Below are positions 1 to 64,000 of a DNA stretch of 64,000 nt, piece after piece. Each line of letters begins with the position of its first letter. The stretch's first letter is position 1. The DNA is taken from assembly GCA_025024175.1 (NCBI GenBank), contig QCXZ01000003.1, positions 15,334,392 to 15,398,391 on the forward strand. The letters run 5' to 3'. Origin of the DNA: Rhyzopertha dominica. Its lineage: Eukaryota; Arthropoda; Insecta; Coleoptera; Bostrichidae. The translations under genes were made by a program, and so were the position numbers. The notes beneath the pieces are model-generated. The model ran no database searches. It had not been told where the DNA came from and worked only from the letters and a program-made list of their open reading frames with translations.

Positions 1-170
1 TTATTTGATGTCGTAAAACAGTGGTTTGCAACTAAAAGTTTGTAATAACCAAGCCGTTTGGTTTTGTCTGCGGCAGGTGAGCTTGTCACATTTTATACAG
101 GGTGTTCACACTAAAAGTCCACAATAACTAGCATTCCTATTTGAAGTCGTAGACTAGTGGTTTAAATATG
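1..170. repeat. Dispersed repeat with two shuffled modules
   Basis: Two short modules occur twice in different order. Module A (ATTTGATGTCGTAAAACAGT at 2-21, related copy at 137-163) and module B (ACTAAAAGT followed by AATAAC, at 30-53 and 109-134) recur at about 75-80% identity by eye. A TACAGGGTGTTC motif at 96-106 resembles the end of the TA-flanked foldback element further right. It is probably a decayed MITE fragment. The family is not recognised. Confidence 0.35.
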
Positions 171-1722
171 ATATTTTTTCATTTTTCGAGAAGAATCTCG
201 TGAAGATGAAAAATAGATTCGAGCATCAAGTTTCAGCTGACAACTAGAGTGCATGTGAAGTATTACTAGCCTCCACACAGGGAAAGCGGGCAAATTTCTG
301 ATGGCCGTAGCTTAAAAACGAGATATGCAATGTTTGCTAGCGACACCTATACCACTTAATTCTTCGTAAATTGAAATTTGGTGAACAGACCCATTATGTA
401 TACATTGCTCACGGAGAAGTTTCTCAGCTGCCATCCACAGGAACCTTCACTAGGTCGTAAGTTGTTACCATAGTTGTTGTAACCCGCCTAGTATGCAACG
501 TTCCGCTTAGATGGCGCTGAGGGCATTAGCTCTCATTAACTTCTTTACGTTTGTTAGTATACGTATATATGTCGTGTTGAGTTTTTTCTTCAGTAGATAC
601 CTTTAAACTAAAAGAGTAAATAATATTTTATCACGCAGGCATCGATACTTTAAACTACTGAATGTAGGCCTGCTGCGTTAGATCATTAGTTTTATTTTAT
701 ACTCTTAAGGTGTGTGAAGCTCAATTGTCAAAACTTTTTTCTGCGACCTAAGCCATGCTTGTCCAAAGACGAAAACCCTCAATCGAGCAGTATGTATTGC
801 CAATGCAGGTAACAGAGTTATCCCGCCCCTGCATCGTACTATTGTATGTTAAGCTTCACAATAAAGGAATGTTATTCAGACAATGAAACAGTTACATAGT
901 TCATGCACGCATTAAATACTACGTGCCAAACATGTAAGTCTCGGTTGGTAACGTTGTATTACCAGAAAGCAAATCTTGCACGAGCAGATGGGCAAACTTT
1001 ATCAACATCCTTAGTAAACTAGGAAGCATGCAGAATAATGCAGTTCACCATTGCAATGTTATACGCAGATTGGATTACGTTCATTAGCGGTTGATGCAAC
1101 CATCCATACTATCTGCTTTTCATATGAAGTTTTGATGAGACACGTTACATCTCAGTTCGTCGGTTTTAGCTTACAGATGCTAATAATTCAACGCTTCACC
1201 TTATACAAGCTCAATGCAAAAAGCAGTCTCAAGCAGAAGCACAATGTCGGTCTCTAAGGGAGATCCCAATTGTTTACACTTCCTAACTTAAATTAATTAA
1301 ATTACGGTTTGATACTGTTTGTTTACCTTCCAACTATAATCTTGTGGCATGTACATTGTGTACAGACGGCAGATCCTCACAATTAATTTATTTACATTTG
1401 ACGCAAGTACCAGCTAACAGCGTTACAGAAACAAAGGAGCAGCTTTCCGCACATGTCAGAATCAGTATAATCACGACAGGATGTGAGATCATACTTGAAT
1501 AAGCTCGCGGCATGCAGACGTTCAAATATTCATGCACACACGTAATTCATCCGCATGCAAGCCGCTATCTAATGCATACTTTACAGCTTTATAACTCTGT
1601 TTAACATCTTAAGCAAACTAAACAAAATTGTCTGAAGTCGTTTGTTATTTAAACCTTAAAACCTGAAGAATGGGTGTTATACGAGTCAATGCAATGAGCA
1701 GCTAATTTGCATCACTGACTAA
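171..1722. other. Unassigned AT-rich stretch
   Basis: I see no supported gene. A phrase around 508-590 (CTTAGATGGCGCTGAGGGCATTAG) is echoed at 3888-3960 (CTTAGATGACGCTGACGGCATCAG), so part of this stretch is a low-copy dispersed repeat. The only open frame is 68 codons (1051-1257) with no recognisable domain, and I treat it as chance. Confidence 0.4.
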
Positions 1723-1724
1723 TA

Positions 1725-2871
1725 CAGGGTGTCTCTAAATTCGATGTCATAATGTCTAGTGCGTATTCCTGACGTGAAATCGTGACGAAAAGTCTATATA
1801 AACATGTGTCCGAAAATGCTTCATTTTTGATATACAGAGTGTTGAAGTTATAAACAAGATTTCGATTTCTTTTATTTTTTACAGAACGGTTTTTTTAATC
1901 TTTACGAATTTTGGGAGAATGTTATAATAGATCTCGGCTAATAATCTGGCATAAAACATTTTTTGATATGTATAACAGAAGCGGCGTAGGGGGAGGGGCA
2001 GAAGGGTTTTCTCTTTGAAAAAAAGTTATGTGTGAGATGTCAAAAGGCTCGTCACTATTTTCAGAAAGTGCAACAAATGAAGTACAAAAAAGGTCCTCTT
2101 ATTGCATTGCAAATCTTTAAAAAATGCAATTTCTTAATTTTACAACAATAGATTGTCTTAGCAGTATAAAATGTAAATTTTTCTTCTTTTAATATTTTCA
2201 ACTGATCCTCATAATTATTGAAACAATTTAAAAATGTGGAAACAATCTTTTTATAAAAAAAGACTTCTTGCTCCCCCTCCCCAAATTGCCGTCACTGTTT
2301 AGATATGGAGGTAATCCTTATATCTGAACATTTGCAATGATATAGTTCAATTACTGTCAAAAAGTTGTTGCCATATAAACGTTAATTTCTTTGGAAAATA
2401 AAAAAAAAGTTAATTTTTGGTCTATTTACGCCAACCTGTAGGAATTCATATTTTCTCGATTTTCTCGAAAACGGTTCGTTCTAGCGAAATGCAATAAGAG
2501 ATCCTTTTTTGTACCTTATTTGTTGCTCTTTCTGAAAATAGTAACGAGCTTTTTGATATTTCACACACAACTTTTTTTCAAAGAGAAAATTCCTCTGCCC
2601 CTCCCCCTACGCCTCCTCTGTTAAAGATATGAAAAAATCTTTTACGCCGGATTATTAGCCATGATCTATTATAACATTCTGCCAAAATTAGTAAAGTTTC
2701 AAAAAACCGTTCTCTAAAAAATAAAAAAATTCGAAAATTTTTGTTTAACTTCAACACTCTGTATATCAAAAATGAAGCATTTTCGGACACATGTTTATAT
2801 AGACTTTTCGTCATAAATTCACGTCAGGAACACGCAATAGAAATTATGACATCGAATTTAGAGACACCCTG
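1725..2871. mobile_element. Foldback MITE, CAGGGTGTC termini, TA duplication
   Basis: The ends are perfect inverted repeats (CAGGGTGTCTCTAAATTCGA and its complement) flanked by TA on both sides. The two arms, 1725-2108 and 2488-2871, are inverted copies of each other along about 384 bp, with substitutions and small indels. They surround a centre of about 380 bp. No transposase is encoded; the 78-codon frame on the minus strand at 2578-2814 is part of one arm. A TA target and CAGGG ends fit Tc1/mariner-type non-autonomous elements. The superfamily is an inference because no coding sequence survives. Confidence 0.85.
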
Positions 2872-2937
2872 TATATATAATGTAGCGAATTTTTTTTACA
2901 GTACCGGCTAAATCTCAGAATCCAAGTTCATTCAATA

Positions 2938-3655
2938 AATTGACTTCTTGACAGCTTTTGTCATCGCCATGTATTCTGCTTCAGTAGTGCGAAGGCCCTC
3001 TACTTTCTAGATTCCAATGATATAGGACATCTACCCAGCATAAACATATACCGCGTAAATGATCTTCTGTTGTTTTGACAGTTCCTCCAAACTGCCTTAT
3101 GAAAGCCTTTCGACGGATCCGATAATATTCCATTAATTAATCCCAAATATCTAGTTCCAAGATACCGTAGGACTCGTTTTGCAGCTAGCCAATGTTCCCT
3201 TCTNTAGCAGCTGTTCAACTAACCTAAATTACTGACTACAAAACTGATGTCGGGTTTTGTAGTTGTAGCTAAATAGATCAATGTGCCTACCAATTCACGA
3301 TACGGTACCTATTGCTCGTCTTCAGCTGCGGGTTCTTTGCTCTTCTTTAACTTAGTATTGCAATCCAACCTATTTACAGCATTTAAAAACGACATTCCAA
3401 ATCTTTTCAAAACATCGTCAATGTTCTTTCACTGGAGCATAACTATTTGACCATTCCTTCTTGAAAATTCGATTCCTAAACAGTAAGTAACTTCGCCTAG
3501 ATGCTTCATCTCAAAGTTTTCTGAATGGTATAAACCCAAAGAATTGATTTCGTCCACATTTCTAGAATCAACCAAAATGTCGTCGACATAAATTGTAATT
3601 AATGTCATTTTACCAGAAATGCAAGATATGTATAAGAACAAAATGTTTATTTATA
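2938..3655 (-). pseudogene. Ty1/copia pol relic: reverse transcriptase to RNase H
   Basis: Read on the minus strand, broken frames give a copia-type order. The RT catalytic motif TIYVDDILV lies near 3575-3605, followed by MKHLGEVTYCLGIEF, then a block resembling YRELVGTLIYLATTTKPDIS near 3240-3310, and finally TEAEYMAM with a following K/A-rich helix (about 2940-2985), the RNase H signature of the family. Integrase and gag are not visible. There are several in-frame stops (for example between the RT and connection blocks, near 3430), an N at 3204 and frame changes. It is a dead fragment of about 0.7 kb. Family assignment is strong; element boundaries are unknown and no LTR is seen. Confidence 0.85.
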
Positions 3656-4128
3656 AGATGACAATTCAATTATTATTGTTTCATGGAATGCTGCTTTATA
3701 TAGCGGTTCGCCGATGATCCTGTTAGCAGGCTCATTTAAAACATTTCTTGTTTAAAGTAATCCTTTATTCTTAAGTAAGTACTGTTACATTTTATACAAA
3801 GTATTTTACAATAAAAAAGTTTCTGGCAAAAAAAATCAACGACAATTTTATAAGTAGCAATGAAGATGAAGGTCTATTGCAATTTAAGCCACTTAGATGA
3901 CGCTGACGGCATCAGATTTCTTACACGTATTATTACGCTCTGTTAAGGCTTATTTGCTAAGGTTTTTGGGAAACTTGCGTTTTTTTTTATTTCAAATAAT
4001 CATGTGTAATCGCGTTATCCGTGAGTGACGTTCGGCGGATTGAGAAGAAAATGTACCACTGGCTGAGAATAGTACTTTTAATGCAGAATTCCAAACAAAT
4101 GGATTTGAAAGGGAGGTTCTACACCGCA

Positions 4129-4200
4129 CGGTCAGCGCGATCTGAAAAATTAACGAAACCTGATTTCGTCTTATGGGGCCACGTTAAACAAGGTTTATAA
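4129..4200 (+). pseudogene. Possible Tc1/mariner transposase scrap
   Basis: A 23-codon stretch reads like the C-terminal catalytic block of mariner-type transposases: RSxRSEKLTKPDFVLWGHVK against the family pattern RSPDLTPxDFFLWGxLK. A stop follows directly. The frame at 4319-4528 (69 codons) may hold a further decayed part of the same C-terminus, but that is weaker. No inverted repeats were found around it. The match is short, so this call is tentative. Confidence 0.35.
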
Positions 4201-4844
4201 GAACCGCTAATACTACTAATATTCGTTCTTTTCATTGTAAGAGTTCCGTTTTTATTTGATTATCAAAAACCATACCTGAGAAAATTCGCCAAACATCACC
4301 GACACTTTATTTGATTATTTGAAATTTCCAAAAACGAGATTTTCTCAAAAAGCGTTTGTGGCAGATACCAACAACTTCATATCTTTATTTAAAAAAAAAC
4401 TTGATGTTGCAGTCAATGATGCACGACAAATATGGTGTTCCATTGAAAAAATAATTTATTCGTGTTTGAATTTTAAATATTGGCAACCATACGAAGTATC
4501 AGAAGAATGTACCCGTGTAACATCTTAGGAAAGTAAGTTATTTCTTTCACAAGATAATTGCGTAAATCGCATACGTCAGACCTTTCGTTGGGAAAATTTT
4601 ACACAAAATGCGAAACAACTTAGTTGCTATTCAGACCAAATGTGATATTATCAAACTGGCATTAATTTTCCGTGCTATGTATAAAAACGTATGGTCTAAA
4701 TAGGACAACCTCCTTAATGAATTTTAGGAACACCACAAAATCTAGGTGTTGCAATTAAATAATTTTAAAGTTGGTTTAACTCCATTTAAGAAATTCTTTA
4801 ATTTAATTGTCTAATTACTTTTAATTGAAATTCTTTTAAGAGTT

Positions 4845-5179
4845 GTATTTAAAATTGAATTTATAAGTGGTATTAACGTGTTTTTAATTTCACAATTTAG
4901 TGATTAATATTCTTTATCTGAAAAACTATATAGCAGCAATCAAAGCATTTTTAGATCTGGGCACCAATCAAAATACCTGCATAATCTTCAAACACGTTTA
5001 CCAACTAACCAAGCTTACTGGCATTACAACATAACAATGACTTTCCACAGCTACAGGCACACGGTACACGGTGTAGGGTATATTATATGTTTTATTTAAA
5101 ATTGAATATACAAGTTGTATTGAAGTATTTTTAATTTCACAATTTAATGATTAGTATTCTTTGTTTGAAAAGCTATATT
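4845..5179. repeat. Tandem AT-rich direct repeat
   Basis: A unit of about 88 bp at 4845-4932 recurs at 5091-5179 in the same orientation. Both share ATTTAAAATTGAAT, then TTTTTAATTTCACAATTTA and a TATTCTTT block, giving an offset of about 246 bp. A shorter echo lies at 5660-5700. No gene is visible here. Confidence 0.6.
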
Positions 5180-6184
5180 TTGACAAATTTAAAAGCTTTC
5201 TTGGGTGAGGTTTTTGTTTGTTTTTTGCTATGATGTGGCCAGATTCGCTTTGCCTTGTAAGTTTAACGAGTGTATCAAAATTAGTTTGAATCATGAAGAC
5301 ATTCGCGGCCTGGTGCAGGTAGGATATTCCCTTAGTTACAATTATTATGCTGATTTTGTATTATTTTTTGTTATATGCAGAAAGAGAGTGTACTGATAAC
5401 AACCGCACAATATCGGCAAATAAGTTCCATTTAAGGGACACGCTATTGTTTTTTTAAACTTCTCGTGAAACAACCAGAATCCTGGGATAAAAATACGTCT
5501 CGGCACATGTTTAAACAGGTTTAACAACGTTGAAGTTGCAAAAATCTTTTGCCTATTTTGGAAAAACGAATAAATGAAAAAAATAGCTTGAGATGTAAAA
5601 AACAGTGGTGAAGTTTCCATTGTAAAATGGAAACTCCACCACTGTCACTGTGCAAACTACGGTATTTAAAATTTAATTTATAATGAATATGTGCTAAAGT
5701 TTGAATTTCTATATGATGAAGTTAAGCAATAAGTTTAAAATTAAAAACTTTAAATAACTGTTGATTAAATTAAGGTGTTTAGGGTGTGTATTTACTTCAG
5801 TCTTTATCCACATCATCTGTGCTGTTCTTAAGGCTGTCAACTATGTATATTAGTAACTATGGCTTTAGCTGAACGTGTAGTTTCCCCCGGATTGAACTAA
5901 TTACAAACTATGTATCTACACTCTAGCAATTGTGTCAATAGAAAGCTAAATACTGAATGCAATTAATTTTGACGATGTAATTCAAGATTTGGTTCCGAAG
6001 AAGGCAAGAAAAATTATTATATAATATCTATTTAACAGCTAAAATATGTATAACATTATTATACTTAGATATACCTTTATAATAAATAATTTTTTATTGT
6101 GAAATTTATATATGTATTGGATTTGAGTGTCCATTTTGACCCCGTAAACTTTTTGAATCTGGGCCAGCAAAAGATCATACGGGC
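5180..6184. other. Unassigned AT-rich stretch
   Basis: Nothing recognisable. A short perfect inverted repeat lies at 5609-5644 (AGTGGTG...TTTCCAT / ATGGAAA...CACCACT), which could be a hairpin. The minus-strand 91-codon frame at 5345-5620 ends next to it and has no recognisable domain. Confidence 0.35.
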
Positions 6185-6500
6185 CCTGCCTTGCATTTAG
6201 CAACCTGTACACTGTGGACAGCGTTCAATACAGTATCTGCAAGTCAGCGATGTAACCCTGCCTACTGTAAAAGGGGGAGGGCCGCGGCCGCAGGGATTAT
6301 CAAGTTAAGACATCATTTCCGACGACAAACATTCAAATTTTCACTAATAAGAATTTGTATGATGCGAATTTCCCTCCCGAACTCCCCGCAAATCAGATTG
6401 CTCGAATCGGGATGTAACTTTTGTCTCTTTCCAGCGCTTCGCTACGTCGCAGGGACGGAACTCGTTTAAAGCCTTTTGTCTGCGAACGGACGCAATTCAG
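6185..6500. promoter_or_regulatory. CpG-richer island, candidate conserved noncoding element
   Basis: This block stands out from its AT-rich surroundings. It has many CpG dinucleotides (including GGCCGCGGCCGC near 6282), ordinary sequence complexity and no repeat match in the window. A 92-codon open frame crosses it but has no domain character. Such islands in insect introns are often enhancers or conserved noncoding elements. That is inference only, since conservation cannot be seen here. Confidence 0.3.
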
Positions 6501-7237
6501 CGCTTGCGTTTTTACGAAATAAGTTTGTTATCCTTACTTTACTATCCCGTTCATTTTAAAGTTTATTAGGTTTCACCAGTACCCGGAATCTAATTTGCAG
6601 GAGCAATATTGTGTTACCTTCGCTATCCACTTGAGTTTCTGAACTTGGTACCCACCTGATAATACTGACGTTATTATTATTTGGATCAATTGAGGCATTG
6701 ATCCGATTTCAAATTAATTACTGTGATTCCCCTGCATTTCAATCTGGCTGCATTTTTTGTAAACGAATTAATCAGTTCGCATCTGAATACTACTATTGAT
6801 TCTGGGAAAAGAAATGGAGTAATAAGAACAGCACAGGGGTTAATCTTCGATTGCAGCTAGCCACGTCTTTGTCACAATTCAGATTTTTTAACTGACGATT
6901 ATTTTATCAAATTACCATAACCGGTTAAGCCATCATCACTTATTCTGTCCACGACAATAAGCTTTTTTGCAACTTATATCGAATATTTAATTACTCACTC
7001 GCACATTCTCATAATATTTTCTGGATATAACTTAATGTTCTATATTACCTAATGTGTGACCTACATGCATGGCGTTTTATTTAGTTCAGCACAGCTACTT
7101 TTAGGAATGGTAAGCCAAAGATTTTTCGTAATTCCTTAGTGAAAAGCTTATATACAGGTTGACCTATCTAAAAATCATCGATCACTAACTCTCTTAAAAT
7201 TAAATTCAAACAAAAAAATTCCTATAAGTAGAAAATT
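6501..7237. other. Unassigned stretch
   Basis: No gene, inverted-repeat pair or known repeat was recognised. Confidence 0.35.
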
Positions 7238-7338
7238 AGATGGCAATGCTATCTGTGACCATTACACTGATACGATAATAAAGCCACTTAGCTGCAGTTG
7301 GTTGACGGCAGACAGCATAGCATAGACAAGCATTTTAT
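7238..7338. repeat. Relic of the hammerhead repeat, inverted junction
   Basis: Bases 7238-7295 match the minus-orientation head of the ribozyme unit (GATGGCAATGC...AAGCCAC..AGCTGC). They are joined directly to a plus-orientation piece, 7291-7338, that starts TGCAGTTGGTTGA and continues through the 3' arm of stem I into the following AGCATAGACA block. In the intact copies TGCAG is the base run immediately after the predicted ribozyme cleavage site. The CTGC at the junction is shared by both halves, so the exact breakpoint is ambiguous by 4 bases. The ribozyme core itself is missing. Confidence 0.7.
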
Positions 7339-7795
7339 TAAATTCCTTACAAAATTTTCAAAGATTTCAGTCCATTATACGTGTATATGGGGGTGTTTTA
7401 ATCTATTTTTAAAATGAAATACATTTTTAATTGGTGATGTTAAGGGAACTTTGTTAGCATGATCTGTGAAACACCGCGTGCCTTTTTGGAGTTGTTTAAC
7501 GTTTTTTTTTAATTTTATCTTTGTGGCGCTATTCATTCATTAAGCACAAAACATTGTACAATTCCAACCCCCCCCCAATTTGCAGATAATAGTATATTAA
7601 AAGAGTAGCTTTATACGGCAAAACTTTGTAGCGATAAAGAGCTTACGGGACATTTTTTTTCTGTTTATAGTAGTTCACCACTTTTCCGTTTTGTTAAGGC
7701 ACAATTCAGTCTATATTACACATTTTTAGATATGTGTTTGCGATTTTCTACTCATTTTTGATATTAAAACTATTTTTGTAGCAAACGAAGCTGGC

Positions 7796-7835
7796 ATGGG
7801 CGTACCCAGTTTTTGGTCTAAAGGGGGGGGGGGGG
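7796..7835. repeat. G-run repeat end (GGGCGTACCCAG..G13)
   Basis: The sequence GGGCGTACCCAG, followed within 20 bases by a run of 13 G (7823-7835), looks like one end of a common arthropod repeat of the form GGCGTAxCCAG...GGGGGGCA. A related GGCGTATCCAG occurs on the minus strand near 57767-57777. No partner end is visible. Confidence 0.4.
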
Positions 7836-7839
7836 CAAA

Positions 7840-9913
7840 GCAGGAATTTCTCTTACTGAATAATTCAACAGAAATAGAAATGTGCCCCTATGGGAATATG
7901 TACCTAAGTAATTAACGAAGTATTTATTTCATGAACAATCTGTTGATCTTTTGCAAGGTGATTTAAAACATCTTCTGTGAAGACCCAAGTTTTTTATGTC
8001 TTTTACATATACTGATCTTCAAAAGCTCCTTTATTCCTAATTCAATTATTGATGATATCATTTAGGCGATATTTAGCGCATTCAGTTCCATGTCTATCAC
8101 GTTTAACAAAAGATGAGTAGATACATTTTATTTGGAAGAATAAAGATCCGTGATCCACATAATCTATCGTAATGTCAAACGAAGTACTAAAAAATATAAA
8201 TTAAGCATCTACTAATAGAACCACGTTTTATGATTTGGTATTCGCACGTATCAAGTATTAATTAATTAACCTATGCGCCTTTTAGTTTCAAGTTTTTGCA
8301 TTAGAAGCTTCAGGAATTTAACTTAGGATTGAATAGGTAGCTAGTATAGATAAAAAATTATTAAAACTGAGAATGAGGCAACAACTTGGTCGTGAAACAG
8401 TACCTAAGACTGTAATGAATGAAACTACTGGTTTAGTTAACCTTAGTTAAACTTAAAAATACAAGTTATAAGCCCCAGAATTATGCGTCAGCTGGCCAAA
8501 CACCACCAATCAGCCTAAAATTGATGGTCGTTTTATCTCTAACAATTTGTACCCGTACATCTAATTTTACTCTAATTCTTGCGTAACTTTAAAACCACCA
8601 TTTGTTATTGTTATCAAGCTACAAAAATCCTTTCATGTATTACAATATATTCATCTTGTTGGCTGTCATTGATTTGCAAAATATGGCTCAATATCGTCAA
8701 AAACGTATGTTAAAGTTTTTTACTGAATTTACTTGACTATACTGAAATTAGCGATTAAACGCACAGTATAAATTATTACAAATGTAGGTATTCTTTATGA
8801 TCAATTAATCTTATTATGGCAATGTAAGTTATACTTTGATTGTTACTTCTGCGGCAATTTTTATGTGACACAAAACTATTTATTTTTTTAACTTTAATCA
8901 TATATACATAGTTTATGTGCTTAAAGCGCCTAATATCGTCATCTGAAGCTGAATATGAGCACATCGATGATACTCCACTAACTTGGACATTAGCAAATTC
9001 TGATATTTGAAATAGATCAAATTTGAGTACTTCTTTTTGCTCTTTGGCTGTATATAATAATGACCAGGGCATAAATCGAAAAGTGTGCTTTTGAGTCGAT
9101 TATATATATATGCTAGATAATAACCAGACACCGCAACACATCGGTAAAATGATAGCATATTATTTATTATTATTATGAGTAGGTACTGTGTAAAAGCAGA
9201 ATTAGATAGTTGCATAAAATTATGCAAGACATGCTTTGTTATGAATACAGTACAGAATATACCATTTTTTATTTAGACTGAACCTTTGGGTTTATTTGAT
9301 TATCACATTTTTCATTTAGCTATTATTTTTTTAAGTTAAGCCAACCTTCCAAAAATTAACCCAGCGCTTAATATTTTAACCAATTAAGCCTCATTTAAAT
9401 AAACTAAAATATAATTAATCCGTTTTTCAAAAAGTCTTTTTTATACTGACATTTTAACGGCACACCGGGTTTTAATTCGTGCTTATAATACTACTGGATT
9501 CCTAAAACTTACGTAAAATAGACTTTCATAACTCTTAGTTCGGATGGATTGTTGCTCGAAATAACTGATATTTTTGAAAGTTTTTGTGTCTCGGTATTAA
9601 TTTTGAAATTTGGAACTAAGGAGATTGGAGTTGCCGCCAAATACAAATAAGTGACCGATTCGGGGTATTCAACATAATAGAATAGTTGAACAATCCCTAT
9701 AAGAAAACATATTAGAAGAGCTGAACAAAGTAGAAATCGTATAATGACTCCTGACCAAAGTAAGCTTGAAAATCGTTTGACAACGACTTATTGAATGTCA
9801 TTTGCCTAGGTTCTGGATGAAAATTGTGAAATACGCTTGTCTATAAATTTTACTTCATTAACAATTTCGTAAATACATAATTAATCAGCTAAATGTATGG
9901 AAGGTGGGAAGGG
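7840..9913. other. Unassigned AT-rich stretch
   Basis: No recognisable protein domain in any frame. Overlapping minus-strand frames at 8776-9227 (98 and 104 codons) have biased, low-information composition and no domain, and are treated as chance. Confidence 0.4.
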
Positions 9914-9970
9914 CCCAGAGTTGCCAGTCCAGGTCCAGGTCCAGGGGGGGGGCATCTGCCCCCCCCCTGC
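9914..9970. repeat. GTCCAG microrepeat and G9/C9 palindrome
   Basis: A short GTCCAG tandem (9927-9946) runs into an almost perfect palindrome: CAGGGGGGGGGCA (9942-9954), TC, then TGCCCCCCCCCTG (9957-9969). The arms are 13 bases with a 2-base spacer. It looks like a head-to-head join of two G-run repeat ends. Confidence 0.7.
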
Positions 9971-10074
9971 CTCTAAATCGGTACTCCCATGGAAGCTCGC
10001 ATTGACAATAATTGTTTTACCTTTATTTGACATTCTATTTTATCTCGCGAAAAAACTAGTTGACGTAATATTTG

Positions 10075-11634
10075 TTGCTACAACAAAACGGACAAGACTA
10101 CATGACAAACAAAGAAAAAGCAAATATTTTGGCTATTAACTATGCAAAAATTCAAAGCAATGACGCCCATTCTAACATCGAACAAAATATAGATAACACG
10201 ATTGCACCCATAATACAAATGACGCACGACATAACTCAGGACGACCTTTCAAAATTATTAACGAACCCTATTGAAATCAAAAAATTCATAAAACACTTAC
10301 CAAACAACAAAGCTCCCGGCCCTGACGAAATACCAAATCTGGCACTAAAAAATCTCTCGAAAAAGACAATTGTACAAATAATGTACATCATTAATGCTAT
10401 TTTAAAATTACAATACTTTCCAAAATACTGGAAAAATGCAATTGTCATTCCCATCTACAAAAAAGACAAAGATAGACACGACCCTCTGAGCTATAGGCCT
10501 ATATCTCTATTAAACACCTTGGCAAAATTAACAGAAAAAATAATACATAAAAGACTGACAGAATATAACGAAGCGAACAATATAATCAAAGACGAACAAT
10601 TTGGATTTAGACGTGGACATAGTACAGAAATGCAACTAATCAGGATCATAACGGACGCTGTTCAAAATTTTAACAAAGAAAAAGTTACAGTTATGACTTT
10701 ACTGGACATCCAAAAAGCATTTGACACTGTATGGATAAACGGACTAATATACAAAATGACAAAACTAAAAGTACCAATACATCTGACTAGATTAATATAT
10801 TCATATCTAACGGAAAGGACAATACAAGTAAAAATAAAAAATGATATTTCAGAAAAACAGCCCACAAAAGCAGGAGTACCGCAAGGCTCAATTCTTGGCC
10901 CAACTCTCTTTAATTACTTCATAAACGACATCCCAACTTTTGAAAGGACCAAAATTGCAATGTACGCTGATGACACGGCTACATATGCGCACTCCTATTA
11001 TGCACAAGCAGCAACGCTACAAAATCAAATTCATGTAAACAAAATTCAAAATTTCTGTGAAGACTGGAAAATCAAACTAAACGGCGACAAGACTGAGACT
11101 ATTACCTTTACAAGAAAATTCACCAACATCATATCTAGACAAAAATTGCATGTTGCAAATAAAACAATAGAACCAACCAAAACAGTGAAATATCTAGGTG
11201 TCTGGCTAGACTCCGCTCTGAAATTTCACACACACGTTCAGAAAGTAATCTCAAAATTCAACAGTTGTCTTAGAACATTATATCCATTGCTAAACAAAAA
11301 CAGCAGATTAAATCAAAACAACAAAAAACTTATCTACACTTCTATCATTAGACCACTAATCACGTACGCTGCTCCCGTGCTGGCAATGACATCAAAAACA
11401 CAAAAAACAAAAATTCAACGACTACAAAACAAATGCTTAAGACTAATATTGACAGCAGACAGATACACGACAATTCAAGAATTACACAGACAAACGGACA
11501 TTCCGACAATAATTCAACACATACACAGACTGACTCAATCATTTTACCAAAATTGTATTCAAAATTCCTGTTTAACAAGAGAAATCCCAAATTTACATGA
11601 AGAAAAGCATAGATTGCCTTATCAGTTTTTGTAG
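10075..11634 (+). CDS. Jockey-like non-LTR retrotransposon reverse transcriptase, 5'-truncated
   Basis: The frame is open for about 520 codons. It begins without an ATG (first in-frame ATG at 10102; a TAA lies just upstream at 10066), so the element is 5'-truncated inside the linker before the RT. RT blocks in order, residues counted from 10072: NKAPGPDEI (about 79-87), IPIYKK then YRPISLLNTLAK (about 125-152), FGFRRGHSTE (about 177-186), TLLDIQKAFDTVW (about 210-222, first catalytic Asp), GVPQGSILGPTLFNYFINDI (about 269-288), MYADDTATYAH (about 298-308, catalytic YADD), then LNxDKTE and KYLGVWLD. The thumb region RPLITYAAPV and a C-terminal KIQRLQNKCLRLIL helix follow. The apurinic endonuclease and ORF1 are absent. 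The order fits the Jockey/I/CR1 group. The uninterrupted frame implies recent insertion. Confidence 0.93.
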   Translation: MLQQNGQDYMTNKEKANILAINYAKIQSNDAHSNIEQNIDNTIAPIIQMTHDITQDDLSKLLTNPIEIKKFIKHLPNNKAPGPDEIPNLALKNLSKKTIVQIMYIINAILKLQYFPKYWKNAIVIPIYKKDKDRHDPLSYRPISLLNTLAKLTEKIIHKRLTEYNEANNIIKDEQFGFRRGHSTEMQLIRIITDAVQNFNKEKVTVMTLLDIQKAFDTVWINGLIYKMTKLKVPIHLTRLIYSYLTERTIQVKIKNDISEKQPTKAGVPQGSILGPTLFNYFINDIPTFERTKIAMYADDTATYAHSYYAQAATLQNQIHVNKIQNFCEDWKIKLNGDKTETITFTRKFTNIISRQKLHVANKTIEPTKTVKYLGVWLDSALKFHTHVQKVISKFNSCLRTLYPLLNKNSRLNQNNKKLIYTSIIRPLITYAAPVLAMTSKTQKTKIQRLQNKCLRLILTADRYTTIQELHRQTDIPTIIQHIHRLTQSFYQNCIQNSCLTREIPNLHEEKHRLPYQFL

Positions 11635-11870
11635 TTACCTCGGAAGTAAAAAAAAAAAATGTATTAACTATCAAACTCAATAAATCAAGCGGCACCCTGA
11701 AGAGTGCGGGCCGGGTCGGGCGTTGTTTAGCTTCGGGCAAAAGTATCAAAATTCAAAATTACCACCTTCTATCCCTAGGATGGAAGTAAAAATTGAAGAA
11801 TAAAAAGTTACAACCTCAAAACAGGGGAAATACTAAATAAAACAAAACAATATTAAAATGATATAAACGA
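11635..11870 (+). mobile_element. 3' UTR of the Jockey-like element
   Basis: After the stop come an A12 tract (11648-11659), a GC-rich block with GGGCCGGGTCGGGC (11709-11722) and A-rich sequence with several AATAAA-type motifs (for example 11801-11806). The exact 3' end and target-site duplication could not be fixed, so the end given is approximate. Confidence 0.45.
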
Positions 11871-12222
11871 TGATTAGATGCCTTAGGCAGGAATTCATCT
11901 TAAACATAAATTTCAAAAACCCGCGGGTAAAAATGTTTTAAAAATTTAAGACATCTCCGGTTAGGTTAGGTCACGTATCATGATAACAGAGTTGCCTTTA
12001 AAGCCACCAAGAATCCAAGAATTTAATGTATTCCCTTTGATTCCCCTTGATTTTGGAGCATTTAGAAAGTTTTAAATATCTCTTTTATTCATAAAAATTG
12101 AAAAAGTAGTAAAATATTCTGCAAATAGTTTTTTCCTCTAAATATAAAATTGTCGAAATGTTTATTTGTTACGGTATAAATTACGATATAAATGTACGAG
12201 TATATTTTTAATGGAAGTGTTA
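11871..12222. other. Unassigned AT-rich stretch
   Basis: Nothing recognised apart from generic AT-rich sequence next to the retrotransposon tail. Confidence 0.35.
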
Positions 12223-13154
12223 GTTGGCCATGGATTCTTTAAATAACTATTTTTCCTGATTAAAACTATATAATCATGATAGGTAGGTGTATTTCCATTA
12301 GTTTTCAAGAAATTCAGATATAATTACTATTCACCAGGTATTTCTATTTAAATCCTAGTTGCCCACTACCGACTTTGAAAATGTCGTAAATGAAGTAAAT
12401 GGAAACCATTTCGACCACCTGTTGTCAACAGCAGACCTCTTTTTTTATTAAGTGTTGAGCAAAATGTGTTTAAAATAAAATTTACCTTTTTATTGTCGTC
12501 CGCCTTTCACCTTGTTTTAATCAAAGCCTACTTGAAATGTTGTATAGGTACTATTAAATAAATGACGTACATTAAAAAAAACAGAAATAAAAACGTATAT
12601 ACGGGGAGACGCAAAAAAAAGTGTTGACATTTTTAACCCTCGTGAAGTACCGTTGATAGCGCCACTAATAGTAAATCTATCTAAATATTTGAACTCCTCG
12701 GATCTAAACACCCCTGTATACCAAACTTCATGCAAATACTACAATTTTTCCAAAAGTTATTTAAAAAAATGTAAAAACAAAATCTGAAGTTTAACACCAA
12801 GTATATTTAATGATATTCGCTTTTGGAATAAGATAAGTTTGGTTACATCTTAATATTTTTGAGCAAAAAATATGTGATTTTATTGTATACCATTGCTTAT
12901 GGACCAACAAAGACAAAATAGAATGGAGCACTTATGGGAAAATTATGTAAACGGTATTTACAATTAGACCAATACTAATTAGAAATGCAGTATTGTTTCT
13001 TAGAAAGAGACGCAGACGGTGTTTTCAGCGTGCTGGAGAACAATATGAACATGTTTTGTAGCGTTGCTGTTGTTTTGCTGTTCCAGTGGCCATTAGATTA
13101 AAAAAAAAATAATAATCAGAAGAAACATATTGGTTTAAAGAATCCATGGCCAAC
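12223..13154. mobile_element. Non-autonomous TIR element, GTTGGCCATGG ends
   Basis: The left end GTTGGCCATGGATTCTTTAAA (first 20 bases at 12223-12242) is matched in inverted form at the right end (about 13134-13154). The right end continues to CCCTG, which would give a CAGGGTTGGCC terminus typical of hAT elements, but the left end is decayed outside GTTGG and no 8-bp duplication is evident. The interior is AT-rich with no transposase frame. The TIR pair is seen directly; the superfamily is a guess. Confidence 0.6.
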
Positions 13155-14471
13155 CCTGTCTTATATTTAAAATATTACCGCTTTGTGTCGTAACGCAAAA
13201 AAATAAAGAGATTAAAAAAGTGGACAATCTCGTCGTATTCTAAAGAAAAAACCGCTTTAAAAATGCTTTGTTACTTTTTTCTGTTTAATTGACTAAAGAA
13301 AATATTCAAGTAATATTTTATAAATCAAGAAGCCGTCGATTGCTTAAAAAAGAAATATGATAGGCAATTTCTAGTTATGTAGGTAAAAGTTTCATGAAAA
13401 GGAGCCCACAACATCTTTTGCAGGTTTGCTTCACACTGCGCACCTTATTGTATTAAAAACTTTTTTTATCTAGGCTAAATATTAAGAGAATAGAAACCAT
13501 TGAAGTATAAACAAACTACCACTATGGCAGTTTTTTTACTTCAACCAATATACAGCCAATCTAGGGTATTTCCGTTATTTGATAGAGTAGCGTTACAAAT
13601 GATACCGCTGCAAAGCAATGTGTAAACATTTTGGTATAACAAACAAGCAAACTCCTGATAAACTAAAACTTTCAGGGCACGTTACTTGATATGCAAGACG
13701 AAAGCAAGCTCTTAAATATTACATGCAGCGCTCGATGCTCACCAGTTTTAAAATTTCCATTGGGCTGTCCAAAACAACAGCTAAAGTAAACTAAACATTG
13801 ATCAATATGTAATAGCAACCCCAGAAAACTTGGACATTCCCTCTTTAATTATGGACGCGATTCAGCCCCCACGAGTTAATTATTCATAGGCCTCGACGGC
13901 ATCAAATGCTTAATAGAACAATGAATGAAGGAAGAAAAGTCGACATTGGCTACTTCAACACCGCTCCACCTGTACGGGTTAGCGAAACGAATTCTTATCT
14001 ATTATTCAAAATGTACACACATACTGATATATTTCATGTCCAATTTCTACTGTGCGTGACCCAGCTGAAGACGAAAGATGTAATGTAACTGTTCCCACAC
14101 ACATGAATATTCAATCGTTCACGGTGGTGAACCGATCAAGGCATATATTGCTCCTATTACTGTAGTGCACCGTATTGAAGTTATATTTCTTGATATCATA
14201 ACTTATCTCTGAATAAGGTTAATTTTACCCTGCTCTGTCGTAGGACATGTCACGCCATCGAGCATTTAAGAAAGAGGAAACCTAATATACTGATGGCTAC
14301 ATCTACAGTTCTTTTATTATTTCTGTATCAATCGCAACTGAAATAGACCAAACTTCTTACAATACCCCGAGCATTAGCTATTTATTTCGTCCATTACCGG
14401 TAGGAGTATAGATTGTACCCCAATATTATGATGTAAGCTTCTATAATATTACACTCAGGAAGGTAGTAACC
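13155..14471. other. Unassigned stretch
   Basis: No recognised gene or repeat. The 60-codon frame at 13906-14088 has no domain. Confidence 0.35.
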
Positions 14472-15015
14472 AAGATATCTGAAATACTCGCCGCCAATTT
14501 TGTGTGAAAATCTATTGCAAAATTTTAGTTCGACAAATTATCATTAGATGGCAACACAAATTCAAGCTATTGTTTCAAGCAATTTGAATAGAATTACACC
14601 AAATTGCACTTATTCGATTTCCTTAAGCCATTTGCAAGACGTATTGATCATTCGTTAAGCTTTGTTTTCTGTTTTATTACTTTGTTTATTGCAAGGTAGC
14701 TTTCATATTAGTATTAGTTTGTTTGCTTTTCGTTTTCTGCAGTGTACCTCTATGATGATGATGATTGTAATGATTAATGAAACTAGAAACAAGAAAGTGT
14801 TAGTGCCCTGACCGCATATTCGAAAATGATTGGATGTTTTAATGTTCCTATCACGTAGTACAATAACAAATCGATCCGATTATTGCTCGTTGTTCGATCA
14901 TGACATTGTCATGATCTCACTAACCACAGTTCCACAAATTTTACCTTCATTCCTAGTTCGTAGATGTATAATTTAGTTGAAACTTTAAATACTTCTCATG
15001 TTCTACTCTACCCAT
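14472..15015. mobile_element. Partial copy of a long-TIR repeat family (copy A)
   Basis: It starts AAGATATCTGAAATAC and shares ordered blocks with the element at 51123-51861: CAAAATTTTAGTxCGAC, TTAGATGGCAACAC, TTCAAGCAA, TTACTTTGTTTA, TTCGTTTTCTGCAGTG, TTTAAATACTTCTCATGTTCTAC. The right arm is missing, so this is a truncated or rearranged copy. No coding sequence. Confidence 0.65.
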
Positions 15016-17394
15016 GGATCTGATAGATCATTTCTATAAGCATAGTTCGTAGCTCATCCTGATTTTGTCACTTCTTAATCAGCGTTCACGTGTTTAGTGC
15101 TTCTGTGCCTCTGATTGAATTGCAACTTCCTTCGCTACTACTGCACTATAGCGCTCACGGCTACACGCGCATCACTAACTTTTAATGTCACGAACTAGTT
15201 CGCGCAGTTTGAACCCGAGAGTCGTTCTTTTTAACAGCTCGTTCGCGAGCGACCCAACTCTATTATAAAGGCCAGAAAAAATTTTGTTCTCACACTTTTC
15301 TGACAGGTCAGTGATAATATTATTTAGCACAACGCCTCATTCATCATCTTATATTATTTTGTGTCTGCTAATTCCATGTTCGTTCAATCTAGATATCTAG
15401 ATATACTCAAAAACAGAACGCCCAAACTTGATAGCATCTCTACACAACTAAGCAAATGAGGTGGTCACCCTCAAAAAAAAACCAGTAGTTAGTGAAACAA
15501 TATTTGCTGTAAATCACAAATAATTTATTAATGTTCATTGCATAAAAAATAAACCGGGCAGTTAATATAATTGACTAAGTGTGACTAACAGAGTACAAGG
15601 TAAAATATTACAAAGAAGGTTATGAAAGAAGCTTAAAATTCATCGGCACTTTTGTCGTTCTATGCTGGTGCAGCACACGATAAATTCGCTAGATGGTTAT
15701 ATACAAAGTAAGTACAGGAATCTTTCAATTTGCTTATCGCTGAAGGAGTAGAAGTCAATAATAACAACACGCTGTAGAGATGGATATATGTAACATGGTA
15801 CACAATCGGTTCAAAAACGAGGAGGCGGAAGTGTACAGTATTCGGAAATGCGAAATCATAAACCTGAGCAGTCTTGTAACCGTTATCTAAGCTAAAGTTT
15901 ATTAATCAAATATCAGTTAATGATATGTCCGTTTAAATGTAGAGATACTTAACTAGAAATAGTACAACAAGTTATGCTACATGTTCATTATTCGTATGCC
16001 GTATTCTATGAGAATGTTCGATAGGTACTTGTGAAAAGAGAATTTGTTTACAGCGTTAATGAAATTGGAAGCTACTGGAGGCATAATAGGCTAGAGCTTC
16101 AGCGCAATAGAATTCCAATACCATATCCCTACCCGATGAAAATAAATACCAACGAACGGAACACGAAATATTAGTCGAATTTTCTGCCACTAAGATATAC
16201 CATTGGAAAAATACTCCTTCTTTAAAGTGTTGCTGCAGGTCTAGATGCATCATGCAATCCCCAGAGCTTTTTTCTTGCGACTAGCTAACCAATGAAAATG
16301 ACTTGTAAATTCATCTTTGGACTATGGTGAACCTGGTGGAAAAGATTAAATTCTTTGGCGAAAGTCGAAATATGGAGCATCATCTAAAGATATGTGAACA
16401 AGCAAGGAGGCAGTATATAACAATGGAAAGTTGATCATGGATATGACTATGTAGAATTATTTGCCAACAGAAACAAACTATCGGTTCGCGTAGCTGCCAA
16501 AATTTAACGGCAAAAAGCAGCAGCTGCTTAAATAGCTCAATATATTGATAATCTAAATTAGCGATTATTACATTTACAAGTTCTATGAGACTAATATAAT
16601 GGACGACTGACGTGCTAGGAAACTTCTAGTGCCAAGACCAAGACATTCGGTGGAACCCAGTAAACACGATGCTTTGTGGCAGGTTAATATAATATGTGAG
16701 TTAATATAACATATGACCATTTCTAAATTCAAAAACCTATACAAGAATTAGACAAGATGGACTTATTGAAAACAGGATAGTCCTTGTGGCTGGGCGTAAT
16801 CTAGTCACATATTTTCAGATGTTATGAAGTGTATATAGCATAGTTTTGATGCTCTTTGTAATTACCCGTTAGGTGAAAACGGTCATCAGAGGTATGTGAT
16901 AATACACCTTAAGCAAAGTACAACGAAACAATTAACTTAATTTTAAACTATTTAGTTGATCCAAAATTTCACAATTAGTGTATCTTCGAAAGCATTCAAC
17001 CTATACAAAATAACATTAAATTTTAACCACCTATTGCAAGCCTGAGCGTTGGGGTGTTTGGCGAAAAGTTTTAAACGGATGAACGTTGCTTTGGTTATTA
17101 TATAGAGAGAGGTATGTGATTAATAAAAGATGGTTGGACCTTCTAAATTTCATTTGAATGGTGTTCATCAACGAACTTTATTCCTTAGACTCTAACGTAA
17201 GTTCATGACGGTAAAAACCATCACCAACTTACTTGACCTGCTTTTTTTTCTAATGAACGCCCTTCATCTTCACGCTGGCGCTACTTAAATTAACAGACGT
17301 TGCGAATTAAGCGTGCCCTCTAGCGCTGTAACGATGAAACAAAAGTAATAGTTTCATGGGAATTCCACCAGTCAACTTTACTAATAGCATCGCT
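15016..17394. other. Unassigned stretch
   Basis: No supported gene. A short perfect palindrome-like run of CTAGATAT motifs occurs near 15392-15405. The 65-codon minus-strand frame at 16056-16253 has no recognisable domain. Confidence 0.35.
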
Positions 17395-17660
17395 GCCGGT
17401 ATGAGTTTTCGATTCATTGCCGAAAAAGCCTAACGGATGTCAACGCGCAGTTATCAATTTTAATACCCACAAAGTGAAGTGGATATCAAATCCCCTTCAA
17501 TCCGCGACACCTTTTATCGAACCCCTTAATGTCTCCATTTACCGCGCCGGCTTGTTCATTAATGTCCGACAACCGTTCGGTAATTCATTCCATGCCCGGG
17601 GTGAAATATAAACGACAGCTTGAAAAATTATACAACAAACTGCTGATTCGTCGCTATTTG
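17395..17660. promoter_or_regulatory. CpG-richer island, candidate conserved noncoding element
   Basis: A complex block that does not match other repeats in the window, with frequent CpG and several TTAAT/ATTAA homeodomain-like cores (for example near 17456, 17525, 17558 and 17584). A 64-codon frame crosses it without domain character. It resembles an insect enhancer or conserved noncoding block; this is inference. Confidence 0.3.
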
Positions 17661-17820
17661 CGCTGAGCATACAATTAGTTTTTTCATGGGGTAGATTTTT
17701 AAATTATAACGCTCGCGGTCTAATAACCGTTGCTGTCCGGATATAAAATATAGCTATTCAATATGTGCGCGTTCATTTTGTTCATTTTAGTTATCTAAAT
17801 TTAACTCATTCAAACATATA

Positions 17821-18185
17821 CAGGGTTTCTATAAATGATTCGTACATCCAGGGCGCTAATGGAAATTATCGATTAAATCAATTTGCCGCCTCTCAGGAAA
17901 GTGACGTATAGTTGTCATCTTCCGATTTTTTAATTATTTAATATATTTTAATATGAGAAAACGCCTGGGAGTGTGCATTTACAGCATATTCTGTAGTGTT
18001 TTGTGGAATAATTATGTTTAGGGTTGCAGAAAGCTCACATTTCGGAGCTGTGGTCTGAGTTTGATCTGCAACCTTCAGTACTATCGCCGTGAATAATGTA
18101 GCTTGGCAGCAGTTACAAAAAGGCGGCACGAAGAATTCAAAAATCAACGCCGCCCGCGTTTCATGTAACATATATAGAAACCCTG
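17821..18185. mobile_element. TA-flanked MITE, CAGGGTTTCTATA ends
   Basis: CAGGGTTTCTATA at 17821-17833 is exactly inverted at the right end, TATAGAAACCCTG (18173-18185), and both ends are flanked by TA. The inverted match fades after about 15 bases. It is 365 bp long. The minus-strand 162-codon frame at 17938-18426 runs across the MITE end into flanking DNA and is not a gene. Confidence 0.85.
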
Positions 18186-20984
18186 TATTTGTAAAAACTA
18201 CTATGAATACATAAAGTCGGCAGCGGCATGTAAGGAAGTACAAATGCAAGAAAATACTTCTAAGTGAAGCTTCCCTTTCATACAACTTCAGTTTAATATA
18301 CGTGCTTCCCAATGCTAAGTATGGTAAGTTTCCATGAGGATGAGATAAAGCAGTACCGGCAGTTAACATATCTTCGTAACTAAGAACCTGATTATATAAA
18401 ACACAAAATGTTTGAAATATGCCCACAAATATACGTGAAAATTGTCAAAAAGTGTAATTACCAATAGTAATTTTAAGTTTGCTTATTACAAAATCAGCAT
18501 ACAATCAACTGTTGAATAACATATCTGATACAGATAACTTATTGACGACAATTAACAATTATTTTACAGTTTATTAACGTAAACCACCAGGTAGATTCTG
18601 CTGCAAATGTTAGTAGTAATGCGTCTTCGATCAGTCACGAAGTCACGATACTTTTATAAGTAGAAGGGATCGTTCGATATACGCTGAGGTAACTGAGCAT
18701 TATTTCAATTTGGGTTCTATGTTAAGCCTCAATGTTTTTGACAAAAGTTCACCAGTTTTATTTAAAGAAAAAACTATCAATTTAACACAGATCCAGTTAA
18801 CGCTAAACCTTGAGATTCAAGCTTTTTATGAAAATGTATTGTAAATATAGCGAAAATACGCATCATATTATTTTAGATAGAAAGTTGAGTAACCGGTGAG
18901 AGCAGGCTAAATATCAAATGCTCTTGCAAATATACGAATATTCACACAAATATACTCTATTTGTAACCTTCTAGATTACATTACAGATAATAGCTTTCAG
19001 AAGCAGTGTACCAAATTTCAGTTTTGTTTTTATTCCTAGGGCCTACTAAGGGCCATAAAACTTTTTCTCTTTCTTCTAGAGCCATAGACATTGCTAATTC
19101 ATAAAATAAAATGTATTCATTTAGCGGTAGTTTTACTAGTATACTGTACAGACTACATTGGGATAAATTCTGAAATTATGTATAGTAGTACATGATAACC
19201 TCTTTGTTAATTAATAAGTCCAATCGAACTTTATAAATAATACCACTAGCTACCGCAGAAAAGATATACCAAAATAGATTTCAGTTAACACACATTAAAG
19301 CGATACAATAGGAGAAATAAAAGAAATCAAACCGAAATAATTAGCAGTAAAAACGAAATACCAAAGATACTTTTAAATGAACGTTAGAAAAAGACAAAGA
19401 AATTAAGAAATGTGGAAGAAACGGCCGAAACGAGTATCACTATATGATTCACATCCTACATAATGTTGAAATAAACAGAAAACGAATATGTCGAGTAGCA
19501 GAAAGAGGTAAAACAATAAGCGATAGTGGAAATCAACACACAGAGAAACTATGTTAATCTTGGTATGCGGGAGGTTCATTAGAAAAGCTGGGTGATATGA
19601 AGGTAGAAGTAACTGCAAGAATTAATAAAGGGCGGTATGCTTTTGACATGTGAAAACCAAAATGAAGATCCCATAAACTGTGATAGATATAAAGAATAAA
19701 AATATTTAATAGCACTGACAAAAGTAAAATATGTCATTCATCAAAAACTTTCCTATACCACATTGTTAAATTCTGTCACATATGTGAATGATTGCATTAT
19801 ATAAACATTAATAAGGTACAACAAATATAAATTCTTGTTACCGTAAAATAGTGTTGTTTAACAGTGACTTATAAGAGCACTAAAAATCTATGCAGGTGGC
19901 TATAAAAAGGTGGAGGCAATCACCAGGTCATGCACACACTTCATAAAATGGCTAGATTCAAGCGAGCAATACTCCTTGCGAGAGCGTTTTTCCAAAGCTG
20001 GACTTACGATTCGTAAACACAGAAGTAGGCTGTTACTTAAATTATTTTCTGTCTTGTGCAACTTATATATTATTAAGCTAAGAAAAAAGAATTTGGCTAA
20101 ATAGTTTTTTTTGTATTTCGAAAATTTGTTTCCATTTACTGACTGCATGGTATTACACTATTTTAGAATGTAAATTATTTTATACCTAATAGCATTTAAA
20201 AATATGTACCTATAAACCTTGCTTACCTCTATGCATTAATACATATATTAATAAAAGCAATAGCACAAGTGCATTTTATCTGCACTATTCTTCATTCACA
20301 TAGGTATGTACGAAATATTAGACAGACTACTTGCTTTCCGAATAATTCCTTGGTTTTTAGGTTTTATAATACCTTTCATATCACTACCTGTATAAATAGT
20401 GTAGTTTATTATTAATATACCATAAACATTTAGATGTAAAACTATATACTTTCTGAAAAAATACATACAAAATGCCAAAACGTATGTATATGTTTTATAG
20501 AAGAATACCAATGATGGACAAAATATGTATCTATTTTATCGTTATTCAATTGGCTTTAAGGTTAAGATTCTCGGTGCGAAATCTTCATCTCGTCCTCGAA
20601 CGTTCTAGGTGTGAAAATACCAGTGTTAGTGGCAACACTAAGAGTACGTATTATACGAAAGTTTAACAACCGCTACAAACTTTTAAATCGATATACAAAT
20701 GCATGACTTGTTACTGACTTAAGCTGGCACAGTTGTTATTCTTATTTGGCTTGTACATCCTTATGAGTAACCGAAATGACAAGATAGGTCTTGAAAGTAA
20801 GTAAACAAACGAATTGGTGTGAAAACAATTACAGTTAGCTATTAGCCTAAGTGAGGCAATGCAGATCTTCCAAATTTAGGCATTATTTCGTTCAGCAGAT
20901 TAATCATCTTAACCCTTGTAGTTTCAAACAAGCTTTAGTTTTTGATGCAGTTCCATGAAGGGCTCTACATTCGACGGTATCAAT
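18186..20984. other. Unassigned AT-rich stretch
   Basis: About 2.8 kb with no recognisable coding, RNA or repeat structure. Short frames (60-82 codons) occur on both strands at rates expected by chance. Confidence 0.4.
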
Positions 20985-21420
20985 AGAAAAGATCTATCTC
21001 ACCGCAATTGAATGCGGAATCGCTTTCATAAGAAGTAAAGGCGATTGGAGCAAATTTCGCTTATGTTCGTTCAATTCAATCCGGCGTTTTAAATGAATAC
21101 ACTAACATTTCGCGTGGCTATTGTTTCCGCGCATTTACAACGCCTCCACTATTCCAGAGGGTGCTCTCGGGCGGAAACAGAAATTCCCTGAACGCTTCTC
21201 TAAATATTTATCGGAACAGCTCCCGAACAACATCATTAAAGCACGTGCAGTTCTATCTATTTTTCCCAGAAAAATCGGATCTGCACCTCGTTTAGTCGTA
21301 TCAACGTTCATTTGTTTACAGTCGGAAAATTCCGCGAGGCTGAAGAAGAAGCGAGATCGTCACAACAAACGAACAAGCAAATTTTCAAAGACTTATTTAT
21401 GAAGCGACTAAGTGGTGACG
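20985..21420. promoter_or_regulatory. CpG-richer island, candidate conserved noncoding element
   Basis: Strong local contrast with the flanks: many CpG, non-repetitive, with ATTA cores. A 93-codon open frame at 21121-21402 lies inside; its product is basic at the C-terminus and has no domain I recognise. It could equally be an exon remnant. I see no convincing splice sites. Candidate regulatory block. Confidence 0.3.
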
Positions 21421-21943
21421 TTTCAAGCTATGCGGCAGTATAATGCGATAGCGAGCTTGCACGGTCGAATATTCTTGTCCACGGAACATGTAAAATGCTG
21501 TAAAAAAACTTCAATACCCTCTCTCTTCTTACACGAGATACCCTGTAATTTAAACCAGTATTAAATATACAATACAATCCTGTTCGAAATGCACTGAGCT
21601 TACTTATACCTATTTTGAGGATTTGCGATTTGGTAAGGCTTTTATGAAGCTATCGTATCCACTCGGCTAAATTTTTACACTTCACGTAGGTACTCAGAAA
21701 ATAGATATTTTATTATACAAGACGATAAAATTGTATATTATCTTTGAGAGTGTTTTTGGGTGTCTCGGTTGAACGAAAATGAAAAGTCTACTCCGCGACA
21801 GGAAGAAGAGGTACATAGGCCGTCGGAAACCTACTACAAAAATCCCGCCTCATCTACGAAAAGAATATACGTATTTTCAAAAAGTGGAAAACTGCAAATA
21901 ATGTTGATAATGCTAGAGATAAGCTTTTGAGAAACGCCAAAGA
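21421..21943. other. Unassigned stretch with a lone MITE end
   Basis: A single GATACCCTGTA motif at 21537-21547 looks like the right end of a CAGGGT-type MITE, but no partner was found. Nothing else recognised. Confidence 0.35.
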
Positions 21944-21974
21944 AATAATAATAATTAAAATGCATGTCTATGCT

Positions 21975-22060
21975 GTGCTGTCTACACCTTAACCAACTGC
22001 AGATCTATTTCGCTGTCATTACAGCTCATCAGTGCAGTTTAGGTCTAGTGTAGACAGCAC
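21975..22060 (-). ncRNA. Hammerhead ribozyme copy 1 (damaged stem III)
   Basis: On the minus strand the outer stem I arms GTGCTGTCTACAC and GTGTAGACAGCAC pair perfectly. The CTGATGAG core, the GCTG/CAGC stem II and the GAAA box are intact. Compared with its siblings, four bases are missing from the ATAGATCTAT stem III palindrome, leaving room for little more than the A15.1-U16.1 pair. Cleavage in vitro is doubtful. It is the oldest-looking or most damaged copy of this array. Confidence 0.8.
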
Positions 22061-22322
22061 GGCATAGAACTGGTTTTGCTTATATACCAAAGCAAAGGTA
22101 TGATGAAAGTAAGAATTTAGGATGGCAATGCCATCTGTCAGCATTGCACTAACATGATGACAAAGCCACCTAGCTGCCTTAACGGGAACTACTTCCTAAA
22201 GGAAGTGACCTGTAGCCTGACAAATTGGCATGCAACTGCATACTTCAATTTGACAGCAGGCCCCCACGGCACTTTTTGCTAGCGGGCAAGAACCAACATA
22301 CATTAAAATGCTTGTCTATGCT

Positions 22323-22412
22323 GTGCTGTCTACACCTCAACCAACAGCAGATAGATCTATTTCGCTGTCATTACAGCTCATCAGTGCAGTTTAGGTCTAG
22401 TGTAGACAGCAC
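22323..22412 (-). ncRNA. Hammerhead ribozyme copy 2
   Basis: A 90-nt copy on the minus strand with full core: CTGATGA, stem II GCTG-TAATGA-CAGC, GAAA, stem III ATAGATCTAT and C17. Predicted cleavage lies between 22350 and 22349. The inner stem I has one mismatch (CTGCTGTT against AACTGCA). The outer stem I is 13 perfect pairs. Probably still competent. Confidence 0.87.
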
Positions 22413-22534
22413 TGCATAGAACTGGTTTTGCTTATATACCAAAGCAGCTAGGTGGCTTTGTCACCATGTCAGTTTAATGCTGACGGATGGCATTGCCATC
22501 CCAAATTCTTACTTTCATCATACCATTGCTTTGG

Positions 22535-22542
22535 TATATAAG
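22535..22542 (+). promoter_or_regulatory. TATA-like box upstream of ribozyme copy 3
   Basis: TATATAAG lies 26 bases before the stem I 5' arm of copy 3. The same motif precedes copy 4 (22887-22894) and, inverted, copies 1 and 2 (about 22079-22087 and 22431-22439). Spacing would place a Pol II start near the first base of stem I. Function is inferred from position only. Confidence 0.4.
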
Positions 22543-22560
22543 GAAAACCAGTTCTATGCC

Positions 22561-22650
22561 GTGCTGTCTACAGTAGACCTAAACTGCACTGATGAGCTGT
22601 AATGACAGCGAAATAGATCTATCTGCAGTTGCTTGAGGTGTAGACAGCAC
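22561..22650 (+). ncRNA. Hammerhead ribozyme copy 3 (intact core)
   Basis: A type I hammerhead, with 5' and 3' ends in helix I. The outer stem I pairs 22561-22572 with 22639-22650, and the inner stem I pairs AACUGCA (22582-22588) with UGCAGUU (22624-22630). An asymmetric internal loop lies between them and could dock with loop II. Core: CUGAUGA 22589-22595; stem II GCUG 22596-22599 / CAGC 22606-22609 with loop UAAUGA; G12-A13-A14 at 22610-22612; A15.1 at 22613 pairs with U16.1 at 22622 through a 4-bp stem III closed by AU; C17 at 22623. Predicted cleavage is 22623/22624. Every invariant residue of the family is present. The very short stem III matches metazoan satellite/retrozyme hammerheads, which are thought to work best as dimers. 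Confidence 0.93.
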
Positions 22651-22913
22651 AGCANNGACATGCATTTTAATGTATGTTGGCTCTTGCCCGCTAGCAAAAA
22701 GTGCCGTGAGGGCCTGCTGTCAAATTGAAATATGCAGTTGCATGCCAATTTGCCAGGCTACAGGTCACTTCCTTTAGGAAGTAGTACCCGTTAAGGCAGC
22801 TAGGTGGCTTTGTCATCATGTCAGTGTAATGTTGACAGATGGCATTGCCACCCTAAATTCTTACTTTCATCATACCATTGCTTTGGTATATAAGCAAAAC
22901 CAGTTCTACGCCA

Positions 22914-23002
22914 TGCTGTCTACACTAGACTTAAACTGCACTGATGAGCTGTAATGACAGGGAAATAGATCTATCTGCAGTTGGTTGAGGAGTAGACAGC
23001 AC
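22914..23002 (+). ncRNA. Hammerhead ribozyme copy 4 (stem II closing pair lost)
   Basis: The core is C3 at 22941, CTGATGA, GAAA and ATAGATCTAT, with C17 at 22975 and predicted cleavage 22975/22976, exactly 352 nt after that of copy 3. The base at position 11.1 (22961) is G instead of C, so the G10.1-C11.1 pair next to the core is lost. This is expected to slow or stop cleavage. The outer stem I has one mismatch (GAGTAG for GTGTAG). Confidence 0.88.
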
Positions 23003-23218
23003 AGCATGGACATGCATTTTAATCTATGTTGGTTCTTGCCCGCTAGCAAAATGTGCCGTAGGGGCCTGCTGTCAAATTGAAGTATGCAGTTGCATGACAA
23101 TTTGTCAGGCTACAGGTCACTTCCTTTAGGAAGTAGTACCCGTTAAGGCAGCTAGGTGGCTTTGTCATCATGTCAGTGTAATGCTGACAGATGGCATTGC
23201 CATCCTAAATTCTTACTT

Positions 23219-23246
23219 TAAATAATAATAATAATAATAATAATAA
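23219..23246. repeat. (TAA)n microsatellite
   Basis: About nine tandem AAT/TAA units directly abut the right end of ribozyme array 1. A shorter TAA tract (21947-21956) abuts its left end. Confidence 0.95.
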
Positions 23247-23319
23247 AGTTAATCGTTATTAGTACAGTACTTTGCAGTGTAGGTTTTGTATGTGTCAACA
23301 ATATAAAAATGTACTGAAA

Positions 23320-23400
23320 AGGTATTGCTAGCTTTGACCGGGATTTGAACCGGAGACCTTTCGAATACGAAGCGGCGTGTGTACATCAAAGTTCACTATA
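23320..23400 (-). mobile_element. tRNA-derived SINE fragment
   Basis: On the minus strand the T-arm-like hairpin CCGGTTCAAATCCCGG is followed by TCAAAGCTAGCAATAC. The preceding block resembles the unit at 28566-28852 (GTCTCC/GTCCC before the T-arm, and TACATCA-AGTTCA behind the head). The D-arm is not recognisable, so this is a degraded SINE head, not a tRNA gene. Confidence 0.5.
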
Positions 23401-23530
23401 TACGTTCAGTATTTTCGAGCTTCAAAGCGTAATCCAGTCCTTATATAAAATAATCCTTATATTCCCTTAACATGCGCTAGGCAGTCGCACTACTAGCAGT
23501 CAGCATGTACCCCTTCAACCCAGCGTAGAC

Positions 23531-23582
23531 GGCTGGCCCAGCGGTATATCCGGGAGTGGCAGAAATGCTGACCGTACATTGG

Positions 23583-23620
<38 letters not shown>
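23531..23620 (+). mobile_element. Possible tRNA-like SINE head with (CAAT)n tail
   Basis: TGGCCCAGCGGTA resembles a Pol III A box and GGTTCAATC, 47 bases on, a B box. A (CAAT)n run of about nine units follows (23585-23620). The tRNA cloverleaf does not fold well. Tentative. Confidence 0.4.
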
Positions 23621-24844
23621 TAAAAGGAAAGATGATGGCGACAATCATAACAAACGCAAGATATTATGTGGAAAAAATAACAATAACGAGATGTATTATG
23701 TATTATGCCATATAATATGGCAACTCAAATTAAGATATATTGATGTTCAGGTAAAAGCTAAAATTGCTTTAAAGTCTAAAGGATGAAAACTTTATTAGGG
23801 AGCGTATTTAAACAGAAACAAGCAAGGAAAGATATTAAGCCTACTATTGGCATTTCCATCCAAATACATCCTTACCTACAATTACGTATTACACTTAAAT
23901 TAAGATTCTCCGGATGTAAGTAAATGATTTACAGCGCACGCACCTGTCGATGTTTAATACCGATTTAGTTACCTAACTATATGCTCAATTTACTTACAAT
24001 ATGCATTTTTAGAATCAGAAATTACTCTAAAATTTACGGCAACTAAGAAGTTACTTTTTTAACATTTCACTTCTTACATGATCGCTTATATATAAAGCGA
24101 GGTTGACGCAGTAACCATGGTGTGTTTTTTCTCCGCAATCAAATCAAAATCTTGACAGTTGCGAGTAAATAAATACACATTTACGAAATACAAGTGAATG
24201 ATAGTGAGAATTGTCAACATTAGTGAAAGGGTTGCGTGACAATTCCCGTAACAAATCGATTAATTTGGTGTTAATTGTGCATCTATTGAGTGCCGTTTAG
24301 AACGTAGTTGTATTAAAAAGGGAGAGATGAATCTGCAACAGCACCCTCTAGCGATAAGGAGAAATGAAGTGAGATATGTAACGTGTCGGTAACGACTACT
24401 CGTTGTAAAATGACTTTTTCTGACTGTACATAGCCATGAAGTTACACAGAGTTCTGTTTTCGTTTGCTGATGGTTCGCCTGCACATATTTTGTCCCGACA
24501 ATGGCTTAGCATGGATCGGCGTTGTTTGGCCGTTTTGTTTTCTTTGTTTCTTTAAGAAAATTGTGTTTTTCTATTTCTAAACCACTGGATTTTGGCGCAT
24601 CGCAATGGCTTCTCCTATGTACGTCTCAACGAAATACGCTCTACTTCATAATCCAAAACGTCATTAATTACTTATAAATACCCAAACTAACATTAACCAC
24701 ACAAGTGGAATTCAAGTGTCAATGATTTCTATAAATCCAATCATTAGTACCGCTCTAAAGCGATCGTATCCTACGTTTAGATGGTAGGTAATTTCTATAT
24801 GTCAAATAAGATGAAAAATGTGCAATTTCGATATGGAAATTGGA
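23621..24844. other. Unassigned stretch with a TATA-like motif
   Basis: No gene recognised. CGCTTATATATAAAGCG (24084-24100) is a near-palindromic TATA-like motif followed by about 470 bp of ordinary-complexity sequence. It could be a promoter, but no transcript evidence is visible. Confidence 0.3.
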
Positions 24845-25215
24845 TAAGCGCGTAGGAACTTCAAGCCGGCAATAGCGACGGCCAATTGGAAAACTCTTAT
24901 CAACGCCTCGGGGTTACATGATAGTCTACGCCCTTTTTAATCCAATATCCCCAAGACCCGACGACTTTCCCCAGAATTGGGAAGGAAATTAAGCCGCAGA
25001 TTGACGATGGCGCACCCTTGTCTGATTGGTTACCTTTGGACTGATTTGTCATTGGCGCATTTATAAAATCGAATTGACAGGTGCGTAGCGACTTATCACC
25101 GTCCAAAATTAGATTACCGCGGGAGGGTTTGCGAAATGAGAGTTGAGGTCTTTCCCTCAATTTGAGGAATTTCGCTAGCTCATCACTGTGGGCTAATGAG
25201 AAAAATTTCAAGGAA
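24845..25215. promoter_or_regulatory. CpG-richer island, candidate conserved noncoding element
   Basis: The block has clear compositional contrast and is non-repetitive, with AATTAAGC and TGATTTGTCATTGG-like motifs. A 103-codon minus-strand frame (24900-25211) crosses it; its translation has no domain I recognise. It could be an exon, but no good splice sites were found at its ends. Confidence 0.3.
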
Positions 25216-27013
25216 TTGCCAATTTCTTCAATTTTTTTTTAGTTAATCTTGACTCACAGGTATAGTTGTTGAAAGATTTTTATATTCTCCAGTGTCATGG
25301 CTAAAAAATATTTTGTTTTGAATATTATTTCAAATGAATAGTTTTCTCGGTTGTTATTTTCGTCATTGGTACATGCAAAAAATAAACACAATAAATAACA
25401 TTTAGACTTAAAAATGCGCGGTCAACTTCTCTTACCAAGATTAGAGAATGAAAAACATTTTATATGTAACTAAGCTTGTTTTCTGCTGGCGCAGTGGCAC
25501 CAAACAGTTTTACCTATCAGCGTATTGAAACAAACGCAAATTATTGGAGAAGATTTTATGTGTTGGATGAAGAAGGCATATATTTTATATTACATGATAC
25601 TCAGAACAGATTAGGACACATAAATTAAAGAATCCATAATCGATCCTTAAAAAAGTGGTGTATTAAATTGTATAGACATACAGGTACAACCCGCTTCGTT
25701 GGCGGTGATTTAATAAACAAACAAGTCGGCGAAACTCGCGTTCAATGGTGATTTTAAAACCTGAATTTCAAAATCTATAACAAGGAAACATTGGCGATCG
25801 TAAAGAATTTGAAACTTGCACAAAAAAATATGAAATTGTTTTGAAAATTATTGAAAATCTTTGCGAAACAAAAACATATTGAACAGACGTAGTCGTTATA
25901 GTTCTTTTGTTTACTCTTGACTCGTATTAACATTAGGGAGTTACATGGATGCAATATAATCAGAAGCAGGAGACGACAAAGAGAAGTTACAGGTAAATCG
26001 GTACGAAACATGGCGGACCGGAAAGAAACGATTACAGGTCACAAAGCTATTTTGGTAGCTAAAGTAATCGCGAGAAAAGCGACAAAATACGTTCACGCCC
26101 GTAGTATTTAAGGTTTCCATTAACACATTATTGACACCTGCACTTGAAAAATACAAAATTGAAGTAGTCTATATATTGAACTTTCGCAAGGATTTATGGG
26201 CATCTAGATAATTTTCTTGTTAAAGTAAAAAATAGCATATAAAAAGCTGCGTGTGCTTATACAAGAAATCAGAAGCTATATACTTATCTGACACTTATAG
26301 GATTAATTATATAAAGATCACATCAAATTAAAACTCTGGGTAGAAGCAAATTAAGATTACTGTAAGCGATGCTAAATATTTTGTACGTTAGAAAATTTAT
26401 CATAATTTTGGAACTAACACGAGTCGAAGAACTGTTCGAAAGTTACTAAAAGGATAACATTGTAGAAAGTAGATGTGGTTATGTATCAACAGATAGCATT
26501 CTGCCTTATGATACTTAAGCATTTTAATAAATATTCGACCTGTCGTGTGCTACAAAACCTTACTATCAATGAAATGCTTCAAAAATTTGTTAGTAAAGGC
26601 AGAACAATGATATCAAAACTATGTCCATGGGGCTGCTGATGCAAGCAGCAACTTTATACGTCTAATTGCTATGTAAGTAAAAAAAAATGTTAAGTAAACG
26701 GCTATGGAAAAATATACAAGAGAACCTTCCAGTATAATAGGAAATTACCTGTAATCTCGTCAAAACTTCGACTTAAAATATACCTATAATTACTTTTGTT
26801 AAAAACAGTGCCTAATTTTCAAGTACACTCTGTTAGTGTCCTTTTAAAAGTTTCCGTTATTAATGCATCCATGACAAAACCATTCCCATCAAAAATTATA
26901 CTACCACTTTAATTGAGTAATCAATAAATATCAATAATTTAAATTTTTAAACTGTTTAAGGCAACTGACAGCAAAAAGCACGTATTTGTTGTAGTTAGAA
27001 CCTGACCATATAT
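25216..27013. other. Unassigned AT-rich stretch
   Basis: No recognisable gene or repeat pair. Short frames around 25775-26156 on both strands lack domain features. Confidence 0.4.
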
Positions 27014-27233
27014 GTATAAGTAAGAATTTATAATGGCAATGCCATCTGTCAGCATTACACTGACATGATGACAAAGCCACCTAGCTGCCTTAACGGGTAC
27101 TACTTCCTAAAGGAAGTGACCTGTAGCCTGACAAATTGGCATTCAACTGCATACTTCAATTTGACAGCAGGCCCCCACGGTACTTTTTGCTAGCGGGCAA
27201 GAACCGACATACATTAAAATGCATGTCTATGCT

Positions 27234-27323
27234 GTGCTGTCTGCACCTCAACCAACTGCAAATAGATCTACTTCGCTGTCATTACAGCTCATCAGTGCAG
27301 TTTAGGTATAGTGCAGACAGCAC
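27234..27323 (-). ncRNA. Hammerhead ribozyme copy 5 (two active-site changes)
   Basis: The minus strand has CTGATGA, stem II GCTG/CAGC and 13 perfect outer stem I pairs of the CTGCAC/GTGCAG type. The GAAA box reads GAAG, so A15.1 is G, and position 17 is U instead of C. A G-U pair at 15.1-16.1 and a U17 are expected to reduce activity strongly. Confidence 0.82.
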
Positions 27324-27604
27324 GGCATAGAACTGGTTTTGCCTATATACCAAAGCAATGGTATGATGTAAGTAAGAATTTAGATGGCGATGTCATCTGT
27401 CAGCATTACACTGACATGATGACAAAGCCACCTAGCTGCCTTAACGGGTTCTACTTCCTAAAGGAAGTGACCTGTAGCCTGACAAATTGGCAGCTAGGTG
27501 GCTTCGTCATCATGTCAGTGTAATGCTGACACATGGCATTGCCATCTTAATTCTTACTTACATCATACTATTGCTTTGGTATATATGCAAATCAGTTCTA
27601 TGCC

Positions 27605-27694
27605 GTGCTGTCTGCACTAGTCCTAAACTGCACTGATGAGCTGTAATGACAGCGAAATAAATCTATCTGCAGTTGGTTGAGGTGCAGACAGCAC
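27605..27694 (+). ncRNA. Hammerhead ribozyme copy 6
   Basis: A 90-nt plus-strand copy with C3 at 27633, CTGATGA, stem II GCTG-TAATGA-CAGC, GAAA at 27654-27657 and C17 at 27667; predicted cleavage is 27667/27668. Stem III reads ATAAATCTAT, so its fourth pair is lost, but A15.1-U16.1 and two more pairs remain. Outer stem I is GTGCTGTCTGCAC / GTGCAGACAGCAC, perfectly paired. Likely competent. Confidence 0.9.
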
Positions 27695-27814
27695 AGCATA
27701 GACATGCATTTTAGTTCATCATATATGTTGGTCTGAACTTTATGTTTTTGATGATGTAAATTTGTTGCGCTTACCTCCGACGATACCTGAAGTGTGCCAT
27801 GCACATAGATTTTT

Positions 27815-28090
27815 TGTATGACGGTTCCTGTCATACATTCGTTCTACTCGCTGACAGCCTCATGGTACAAGATTTGTATTTATACCATTAAATATAAAAC
27901 CCTACCTGGTGTCAGGTAAATAAATACTTCTAATTGCTGTGCGGCGAGCTGTTTTTGTTTTTGTATTTCTCAGTGCGTAGAACAAATAAAAAAAACTTGA
28001 AACGTTTGCAGCTTTCCTTGCTGAGCATTGTGCTCCTATCCAACCGATCCTTTCAAACACCACTACCCCTACAGGAGGGGTCCCGTTACA
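27815..28090. mobile_element. Candidate solo LTR
   Basis: The block starts TGTATGACGGTTCC and ends GGGGTCCCGTTACA, giving TG...CA ends with weakly inverted termini (TGTATGACGG / TGTAACGGGA). It contains ATATAAAA (27893-27900) and AATAAA motifs (27918-27924 and 27985-27990) in LTR-like order. No target duplication was found, so the call rests on ends and signals only. No internal retroviral coding flanks it. Confidence 0.35.
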
Positions 28091-28565
28091 TGTTATAGCT
28101 AGTGTGCAGGCAATTCTATAGTTGAACTGAAAGGTGCAAACTGANTAAAATAAAATGTTTATTAATTTTTTCTAAATACCTACTAATTTTCTTAGATACT
28201 GTACGTCTGAAACCTTCATTATTGACTAACTTGAGAAATTCAAAAGCACAAATTTTATGAAGCGTTAATTTTATGCTATACATGTATATCTCATAAAAAT
28301 GTGTATGAGTTGCAGTTTAGTATTCACGATTGTCTTGGTATACTCAAGCAGGCAGGAAATACAGGCATTACACATTATATGTACTAAGAAATCCTTAAAA
28401 TTAAGTTAAAATACATCAAGTCGTACATAAGAAGAACAATATATTTAGTAATACAACGATATATATAATTGGTTATAGAGAGAAAGTTAATTATTGCCTG
28501 AAATTTGTTCTTAATTAACATCGATGATATTTTAATGAGTTAACAGGCATAAGAATAAATGTAAA

Positions 28566-28852
28566 AGTGTTGCCAGCCTTGACCGAGATTTGAACTCGGG
28601 ACCTTTTGAACACTAGTCAAACGCTCTATCACTGAGGTATCAGGGCCCTATTCAGAATCGAGGCCAAGGTGGCATATATACATCATAGTTCATTATGTAA
28701 CGCTGCTGAACGCCATCCGGCACATTTGCAGCTGAATTTATGCCATCTAGACCTCGATTCTGAATAGCACCCTGATAGCTCAGTGACAGAGCGCTTGACT
28801 AGTATTCAAAAGGTCCCGAGTTTAAATCTCGGTCAAGACTGGCAATACTTTT
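28566..28852. mobile_element. Inverted pair of tRNA-derived SINE heads (foldback)
   Basis: Two tRNA-like heads face each other. The minus-strand head (28576-28646) folds as a cloverleaf with a perfect T-arm (CCGAG/CTCGG), a 5-bp anticodon stem with AGT in the anticodon position, and 6 of 7 acceptor pairs. The plus-strand head (28769-28839) has the same arms but only 4 of 7 acceptor pairs. The sequence behind each head is also inverted, including a perfect 16-base arm CTATTCAGAATCGAGG / CCTCGATTCTGAATAG. No CCA or Pol III T-run follows, and the head body is shared with 23320-23400, so I call SINE copies, not tRNA-Thr genes. Confidence 0.7.
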
Positions 28853-29527
28853 TCATTTCTTCTTATGCGTGTTAACCCATTAAAATATAATCGACGTTAT
28901 AATTGGTTATACCTTAGATTCGTTTTATGCAGATTATGACGCTGACAAACTCAATTTTACTGTGAACTATTTTAAGCTAGTAATAGTCCTAACTTGTTTA
29001 TACTGAGTCATCAGAGTTACTTTGGTCCAAGAAAAAAATACACCCTAAACTTAGGGCACATAATTATTTTTACAGATGACCATTAATTCAAGTCATCGTA
29101 TAATCCGTTACCAAACAACAGAACCGGACGTAAACGTCGGCGCATGAAATCTTTCTGATTTTGTTGCCTACCATGCGAAATATCTTATTCCTTTCTTTTA
29201 CATCTCCATTATATCAATAACAATTGCTCACGTGGCCCTACAACCCATAATCGGAACAGCCACAATCTTGATTTCGGCCAGATATAGCTACTAATAAAAA
29301 TCAGGCTTAACCTGAGGCGATAATATTAATATGGGTATGCCGTGCGTGTTCTTGTAATTACCCTTTTAAGCCAACACGTAAAGTTGGTACACGCGACCTA
29401 GGCACAAGAGGTGGTCACGCGTAGCTGCTGTAAATTAGCAGATCAAACACTGAAAACTAATTAAATAGCACGGAAGTTCACGGGCGGTTGAAATTATGGC
29501 TGTTTTTCTTTTCTGGCGGGTGCTTAC
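28853..29527. other. Unassigned stretch
   Basis: No feature recognised except moderate CpG content around 29100-29430. Confidence 0.3.
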
Positions 29528-29577
29528 CGTGTAGTGGAGATACAGACAGGTTGGCAGCAGGCGGCTTTGAATCTTAC
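29528..29577 (-). other. Candidate 50-nt internal exon
   Basis: On the minus strand a pyrimidine-rich acceptor (CTCTTTGTTTCAG) precedes 50 bases, followed by the donor GTAAGC. Two reading frames are open through it, encoding either a VRFKAACC-type or a KIQSRLLP-type peptide. The segment is visibly GC-richer than the introns would be. A 50-nt exon would shift frame unless neighbours compensate. There is no homology support; plausible splice sites alone are weak evidence. Confidence 0.25.
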
Positions 29578-30699
29578 CTGAAACAAAGAGAATAATTGAT
29601 AAAGAAGCTGCTTTTACCGTTCCATGAGACAGTATACCTTAATAACATACCAAGAAAAATTGATATACTTACTTTCGGGGATACGGAAAGTAGGAAACAA
29701 AATGTGCCTTCGCGGTGTTGACGAAAAACAACAAAACAAACCCGCCGAATTGGTTTTACTAGAAAACTAACCTCGTTTCTGTTGTATATTTAAATATAAG
29801 TTAGTAATCTAGATATGATATTACAAAAAGGGTTGTTCGGTAAAATGTAAAGTAATGTCATATTTATAGAAAAGGATGTTAAAAATGCAACCAAGAATAC
29901 ACTTTCATAGGTAACATGGATAATTGTTTTTCGGCTTAAGAGACAAGAAACACAGAGAGCTATGTCAATCTGTAAATTTTGATATAAACTTCTACTAAAG
30001 ATGAAGTACGTTTACAAACTGAATACAAAATTACTTGTTCTTGATGAAAATTGGACCATATAAGGGAGACGAAAATAATAGATAATAATACAACAAATAT
30101 TATTACAAACGTTTAATACAAGAAACTATTATTAACAGTGATTACAGAAAATATATAATATATAAATAAGTTCACATTTGAAAGGCAATTTTGTAGTTTC
30201 CTTGTAATTTGTTCATTTAATTTCAAAATTTTTAATTTGCGACAACATTTTTAGGGGTTCTCTTCTTTGACAAAGATTGCAGGCATAATCGAAAAGTTAG
30301 ACCGATATTTTTGCCAGTCAGTGTTCAATTAGCGACAGCGCTTTTCCGAAAACATAATAATCTTTTTATTCTCCATTGATTTTGCTGCTGAAAATCTAAT
30401 CTTCAATCTCGGCGCAGTCGCCATGTTAACATAAAAACTTAATACCTTGATCCGGCTCTTCNAATGAAAATAACGTGTTGCGATATTTTAAACAGTTAGT
30501 ATTACAAAATTTAATTAGCAAAAGAAGCTCTTGTCAAAACAAAATCTCATTTGCATAAAAAGAAAATAGCCAATTGAAGTAAAATTCCGTGCGAACGAAC
30601 AACTCTGAAAACAATAATTAATAACTTGTCAGCATATTTTGCAACACTATAAGAGGTCGTCTAAATGGTATTTATATCTATTTCTTTATTACTAAATGA
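29578..30699. other. Unassigned AT-rich stretch
   Basis: Nothing recognised. Confidence 0.35.
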
Positions 30700-31030
30700 C
30701 AATCCTAGCTTGCAACTCACTCTCGTCATCCATGGTACTTTACGACGTCAACTTTTCCCCAAGCCTTTTCCTGAAGTTTTTAATTATGAAATAAATTTGG
30801 TTTCGTTCGATTCGACGCCGGATCGTGTATTCCGCGGCGCTCTCTTCAAAGGAAAGGAAAGGAATAAAAATGAAGGGAAAAATTATGAAATGCAATTTAA
30901 GTTATCTAATTACCCCGGGTTGGTCCGAGAAAAATGCTAATTTTTCAGTCCCTAATTATCGGCCGTACAAATCTGAAACTGCTATTAAGCGGAAAAAATT
31001 TCAGCCGACGATAAAAATTGTAAAAGGATC
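30700..31030. promoter_or_regulatory. CpG-richer island, candidate conserved noncoding element
   Basis: Contrasting block with TTTAATTATG, TAATTACC and CTAATTATC homeodomain-like cores (about 30778, 30909 and 30951) and frequent CpG. Overlapping frames of 74-91 codons have no domain. It resembles insect developmental enhancers in texture; this is inference. Confidence 0.35.
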
Positions 31031-32077
31031 TTCAAATTACCATTTGTAACCAGTGTCCTTTGTTTCGTGACTAAAAGTGATCAGGGTCACAAACGAAGGG
31101 AAATTAGGTATCCAGCGATAAATCCAGTGCCAATAAATATCGGTGCGGTTTACTTGCTTTGTAACAGATTTTGTTGTGAATTTCAAGATTAATATACATA
31201 ATATATTTTTGTTGTATAAATAGAAGTATGTCTGGATGTTGTAAACATAATAAATATGGGATAGCAACTTGTATTTGGCACGTGGCTAAATTAGTGTACT
31301 ATAAAATAGAGATATTACAAACTTGTTCATTTCCACCTACTACGTCCACATTTTAAGGAACATTTTGTACGACAATTAAGATTTATCTCAAATTCGTCTA
31401 CTTAAGTAATATTTTACTTCGAAGGGAAATTGTTTTAGTTGAAAATATCTTCTATTGAAATAATGAAATTTACTCCAACACAAAATATTATTTAATATTT
31501 TAGCGCAATACTTCCCTTTTGTTGCCTTTATGAAGAAGCAAACTTTAGGATATTTTAGGGAGAAAAAAGTTCAGATGAATCACACAAGAAATTAAAGCGC
31601 GTTAAGGACAAAACGTTTAATTCCAGGTTTGTAGGAAAATTATTTACTTGGTCTGCAATACGAGTACAATATTATTTAAATATAACTAAACACCTTCCGG
31701 AATTCGGGCCTGAGCAGAGCAGTATCTATAAAAGTACAGCTCTAAAATCGACAAACAAATATAAACCTAATTAAAATACGCTCTAATTCAGCCGGTTTAT
31801 TAAAGTAACTTGTTGGCAACTGTACTTCTAAATTTTGTGAGGTCAACTTATTCTCCGTTTAACATTATTACACATTTAACTTCATTTTGTGAATGATTAT
31901 CAAGGAATTATCAAGCTGGAAAGGCTCAACTTGTAATTTATAATTAATAAAATGGATTTTTCTAGAGTAGAAAATTTTAGCTAAATGCGAACATGCAAAA
32001 CAAATTTCATACTTTGTCACCAATGATTAAATTATTTTGGTCATCGAGATACCTTTGCAAAGTACACCTCAGAACTA
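31031..32077. other. Unassigned AT-rich stretch
   Basis: Nothing recognised. Confidence 0.35.
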
Positions 32078-32321
32078 TAGTCACTAACTGGAATATAGTA
32101 CCGCAAAGTCCGCCATATTTGTAGTAAAAGTTTTGGCGAGAACATTCAAATTGCGTAATGTTAATTTTACTTAGATTGGAATTAGAATAAGACCAAGATC
32201 AGTAATGAAAACCCATTATTGATCTAGGTAGAAAAAAAACAGTCATTGGGTGATTTGATTGTTCCGGCCAAGACCTTTACTCCAAATATGGCGGACGTTG
32301 CGGTATTCCATTTAGTGACTG
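32078..32321. mobile_element. TA-flanked MITE with long TIRs
   Basis: The left arm TAGTCACTAACTGGAATA...ACCGCAAAGTCCGCCATATT is matched in reverse at the right end (CAGTCACTAAATGGAATACC.. read inward) over about 75 bases. Both ends are flanked by TA. It is 244 bp long with no coding. It fits a Tc1/mariner-type MITE. Confidence 0.85.
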
Positions 32322-32878
32322 TACTACGAACCAAACTGGACTAGGGAGATTCTAATTTGACATTTGACTGAGTTGATGACTAGACCCCTTAATGAGTACT
32401 TACAGCACCGTGTAAGGCCCACCCATTATTATTTTGACTGCTTAGGTCCTAAATGGTCAATGTTCATATAATCTTTAGTGATTTACCAACCTTACCCCAA
32501 TAACCATCTATAACAAACTTTCAAATAGAACAGCTAATACAAGGTGTACCCATTCTATGTCAGTTAATATAAAATATCAAGCAACAAACTAGACAATCAA
32601 AAGATAAACACTGTACCAAAGTAATTTACACATATAATTTTGCAGAACATGATGCATGCTGCAAGTTATTTAAAAATTAACAAAACAAGAATTACACAAG
32701 CTTTATTCTAGACAAATGTATTTGTATCCTTATGTTTCTATCAAAACATCAAAAGAAACCAAACAGTTTTCAAAATGTCATGAACGACTGGAATGTCCAT
32801 TACAGAACACTAGATTGTGGTAAACTTCCTCTTCTAGAATATTTGTTATTTAATGCCACCAAATAATTTCCTGTATTG

Positions 32879-33978
32879 TACGAGGCATATTCGTAAAATA
32901 AAGGCCGTTTGCGGGACACGACAAAATTGTATGCATACAGCGCCATCTATTGGTTGCCTGCGAAGACACGAAAGTGATTGTATTGTTTCAGTTGTCGTTT
33001 GCTAGTTAGCGAATGCAATCAACAATGTCCGCGACAATCGTTGATCAGCCAGTTGCGAAGTGCCCGCAGTACTTCGTGTTTTGTGCGCGAAAGGATCCTC
33101 AGCTTAAATCCACAAGGAGTTATGCATTGTTTACGGACCAGCTGTAATGAGTGAAAAAAATTAGACAATCGTGTCAAAAATTTAAGAATGGCTGTACTAA
33201 TATACAAGATAAAAGAGCGGACTGGTAGACCCAGTGTCCGGACCAACGAACTCCTTCAATAAGTTGACCAAAAGCTCTGATCTGATCAACGATTGACAAA
33301 TTGTGTGCAAGGTGGGTGCAAAAATTACTTACTGGCCAGCACAAAGAGCGAAGACGGTCAAGGAGGCGGGAGTTTTTGGATTGTTATCGACAAGACGGAA
33401 ATCACTTGTTTTCCCACATTGTTACTGGCAAGGGAACGCGGATATCCTACGGTACCCCCGTAGCCGAAGAAGATTCATTGAAGTGGCGTCATTCAACTTC
33501 ACAATACTAAAAAATCAAACATTCTCCTTAAACGATTAGGGAAATTATGGCTACCATTTTCTGGGATGATAAGGACGCTCTTTTAGTTGGATTCAGGGAA
33601 CGTTAAGCGCAGGAAAATGTTGGAAAGAATAGTCTTCTTCCACCAATGAAAAGATTTACGATTTTCGTTGGTAACTTCTTGACCACCCACCTAACAGTCC
33701 TCTCTTGCAACTAGCAAATATTTACTCTTTCTGCACTTCAAACAGTGGCTTGCTGGACAACGCTTCGAGAACGACGAGAAACTCAAGCCCGCGTTTTGAT
33801 CTGGCTCAATGGGGTTGTTGCCCTTGATAGTAAATCGTTATTATAACACATGTGAGACTTTGCCTAGACCTAATGGAGTTAGAAGCTGGCAATAGACAAA
33901 ATATTTGTAATGTTTCAGTGTCTTATTTTTACCTTTAAAGGTTTTCCGCCAAATTCAAATATTTCGTGATACGTCACT
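32879..33978 (+). pseudogene. Dead mariner-family transposon
   Basis: Broken plus-strand frames give mariner transposase blocks in the right order. The helix-turn-helix end FKNGCTNIQDKERTGRPS lies at about 33177-33230, CARWVQKLLT plus HKERR at about 33304-33350 (family pattern RWVPxxLTxxxKxxR), FLDCYRQDGN then IVTGKGT at about 33380-33440 (family IVTGDETW, so the first catalytic Asp is not preserved as such), a KLWLPFSGM block at about 33543 (family KVMATVFWD) and a C-terminal helix near 33770-33870. Frameshifts and stops separate them. Ends are approximate: TACGAGGCATATTCG is a plausible left terminus, but the right terminus matches it poorly. Confidence 0.8.
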
Positions 33979-34152
33979 GTTCCTGGAGACGCACTCCGCT
34001 ATTGCGCCGATGCGCCGGATGCCCTGTTGCATGCTTGATACCTTTGTCGCTGTTGAACATGCGTATGTTCTGTGGTTCTGTGCCCTTGTACGCGTTAAAG
34101 TTTTGTTTTTATTTACTTGGTACGTTGTTCTTCAAACATAGACTGTGCAATT

Positions 34153-34284
34153 ATGGAGCAAGATTATGTAAAGGGATTTCCGGACAATTTGCCAAAAATT
34201 GACTTACACAAGATTTTACATGAATGGAAACTCGTGCGGCCAGATCGCTCGATTTCAAGCAAATTAGGCGATTTTGCTATTTAA
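34153..34284 (+). CDS. Small unidentified ORF, 43 codons
   Basis: ATG to TAA. The peptide begins MEQDYVKGFPDNLPKIDLHK and has balanced composition unlike the chance frames around it. The phrase FPDNLPKID reminds me of the start of some uncharacterised arthropod proteins, but I cannot name a family. It may be an exon or a fragment of a transposon-carried gene just beyond the mariner relic. No splice site was confirmed. Confidence 0.3.
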   Translation: MEQDYVKGFPDNLPKIDLHKILHEWKLVRPDRSISSKLGDFAI

Positions 34285-36187
34285 AGGTTGTGACTTGAAT
34301 AAAATAATGTAATGACAGCTATACACGCTGTAAAACTCAGGTTTAATCGAGTTTACTTACTTAATAAATAGTTGTTTCAGTTTTAATATCACTTGAAATA
34401 TGGACTTATCCTGCGGCTACCATAAAATGAATTCTGTTTGCGATATATCCGCTACAAGTTAATATTTTAATGTAATATATTTTACGTTTTAATATTTACA
34501 GTGAAAACGACTAACAACGAACCACGTTTAACACATCCATTCGCGTGTAGGTTTTTATAATTAATAATTACGATTGCGAGTTTGGAATAAAATGGAAACG
34601 CTGCTGCGACTTCGGTTTCAGAAACATCATCTCGGCTGACGGGAATGCCAGGATCAGAAAATGGCGTGGCAACATCACACAGTTACACCGCAGTAAGCGC
34701 GCCAGAGAATGGTGACATCAGAGAATCAAACTTTAAACATAAACAATCTTTTTTAAGCATTAACTAAGCGGTTTGCGAAAAACAAAAAAAACAGGGGTCT
34801 ATTTTTTTCATGTAGACTCATATTCTGCAACAAAAAAAAGTAAGCAACAGGCTCATTCCCATGCGGAAAGGTTGAAGAAGGTCGTGTAGCGTTACGAAAA
34901 GTGCTTAGAAGAACTAAAATTGTAAATAAAACACTTTTCTAACGAATAATTTTCTTAATGAAAAATTGTCCTTATGACTTTACGAATATACCTCGTACAC
35001 ATATTTTTAGATTTGACTGACCGTGCTAAGCAGGAGAATATCTAGGGCTTGAACAAAGCAACGCGTGTTTTACCTTCAGTTTGGTAATGCATCTGACAAT
35101 GGAAATATTTATCTAAAATTTATCTGACGACCCCGAGAAGTACGGTCGAGAAATGTCTTCTTTAAACTGAAAGTCCTTATCTGCGAGTGTGAGTTATTTT
35201 ACAATTTATGTCGCATCTGTCAAACTATCTAGCCCCGTCTTAAATTTTAATCGGCGGAGCGCCTGCACATTGGAGCCGTCTACAATTTGCCTCAGTGTAA
35301 CAATTCCATCTCACGTTCTGCACAAGACACGCCATGAATATTTTATTTATCGATATTCCATCTTGGCCCGGTGGTGCCATACAGCACTTACGTTTTATAC
35401 GATTACGTCACNGTTAANTTTTGATGGATTATCGTAAAACGCCGACAGTACAGCCACTGCACGAGNGATACGTCCGTGTACTGGAGTATGCCGACACGCC
35501 GAACCTGACACTCTTTAACCGAAGCCCGATATTAAAAGACGAATGAGTCCTAAAAACAGAACAACGCAATAATCAACGGAGCATAATGGCTATTTTCAGT
35601 TTTTACACGTGTTAATTTGCATACTGTGACTTGTGACATGAGGTCGTAAAGGGTGCATATCCTGGAAACTTTTATTCTCATACTTTTATGGGGCTTGTAA
35701 AATAATACATCGAATGCTGGTTTATGGCACTAGCGAACGAGCTAGATCGTAATATGCGAAAGCATATGATGAAAATAATAAAAGCTTTGCTTCTGCTGCG
35801 GTAGCTCAACCATCCATGTAAACTACATTTTAGGATAACCTAAAATGGATACAGTGTATCACGAAAGTTTTAGCCTCCTTACGTTATGCATATGGCCTAA
35901 TAGATTGATACCGCAAACCATCATTTTGTAGGAACAAAATGCTGACCACATATCCGATGGCTAAAGACAAAGCATGTGTACATTAAATAACATAAGAACT
36001 TTTTTAAGTACATCGACAACATTATCAAAATGTTGAAAAGGAGAATGCTAAATATACTGACATACAGAAGTTACAAATAAGAATTCACTCAATTTTTTCA
36101 GTTAATGACCCTTCCAGCTTATGGCAATTAAATAACTCGGTAGGTATGTATTTTATTGTGTTAATTAATTGTATACATATACATTCC
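34285..36187. other. Unassigned stretch
   Basis: No supported gene. Moderately CpG-rich sequence at 34560-34740 and 35180-35530 may be regulatory; the latter contains several N. Confidence 0.3.
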
Positions 36188-36189
36188 CT

Positions 36190-36261
36190 GTGTGGGACGC
36201 AAACCTGCAGCCTCTCATCCCAGAGGCAAACATGCTACACCCTGGACTACGCAGGCCGGCC
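36190..36261 (-). mobile_element. tRNA-derived SINE head
   Basis: The minus strand reads GGCCGGCCTGCGTAGTCCAG, then a GCATGTTTGCCTCTGGGATG block and GGCTGCAGGTTTGCGTCCC, i.e. A-box-like TAGTCCAGG and B-box-like GGTTTGCGTCCC about 35-40 bases apart. The layout is a tRNA-like Pol III promoter. It is different from the SINE at 28.6 kb. The tail is not defined. Confidence 0.55.
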
Positions 36262-36647
36262 AAGAAAATATATTGGCACAAACGTGACATGTCACGTAGT
36301 ACCTGAAAGAAACCGATAATTGCCCATTCCAGTTGACGGAGTTACGTCCTACCTACGAAGCTCTCAAATTAGAGCCTCGGTCACTACTTAAACAACCTGC
36401 TAACATCCTGCTTCGCGCCATATCCACGCGAAATTCCTATTGACTCGTAGCCTCGTAAAGCTAGGCTAGAATTTCTGAGCTTTAGTAGGCAGAGCAGGTA
36501 GAAGTATGCTGGTGTCGACAACTGCTTGTACTGCAGCCGTACACATGTTATTGTCTTATTTCAAGGGATACTCAGTTTTTAAATATGTGCAAATATCAAT
36601 TGCAACATAAGTTCTTTTGTTTTCACTTTATTAAATTGAAATGCGAA

Positions 36648-36705
36648 ATGAAACTTATCGTAAGGCTGTGCCTCATTTGCCTCACCTGGCCAGCCGCCAT
36701 TGAAG
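36648..36705 (+). CDS. Candidate signal-peptide exon
   Basis: The ATG at 36648 opens MKLIVRLCLICLTWPAAIEG, a good signal-peptide shape: a basic start, a hydrophobic core rich in L/I/C and small residues before a possible cleavage point. A possible donor GAAG|GTACCG follows (exon end 36705, phase 1), which is not a strong consensus. Without the splice the frame runs to 36839 (about 63 codons) and loses character. This could be the first coding exon of a secreted or membrane protein; it is unproven. Confidence 0.27.
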
Positions 36706-36709
36706 GTAC

Positions 36710-39499
36710 CGCTTTATCAATGTCGAGGGCGCCAACAGACCAGTGGTTTACGGAATATGAAAGGCTTATTCCGATGCGGACCGTTTACAACGTTTTCGTA
36801 CGGTTGGCCTCTGGTGCTGACCCTCGATGCATTGAGTAACCGAGTAACTGACTGGAGTGATGCAGAGAAGGAGCATAATGAATCCTGAAACGACAAACCG
36901 TTGTCTTCATCCAGATCGCTTTGGTAAGCGACAAGGTCTTTAATTTTGGTATTTATCGGAGGCAACACGACCGCCGGTGTATTATATCCACGAAACAGCG
37001 AAAGTACACATTTTACCCTACCTCCTTAATCCAGAACAAGAGAATGCACAACCTAACGTGGCCAAACTGAATTTGGGCTATTTTGAACAAAGCCACTTCT
37101 ATTTCTTACTTTATCAATAGAAATACTTGGGACATTATTGCAAAAAACACTTCAGGGCCACACTCCTTTTGCTAGGAAGTTGTCATCGAATTAAGTCCTC
37201 GATCAGTACACACGGCATCAAGCTATCAGTTACCTTTTTTGCCATTCTATGATATCCCTATTAAATTTATTTCGCAACAATTCATCAGTTGCTGATTTGC
37301 TTTCCCAAAGCGCATTTAGATTTAGCCGTGCAAATTGCCGCAGTTACAAACGAATAAGAAGACTCGCCATAAATTTAATCTAGTTTCGTTTCTATTTGTT
37401 TCGCATTTAAACGTTTCAAAAACAAAGAGTTTAATCACTACAAGAAGTCTATTGATATTCATAGATTGAACAAATAAGTAAATTGTTTTGCTTAGCGGAA
37501 ACCAACGGCGCATGTTATTCAACAATTTCTTTTAAAATCTCAGGGGTATTTAAATTCACTTTAAAAAAGTGACAAATGCCCGTATCCTATGCCATCTTTT
37601 AGTTTGTCCTAAAACCATCCTAATCTAGCATGGTTCTAGTTAAATGCAGCTAGACAAATGCTTCATAGTATGTATGATTTATAAAATACTCATAATTTAT
37701 GTCAGTATTATATAATTTGTATTTAACGATACAGTAATTCAGAAGGCGCCCTCCTCCTTGGCTGAGGTTCTACCATCTCGCTTACTACATATCACATCAA
37801 CAGACTCCGGAAATACATCTATTATAAAACCGTTCCCGCTCCGAAATGAAGTCGAAAGAGCTAAAATTAGCTCATTCATTTATATCACCCTACGCTGCAG
37901 AAAAGCAAGGCATGATGCAAATTTTAACTTCGTCATAATACTCTAAGCTTTACCGTAAGATAGGGAAGATAAATCACTTTAAGAATCTATATTTATGAAG
38001 GTTGTATAAAAGTGTACTAGGTTATATATGCCATCAAAACGAGATTCTTGATAAACAGCACCGTGGATATAAACCATTTATGACACTAGTCTCCTTTTAG
38101 GGGGATGTTCTAGCAAAGTTCATTGACGTTCTACAGAAATGCTCTCTTCCTGTGGTTACTACCATTACACCAACTCGATAGGTGGAATTACGTCCAATGA
38201 AAAACAACCGATAATAGCCTTTTCATGAACACGAATTGTCTAACTAAATTGCAGCCCTGAATCAACTTGTGGACAATTCTGCTAATGAGAGCCAATAGTT
38301 CATCTATATGCTTGTTTATTCACTGAAATACAAACATGCCTTTCGTTCTGAAGCATAATTTACCTAAGTGCACTAAATGAAATAAATTTGTACATCGGAA
38401 GGTACGGATCGAAACTTGATTACTTAATACTGAATTCACAGTAGCAAACACTATAAACCGGCGATAGCAAACATAATATTTCATTAAGGTACTGTTGATT
38501 GCAGTAGCTTGTGTTATAGTTTTAAAATGCGTCCTTGAACTTTATTATAGTAGAGTAATTAAAGAAATTAGAAATGTGCTCCGTCACGCTACAATATATG
38601 CTATGTTACGTTTATACTTATAGATGTAACTACTTCTTTAGGGTTGCCCTTAGATCTTTATACGGTACGCGTCCAAATGTCTCTCCCCCAGCTAAATTTT
38701 TGAACGCGTTAGCTTAGTAGGTTAGGATAAAATCTGCGTACCTATCACCATTCAGCAGCTGAAATTATGTACCTTATTTGAAAGCCACTTTCATTGTCCG
38801 CATGTTCTCGTTTAGAAAACTGAAATTCATTGTAAAGTTATAAGGGTGTAATCTTAAAACCTGACAAGTCACATTATTTTTTTATTATTTTCAATTAGTC
38901 AGTAATAGAATCGACAATATTAGTTATACATGTCAATTATCTCGACTGATGTATTGTGTTTTGATTTTATTTTCTTATTACTCATATCATTACTACATTC
39001 CATACTCATGTCGACAAAACTATAATAAAGCGGAAGAGATCTCCAGTGAGAAACATTAGGAGCATCCTATCTGTTGAAAATACCTAAAAGAGTTGATAAT
39101 GTGCACAACAACTATTTGGTAAAAATAAACAAGTAGACATTACTGTGAAATCGGTAATATATCGTACCCAGTCTACATATCAGACTGTTATGTTTAATGA
39201 CCTAACCCCACAGTCAGTACAATGCCATTGTCTACCATAAAAATTAAAATGGTTCGATATCACCGGTTTCAACATGTTGCAGAATGTCATCAAGCAATGC
39301 AACAAAAACTCTCCACCCTATATATGCAAACCACGTAAACTATGTAGACCCATTCCACAAGGAAGAAAATATAATGTTTAATACCTACTAATACAAAAAA
39401 ACTTATTTTTAGTCAATCAATATTAAATTTTGATCATCAGAACCGTGGAATCTAAATGGAATTCTAAACGTAATTGTGTCGGTGTTTCTGTAATCGAAT
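36710..39499. other. Unassigned stretch
   Basis: No repeat pairs or domains recognised. Small frames (36717-36968 minus, 37322-37525 minus, 37758-37946 plus) have no recognisable domain. Confidence 0.35.
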
Positions 39500-40680
39500 C
39501 AGTGGCGGCTGGTGACAAATTCTATTGGGTCGGCAGTAAAAACTTTGGTCGACTCTAGTTAGTCAATATTATTTATTTATAAATTAGTAAATAATTTTGT
39601 ATATACTCGTAGTTGTTGTTGTTTATTACTTGCTACTTCTGTAAATTTTCATATCGTCGCAAGTTAAAAAGATAGTTCATTTGGTAACAAATAGCCTAAA
39701 CTGGCAACTAGCTACATAATTTCAACGTTAGGCGTGCACCTGTACTGCACCGGAAAGGAGAAGTCGATATATGCCGACCCAATCCGAAGATGTATTCGGA
39801 AGTCCGGCAGACAGCATTAAGCGATTATATGGGTATTGGCGCTTACTTATTTTGTTATTTTCTTTTTGTGTGAAATTCTTCAATGATTTCAGATTGACTA
39901 AATTTAAAACATGTATTTAATTAATTCTGTTAAATGTTTGAAGGTATCTGCTTAAATTCGTTTATTTAAGAGGATAGCTCTTACAATAATCTTGGGAAAA
40001 TGAAAAATTTCGTAGAACATTCGGGTAGCTTTTCGTGATTTCCGTATTGAACTATATATATAATTGTTGTTCAATGTACATGTCAAAATTAATTTTCGGA
40101 ATCCGACGATTATGAATGCCGGGCCTCCTTTATTAACTTCAATAAAAACATATATACGTAAAATTAAATTATGATTATAAAAAAACTGTAAGCATGTAAA
40201 GGGTGTCAATCAGATAATTTGTAATACTCAGTAGGAAACAGAACTATAATTGGTTGATGAAGTCCGTTTTAACGTTTTATGCTGTCTGCCGGACCAAGCA
40301 TTGCAGAGTCTCGATTTTCGCATCAGGATTCAATATGCGCGCAGGGTTGCGTCTTTGTTCAGCTCATAGGAAAACGATGCTATTGCTTCCTTATACGATG
40401 CGGTCTGCCGACCCAGCGCTTGGATCACGGGCCTGGATGAACACATACACGGCCCAACCACGGTTGCCGAGTAGCGTAAATTTTTCGGGATAACCCGTAA
40501 AAATGTGATTTTGGCTAATTATTAATTTGATGGTAATGGAAAAAAATATGCTCCAACTGTTTCAAGATATCTGAACATAATAAAACAAAATATACATAAA
40601 AATACAAAAAAAAATAATTTCTTTGATCAAAATTCTGGGTCGGCAGTGCCGACCCTGCCGACCCGGACGAGCCGCCACTG
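39500..40680. mobile_element. Non-autonomous hAT-like element with perfect 8-bp duplication
   Basis: The termini CAGTGGCGGCT (39500-39510) and AGCCGCCACTG (40670-40680) are inverted and flanked by identical AATCGAAT (39492-39499 and 40681-40688), the 8-bp duplication of hAT insertions. Subterminal GGGTCGGCAGT motifs occur near both ends. A second inner inverted pair, GTCCGGCAGACAGCAT (39811-39826) and ATGCTGTCTGCCGGAC (40279-40294), lies about 300-400 bp inside. No transposase frame remains (the 79-codon frame at 40254-40493 has no domain). It is 1181 bp long. Intact ends and duplication suggest a fairly recent insertion. Confidence 0.93.
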
Positions 40681-40688
40681 AATCGAAT

Positions 40689-43159
40689 AGTTATTAGAAT
40701 AACAAAATGAATAATAATACAACCACTGTCAAATGAACTAAGATGGGGCAAACTAACTAGACCAAAAATTTGTAGTGGAATAAAAGTAAATTAACAGCAA
40801 ACACAAAGGATACGCGAGAAACTGCGACAAGTAATTGACGAACCTAATACGAGACACTATCCATGACTATATAATGCTAGAACGTTTCTGGTAGACAAAG
40901 CTGAATATTGTTATGGTCTATAACAACTATAACTATACTCAAAAGAGAATATCACATTATGTCAGATGTGCGGCGCTCTGAAACACAAAATTTTATGACC
41001 AATGCGAAAAATCATTCGCAGGAGGTAGAAACTAGACTAGCAGGAGAAAAAAAGATATAATGGGGTACATTTTTGCTAGGAGGGCTAAGCATGTATAGAT
41101 GAGATAGGAATTCTAGTTATATTTATTACATATGTTACATTTGTTATTCCGAGTCGATCTGTGTAAAACATTATGGATTTCTTTCCACTCTTTTCTAACA
41201 TCATGTTATTGTACTTGAGTAACTACTTTTTTTAAACAGTTATTGCAATCGCAAACAAGGTAATTCCAATTTTACCACAATTATTATTGGTTCCTACAAG
41301 AAGGGATTTTTAGAATTCATACTTTCTGTAGAAGGTAGAACCCACTTGCTTGTAGCAACTTGCAAGTTCTAATGTTATTTCCCTTATGACTGTAGCATGT
41401 TACATACCTAAATTAGGACTACTTTTAGAATAATCTAAATAGAATGATAATAGTTTACAATGCTTTCAGTAATATTTAAGCTTTAGTTAGTTATAAATAA
41501 ACATTTAGCGCTAGTGGAAAATGTGTAGCTATGTAATAATTAAGTTAGCTCTCAAATTTAATCGAAACGATTTTATGTATCCATATGTATCCAACGATGA
41601 TAAACTTCCATCCATTAAAGTGGAGGGCATATTAATTCTCGCGGCTTAGTGGTAACCGTATTATTTATTAGGGAGTATTCGTCACGTCCGAAGAGGGTAC
41701 TGTCACTTTCAATTATGAAGGTCCAGACCGCATCATAACAAATGCTATAAAGTACGTGAGTTAGGCAAACTTATTTGTTAAACGCGTCGCTAACTTGGCA
41801 CTTTGCAAACCCATCTACTTCCAACAAAACATATTTTATTTAAAGGTTGTATGTTATATGTCAAGTCGCAATGACAGAAATATTTTGATGCCTACTATTT
41901 TATAGCACAATATCCCGTCACCCAAGTTTTTATGCTAACAAACTAATATCTTATACAATGCTGTCCTAGTGCAGTCGGCAAATAGAGGTTTGTATGAGCT
42001 TATGTACTATTATGTCCTTAAATCACATACAGGTAATGCTGGCCTCTAATTTCCCTCTCCGTTAAGCTAGAAGGATGTGATAAAATGAGGGTGAAGTTGT
42101 AGAAAAATAACCTCCTTATAAAGATAATATGTTTTACTCAAAATCACAACAAAATTTTAAACAACAAAGAGGCCATTTCTAAGCTTTACATGCTCATGTT
42201 TAGAAAATTGAAATCGGATAATTCGTTCATAAGTTATCACAGCTTTAATCTGAAAACCTTTGGAGTCCCGTTTGCAACTAATGCAGCCAGCTGATATTTT
42301 GAACTGACGCTTGCGTCAATCTGGCTAATAGGGGATATTAGTTGTCCGTGTCGGACTGCTTTATTGTGCTTAAATGCTGTTCTCAAGTTACTCCTTTCCA
42401 GTTTACAACTGACCTGGATCCGAACGCTAAGTACATGATAAAAAGAGAAAACAAGACGTTAGAAATTCATCAATAAAAACTCTAAAATCTGTACTGGATG
42501 ATAGCTTTCCAACACAGGTTGATCGCTAAAAAAGGTTTGTTTTCATCATTGGAAACGGAAAACTGTTTGAAAAATCATCGTCCTCCATTGGAGAAAGCAA
42601 TTATAGATTAGATTTTGTTAAAATAAGGATTAAAAATCACATCTACATTTAACCAGGGTTCTTAATTACATTAACAAATTGCTTAAAAAGAATTAATTAT
42701 TATTGTAGCAGTCAGCTTATGTTCGGACAATACAACTCGAATCTAGGCAGATTTGGTGGTATAATCTACGATCCCCAATCATCCAACCATTACCATAGCA
42801 TACTAGCAATGTTTGATGACAAAATTAGACCAGCTATACAGCTCAGTATTGATTGACGCTTACAATACGGTTGTTTTCATTCAATGTTGGTTGTGCAATG
42901 ATACTTCCAACTGCGAATGTATATACAATTCCGACGACGTCATCACATAGGAAAGATAGAGTATTTTAAGCTCCAAACAAAACACGTGATGGAGGTGTCC
43001 TGATAGCGGTGAAGAAAAAAATATATATATAAATATATAAAAGTTGGCGATAGGAAGGAAATGTGGATGTGGCTGCAGTAAGGTGGCAGGTTTGTCATTC
43101 ATGGAATTGTTTATATACCTCTTCGTTAACCTCTTGACAAATATCCAAATGACGTTATA
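40689..43159. other. Unassigned AT-rich stretch
   Basis: Nothing recognised beyond an (AT)n-like tract at 43020-43040. Confidence 0.35.
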
Positions 43160-43162
43160 TGT

Positions 43163-43603
43163 GTGATAGAAATAATGGATGATTACAATTTGCCTGATGT
43201 TGTTTGGGCCAGCTTGAAGAATGCGGTTGCATGTAACCGTCCAATGAGGGCTGATGTCACCCAATATATTCGTGTTAATCAAGCATTTAATGCTATTTTT
43301 CAGTTTAACCTCTTTTTTAATATTAATAATCATGTACTAGATCTTGTATTCTGTTATACCAATTTAGTTACGATTAATGAGTATTTATCTGTAACTGCGC
43401 CCTACTTCTAATGTTTGTATCCGTGTATTATCGTGTTTGTTAAACACGAACCTCTATATGATTATTTAGATTTCAAGAATTCACTTTACATTGCAAAAAA
43501 TTATATTTTATTAAGCATAGATTGGCAGTATTTAAATGAATATCATTGTGTAAATGGTTGTGTGGATGCAGTTTATCAAATACTGCATTTGCTGCTCTGT
43601 TGA
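43163..43603 (+). pseudogene. Non-LTR retrotransposon relic: endonuclease end and pre-RT linker
   Basis: The translation contains MDDYNLPDVVW (family GDxNLPxVxW, the endonuclease catalytic Asp region) and, 60 residues on, NNHVLDLVFCYTN (family xxxxLDLVxxN, the endonuclease C-terminus). It is followed after a stop by a YLDFKNSLYIAKNYILLSID-type linker seen before the RT of Jockey/CR1-type elements. Several stops make it dead. It is the 5' part of the relic continued at 44368 and 45773. Confidence 0.72.
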
Positions 43604-44367
43604 TGATCCGATTTTGTAACTCGCTGTAAATAGGCTGTATATGAATATAATCAAGCGCATCTGCGTTGAGGTGAAACTAAAATTGTTAGTGACTATTGAA
43701 GGAGTGTTTACATTATTTTCGGTGATGCAGTAAGAAATAATTACTAATCCCTTCGTCGAATACTTTCAGTCGATTTATGCTGCTGTTTCCTGAATCCTGA
43801 AGGGTATCATATATTTCGCTTATTCATAAAAATGAGGTTGTTTTGCACCTACTAGAGGTAGTACCGCAGTATAGCCATATAAAATTGGTCGCGAGGGGTT
43901 GTTGCGCGTGCGCTATTTTTGTACTTCAGCAAAATGGCCGCTCCCAGATATTCTCGTTGTCTCAATGTGTCAACATACTTTCTTGTGTGTTTATATTTAA
44001 ATACGTTTAAATAAAAATGATAGTGATGGGTGTTTTTTCATTAGCTCTAATGTCCTAATTACTGCGTGTTGAGCTTTTTTGTTTTTCCAAATATTTTCTA
44101 CTTCTAATTTTCTTCCTCTACTTCCTTTTACTTGCGACAGAGCAGATTTGTAAAAATTATAGTTTTTCACAACAGCTAAGTATATCGCAAATGTTTATGT
44201 ATTAATGACTGACGGTCTAAAAGTTATGAGTATCGCTCAGGGTTTTCCGATCGTTATCGCTACTGTCTAGGAATGTGTATGATGTAATACTCTGTCGTGT
44301 ATCCCCAAGTTGTTTGAATCGTTACAAATTATATGCACTAGGTCCTTTTTTAACTTAGCTGAAGTTT

Positions 44368-44527
44368 TATTTAACGGGCAGGAGGCAAATGGTTACAGTA
44401 ATGAATTGGGTGCCACATGTGTCCTATTTGGGACCCGTGCTGTTCTCGCTCCTTATCAATGATGTTTCTAATCACTGGCGGCTGCTCAATAAATGCCAAC
44501 CTGTCATGGCACTACCATTAAAAGTGT
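44368..44527 (+). pseudogene. Same non-LTR relic: RT fingers/palm
   Basis: YLTGRRQMV, then WVPHVSYLGPVLFSLLINDV, the degraded form of SGVPQGSxLGPxLFxxxIND. A stop follows at about 44525. The catalytic YADD block is displaced to 45773 by inserted sequence. Confidence 0.75.
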
Positions 44528-44661
44528 AGAAAAATGTTTTTTGACAATCAAATATTGAATTATAATGGAACTCAAAGTGGTTGAATTTGTGGGACCGCCG
44601 ATTACCGCTTGCGCTTAGCAGCGGCATTAGATCCAACTTCACGTTTGTGCCAGCTCTGAAT

Positions 44662-45024
44662 GGGCCTGTTCACTAAAATTTAATGTATATAGCGTATATT
44701 TTTCAATAGTATTTAGGGCACTGATAAGCCTCTAGCAAACAGAATTTTAATTGAGCTTAATTAACCTGATCGGTATATAGCGCAGTTACTTTAATAATAA
44801 ATTATCTTATATAAAGTGCTCCAGGTATAGGAATTCTGTTGCCCGCCGCACCAAGTGACGTATACGCTAGCCTCCATACAAAGATGTCGTTTTTTGGATG
44901 CTAATGCGCGGCAAATGTTTAGATGGCGATATTTTGAAAACTATAAAAGCAAATTAAAATCTACTTGCAGGGTGTTGATTATCTACTAAGTACTTGATAA
45001 ATTGAAAATTTGTTAACAGGCCTA
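44662..45024. mobile_element. TIR insertion splitting the non-LTR relic
   Basis: GGGCCTGTTCACTAAAATTT on the left is matched inversely by AAATTTGTTAACAGGCCT on the right (about 15 of 18 inner bases). It lies between two RT blocks that should be about 40 bp apart, so it inserted into the retroelement. The remaining extra sequence at 45025-45770 is unexplained. No clear target duplication. Confidence 0.55.
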
Positions 45025-45772
45025 TTGACACGGAATCGCAGCGGTTTTTGGATATCTGCGGGGAGCAAGAGGATGCGAGGAGTACGCAGGTTTAAGTGGA
45101 CATTCGTGCCAGTTGGCGCGGATGAGCGTTGCCAACTGACCTGACCTTAATCATCGTACCAACCCCACAAAAATTTTCGTATATAAGAAAATATTATCCT
45201 ACACATAATATAATTAAAGATTAGTACAATTTAACATTATTTATTTAAAGTTACTCAATTATAAACGTCGAGTAGTCAGCACATGTGCTGATGAAATGTG
45301 TCATAGAAATCAGTTTAATTTTGATATTTGACTTGACATAGCAATCTATCAACACAACGCAAACATTGAGTGATTTGTGAATGCTGTCGGCTAAAAAACA
45401 ATTCCTAAATAATATTGACAATTTTGATAAGCGAGTGATTGACAATTTTGCAACCAGAAAAGAGCGCCGAATGGATTTTGTCCATTAGACAATATAAAAA
45501 CTACATAGCGACTTAGGACACATGATTGACGAACGCGTTGACAAAGCAGTGTAGGTTTCTAACGTGGTGCCTAACTTGTTTTGGATGAAAACGTGTGATA
45601 CGAGAATGATAGGTGAGTTACGTACATGTTTTATATATTTGATATTTTAGACTACCATATTATAATTTATATCTTTTATAATCGTTTGTAACATACCGAA
45701 TTATTGGCACTACCTTGCGTTACAGTCACGAGCCGCCACCGTTTCTAATGTCTCTGATAATTCTAATTTTAG

Positions 45773-45900
45773 TGCGTATTCGCGGATGATACGAAACTAT
45801 TCACAACTGTTGACTGTTTGGAAAGCAATTATAATCGCATCAGGGTGATTTGTACTCTTTTGCATCTTGATGTGACTGCGATGATTTGGAGCTAAACAAA
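45773..45900 (+). pseudogene. Same non-LTR relic: YADD block
   Basis: CVFADDTKLFTTVDCLESN matches the RT catalytic pattern (Y/F)ADDTKLF, with two Asp retained, and is followed by a decayed helix with W and a K-rich continuation. It is plus strand, in line with the fragments at 43163 and 44368. Confidence 0.75.
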
Positions 45901-46059
45901 GCTAATAAGCTTTCGTAGGAAGAACGGTTACAGCTAGTACTGCTGTTTGACAAATAATGTTTGGTGTAATATAAGTATTAACACTATGTCACCCATCACT
46001 ACAGGGCGTCAATTATTTCTCACGCACCGGCATCAAAGGTAAAGGAGTAAGATATTAAG

Positions 46060-46230
46060 GCCGGCTGGAAGCCCATGGAAGTAAATAATTCATGGGTTAC
46101 TCATCCATGGCGCACGTAATCCGATGCGTGGGAACGCATGTCGCCTCCTCGTCTGAAGTTACAAGCGGGCGGTCAACCGCAACCCTCCGCGAACCAAGAC
46201 GCGAGGTGTGCGTCTCGACGGCGTGGTTGG
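46060..46230. other. GC-rich block of unknown origin
   Basis: About 170 bp with strong CpG content and short inverted motifs (CCCATGGAAGT / ATTCATGGG; CGATGCGTGGG / CGCATGTCG) inside very AT-rich DNA. It may be a SINE body or rearranged repeat. No Pol III boxes or coding are convincing. Confidence 0.35.
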
Positions 46231-46554
46231 ATGTTGCCAATTGTATAATTATTTAAGCAGATAATGTGAAAGAGTCGAATTAAAAAAGAACTGCATATTT
46301 TACACTTTTTGGGGAGGTAAACGTAAAGGCTATTGTTACGTATGCACGCCTTATTTACAATTGATGATTGGTAGCGAGTTCACCTTTAAACTGGAGTGAA
46401 ATTGTAAATTTCCAAATTCTTGAAAAGACATTTTAGGGGAGGGGGGCGGGGTCTATAAAGAAACAAATATAATTCAGAAATTAACAAAAGAAAATACAGT
46501 GAGCTTCAAATGAAAAACAAATTATCCTAGAAAATATGTTGCAGTATAACAAAA

Positions 46555-47325
46555 TAACTAATGTCATTTATGACATGCTATGCAAAATTAACAGTTCTTT
46601 TTTAACAGATCGGTAATTAAAGTTGTGGAAAAATATATCAAACTTATCACTAATGCTATTGTGCAATTTTAGACATGAAAGAAGAGGACTACAGCTGTGA
46701 TGCAAAGTATTAGGTACATTATAGTAAAACGTCAAATGAGATCTACCATTAACCCGTGGAGTTATAAATAAAATTTGATTCAGTATGCTCGTACTTTTCA
46801 CCTGGCCGTTAATCAATTAAACATGTTACAGCTCTGCGTGCATGTAAGGCGATTTCATTAACTATACTAAGTAACAACTCTGATTCATAATTTCTAACAG
46901 GACATACATGAAATATTTTAAAGTAAACATATTTACAAAACTTGCGTAAGACATTATCAATCATATTAATATACAAGAGATAAGAAGGATTCCACACAAT
47001 ACAACAATATTTAAGTCTAGAACGAACTAATGCGTAGAATAATAGTTTTATACAGAATAAGTTATTAAAATCTGACGTAGTACGCACAATAAATCCCAAT
47101 GTTCTCAAAGCATGACAGGTCCATTCTTAGAACTCCAATTAAATAAGTTTTCAATGTTACTTTGTAAATAAAGACAATCCGTAACAGAATTAATTACATT
47201 GACCAGTTTCAAATCATTGGCAAAAATAAACTTATTACAAGTAATACAATCCACAACATCATTAAAGAATATTATAAATAGGAGTGGGCCCAAATTAGAA
47301 CCCTGCGCATTGGGAAATCAATGAT
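46555..47325 (-). pseudogene. Jockey-like non-LTR relic: RT palm to C-terminus
   Basis: The minus strand reads AQGSNLGPLLFIIFFNDV (the VPQGSxLGPLLF block), FANDLKLV (the YADD block with one catalytic Asp changed to Asn), then RTLGFIVRTTSDF, LVRSRLKYCCIVWNP and a C-terminal RSVKKELL stretch. Frames change near 47105 and 46812. The mutated catalytic Asp and frameshifts mark it as dead. It is on the opposite strand to, and unrelated in sequence detail from, the relic at 43-46 kb. Confidence 0.85.
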
Positions 47326-48104
47326 GATCAGATAACACCACCTAAACACGCACATGATATAGATGCTGCAGCCAACTTAAAGTACTTAACTAACTAAAAG
47401 ATGCAGCATGACAATTCCTCTTCCTTCTTGAAAACAAGTTAAAAAAATAACTTGACGTGATGTGATGGAATGCATAGACTTTTAAGTTTTCAGCATCTTA
47501 AAGATGTGAAGAATACAAGTTAACTAAAAACGACTTCAGCCCACAAAAATACTTAACAAAGGTTGTTACTTCTGCTTCGTAGAACTTCTGTACTAAACAA
47601 TGCCAAACGCAATTGCCAATAATTATACTAATCTGATATTCCCTCTGTCAACCAGTAGTTATGTTAAGTGTCAATTCCAGGTGCACTGTGTAATCCATAA
47701 TATATGTTTGTAATTCAATATTTATATAGTTGGATCGAATTTTACATGCATCGCTTGAATTTATTAACGTTTGACTGCTAATCGGTGTATGAAAACGATT
47801 TCACCATTCCCAGAAAATCAAATTATCAAAACAAAACATACTAGGCATAGGCCGTAAATGGAGCACATATGCAGACATTTTCAAAACTACCGCTCTATAT
47901 AGTACCAATTATTATTGAATCACCGACTATAAATTTTCGATCTAGCTTGATTATAGGTATCCATGTTGCTATGGTGATGTCAAACAAAAACTCTCAGTTT
48001 CACAATAGTCGTCATGCAGTTTTAAAATAAAAATAATGAGATGGCAAGTCTATATTGGTGTATCCAGGAGCAGCCGTAAGATGATGGAGATCTAACTTCT
48101 CAAA

Positions 48105-48330
48105 CCTTAGATAATACTTATCGTGTTCCTCCGCGTTCTACGTTCATTTATGTTATATACTTTAGATCTGTATCAAAAATTCGTCATTGTACCGTTGACA
48201 GTTATGTTGGTGATACACAGCCCTCAAATTCTTTAGACAGTGCGATATAATAAATTCTGATTTGAGAGCACTAAGCGACCTATCCCTTGATCCTAATCTA
48301 GATCTAACCCAACTAAGTACAGATTGATGC
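48105..48330 (+). pseudogene. Probable RT palm relic
   Basis: Plus-strand reading gives YRVPPRSTFIYVIYF (compare GVPQGSILGPLLF), then CTVDSYVGDTQPS (compare CxxHxYADDTQLY) and, after a stop, a DL-rich stretch resembling the region before the LNxxK motif. All catalytic motifs are degraded, so the call is moderate. Confidence 0.45.
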
Positions 48331-50556
48331 TCTTTGCTAATGTCAATTTTGATGCAAAAATTAAGAGTAATAAACTTGATGTAACTGAATTAGCAAAAAA
48401 AACTAGATGTATAATCTTTTAAATATGGAAGGCAAATGGACTTCTCGTTAAGTAAATGTTACTCTCCAGTGAAATCTTTGAATATACAAAGGCGTTGTCT
48501 CTCCCTATGTTATATGAATGCTTGGTGTTTTCCAATTTTAATTTTGCTAGCTCCCATTTAACAATTGAAGATGATTGCAGATGGTGACGAAATCCTGCCT
48601 TGGGTTCTGGTTTCAGAATGTATCCAAGATTTGTTGAGGGCAAAGTGTGGTTCCATTGATGCAATAACTGCCGATGTGCATTATGAGTGATGGCATCCTA
48701 CATTTTGTGTTATGTCGTCTAATTTCAACAGAATTGTTTACTTTTACCTGAAACATGCTGAACTTTAAATTTATCATCTGGCAACACTGACCTAATCTTG
48801 AGATACGAGGGTGCCATTCGAAGCGAAATACGGAGGGCACGCTATAATGAAATATAAATGATACGAAAATGTGCTTGATGGATGACGAGTGTAGTGGTGT
48901 TGCCGGATTTGGGGTTAATAATTCCTGCAGGTAGGCACTGTACCGAGCGAAACGGATGAGGTTTACGTTAGAAACGCTTGAAGGAACGATCCTCGTAAAG
49001 TTTACGCCACAACCTTGCACCAGAAATAACTGGCTTATGTTACAAAACTCAAACTAGAANTGACTAGAAATATAACACTACGTGTACTTATAAAATAAGA
49101 GCAAACTGAACAAGATTTAGAGAATCATAGACATACCTTTTACTGGTAAAGGGAAAAGAACAAAACGCTAAAACAGGCTAAGCTTTTTAGTCAATAATGA
49201 ATCAGAACATAGTTTAGATAGGATCAAAAGGAACTACAATTTCTTTGTTGTCTTAGGTCAATTAGTGTTACATTAAGCAAACATAAGACCTGGAACTTCT
49301 TCGTTAAAGGTCATACAAAAATAACCTCGTAGCTCGGCGAATTTGAAGAAAACGACCCTGATCTTTCCAGTGTTCCAAATACCTTTATAAAAAAGGAACA
49401 ATCACGGTACGATAAAATGTCCGCGAATAGATTTTGCATTAACTATAATAAGTATAATTACAGCGATACACATATTCACTCTTACCTATGTAGTATTGTT
49501 CAACCACACGATCAAACACCAAATTAGTAGTTATCATCAATCACAGCTTTAAACGTGCATAAAATAAATAGCATACCAGCTCGAACTAACTGTGGAGCCC
49601 AAACGATAAAAGTTAAATTATTACGTGTGACATATTCGCGAACATTTTAACGCCCACGTTTGTTTTCATTAACACAAAGACGATCAGTTTTTTAACCTTA
49701 TATTCTTCCTTTCTATTAGCTATTATTTGTGCTCTGATTCTAATTACATCTCACCCGTTTTTTTTGCGGCGCCTGTGTACCGCAAGGGTCATGTTTTCTT
49801 GTTCCTGTTAACAACATTATTAAAATGTTATTGGATGTAATGCGTCCGTCGACCTTAGAATATATGATAACATCAATTCTAATGACGATTGTCGAGTGTT
49901 GCAGCAGGATCTAGTGTGCAATATTGATCAGTGTGCCGTTTAATCTTTTCCTCGAAAACAGTCAACACTGCACACAAGATCTTCACTAAATCTATTCAAC
50001 TTAAACTGCATCCCCCGCAAGGCACTAAACAGTTAATATTGCTATGCATATTTAATCTTAAATCAACCAACAAAGGACAAGTAATCATAGTGGTGGCACA
50101 CTTTATAATATTGTTCTCAACAAATTGCTTCTCCTTCACTCCTTTCATGCATCACGTCGTCAATCATGGTAACATTTAGTCTTTTACCCAAAGCCTTGAA
50201 AAACTAACACACTTCGAGGGTCACTTATACCGCTGTCCATAGAATTTCAAAGATGTCATTAACTAAATCACTTGTCTTTATCGTTGCCAGGTATACCAGC
50301 TAATGAAAACAAAGGTACCTAGAATTATGGTAGCCCAACTTACTTCTGTAAAAAAGGATACAAAAAGTATTGCAAGAATTTAGTTCAGCTTCTGATATCA
50401 GATGACACTAGGTCAAGTCCGGTCAAGTCAGATTTTGTCGCTTATAGGTTATGTATTATGTATATGTCAACACGCGCGCGGTAGCAGATGAACAGTATTT
50501 AAACTTTCAAGTAAATTATATGTCTGTAAATAAAAACAACACTTATGGGAATGCCG
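48331..50556. other. Unassigned stretch
   Basis: A 135-codon minus-strand frame (48613-49020) contains FEWHPRISRLGQCCQ-like text and sits between inverted GGCAACAC / GTGTTGCC motifs (48780 and 48897), so it may be an old TIR element. No function can be assigned. The rest is AT-rich and empty. Confidence 0.35.
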
Positions 50557-51020
50557 TTAGTGAGATCGTGGCAATGTCTTGACCGAACAGCAATACATAA
50601 ACAATAAGCATCCAATTAGGCATTCCAACGAACTGTCAAACAAAATTCAACATGGCCGTTGTGGGCAAACATATGTTATAATATCATTAGAGTAAATAGC
50701 TTTGTGTTTTAGTAAAGTTGTGAAGTTCCTTTTGTCCTTATTTAAGGTATTATTAGTGTTTTTTAAACAGAAATGCCAGTTACGTCCCTTGTGGTTGGTT
50801 GTGGTGGTGGAAGTCACAGAGATGACGTAAAATTTTATTCAGTTCTTGCTGTTTTAAAACATAAATTTGTCACGGAAAAAAATGAATTATCGGAGAGGCG
50901 TTAAGTGCAATTAAGAGAGACGATATCGCACTATCAAAAAGTGTTTGCCCACAGCCGCCATATTGAAGTCACGTGGTTTGGAATGCCTAATGATGTTCAA
51001 GTATTTGGTCAAGACACTAA
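50557..51020. mobile_element. TIR element carrying a THAP-domain fragment (P-element-like)
   Basis: The inverted arms share TCTTGACC at the outside, then ATTAGGCATTCCAA, then a ATGGCxGxTGTGGGCAAAC block (left 50574-50672, right about 50943-51016). Between them is the THAP-like ORF at 50773. Arms of this length around a THAP exon suggest an internally deleted P-superfamily transposon. An 8-bp duplication could not be found; the left outer end has a 13-base insertion relative to the right. Confidence 0.6.
50773..50904 (+). pseudogene. THAP-like DNA-binding domain fragment, 43 codons
   Basis: The product begins MPVTSLVVGCGGGSHRDDVK and continues FYSVLAVLKHK...ELSERR before TAA. This follows the THAP layout: an N-terminal hydrophobic/Cys start, one visible zinc Cys (GC), the (V/F)(S/K)FYxxP-type strand (P replaced here) and the LSxxRR helix. 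The first zinc Cys is not in the expected place and the domain stops before the second CxH pair, so it is a broken domain. THAP domains head P-element transposases, which fits the TIRs around it. Confidence 0.55.
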
Positions 51021-51122
51021 CACTTATTTCAAGTTTCGTAGTTTCATTAAAATAATGGGTGGACAGACACTGTAAAAAATGAAAACGAAACAAATAGTAA
51101 ACTAAAACCTACCTTGATACCA

Positions 51123-51861
51123 AAGATACCTAAAACACTGGTATTTCAACTCACCGTCATTTTTATGCCAAAATCTGTTGCCAAATTTTAGTTAAAATAT
51201 ACTGTCGGTAGATGATAGCACTAATCAAAGGTACATGATCGAAATGTCAAAACTTTGATTTTTAAATATTTCCTAGTTTTGTACCAGGCAATTTACATAG
51301 AAGTACACCATCTCCATCACGTTTTGGTTCATTCGTTCAACTTTGTTTATAGTTTCGTTACTGTGTTCATTACAAGGTAGGTTTTACTTTAGTATTTGTT
51401 TCGTTTTCTGCAGTGACTGTGAATGCAATTACGTACAAACAAATGTTGTCCTTGTTCCTCGTTAGTAAATATATAATTTACTTGAAATTTTAAATACTTC
51501 TCATGTTCTACCACGCGCGTGTTTACAGATACACAATTAATCATAATCTGACGTACCTTGGTATGCTAATGTCATCTGTTATCAGAAGCATAACTAGATT
51601 ATTATAGATAGTAAACAAAGTAATGAAACGAAAAACAAAGTTGAACGGATGAACCCACACGTGTTGGAAACGGTTTTAAAAATTGAATTGGAGCGTTATT
51701 TGGTGTGCCTAATTCCAACCAAGTTGCTTGAAGCAAAACTAGGAAATGTTTAAACGTCAAAATGTTGAGATTTGCCTGACGTACCTTGAATTGGTGTTGC
51801 TATCTAACGACAGTTCGTCGGACTAAAATTTTGCTATTTGATACAGTTGTTTAGGTATCTT
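51123..51861. mobile_element. Long-TIR repeat family (copy B)
   Basis: AAGATACCTAAAACA at the left end is inverted at the right end (TGTTTAGGTATCTT). The arms 51123-51385 and 51600-51861 are inverted, imperfect copies for about 250 bp, around a centre with TTCGTTTTCTGCAGTG and TTTAAATACTTCTCATGTTC. No coding. Copy A at 14472-15015 belongs to the same family. Confidence 0.8.
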
Positions 51862-51889
51862 GATGAAAACCAGTCCATACTAAGCTTAA

Positions 51890-52808
51890 GAGGGGCGTTT
51901 ACCTACAGCGAATCGGGTCATTTTAAGCACATACCGTTTTACATTTTACCGAGTTATTCGAAACTTTTTCGAAGTGAAATATTGACATGGCAATGACAAA
52001 AGATGTAGCTACAACGTAGAGTTCGAGTTTTTTCTGAATTTGGTACGGTTATGTAAGTATTTGTTGTTATATTTTGCTTAAAAATGCGTATTTTTGGCGA
52101 GCTATTTCTCGAAAACTAAGGCACATAAACGAAAAATTCGAACTACTGTAGCTACATATTTCTTTGTACACTACCAAAAACATGAGCACGATAAATGAGT
52201 AAAAACATTCAAAAAATCTAAAACTGCAAACGCTTTCGCACGAGTCCGTCACAAGAGCGGAATGCGAATGCCCATCCCCACCAGGTCCGTCGCGTGGTAT
52301 CCACTAAACAGTGAGCTAAGATACAATCCTGTCGGGAATGATCGAGCGGTATACGATCTATTCCGATATGACTGGATTTCTAAGATTGTTTGTCTAATTA
52401 CACATGACAAGTTTAATGTTAAAAGCTCTTTCACATTAATTTACTGTCTGCTGAAGCAATGGGGAGGCGGAAGAAAAGTTATTATAAAAGTTCCTCCAGA
52501 AATCATAGTCGACATGCAGTTAGAATGAAATGTTATATAGTTCATATTTACAGAAATAAATGGGTTATTCCATATTTTGAATAACCTGGTATAATATCAT
52601 AGTAAGTTACTAATATCATGCTTACTTTTTTATGCAACCCTACAGTCAGCAATTTTCCGAACATTAGTTTAGCCCGTCTGTTGCTCATACGATCTTTCCG
52701 TGTTTTCAACTTATCAGCTACCCCTACCCTCTTACGTCCCATGTCCCGCTGGTAATATGGGTTGCATAGTTTACATTTCTGCCCGATCGCTCCAAGTAAA
52801 TGCCCCTC
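51890..52808. mobile_element. TTAA-flanked element, short copy
   Basis: The ends GAGGGGCGTTTACCT and AGTAAATGCCCCTC are inverted and flanked by TTAA at both sides (51886-51889 and 52809-52812), as in piggyBac-type insertion. It is 919 bp long. It matches the 1979-bp copy at 55633-57611 in inverse orientation except that about 1.06 kb is missing at a point near 52070. The 88-codon frame at 52262-52528 has a partial counterpart in the other copy (62 codons, minus strand, 55908-56096) but no known domain. Confidence 0.85.
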
Positions 52809-52812
52809 TTAA

Positions 52813-55628
52813 CCTCAAAATTATCCTGACAAATTGGCATGTCATAATAGATGCGTAATACCAGGTAATACTTGCAATACGTATAATATAGTTATTGCAG
52901 GTATGTAATTAATTTGTACTATTGCTATACATACGTCAGAATCTTTCAAGCACACGCCAACAGTGAACAACGAAGTATTGATTGTTACTGTCAACTGTTA
53001 TTGTCAACTTTAAACCGACCAGAATGCTATGCACGAAAAGTATATAACAACGTTTCACACTGTATATTGTAATACAAATAAATCATTGATGACGTAACTT
53101 TAAACTTCTGTGTACAGTATGGTATATAAGCCTTATGTCTGATTTATTTGATCTGTACTCGCAGGGGCGTGACACAGTTTGACATACTATGTAGGATATG
53201 TAGGCGTATATACATAAATTATAATGTAATTTATTTTCATTATATTGAATTTCTGCGTAAAGATGCTATATTTCCACTACTATTCCTTATAATAGGATTT
53301 TACCGGTTAGCATTAAGTATATTATTATTAGAATATTAAGCACTTCTTGGAAAGCTTTACTGCTGGTTTCAGTGTAACCGCAAATTGATTCACATCTGCA
53401 TCATGCGTCATGAGCGCATTTTCACAGTTCGAAAGTATTCTTTTGAAAGTGAAATAAAAACAGTGATATTTTGACCAGTGTAATCCCAGCCACAGACCAC
53501 AGTTTACAATTTCAATAGTGGCATCTTGTCATGTTTGGTGAATGACGTTAACCTAATCACCGATAAATTAAGAAAATAGGCTGCAAACACCACAACATTA
53601 TGCCAGTTTGCTTAACAAATGTGTTTTTGTGGGTCCACAAAGTCTCCGCTTATTATTAGAGACGAATGTAATGTTTCCGCAGTTTATCTGAACAAGTGCC
53701 AAAACAAATGATCTGAAATAGACTGATTCGGTAGTAATCAATACAATTCCTCACTCAGTTGCACGTATAAGTATTTCATAACGTCACTCAGCAGAATGAC
53801 CTGCCGATTCCATTCTTAAAATGACAAGCAGTAAAAGTCATTCCGCAGTTTTGGCTCAGGATCAAGGCTATAATGTGTTATACGCAATGGAACGGAACGA
53901 AATGGCATCCAATGCGGTACCACATTTCATAAACACGAGATGCCCACTGCATGCGTTCATACTCACAAATTACCAGAACGTGAATGTTTCAAACTCAAGA
54001 TAAAAATACTTTAACTTGCTACGAAACTGCTGAATATTTTAATTTCGGCAAAACGATCAAATACAAAACCATGATGGTAATTTTGTTTAATTGATTACGA
54101 TCTAAAGAACTATACTTACCTACGTTTAACTGTATTCAAATTTTGATTATTTACAAGTGACGTTCCTCAATCTCAAAACAACTTATAAACGAATAAAGTA
54201 CATCAAACATCCTTGTTGATGACGAACTGACTTGACAAAACTGCTTTGTCAATCAATAAAAACAAAAAGCTACAAATTATTGTAGTGATATTCCCAATAT
54301 AGTAGTGTGCTGATTAGCTAAAAGATACACACGTGGGGTGAAATTAAACTTTCTATTGGTATTTAAAAACGTCATAAAATAATCACATGAAAGGTCATTT
54401 CTGCCAATTACAGATATTGTCACATTATTCATTTAAGGATGATGTAGAATGTCTGGCGTAGCTACTAATTTTAGCAAAAATAAGTCATCTATTATAATGA
54501 CAGAAATATTGTCACTCTCTGCATTTGGAGATACTTCACTTACATCATGGGCCACAATTTTACCAAATTCGTCGTGGGAAAAGGATGCACAGAAAATGGT
54601 TGTTGACTGTGTGGTTGACTATGACTAGCAATGCCATCTGCGATGTTAGCATTTCGTACACCCTAAGTATCCAGTTGGCTGCAGTAGTTTTTATCGAGTG
54701 AGAATTTCAACATTTCTGACGACGGCTGCACGGGAGCAGCTGTATAGCTGCAATACTGATTCTTCAGATACAAAGTTTTGGATAAATCTGTAGTTGTTCT
54801 TTGCACGCTTAGATCTATTAATCTAAACACCAATACACCCCCATAATATTGGACATCTCAAATTTCAACGTTGTAAAACGAGGGGAAGTGTACAGTAGCG
54901 TATCCCGAGGGGGACAAAAATGGAATTGCTCATCCCTATAATATCACAATATTAAATATTTTCAGAAAATACAGTACCTTGAGCATATTGTTAATTAGTT
55001 TAACTCAAAGACAGCTTTGGTGTAGAAAGACTTCGCCCCGGGCAATATTACTAGACGCCTTTATCCCTTTAAGAGTATTATTACTCTCCGTGCCACTCAG
55101 AAGTGTGATAACATGCCCAAATGTATTCAATAATATCTTAGGCCTGAAGATGTTCAATATATTGAGCGGAACTAGTCGATGATTTGCTTATTTTTGAAAA
55201 TCCATACTCATATCGATAAGAACCATTACAATACTTTAAATATATAAAGTATGTACACAAAATCTAGATTGTGATTTTGTTCGTATTGTGAAGCGTTAAT
55301 GTCTTGTCAATATTTTGAGCAACAAAAGTGTTGTATGGTAAATTTGTATTACTGTCATCTTTTCAACAATAAAATAACTGAAATGGGTTCAAGGTTCAAC
55401 TTTTTAGTTTTTCACATAGACTTGCTAGATAGTAATAATCTATAAATATGAACTGACAGAATGGACATTTTGGTTGATATATAACTTCATGTTGATTGGA
55501 CACTTCCTTTCGTTTTTTGAAATATTCAATTTCTTGTACCTTTTCAAACGATATATGACCACGATATATGTACAAGTTAGTCCCCTTAAAAAAAGATATA
55601 ATAAAATTACAAGGCAAAATCATAACTC
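52813..55628. other. Unassigned stretch between the two TTAA elements
   Basis: Nothing convincing. GCAATGCCATCTGCGATGTTAGCATT near 54628-54653 loosely recalls the head of the ribozyme repeat, but the match is too weak to call. Confidence 0.35.
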
Positions 55629-55632
55629 TTAA

Positions 55633-57611
55633 GAGGGGCATTTACTTGGAACGATCGGGCAGAAATGTAAACTATGCAACCCATATTACCAGCGGGACGT
55701 GGGACGTAAGAGGGTAGCCGATAGGTTGTAATCACGCAAAGATCGTACGAGCAACAGATGGGCTAAACTAATATTCGGAAAATTGCTGACTGTAGTGTGT
55801 GCATAAAAAAGTAAGCATGATATTAGTAACTCACTATGATATTATGCCAAGTTATTCAAAATATGGAATAACCCATGTATTTCTGTAAATATGAACTATA
55901 TAACATTTCATTCTAACTGCATGTCAACTATGATTTCTGGAGGAACTTTTATAATAATTTTCCTTCCGCCTCCCCATTGCTTCGGCAGACAGTAAATTAA
56001 TGTGAAAGAGCTTTTAACATTAAACTTGTCACNTGTATTTACACATACAATCAGAAATCCAGTCATATCGGAATAGATCGTATACCGCTCGATCATTCCC
56101 GNCAGGTTTGTAACTTAGCCTCACTGCTCACTGGTTACCACGCGATGCACCTGATGGGAATGGGCATTCGCATTCCGCTCTCGTTGCGGACTCATGCAAA
56201 AGGGTTTNCGGTTTTAGATATTTTGAATNTTTTTACTCATTTATCGTGCTCATGTTTTTGGTACTGTACAAAGAAATATGTAGCTACAACGTGGAGTTCG
56301 AATTTTTCTTTTATGTGCCTTAGTTTTCGAGAAATAGCTCGCCAAAAATACGCATTTTTAAGCAAAATATTGTAACAATTAATTTTCCAAAAACATTTCC
56401 ATTTCAATCTGACAGCATAGTTCATCGTCTTCTGTAAAGTATGCCTACTCCGACACTAAGGTCATAATTGATAATGCTGCAATATGGAACATTCGAGGTG
56501 TTAAATCCGTGCGATCAGCAGCTCACTGACTGCAAGTAAGATTTGCTACTCTTTATTTAAACACCTAACTACAATTATATTAGGCCAACCAACACCTAAG
56601 GTATGACTAATTTAGTAATATAATTCGATTGCTAATTTACCGTCGTGGATTTCAGGCCTTTTACGGTATCATTACCAATATTTTATCGTCATCGTCGTCG
56701 CCATTTTTGTTGTTCGATTTTTCGTTATAAGAAGTCTTCGTTTTTCCAATTTTGGAGTACCATTGCGACGTATCCTACAAGATCCACGTAGCAGCCACGA
56801 AGACCGTAGACCACCTTGTTTAGAATCTGGGAGAGCTATCAGGAATAAGCTTTGGGCAGGTGGATTCATCAACAGCCGCCGTATCATTGCATCCCAGGGG
56901 ATATCTACAATAAAAAGCAAAACAGATAAGCTATACTGTGCTAATAACTTAAATAATTCAATTAAAAATTTATATTTTAAGTCATACTTACCGTTCGTTG
57001 CTATCACATCCAATTTCAGATTTTTTTTTTTGTGTCGGTACTTATCTATTTACGGCAGTTTATAAACGTCGTGTATATTCGACACGTACATACTTACTTG
57101 TCAAACAGTTGTAAAGGCCATACACGTGTATCACCTGAATTTAATACCATGCAATGTCACAACAAACTTTGAGCTATTAGTATCACCTCATCCTTGTAAA
57201 AAAGACTAATTATTAATTAAACTTGTACTTTTAAAGATATCTTGTTTTCTCTTAAATTTTAACTTATGTGCTTTGCTATTTTGGGCATTTAAGTTACGTT
57301 TTCACAAATTAGCTGGCGCCCTATATTAATTATTGTTTGTTCTTTTATAACGTGAACCCACCCCTTATTGCCATCGCAAAAAAAGAGCTGCCGTACGCAA
57401 TAGTGAAGGTAGGTAAAACTACGTCACAATATAACAACAAATATTTACATTACCGTACCAAATTAAGAAAAAACTCGAACTCTACGTTGTAGCTACATCT
57501 TTTGTCATTGCCATGTCGAAATTTCACTTCGAAAAAGTTTCGAATAACACGGTAAAATGTAAAACGGTAGGTGCTTAAAATGACCCGATTCGCTCTAGGT
57601 AAACGCCCCTC
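55633..57611. mobile_element. TTAA-flanked element, long copy
   Basis: TTAA (55629-55632), GAGGGGCATTTACTT ... AAACGCCCCTC, TTAA (57612-57615). It is in the opposite orientation to the short copy. The extra interior (about 56371-57430) has a 113-codon minus-strand frame (56672-57013) and an overlapping plus-strand frame of 100 codons. Neither shows a transposase motif I recognise. The end type fits piggyBac-like elements, but without a transposase this is inference. It contains four N. Confidence 0.83.
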
Positions 57612-57615
57612 TTAA

Positions 57616-58107
57616 TTGATATATTTATTTTATTATACTTTCGTTATCTCTGTTGCAAGTAATTAAGCAAAAGCATTAGGTTTCATTGTAAAATATACAG
57701 GCTGGTACATGTTAGCTTAAGAAAGTAGGGTTTCTATCGCCAATACCCATTTCAAAATAATTTTCTGGATACGCCACTGGAAGCGTACGGTTGTTTTGTC
57801 TGAACGGGAAAGCCCCTGTAGGCAGTGAGAGCTAGGGAGCACGGCAAAAACTTTTAGGATTAATTCTTGCTTTATGAGCCTAAACGTTGTTAATGCGAGA
57901 ACTTTGTCAGGAATACAATAAACATCAGATCGGATCAAGATTTTATGTTTTTGTTTCATTAAATCAATACTATGGGTGGCCTGGTTGGGAATGTACGTCG
58001 CGTCGGAATACAGCGGAATACAATGTGGTGATGAAGTTTAGAACGTATTTCGTAATAATTGTCCTTAATGTTTTCAAGAAGAATGCTCGAACATCTCAAT
58101 ATTATTT
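57616..58107. other. Unassigned stretch
   Basis: CTGGATACGCCACTG (57766-57780) is a common transposon-end-like phrase without a partner. Otherwise nothing recognised. Confidence 0.35.
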
Positions 58108-58860
58108 TTTAAATGGCGAACTTAAATGTAAAAATTTCATTTACGACGTCACCTATTGTTGAATGGTGACGTCATCGTGAGTTTTTTTTTCTAAAGACAA
58201 CCCTAATTTCCTTCTCTCCTCATTACTATCTGATATAAAACAATCTTACCTTGCATAAAAAAATTCAAAAAAATGCATTTACACTAGAATACAAACTCAA
58301 CTTTAATGGAAAAATATAATTAATGGACCCAATAAAAACCAAGTAAATTCAGCGCAATTATTAGATACTGCATTTCCTGAAAGATAGACATGGCGCCTAG
58401 GAGCAATTGAGTGCCCACAACGTTCCCCAGACCTGACTCCCTTGGATTTCTCCTGTGGGGTTATTTAAAATCGAAGGTTTATGCTAATATGCAAATAATT
58501 TAGAGGAACTAGGTACAGCAAAGAATTCGCACTGAAGTTGAGCAAATTAGTCGTGACATTTTTAAACGCAGCGTAAAAAGAGTTTACAATCGTATCGGTC
58601 GAACATTTGCGCTAAATTTTATTTGTTTTTTGGGTCCAATAATTAATGTTTTTTCATTAAAATTGCATTTTTATTCTAATGTAAATGCTATTTTTTCGAA
58701 AAGATTGTTATGTTAGCTACATTTTTTACATCATCGTGTAAGTAATAAAAAGTTCTGTGGAAAAACGATGGAAAAAAAAGGTAATGATGATGCCACCGTT
58801 CAGCAATGAGTACCTCATAAGTGAAATTCTTTCATCACAAGTTGGTTATCTAAAAATTAA
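58108..58860 (+). mobile_element. Foldback Tc1/mariner derivative with transposase C-terminus
   Basis: Arms of about 240 bp (roughly 58120-58365 and 58610-58855) are inverted, diverged copies: ATTGTTGAATGGTGACGTCATC against ATTGCTGAACGGTGGCATCATC, and ATGCATTTACACTAGAATA against its counterpart near 58672-58690. Between them a plus-strand frame reads PQRSPDLTPLDF at about 58416-58455 (family WPxRSPDLTPLDFFLWG, including the last catalytic Asp/Glu region) and then shifts frame. Only the transposase C-terminus remains, so the element has lost its N-terminal and central coding sequence. Outer boundaries are approximate. Confidence 0.75.
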
Positions 58861-60853
58861 AATTTACGTGTTGGGGCGTATTTTTCACAAACACTATGTA
58901 ACACAATAATCATGAATTATTTCCAAACTTATTACCAAGCTGTATATATAAAGTGAGATAAAGGTTAAACATCGGCAGCTTATTTTGTCTCCTCTATAGT
59001 ATGGGGAACCATGAACAAGCTATAGTTATATGTTATACTTCCCAAAAAAGTACCTAAGGCCTGCAAAATTAGAAGAGCTTATGTTATCTACTACCTGAGA
59101 AAGTTTTGATGACATAAATATCAAAATATCTAATTATATGCAAAAAAGAGGGATATAATAATTTTACTGTTCAAGTTAGTTTCAGAGGTACTGAATACCC
59201 TACTATTTTTTCTAATATACCTATAACACTATAATAAGTACTCATTCCTAACATTATTGTTTACTGTTCGTTTATTCTAGTAGCATGAGCAAAAGAAGAT
59301 ATGGTATGAACGTATGATTAATGATTAAAACTTTTTATCTTCCGTTCCAGATTTGTTGTTAAATAATAATAATAGTATTATTAATAATATTAATAAGAAA
59401 TCTCTTCTTCACTATGTGCAGACATAGTGAGCCTCCTCTGCTGCAGAGAAAACTTGAGGTCAAATAGTATCTCTTTATCAGCATAGATGCAAGAAGGATA
59501 ATCTTCCTACCTCCTCTTTTATATACAACTGCTGTCATAGCCGCCATTAACACAAAGGCATCAATGTAACAACGAAAGTCTGTTTTGTTATTAACCTTTT
59601 AGATAGCACTGACTATCTGTAGTAGTGTAGTGGTCTGTATAGAATGTTACTTACAAAGGCTTTTGATTTTAAAATACGCACATACCCATATAAACCACAT
59701 GGTCACTGTAAGGCTTAATTTAGAAGCGTTAAAATAAATTGATCGTTTTTGTTTACTACTCATATATACTACCTTATGGATCAACCTATAATAATAACTT
59801 CGATGAGAAATTGGCCATAGAGACCACATCTTAATCAAACCTACGGTGAGCTATTTGTATTATTTAGTAATGCCAAGTGGGTCACCAGGAAAAACGTGGG
59901 TCTGGAATTTTATATTTTTGCCGGTGTTCAAGTGGTGTGAAATCATGCTTTGATTTCAAAGCCGAACGTATATTTATATCAGGCTCTTCCTGTCGTAACT
60001 ATTTTTTCATTGGCTGCTATATACCGTGCGCTGTAAAATGTTTCCAAGATGCATCGATAACTATTTGATTTGTGCAATCAGGGGTACCAACAGTAGGGTG
60101 TTGATTAACGTGACAATTTATGTCGATAAGTTAGTAGACAAGAGCTTGTCGGTATTCCCGCATAGGAAGTATTTTATTTCTGGGGGAAGCAAAACCAAAA
60201 TACATAAGCAAATTAAATTCTGAGACAACATGATTTTTGCTTTTGTATCTTACAAGCTTCTTAAAAAAGGCACTATTGAAGTACTACGTAATTTCACTTA
60301 AAGTAAATCAATCTTTTTCTTCTTCTGTGCCAAAACCTTTGCACGAGTTCGACTTTTTCAGCCATCTTTTCTATAACTATACTCAGTGTCCCTCAATATA
60401 AATACTGGAGGAGTCGTCAAATTATTATACTACCTGTTCCAGTTTCTTTACTTAGGTCGAAGGACTCGAGCAAATGTGTTTTTCCAATTCTTGCGTTTTG
60501 ATCAGTTGTTGCACACTTGACCTCACCTGTAACAATTGAAAAAATGCAATTTACAATTTCACAGTGAAAATGTAAGAAACAAAGCGTCTAATGAAGCAAA
60601 TGAACTAACGTAAAATCACAACATTAAGTTATTCCGTCCCGCAAAGTGATGCGCTGAATATTAGGTACAGATATGCAAAACAGTAATCTACTAATTATCA
60701 CTTACCGCAAATAAAATATATCTACATCATGTTACACTATTTATAGTACCTAAACCACCATCTACCAAATACAACAAGCTACTCCACCCTGTGCACCTAT
60801 ACTTGGGGGGTCCGGTGTGGTGAAAAAGAGAATAGGTAGACATCGTAACATAT
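58861..60853. other. Unassigned AT-rich stretch
   Basis: No supported gene. An AAT-rich low-complexity tract lies at 59359-59400. Frames of about 63 codons at 59647-60068 have no recognisable domain. Confidence 0.35.
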
Positions 60854-60973
60854 AGTTAAATGATCTCTCCGTGAACTTGTGTTTTTAAAAAGTTTTTATT
60901 ACAAGTTACAGAGAAATGAACAGCAGCATAACAAGTCTAACACATGAATTATACTGAGTTAGGGATGTTTACT
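60854..60973 (-). mobile_element. Probable 3' LTR of the endogenous errantivirus
   Basis: Read on the minus strand, a short purine tract (ATAGGG) is followed by AGTAAACATCCC. The block contains AATAAA (complement at 60895-60900) and ends CATTTAACT, giving AGTxAA...TTxAACT ends typical of gypsy-type LTRs. Beyond it lies ATATGT, an alternating purine-pyrimidine target of the sort these elements prefer. A length of 120 bp is short. The matching 5' LTR is outside the window, so this is a candidate only. Confidence 0.4.
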
Positions 60974-61018
60974 CCCTATGGCTTAAATACGTAGGTGTTA
61001 TCTAAATGTTCCTATTAT

Positions 61019-62645
61019 CTAGTCCATGCACTTAGGGGTGGCGTCTGGGCTTTCAGACACGTAACTCCTCTCCCCTTGGTCTTGAGCGTCCGCGCTCAAT
61101 TTTGGATAAAGTTGAACAAATTCTTTTGCTGAAATATTAACAACATTTCGCTTTTTACATAAATTTTTATAAACATTGTTCCTGAAATAACAAAGCACTA
61201 TGATGCAAATTAAAATTACAACAAAGATTATAGCCGTAGCAGAATAGTGAGTATAATGTACAAGTGGATTAAAAATTATTGACTTGGATTTTATAAATTT
61301 GGCTTCTTCTTGGAGCTTCTGAAGGTCCTGGAGATGTTCTTCTTTTAGGAGAACTTCGTACCGATGAGTCAGTGTGATGTCTTCTACTTCTGGCAAGATT
61401 ATGGTTCTGTTGAATCCTGGCTTTCTGAATATTGTATTTTCTATAATTATGCTGCATGATGAGGATATGAGCACATTGTATTGCACTGTCAGTTTTTGCA
61501 CTTGGTATTCGCAGTTTTCTATGAGTTCTAATGGTTGTTTTGTACTAACCATTAGGGCTGTGTTTTCCATTTGTTGAATTATTCGATAGTCGTTAGTAGT
61601 TTCAGCTGCCTGGCATGTATTTAAATTTTCCAATGAGCATTTTTCATTCTTCAGCGTGTGATGGCATAGAGACTAATTGTGGAGGTTTCTGCAGTCGTTG
61701 GACCATAATTCGGACTGATTGGATTGTAGGAAATATTTGGCAGGTAATAGTATAATTTTGTTTTTGGTATTTGGGATCGGATACATTCTGGAGTAAATGA
61801 ACGATGTGGGTTTTAGGATCGGTATCTTCAGTACCATTATTACTGATTTATTTGTTATCATCAATAATATTTTTGAGTGGTCCAATACTTCAAACAAGTG
61901 TGTATTATTTGTGTATAAGATCTGATTTTCATTGTATTCCCTCATTAAGTGTTGATTAATATCTGCAAGGTCTGATCTGGTAAATAGTTCTAAATTCGGT
62001 GTCTCTAGTTTTGCTAAATTAATTGTGCGTTCTATACAATTAATGAAATCGCGGACTCTTATTGCATTAAAAATTTCATGATTGATTACTTGAAGGGTTT
62101 CGAATTTTGACTGAATTAAATTGATTGCTTTGGCAGTCTCATCCATATTGTGATTTAATTTTGAAATGTCTTCATTGTATCGCTGAGTAACGTGAGCTGC
62201 AAATGATGTCAATTCATTTAGTCTACTTATTTCCTGCTTTTGTGTCTTGGACAGTATTTCTAGGTTCTGATTAATATTTGCCAGGTCATCATTATCTAAA
62301 TTTCCAGTTATGAATTTTATAGTTTTTCCTAAGACGTTTACTAAGCCTCTTTTAACTCTAAAATGTGTTAACTTTTCCAGGATATTTTCTGAGCTTTCGA
62401 TTTCTCTTTTTAATGTTTGATATTGATTTCGTAAAAGAGTGTCATTTCTTGTCTTGTGTTCTATTATTACCATGTTTTGTGCTAATTTCCGAACAGCGCA
62501 TTCAAGTTGGGTTAAATTTATGGAGAAATAAAATTTGTGAAAGTGATCGAAAATTTTTGTTTCGCCTATAACTTCTTTAAAATATCCATTTGTGTTAATT
62601 GGTTTGACGTGAAGTTGACGGGATGGCGTCGTCCACACGATTAGC
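61019..62645 (-). pseudogene. env: Endogenous errantivirus env, one in-frame stop
   Basis: A membrane fusion glycoprotein of the gypsy/baculovirus-F type. The frame runs from 62638, with no ATG at its start, to 61673. It is cut there by one TAG (61673-61675) and resumes in the same frame to the stop at 61019, about 540 codons in all. A splice acceptor TTCGTTACAG ends at 62646, so translation probably begins in an upstream leader exon, as in gypsy env mRNA. A furin-type RVKR site (residues 94-97 of the first part) is followed at once by a Gly/Leu-rich fusion-peptide-like start and a long helical region with NIN/LEIL repeats. The second part has a transmembrane segment (its residues about 131-150) and a basic cytoplasmic tail. 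The single stop means this copy is not a functional gene as it stands. Confidence 0.88.
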
Positions 62646-64000
62646 CTGTAACGAAGGGACTTTTCTTAATCTTTTTATTTTACGTACATGCGAGTTAGTG
62701 ATTTTGTTTTTGGCCGATTTACCTATAATTTTCGTTTTCTTTCTATTAGTTACGTTAATTTTCTCGTAAAGGGGATCAGTTTTTCCTGGTTTATTCTTTT
62801 TAACAAAAACTGAAGTATCTGTGTTAATTTCGGGTTCCGGTTCTCTATTTGCATTTCTTTGTGCTAAGACTTTTTGTTCTTTCTGGAAAGTTTTATCATA
62901 AACTTCTTTGAGAAATGGTATTAGTTCCTGTTTACGTCTATTGTTATATTCTTCATAAATAGTTAAATTTACATCGAAATCATTTTCATGTTCATATGGG
63001 CCATACAGCAGTGAAAACGGAGTAAAGCCAGTGGCTGAATGAATTGATTGATTGTAGATTAAGATTGCCGTAATCATTTGATTTTGGGGAGTTTCCTTAG
63101 GGTTTTTAAGTCGTAAAATACGTAATTTTTCGACTAAGGTAGAATGAAGTCTTTCTATGGGACTATTTGAATTCGGGTTGTTTACGGTGGTAAAGTGTAA
63201 TTCTATTTTGTGCATATTGCAATATTCTTTGAGTGTTCTATTGAAGAATTCACGGCCTTCATCGCAGACGATTCGTTTTGGGTAATTATGGTGACTAAAG
63301 TAATGCCTTAACTTATTTAAGATAGTTATGCCTGTGCCATCTTTTACGTAATAAGCTTGGGCGTATTTTGAGAAAGAGTCAATTATTGTTAGGAATTTAC
63401 AGTTTTGGAAAGTAAACGTATCTAAGTGAATAGTGTCAAATGGTTTCTTTGCCAACAATGGACCTCCCAGCTTAACATTATAGGGATTTCTCTCATATTT
63501 GGCTTGTAAGCAAAGGTCGCAAGTGTTAATTTCGTGAACTATCATATCTTTCATATTAGGCCAAAAGTATTCTGAACGTAGTTTTGAATAAGTTTCATTG
63601 ATTCCAGTATGTGTTTCACTATGATAGCTAGTTATTATGTCCTTCTGTTCCTCCTCTTTTAGAATATCTTTATGATACTTAGTGCTAATAAAGATTTTTA
63701 CATTATTATTGAGAAATGTTTTGCTGAAATCTTGGACAGCTTTAATTAATTCTTGTTCTTTTGAGAATATTGCATATGTTATGTTTGGTCTAAATATTTC
63801 TTTGAACATTTGTTGTATATCACCTTGTAAATTTGTGTTTCTGATAAGTATTGTATAATGGTTTTTCTTAAAAGGTTGCTTAAAACGTATTTCATAGTAT
63901 TTACCAAACATCAAAATTATTCTATTCGAAAAGTTATTAACAGGTTGATCCGTAATTGGAATTATTTTTCCGTCATCTTCATTATGGACAGAGTGTACAG
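62595..64000 (-). CDS. pol: Endogenous errantivirus pol, RNase H/integrase end (partial)
   Basis: The frame is open from the right edge of the window to the stop at 62595, so the N-terminal part (protease, RT, most of RNase H) lies outside. Counting from 63914: the zinc-binding HHCC with H98, H102, C132 and C135; the catalytic core D165 (HLDTF), D218 (VCDEGREF) and E254 (PIERLHS), with exactly 35 residues between the last two, the DD35E signature; then NQSIHSATGFTPFSLLYG, typical of Ty3/gypsy integrases. The C-terminus is strongly basic. It inserts the DNA copy of the element into the host chromosome. The 3' end overlaps the env frame by about 44 bp in a different frame. All catalytic residues are present and there is no stop, so this part looks young. 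Confidence 0.95.
   Translation of the reverse strand, partial: VHSVHNEDDGKIIPITDQPVNNFSNRIILMFGKYYEIRFKQPFKKNHYTILIRNTNLQGDIQQMFKEIFRPNITYAIFSKEQELIKAVQDFSKTFLNNNVKIFISTKYHKDILKEEEQKDIITSYHSETHTGINETYSKLRSEYFWPNMKDMIVHEINTCDLCLQAKYERNPYNVKLGGPLLAKKPFDTIHLDTFTFQNCKFLTIIDSFSKYAQAYYVKDGTGITILNKLRHYFSHHNYPKRIVCDEGREFFNRTLKEYCNMHKIELHFTTVNNPNSNSPIERLHSTLVEKLRILRLKNPKETPQNQMITAILIYNQSIHSATGFTPFSLLYGPYEHENDFDVNLTIYEEYNNRRKQELIPFLKEVYDKTFQKEQKVLAQRNANREPEPEINTDTSVFVKKNKPGKTDPLYEKINVTNRKKTKIIGKSAKNKITNSHVRKIKRLRKVPSLQANRVDDAIPSTSRQTN

Follow-up and report, generated by a model that had tools for sequence, protein, structure and literature searches.

Head-to-head insertions of a 352-nucleotide hammerhead-encoding unit in Rhyzopertha dominica: probable non-autonomous retrozymes

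Introduction

Insects are among the hosts named for animal retrozymes, and the use of Penelope-like machinery for their re-insertion has been proposed on circumstantial grounds (Cervera & de la Peña, 2020; PMC7229834). Inserts of Penelope elements are described as head-to-head inverted, with duplications of 8, 9 or 10 bp in several cases; those of rotifers, some of which lack duplications, are read by the authors as products of self-priming and not of twin priming (PMC3846280). According to the account in PMC11167929, the Penelope enzyme of Anolis cleaves and then extends each strand of the DNA and begins at two positions inside the RNA, with the same start site on either strand, and hammerhead mutants of the element had no effect on insertion in vitro.

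Here, we describe three insertions (E1, E2 and E3) of a 352-base hammerhead-encoding unit in a 64 kb stretch of DNA from the beetle Rhyzopertha dominica (contig QCXZ01000003.1; the window). E1–E3 are probably non-autonomous animal retrozymes with a 352-nt unit carrying a type I hammerhead, re-inserted by the Penelope-type cycle proposed below. The retrozyme kind is already known and the 352-nt family is a further member. The mirror-image layout of the insertions suggests how retrozymes are copied back into DNA.

Results and discussion

Architecture of the insertions

The repeat has the properties by which retrozymes are recognized: a tandem non-coding unit of about 150–450 bp (here 352 nt), a GC content below 50% (0.438 and 0.443 for two monomers) and a type I hammerhead in each unit. 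Three elements are present in the 64 kb (Table 1). A preliminary description had reported type I hammerheads in two arrays of an approximately 350 bp tandem repeat, from which 352-nt monomers could in principle arise. The hammerheads, repeats and possible monomers stand and fit published animal retrozymes; 'arrays' is an incomplete label, and the repeats are better read as discrete insertions with common ends and flanking direct repeats, each consisting of antisense copies, a pivot and sense copies placed head to head. Neither the inverted architecture nor the third element at 7.2 kb appeared in that description.

Table 1. Positions of the insertions, their flanking direct repeats and the hammerhead copies in the window
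Feature	Position	Strand	Description
E1	21954–23219	.	Arm A minus, units 231→1→352→87; pivot ~22444; arm B plus, units 4→352→352→75; basis, BLAST of doubled unit and repeats
E1 left flanking direct repeat	21943–21953	+	AAATAATAATA, within AAT microsatellite
E1 right flanking direct repeat	23220–23230	+	
E2	27018–27713	.	Architecture of E1 in opposite orientation; arm B minus, units 303→352→1→352→74; pivot ~27490; arm A plus, units 4→229; basis, BLAST and repeats
E2 left flanking direct repeat	27007–27015	+	CATATATGT
E2 right flanking direct repeat	27720–27728	+	
E3	7229–7337	.	Decayed old remnant; arm A plus, units ~183→229; arm B minus from unit 4
E3 left flanking direct repeat	7216–7223	+	AAATTCCT
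E3 right flanking direct repeat	7340–7347	+	
Hammerhead copy 1	21961–22073	-	Long outer stem I; core 22008–22032; 4-nt deletion in stem III; predicted cut 22002/22001
Hammerhead copy 2	22311–22425	-	Core intact; one stem I mismatch; predicted cut 22350/22349
Hammerhead copy 3	22548–22662	+	Stems II and III, core and inner part of stem I preserved; outer stem I lacks one pair; predicted cut 22623/22624
Hammerhead copy 4	22900–23014	+	Closing pair of stem II broken, as are three pairs of outer stem I; cut site would be 22975/22976
Hammerhead copy 5	27222–27336	-	GAAG replaces GAAA; U at cleavage nucleotide; cut would be 27261/27260
Hammerhead copy 6	27592–27706	+	No defect in core or in any listed stem pair; predicted cut 27667/27668

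E3 was detected by BLAST (E values of 3e-9 and 1e-7), nhmmer (2e-6 and 9e-5) and model R1 (0.03), and forced global alignment of its arms with the unit gives identities of 81% and 74%. Outer ends at units ~230 and ~75 are common to all three elements, the ~75 end of E3 having been traced by eye from the point where the alignment of its arm B stops (unit 60 by BLAST, 67 by nhmmer). The inner pivot and the number of laps vary, with 0.1–2.2 laps per arm and more than one lap in three of the six arms. In E1 the inverted arms extend over 446 nt and are 95% complementary; transcripts spanning this element could form a hairpin of ~446 bp, a potential source of small RNA. Among the 214 sites of E1 spanned by four laps, 21 carry singleton variants and none shows a 2–2 split, a pattern that is as expected from one template, and the divergence between laps within an element is about that between elements.

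The tandem 352 bp units would also be consistent with recombinational rearrangement of ordinary satellite DNA, or with an assembly artefact near palindromes, as inverted repeats assemble poorly and copy 3 contains two unread bases (N) at 22655–22656. This explanation has to contend with three separate places that share their outer ends yet have different flanking direct repeats, and with lap differences in E1 that are private changes; we regard it as very improbable.

No open reading frame of at least 100 aa in the window list overlaps E1, E2 or E3, the longest listed in E1 being of 64 aa. The combination of a telomerase-like reverse transcriptase and a GIY-YIG endonuclease that marks Penelope-like elements is absent from the reading frames of E1–E3, and no Penelope-like reverse transcriptase was identified among the five scanned of the 21 listed in the window. 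The insertions might nevertheless be pseudo-LTRs, solo or in tandem, the unit being the terminal repeat of an autonomous coding element of Penelope type whose reading frame is missing in the window: pseudo-LTRs of such elements bear type I hammerheads and also form head-to-head inserts (PMC11167929; PMC3846280), and solo pseudo-LTR inserts with duplications are on record (PMC3846280). We consider this unlikely, as the units repeat at exactly 352 nt without a coding stretch and stem III of copies 3 and 6 has 3 bp, whereas Penelope hammerheads are described as minimal and usually without stem III (PMC7761336).

Hammerhead motifs

All six hammerhead copies of the preliminary description are present, with copies 1, 2 and 5 on the minus strand (the strand had been left unstated). 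A search with a 25-nt core and up to three mismatches gave six matches in the window against 0.00 expected from 100 shuffles, and the exact core is retained in four of the six. The family shows the type I arrangement of CUGANGA...GAA(A), stems I–III, H17 before stem I and an open-ended stem I; the full type I descriptor was passed by three of the six, copy 5 only via a G–U pair, with no match in 300 shuffles. Two looser matches to the core, at positions 37270 and 45288, failed the full descriptor and were rejected. The core had been considered intact in copies 2, 3 and 6, which holds for CUGAUGA...GAAA, but copies 1 and 4 keep these motifs too. Copies 1, 2, 4 and 5 have the defects given in Table 1, and the best preserved are copies 3 and 6. 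Copy 4 probably cleaves poorly or not at all. The predicted cuts of copies 3 and 4 are exactly 352 nt apart, as had been claimed, but excision of a 352-nt monomer from this pair in E1 is doubtful because stem II of copy 4 is broken.

Overall, 97.1% of 207 stem cells are paired. The sole double change, from A–U to G–C in outer stem I, distinguishes E1 from E2, and the score was attained in 31 of 500 shuffles. Each of the six copies is matched by model R1 on its opposite strand too (31–53 bits), so the outer stem is strongly palindromic.

The window contains no hammerhead match at the Rfam gathering score, and the lack of a covariance-model match above threshold is an outcome that the preliminary description had named as a refutation. 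RF02275 (Hammerhead_HH9) is the best model for all six copies, at 18.6–27.5 bits against a curated cutoff of 52 (26–27.5 bits for copies 1, 3 and 6); the whole-window E values are 0.011, 0.019, 0.031, 0.19, 0.66 and 8.6, of which the last three are individually non-significant. Other core-matching loci served as a yardstick. All five miss the gathering score, and three of them (L001, L002 and L005) were scored in E-value mode. The viral sequences L001 and L002, in which all three stems are visible, reach only 21–23 bits with the same model, and we therefore hold the missing match to be non-decisive. The yardstick is mixed, since L005, without clear stems I and III, scores as high (22 bits), and scores near 21–23 bits discriminate poorly in either direction. 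The hammerhead fold was never the minimum-energy fold in the five copies evaluated (0.7–8.1 kcal/mol above the minimum), nor was it in two folded circles. Of three copies folded around unit ~230, one (27199–27227, z of -5.5) forms a clear stem-loop there and the other two a weak one. Matches to the miRNA families RF00886, RF03747, RF00877 and RF00660 overlap inverted repeats, lie below their own cutoffs and were rejected.

A core pattern search matched three viral contigs and two bacterial MAG contigs, the flanks of which differ from the 352-nt unit, and two unit-specific patterns gave no match in viral contigs. No relatives of the family were thus found in these collections, which exclude animal genomes and are uninformative on how widespread it is.

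Flanking repeats and junctions

Head-to-head inverted inserts with duplications of about 8–10 bp are a mark of Penelope-like elements. Direct repeats of 11 (E1), 9 (E2) and 8 bp (E3) flank the inverted insertions, a correspondence that is post hoc and includes a repeat lying in a microsatellite (E1). They are placed 0–7 bases from the element ends, with seven bases between the right end of E2 and its repeat. In 20 000 trials with random flank pairs, a length of 9 bp was reached at a rate of 0.08% and one of 8 bp at 0.45%, the repeats of E1–E3 having been noticed by eye ahead of this test.

Some DNA transposases also make 8–11 bp duplications. Repeats of this size and the large inverted arms of E1 could accordingly be those of a foldback or MITE-like DNA transposon with a hammerhead-like palindrome arising by chance. 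The outer ends are not mutual inverted copies, however (TTAAAATGC... versus, reading inward, AAGTAAGAA...), the elements do not agree in pivot or in number of laps, and most copies retain the exact core; such an origin appears most unlikely. A DNA transposon or MITE was rejected because terminal inverted repeats are lacking, the two outer ends being different.

The two arms overlap at the pivot by 3, 4 and 4 nt in E1, E2 and E3, respectively, and 1.9% of random joins have at least 4 nt. Comparison with other laps leaves 3 nt for the E1 overlap, two further matches being due to chance; that of E3 was taken from alignments, an ungapped trace missing the sense arm at the junction owing to a 1-nt gap. 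One breakpoint falls at units 3–8 in all three elements (0.5% under uniform breakpoints, assessed post hoc). The other breakpoint of E3, at units 183–187, is at the position of the predicted ribozyme cut, as run-off on a cleaved linear RNA would give; this coincidence was also noted post hoc.

Proposed insertion cycle

A transcript of tandem units would cut itself at unit 183|184, and the monomer ends, which a long stem I of 7 + 20 pairs would keep together, would then be linked to form a circle. A staggered cut of 8–11 bp would be made in AT-rich DNA by a Penelope-like endonuclease/reverse transcriptase, and both DNA ends would prime reverse transcription, each at one of two internal RNA sites (units ~75 and ~230). 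Each arm would copy circular or multimeric RNA over a variable distance of up to 2.2 laps, a circle being the template that we infer in preference to a linear multimer, and the two cDNA ends would be joined through 3–4 nt of microhomology. The specific reading of the insertions as footprints of twin-primed rolling reverse transcription on a ribozyme-made RNA circle, with two fixed internal starts and a microhomology join at a preferred point, is put forward tentatively and is less secure than the assignment to retrozymes. Our confidence in both is lowered because the ~75 end of E3 is less certain, the start of the Anolis enzyme does not depend on the strand and self-priming has been published for rotifer inserts.

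In a related scheme the elements would be retrozymes with inverted arms stemming from self-priming or template switching of a single cDNA. Self-priming is the published interpretation of head-to-head Penelope inserts in rotifers (PMC3846280), and the breakpoint recurring at units 3–8 would suit it. Both outer ends are common and the inner junction is variable, though, which two fixed starts account for directly, and we assign this scheme little probability. If the twin-primed reading of an RNA circle is true, animal retrozymes would be tied to Penelope-type machinery by a sequence footprint (common ends with duplications beside them, inverted arms of several laps and joins at microhomology) that is countable in any retrozyme-bearing genome. 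It bears on the route of animal retrozymes back to the genome and on the RNA circle as a template.

Comparison with known systems

The pDo500 satellite of Dolichopoda cave crickets (PMC2837043), likened here by description only, is a tandem repeat, likewise from an insect, that contains a hammerhead and shows compensatory stem changes; it is presented as satellite DNA, whereas E1–E3 are discrete inverted inserts. Metazoan non-LTR retrozymes as described in PMC7229834 share with E1–E3 a type I hammerhead, a non-coding unit of ~170–400 nt (here 352), tandem copies and a similar GC content (44% here). That description, in the portion drawn on here, gives duplications of more than 4 bp and does not include the present layout of head-to-head inverted copies with common ends and 8–11 bp repeats; nor was a head-to-head layout of retrozyme inserts found in the main texts searched. 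Penelope-like elements and their pseudo-LTRs share with E1–E3 the head-to-head inverted and direct copies, with duplications of 8–10 bp in several cases (PMC3846280; PMC11167929), as well as internal reverse-transcription starts and a type I hammerhead (PMC11167929). E1–E3 differ from the elements described there in having no open reading frame and a 3 bp stem III. Their putative start sites are ~155 nt apart, compared with 30–40 nt for the Penelope 'tail', and each insert has one of each start, so that its two ends always differ, whereas the Anolis enzyme shows no strand difference in its start (PMC11167929).

Hammerhead motif

The repeat unit is 352 nt long by repeat analysis of the window and is numbered with position 1 at window 22441. 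The hammerhead core occupies unit positions 149–173 and the predicted cut follows position 183, in agreement with the cut at 22623/22624 proposed for copy 3 in the preliminary description. The six copies listed there (1–4 in E1, 5 and 6 in E2) were recovered; the core, with up to three mismatches, occurs six times in the window versus 0.00 expected by chance. Searching with a complete type I descriptor, which specified stems I–III, the core and the cleavage nucleotide, gave matches at window positions 22589 (+), 27633 (+) and 27295 (−) and none in 300 dinucleotide shuffles. Copies 1, 2 and 4 were each missed for a single reason: a stem III deletion, a stem I mismatch and a broken stem II closing pair, respectively. 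Copy 5, with GAAG and U as cleavage nucleotide, passes only because a G–U pair was allowed. Copies 3 and 6 stand out as the cleanest.

The covariance-model search that the preliminary description had proposed as a check found no hammerhead in the window at the Rfam gathering score. RF02275 matches all six copies below this cut-off (18.6–27.5 bits; window-wide E values of 0.011–8.6), those of copies 2, 4 and 5 (0.19, 8.6 and 0.66) being singly not significant. Five yardstick sequences that share this stem II were taken from viral and MAG contigs, and all five fell short of the gathering score; three of them, run in E-value mode, gave 21–23 bits. Stems I and III are visible by eye in L001, L003 (identical in sequence to L001) and L002 and are not clear in L004 and L005. 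Because L005 nevertheless scores 22 bits and sequences with visible stems also fall under the gathering score, Rfam scores carry little weight here and the descriptor test is stronger. The viral-contig sequences, hammerhead-like with other flanks, lie at L001 10196–10220 (−), L003 7181–7205 (−) and L002 11792–11816 (+).

Stem I is long, with seven pairs adjoining the core and 20 beyond an internal loop. Its outer pair 130/201 is A–U versus G–C between E1 and E2, with both sides changed; as covariation this is suggestive only, being a single event whose score was equalled by 31 of 500 shuffles. In each copy evaluated (2–6; copy 1 was left out owing to its deletion), the minimum-energy fold is more stable than the hammerhead fold, by 0.7 to 8.1 kcal/mol. 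Folded as circles, two natural monomers were stabler than their shuffled versions were on average (60 per monomer; z = −4.4 and −7.5), and the hammerhead was the best fold in neither.

Architecture of the three elements

A BLAST comparison of the doubled unit with the window delimited three elements, E1–E3. Each is head-to-head, with the 5′ ends of an antisense and a sense arm joined centrally at a pivot. In unit coordinates, one common outer end lies at ∼230 and the opposite one at ∼75 (the latter traced by eye in E3); both the copy number and the generality of these ends rest on three elements in 64 kb. Pivots and lap numbers (passes round the unit) vary, and three arms out of six run for more than one lap. 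In a forced alignment, the E3 arms share 81% and 74% identity with the unit.

Features of the window
Feature	Position	Strand	Remarks
E3, old	7229–7337		antisense 229→∼183; sense 4→60 (BLAST) or 67 (nhmmer), ∼75 by eye
Reverse transcriptase ORF (RVT_1)	10069–11634	+	LINE-type, judged by relatives
E1	21954–23219		minus arm 231→1, 352→87; plus arm ∼4→352, 1→352, 1→75
E2	27018–27713		read on minus strand: antisense 229→4; sense 303→352, 1→352, 1→74
tRNA-family match	28575–28646	−	opposite to next, ∼120 bp apart
tRNA-family match	28769–28840	+
Two consecutive ORFs	61022–62665	−	larger, 61676–62665

The inverted arms 22001–22446 and 22527–22972 are 95% complementary over 446 nt, and a read-through transcript would form long double-stranded RNA. 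One copy has a strong 9 bp hairpin (27199–27227, −; z = −5.5) where the ∼230 outer end falls; the hairpin is weak in the two other copies folded.

The arms overlap at the pivots by GCA (3 nt, E1), GGCA (4 nt, E2) and CTGC (4 nt, E3; taken from BLAST and sequence reading); 1.9% of random joins reach 4 nt. One breakpoint falls at unit 3–8 in all three elements, for which uniformly distributed breakpoints give a post hoc chance of 0.5% (agreement within 4 nt), and the second E3 breakpoint, at 183–187, lies at the predicted ribozyme cut.

Direct repeats of 11, 9 and 8 bp lie 0–7 bases from the ends of E1, E2 and E3, that of E1 being weak as it sits within an AAT microsatellite. In 20 000 trials with random 20 bp flank pairs, repeats of 9 bp arose in 0.08% and repeats of 8 bp in 0.45%; these figures are post hoc because the E2 and E3 repeats were noticed by eye before testing. 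Flank AT content is 0.88, 0.68 and 0.82 (E1, E2, E3) versus 0.65 for the window.

Four E1 laps can be compared at 214 positions once N and gaps are excluded; of these positions 21 vary, all as singletons with no 2–2 split; three of 277 comparable positions (75, 130 and 201) separate E1 from E2. Laps diverge by 2.8–6.6% within E1, 7.1% between the two compared in E2 and 4.9–9.4% between E1 and E2. These differences fit, and do not prove, one template per insertion. A circular RNA would be the simplest source of the multi-lap arms; a linear multimer is a possible template.

Neighbouring features

The best relative of the reverse transcriptase among 120 listed is 81% identical; four of the 120 carry an animal name, all insects (a beetle twice, a bee and an ant), one is an endosymbiont of a weevil and the rest are nameless. 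On these names the window probably derives from an insect. The larger minus-strand ORF exceeds the curated cut-off for Baculo_F and narrowly misses that for the Gypsy envelope family, resembling an endogenous errantivirus envelope; its smaller neighbour matched no Pfam family. ARAGORN calls only the minus-strand tRNA-family match (Thr, AGT).

Comparison with known systems

E1–E3 are best read as retrozyme insertions, non-autonomous and ribozyme-encoding, in which Penelope-type machinery would have primed both arms at fixed sites. A report on purified Anolis enzyme (PMC11167929) describes cutting and extension of both DNA strands, reverse transcription from two internal sites, alike for the two strands, and hammerhead mutants without effect on insertion in vitro. 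Penelope elements of a rotifer, according to PMC3846280, form head-to-head inverted inserts; several of these carry 8–10 bp duplications, others lack them, and one meets its target at a microhomology junction. The authors prefer self-priming on an antisense template, a possible origin of the inverted arms here also. Priming of both arms at fixed sites remains our preferred reading. Animal retrozymes, as portrayed in PMC7229834, are expressed as circles of ∼170–400 nt in hosts that include insects, and Penelope-like elements are a strong candidate for mobilizing them.
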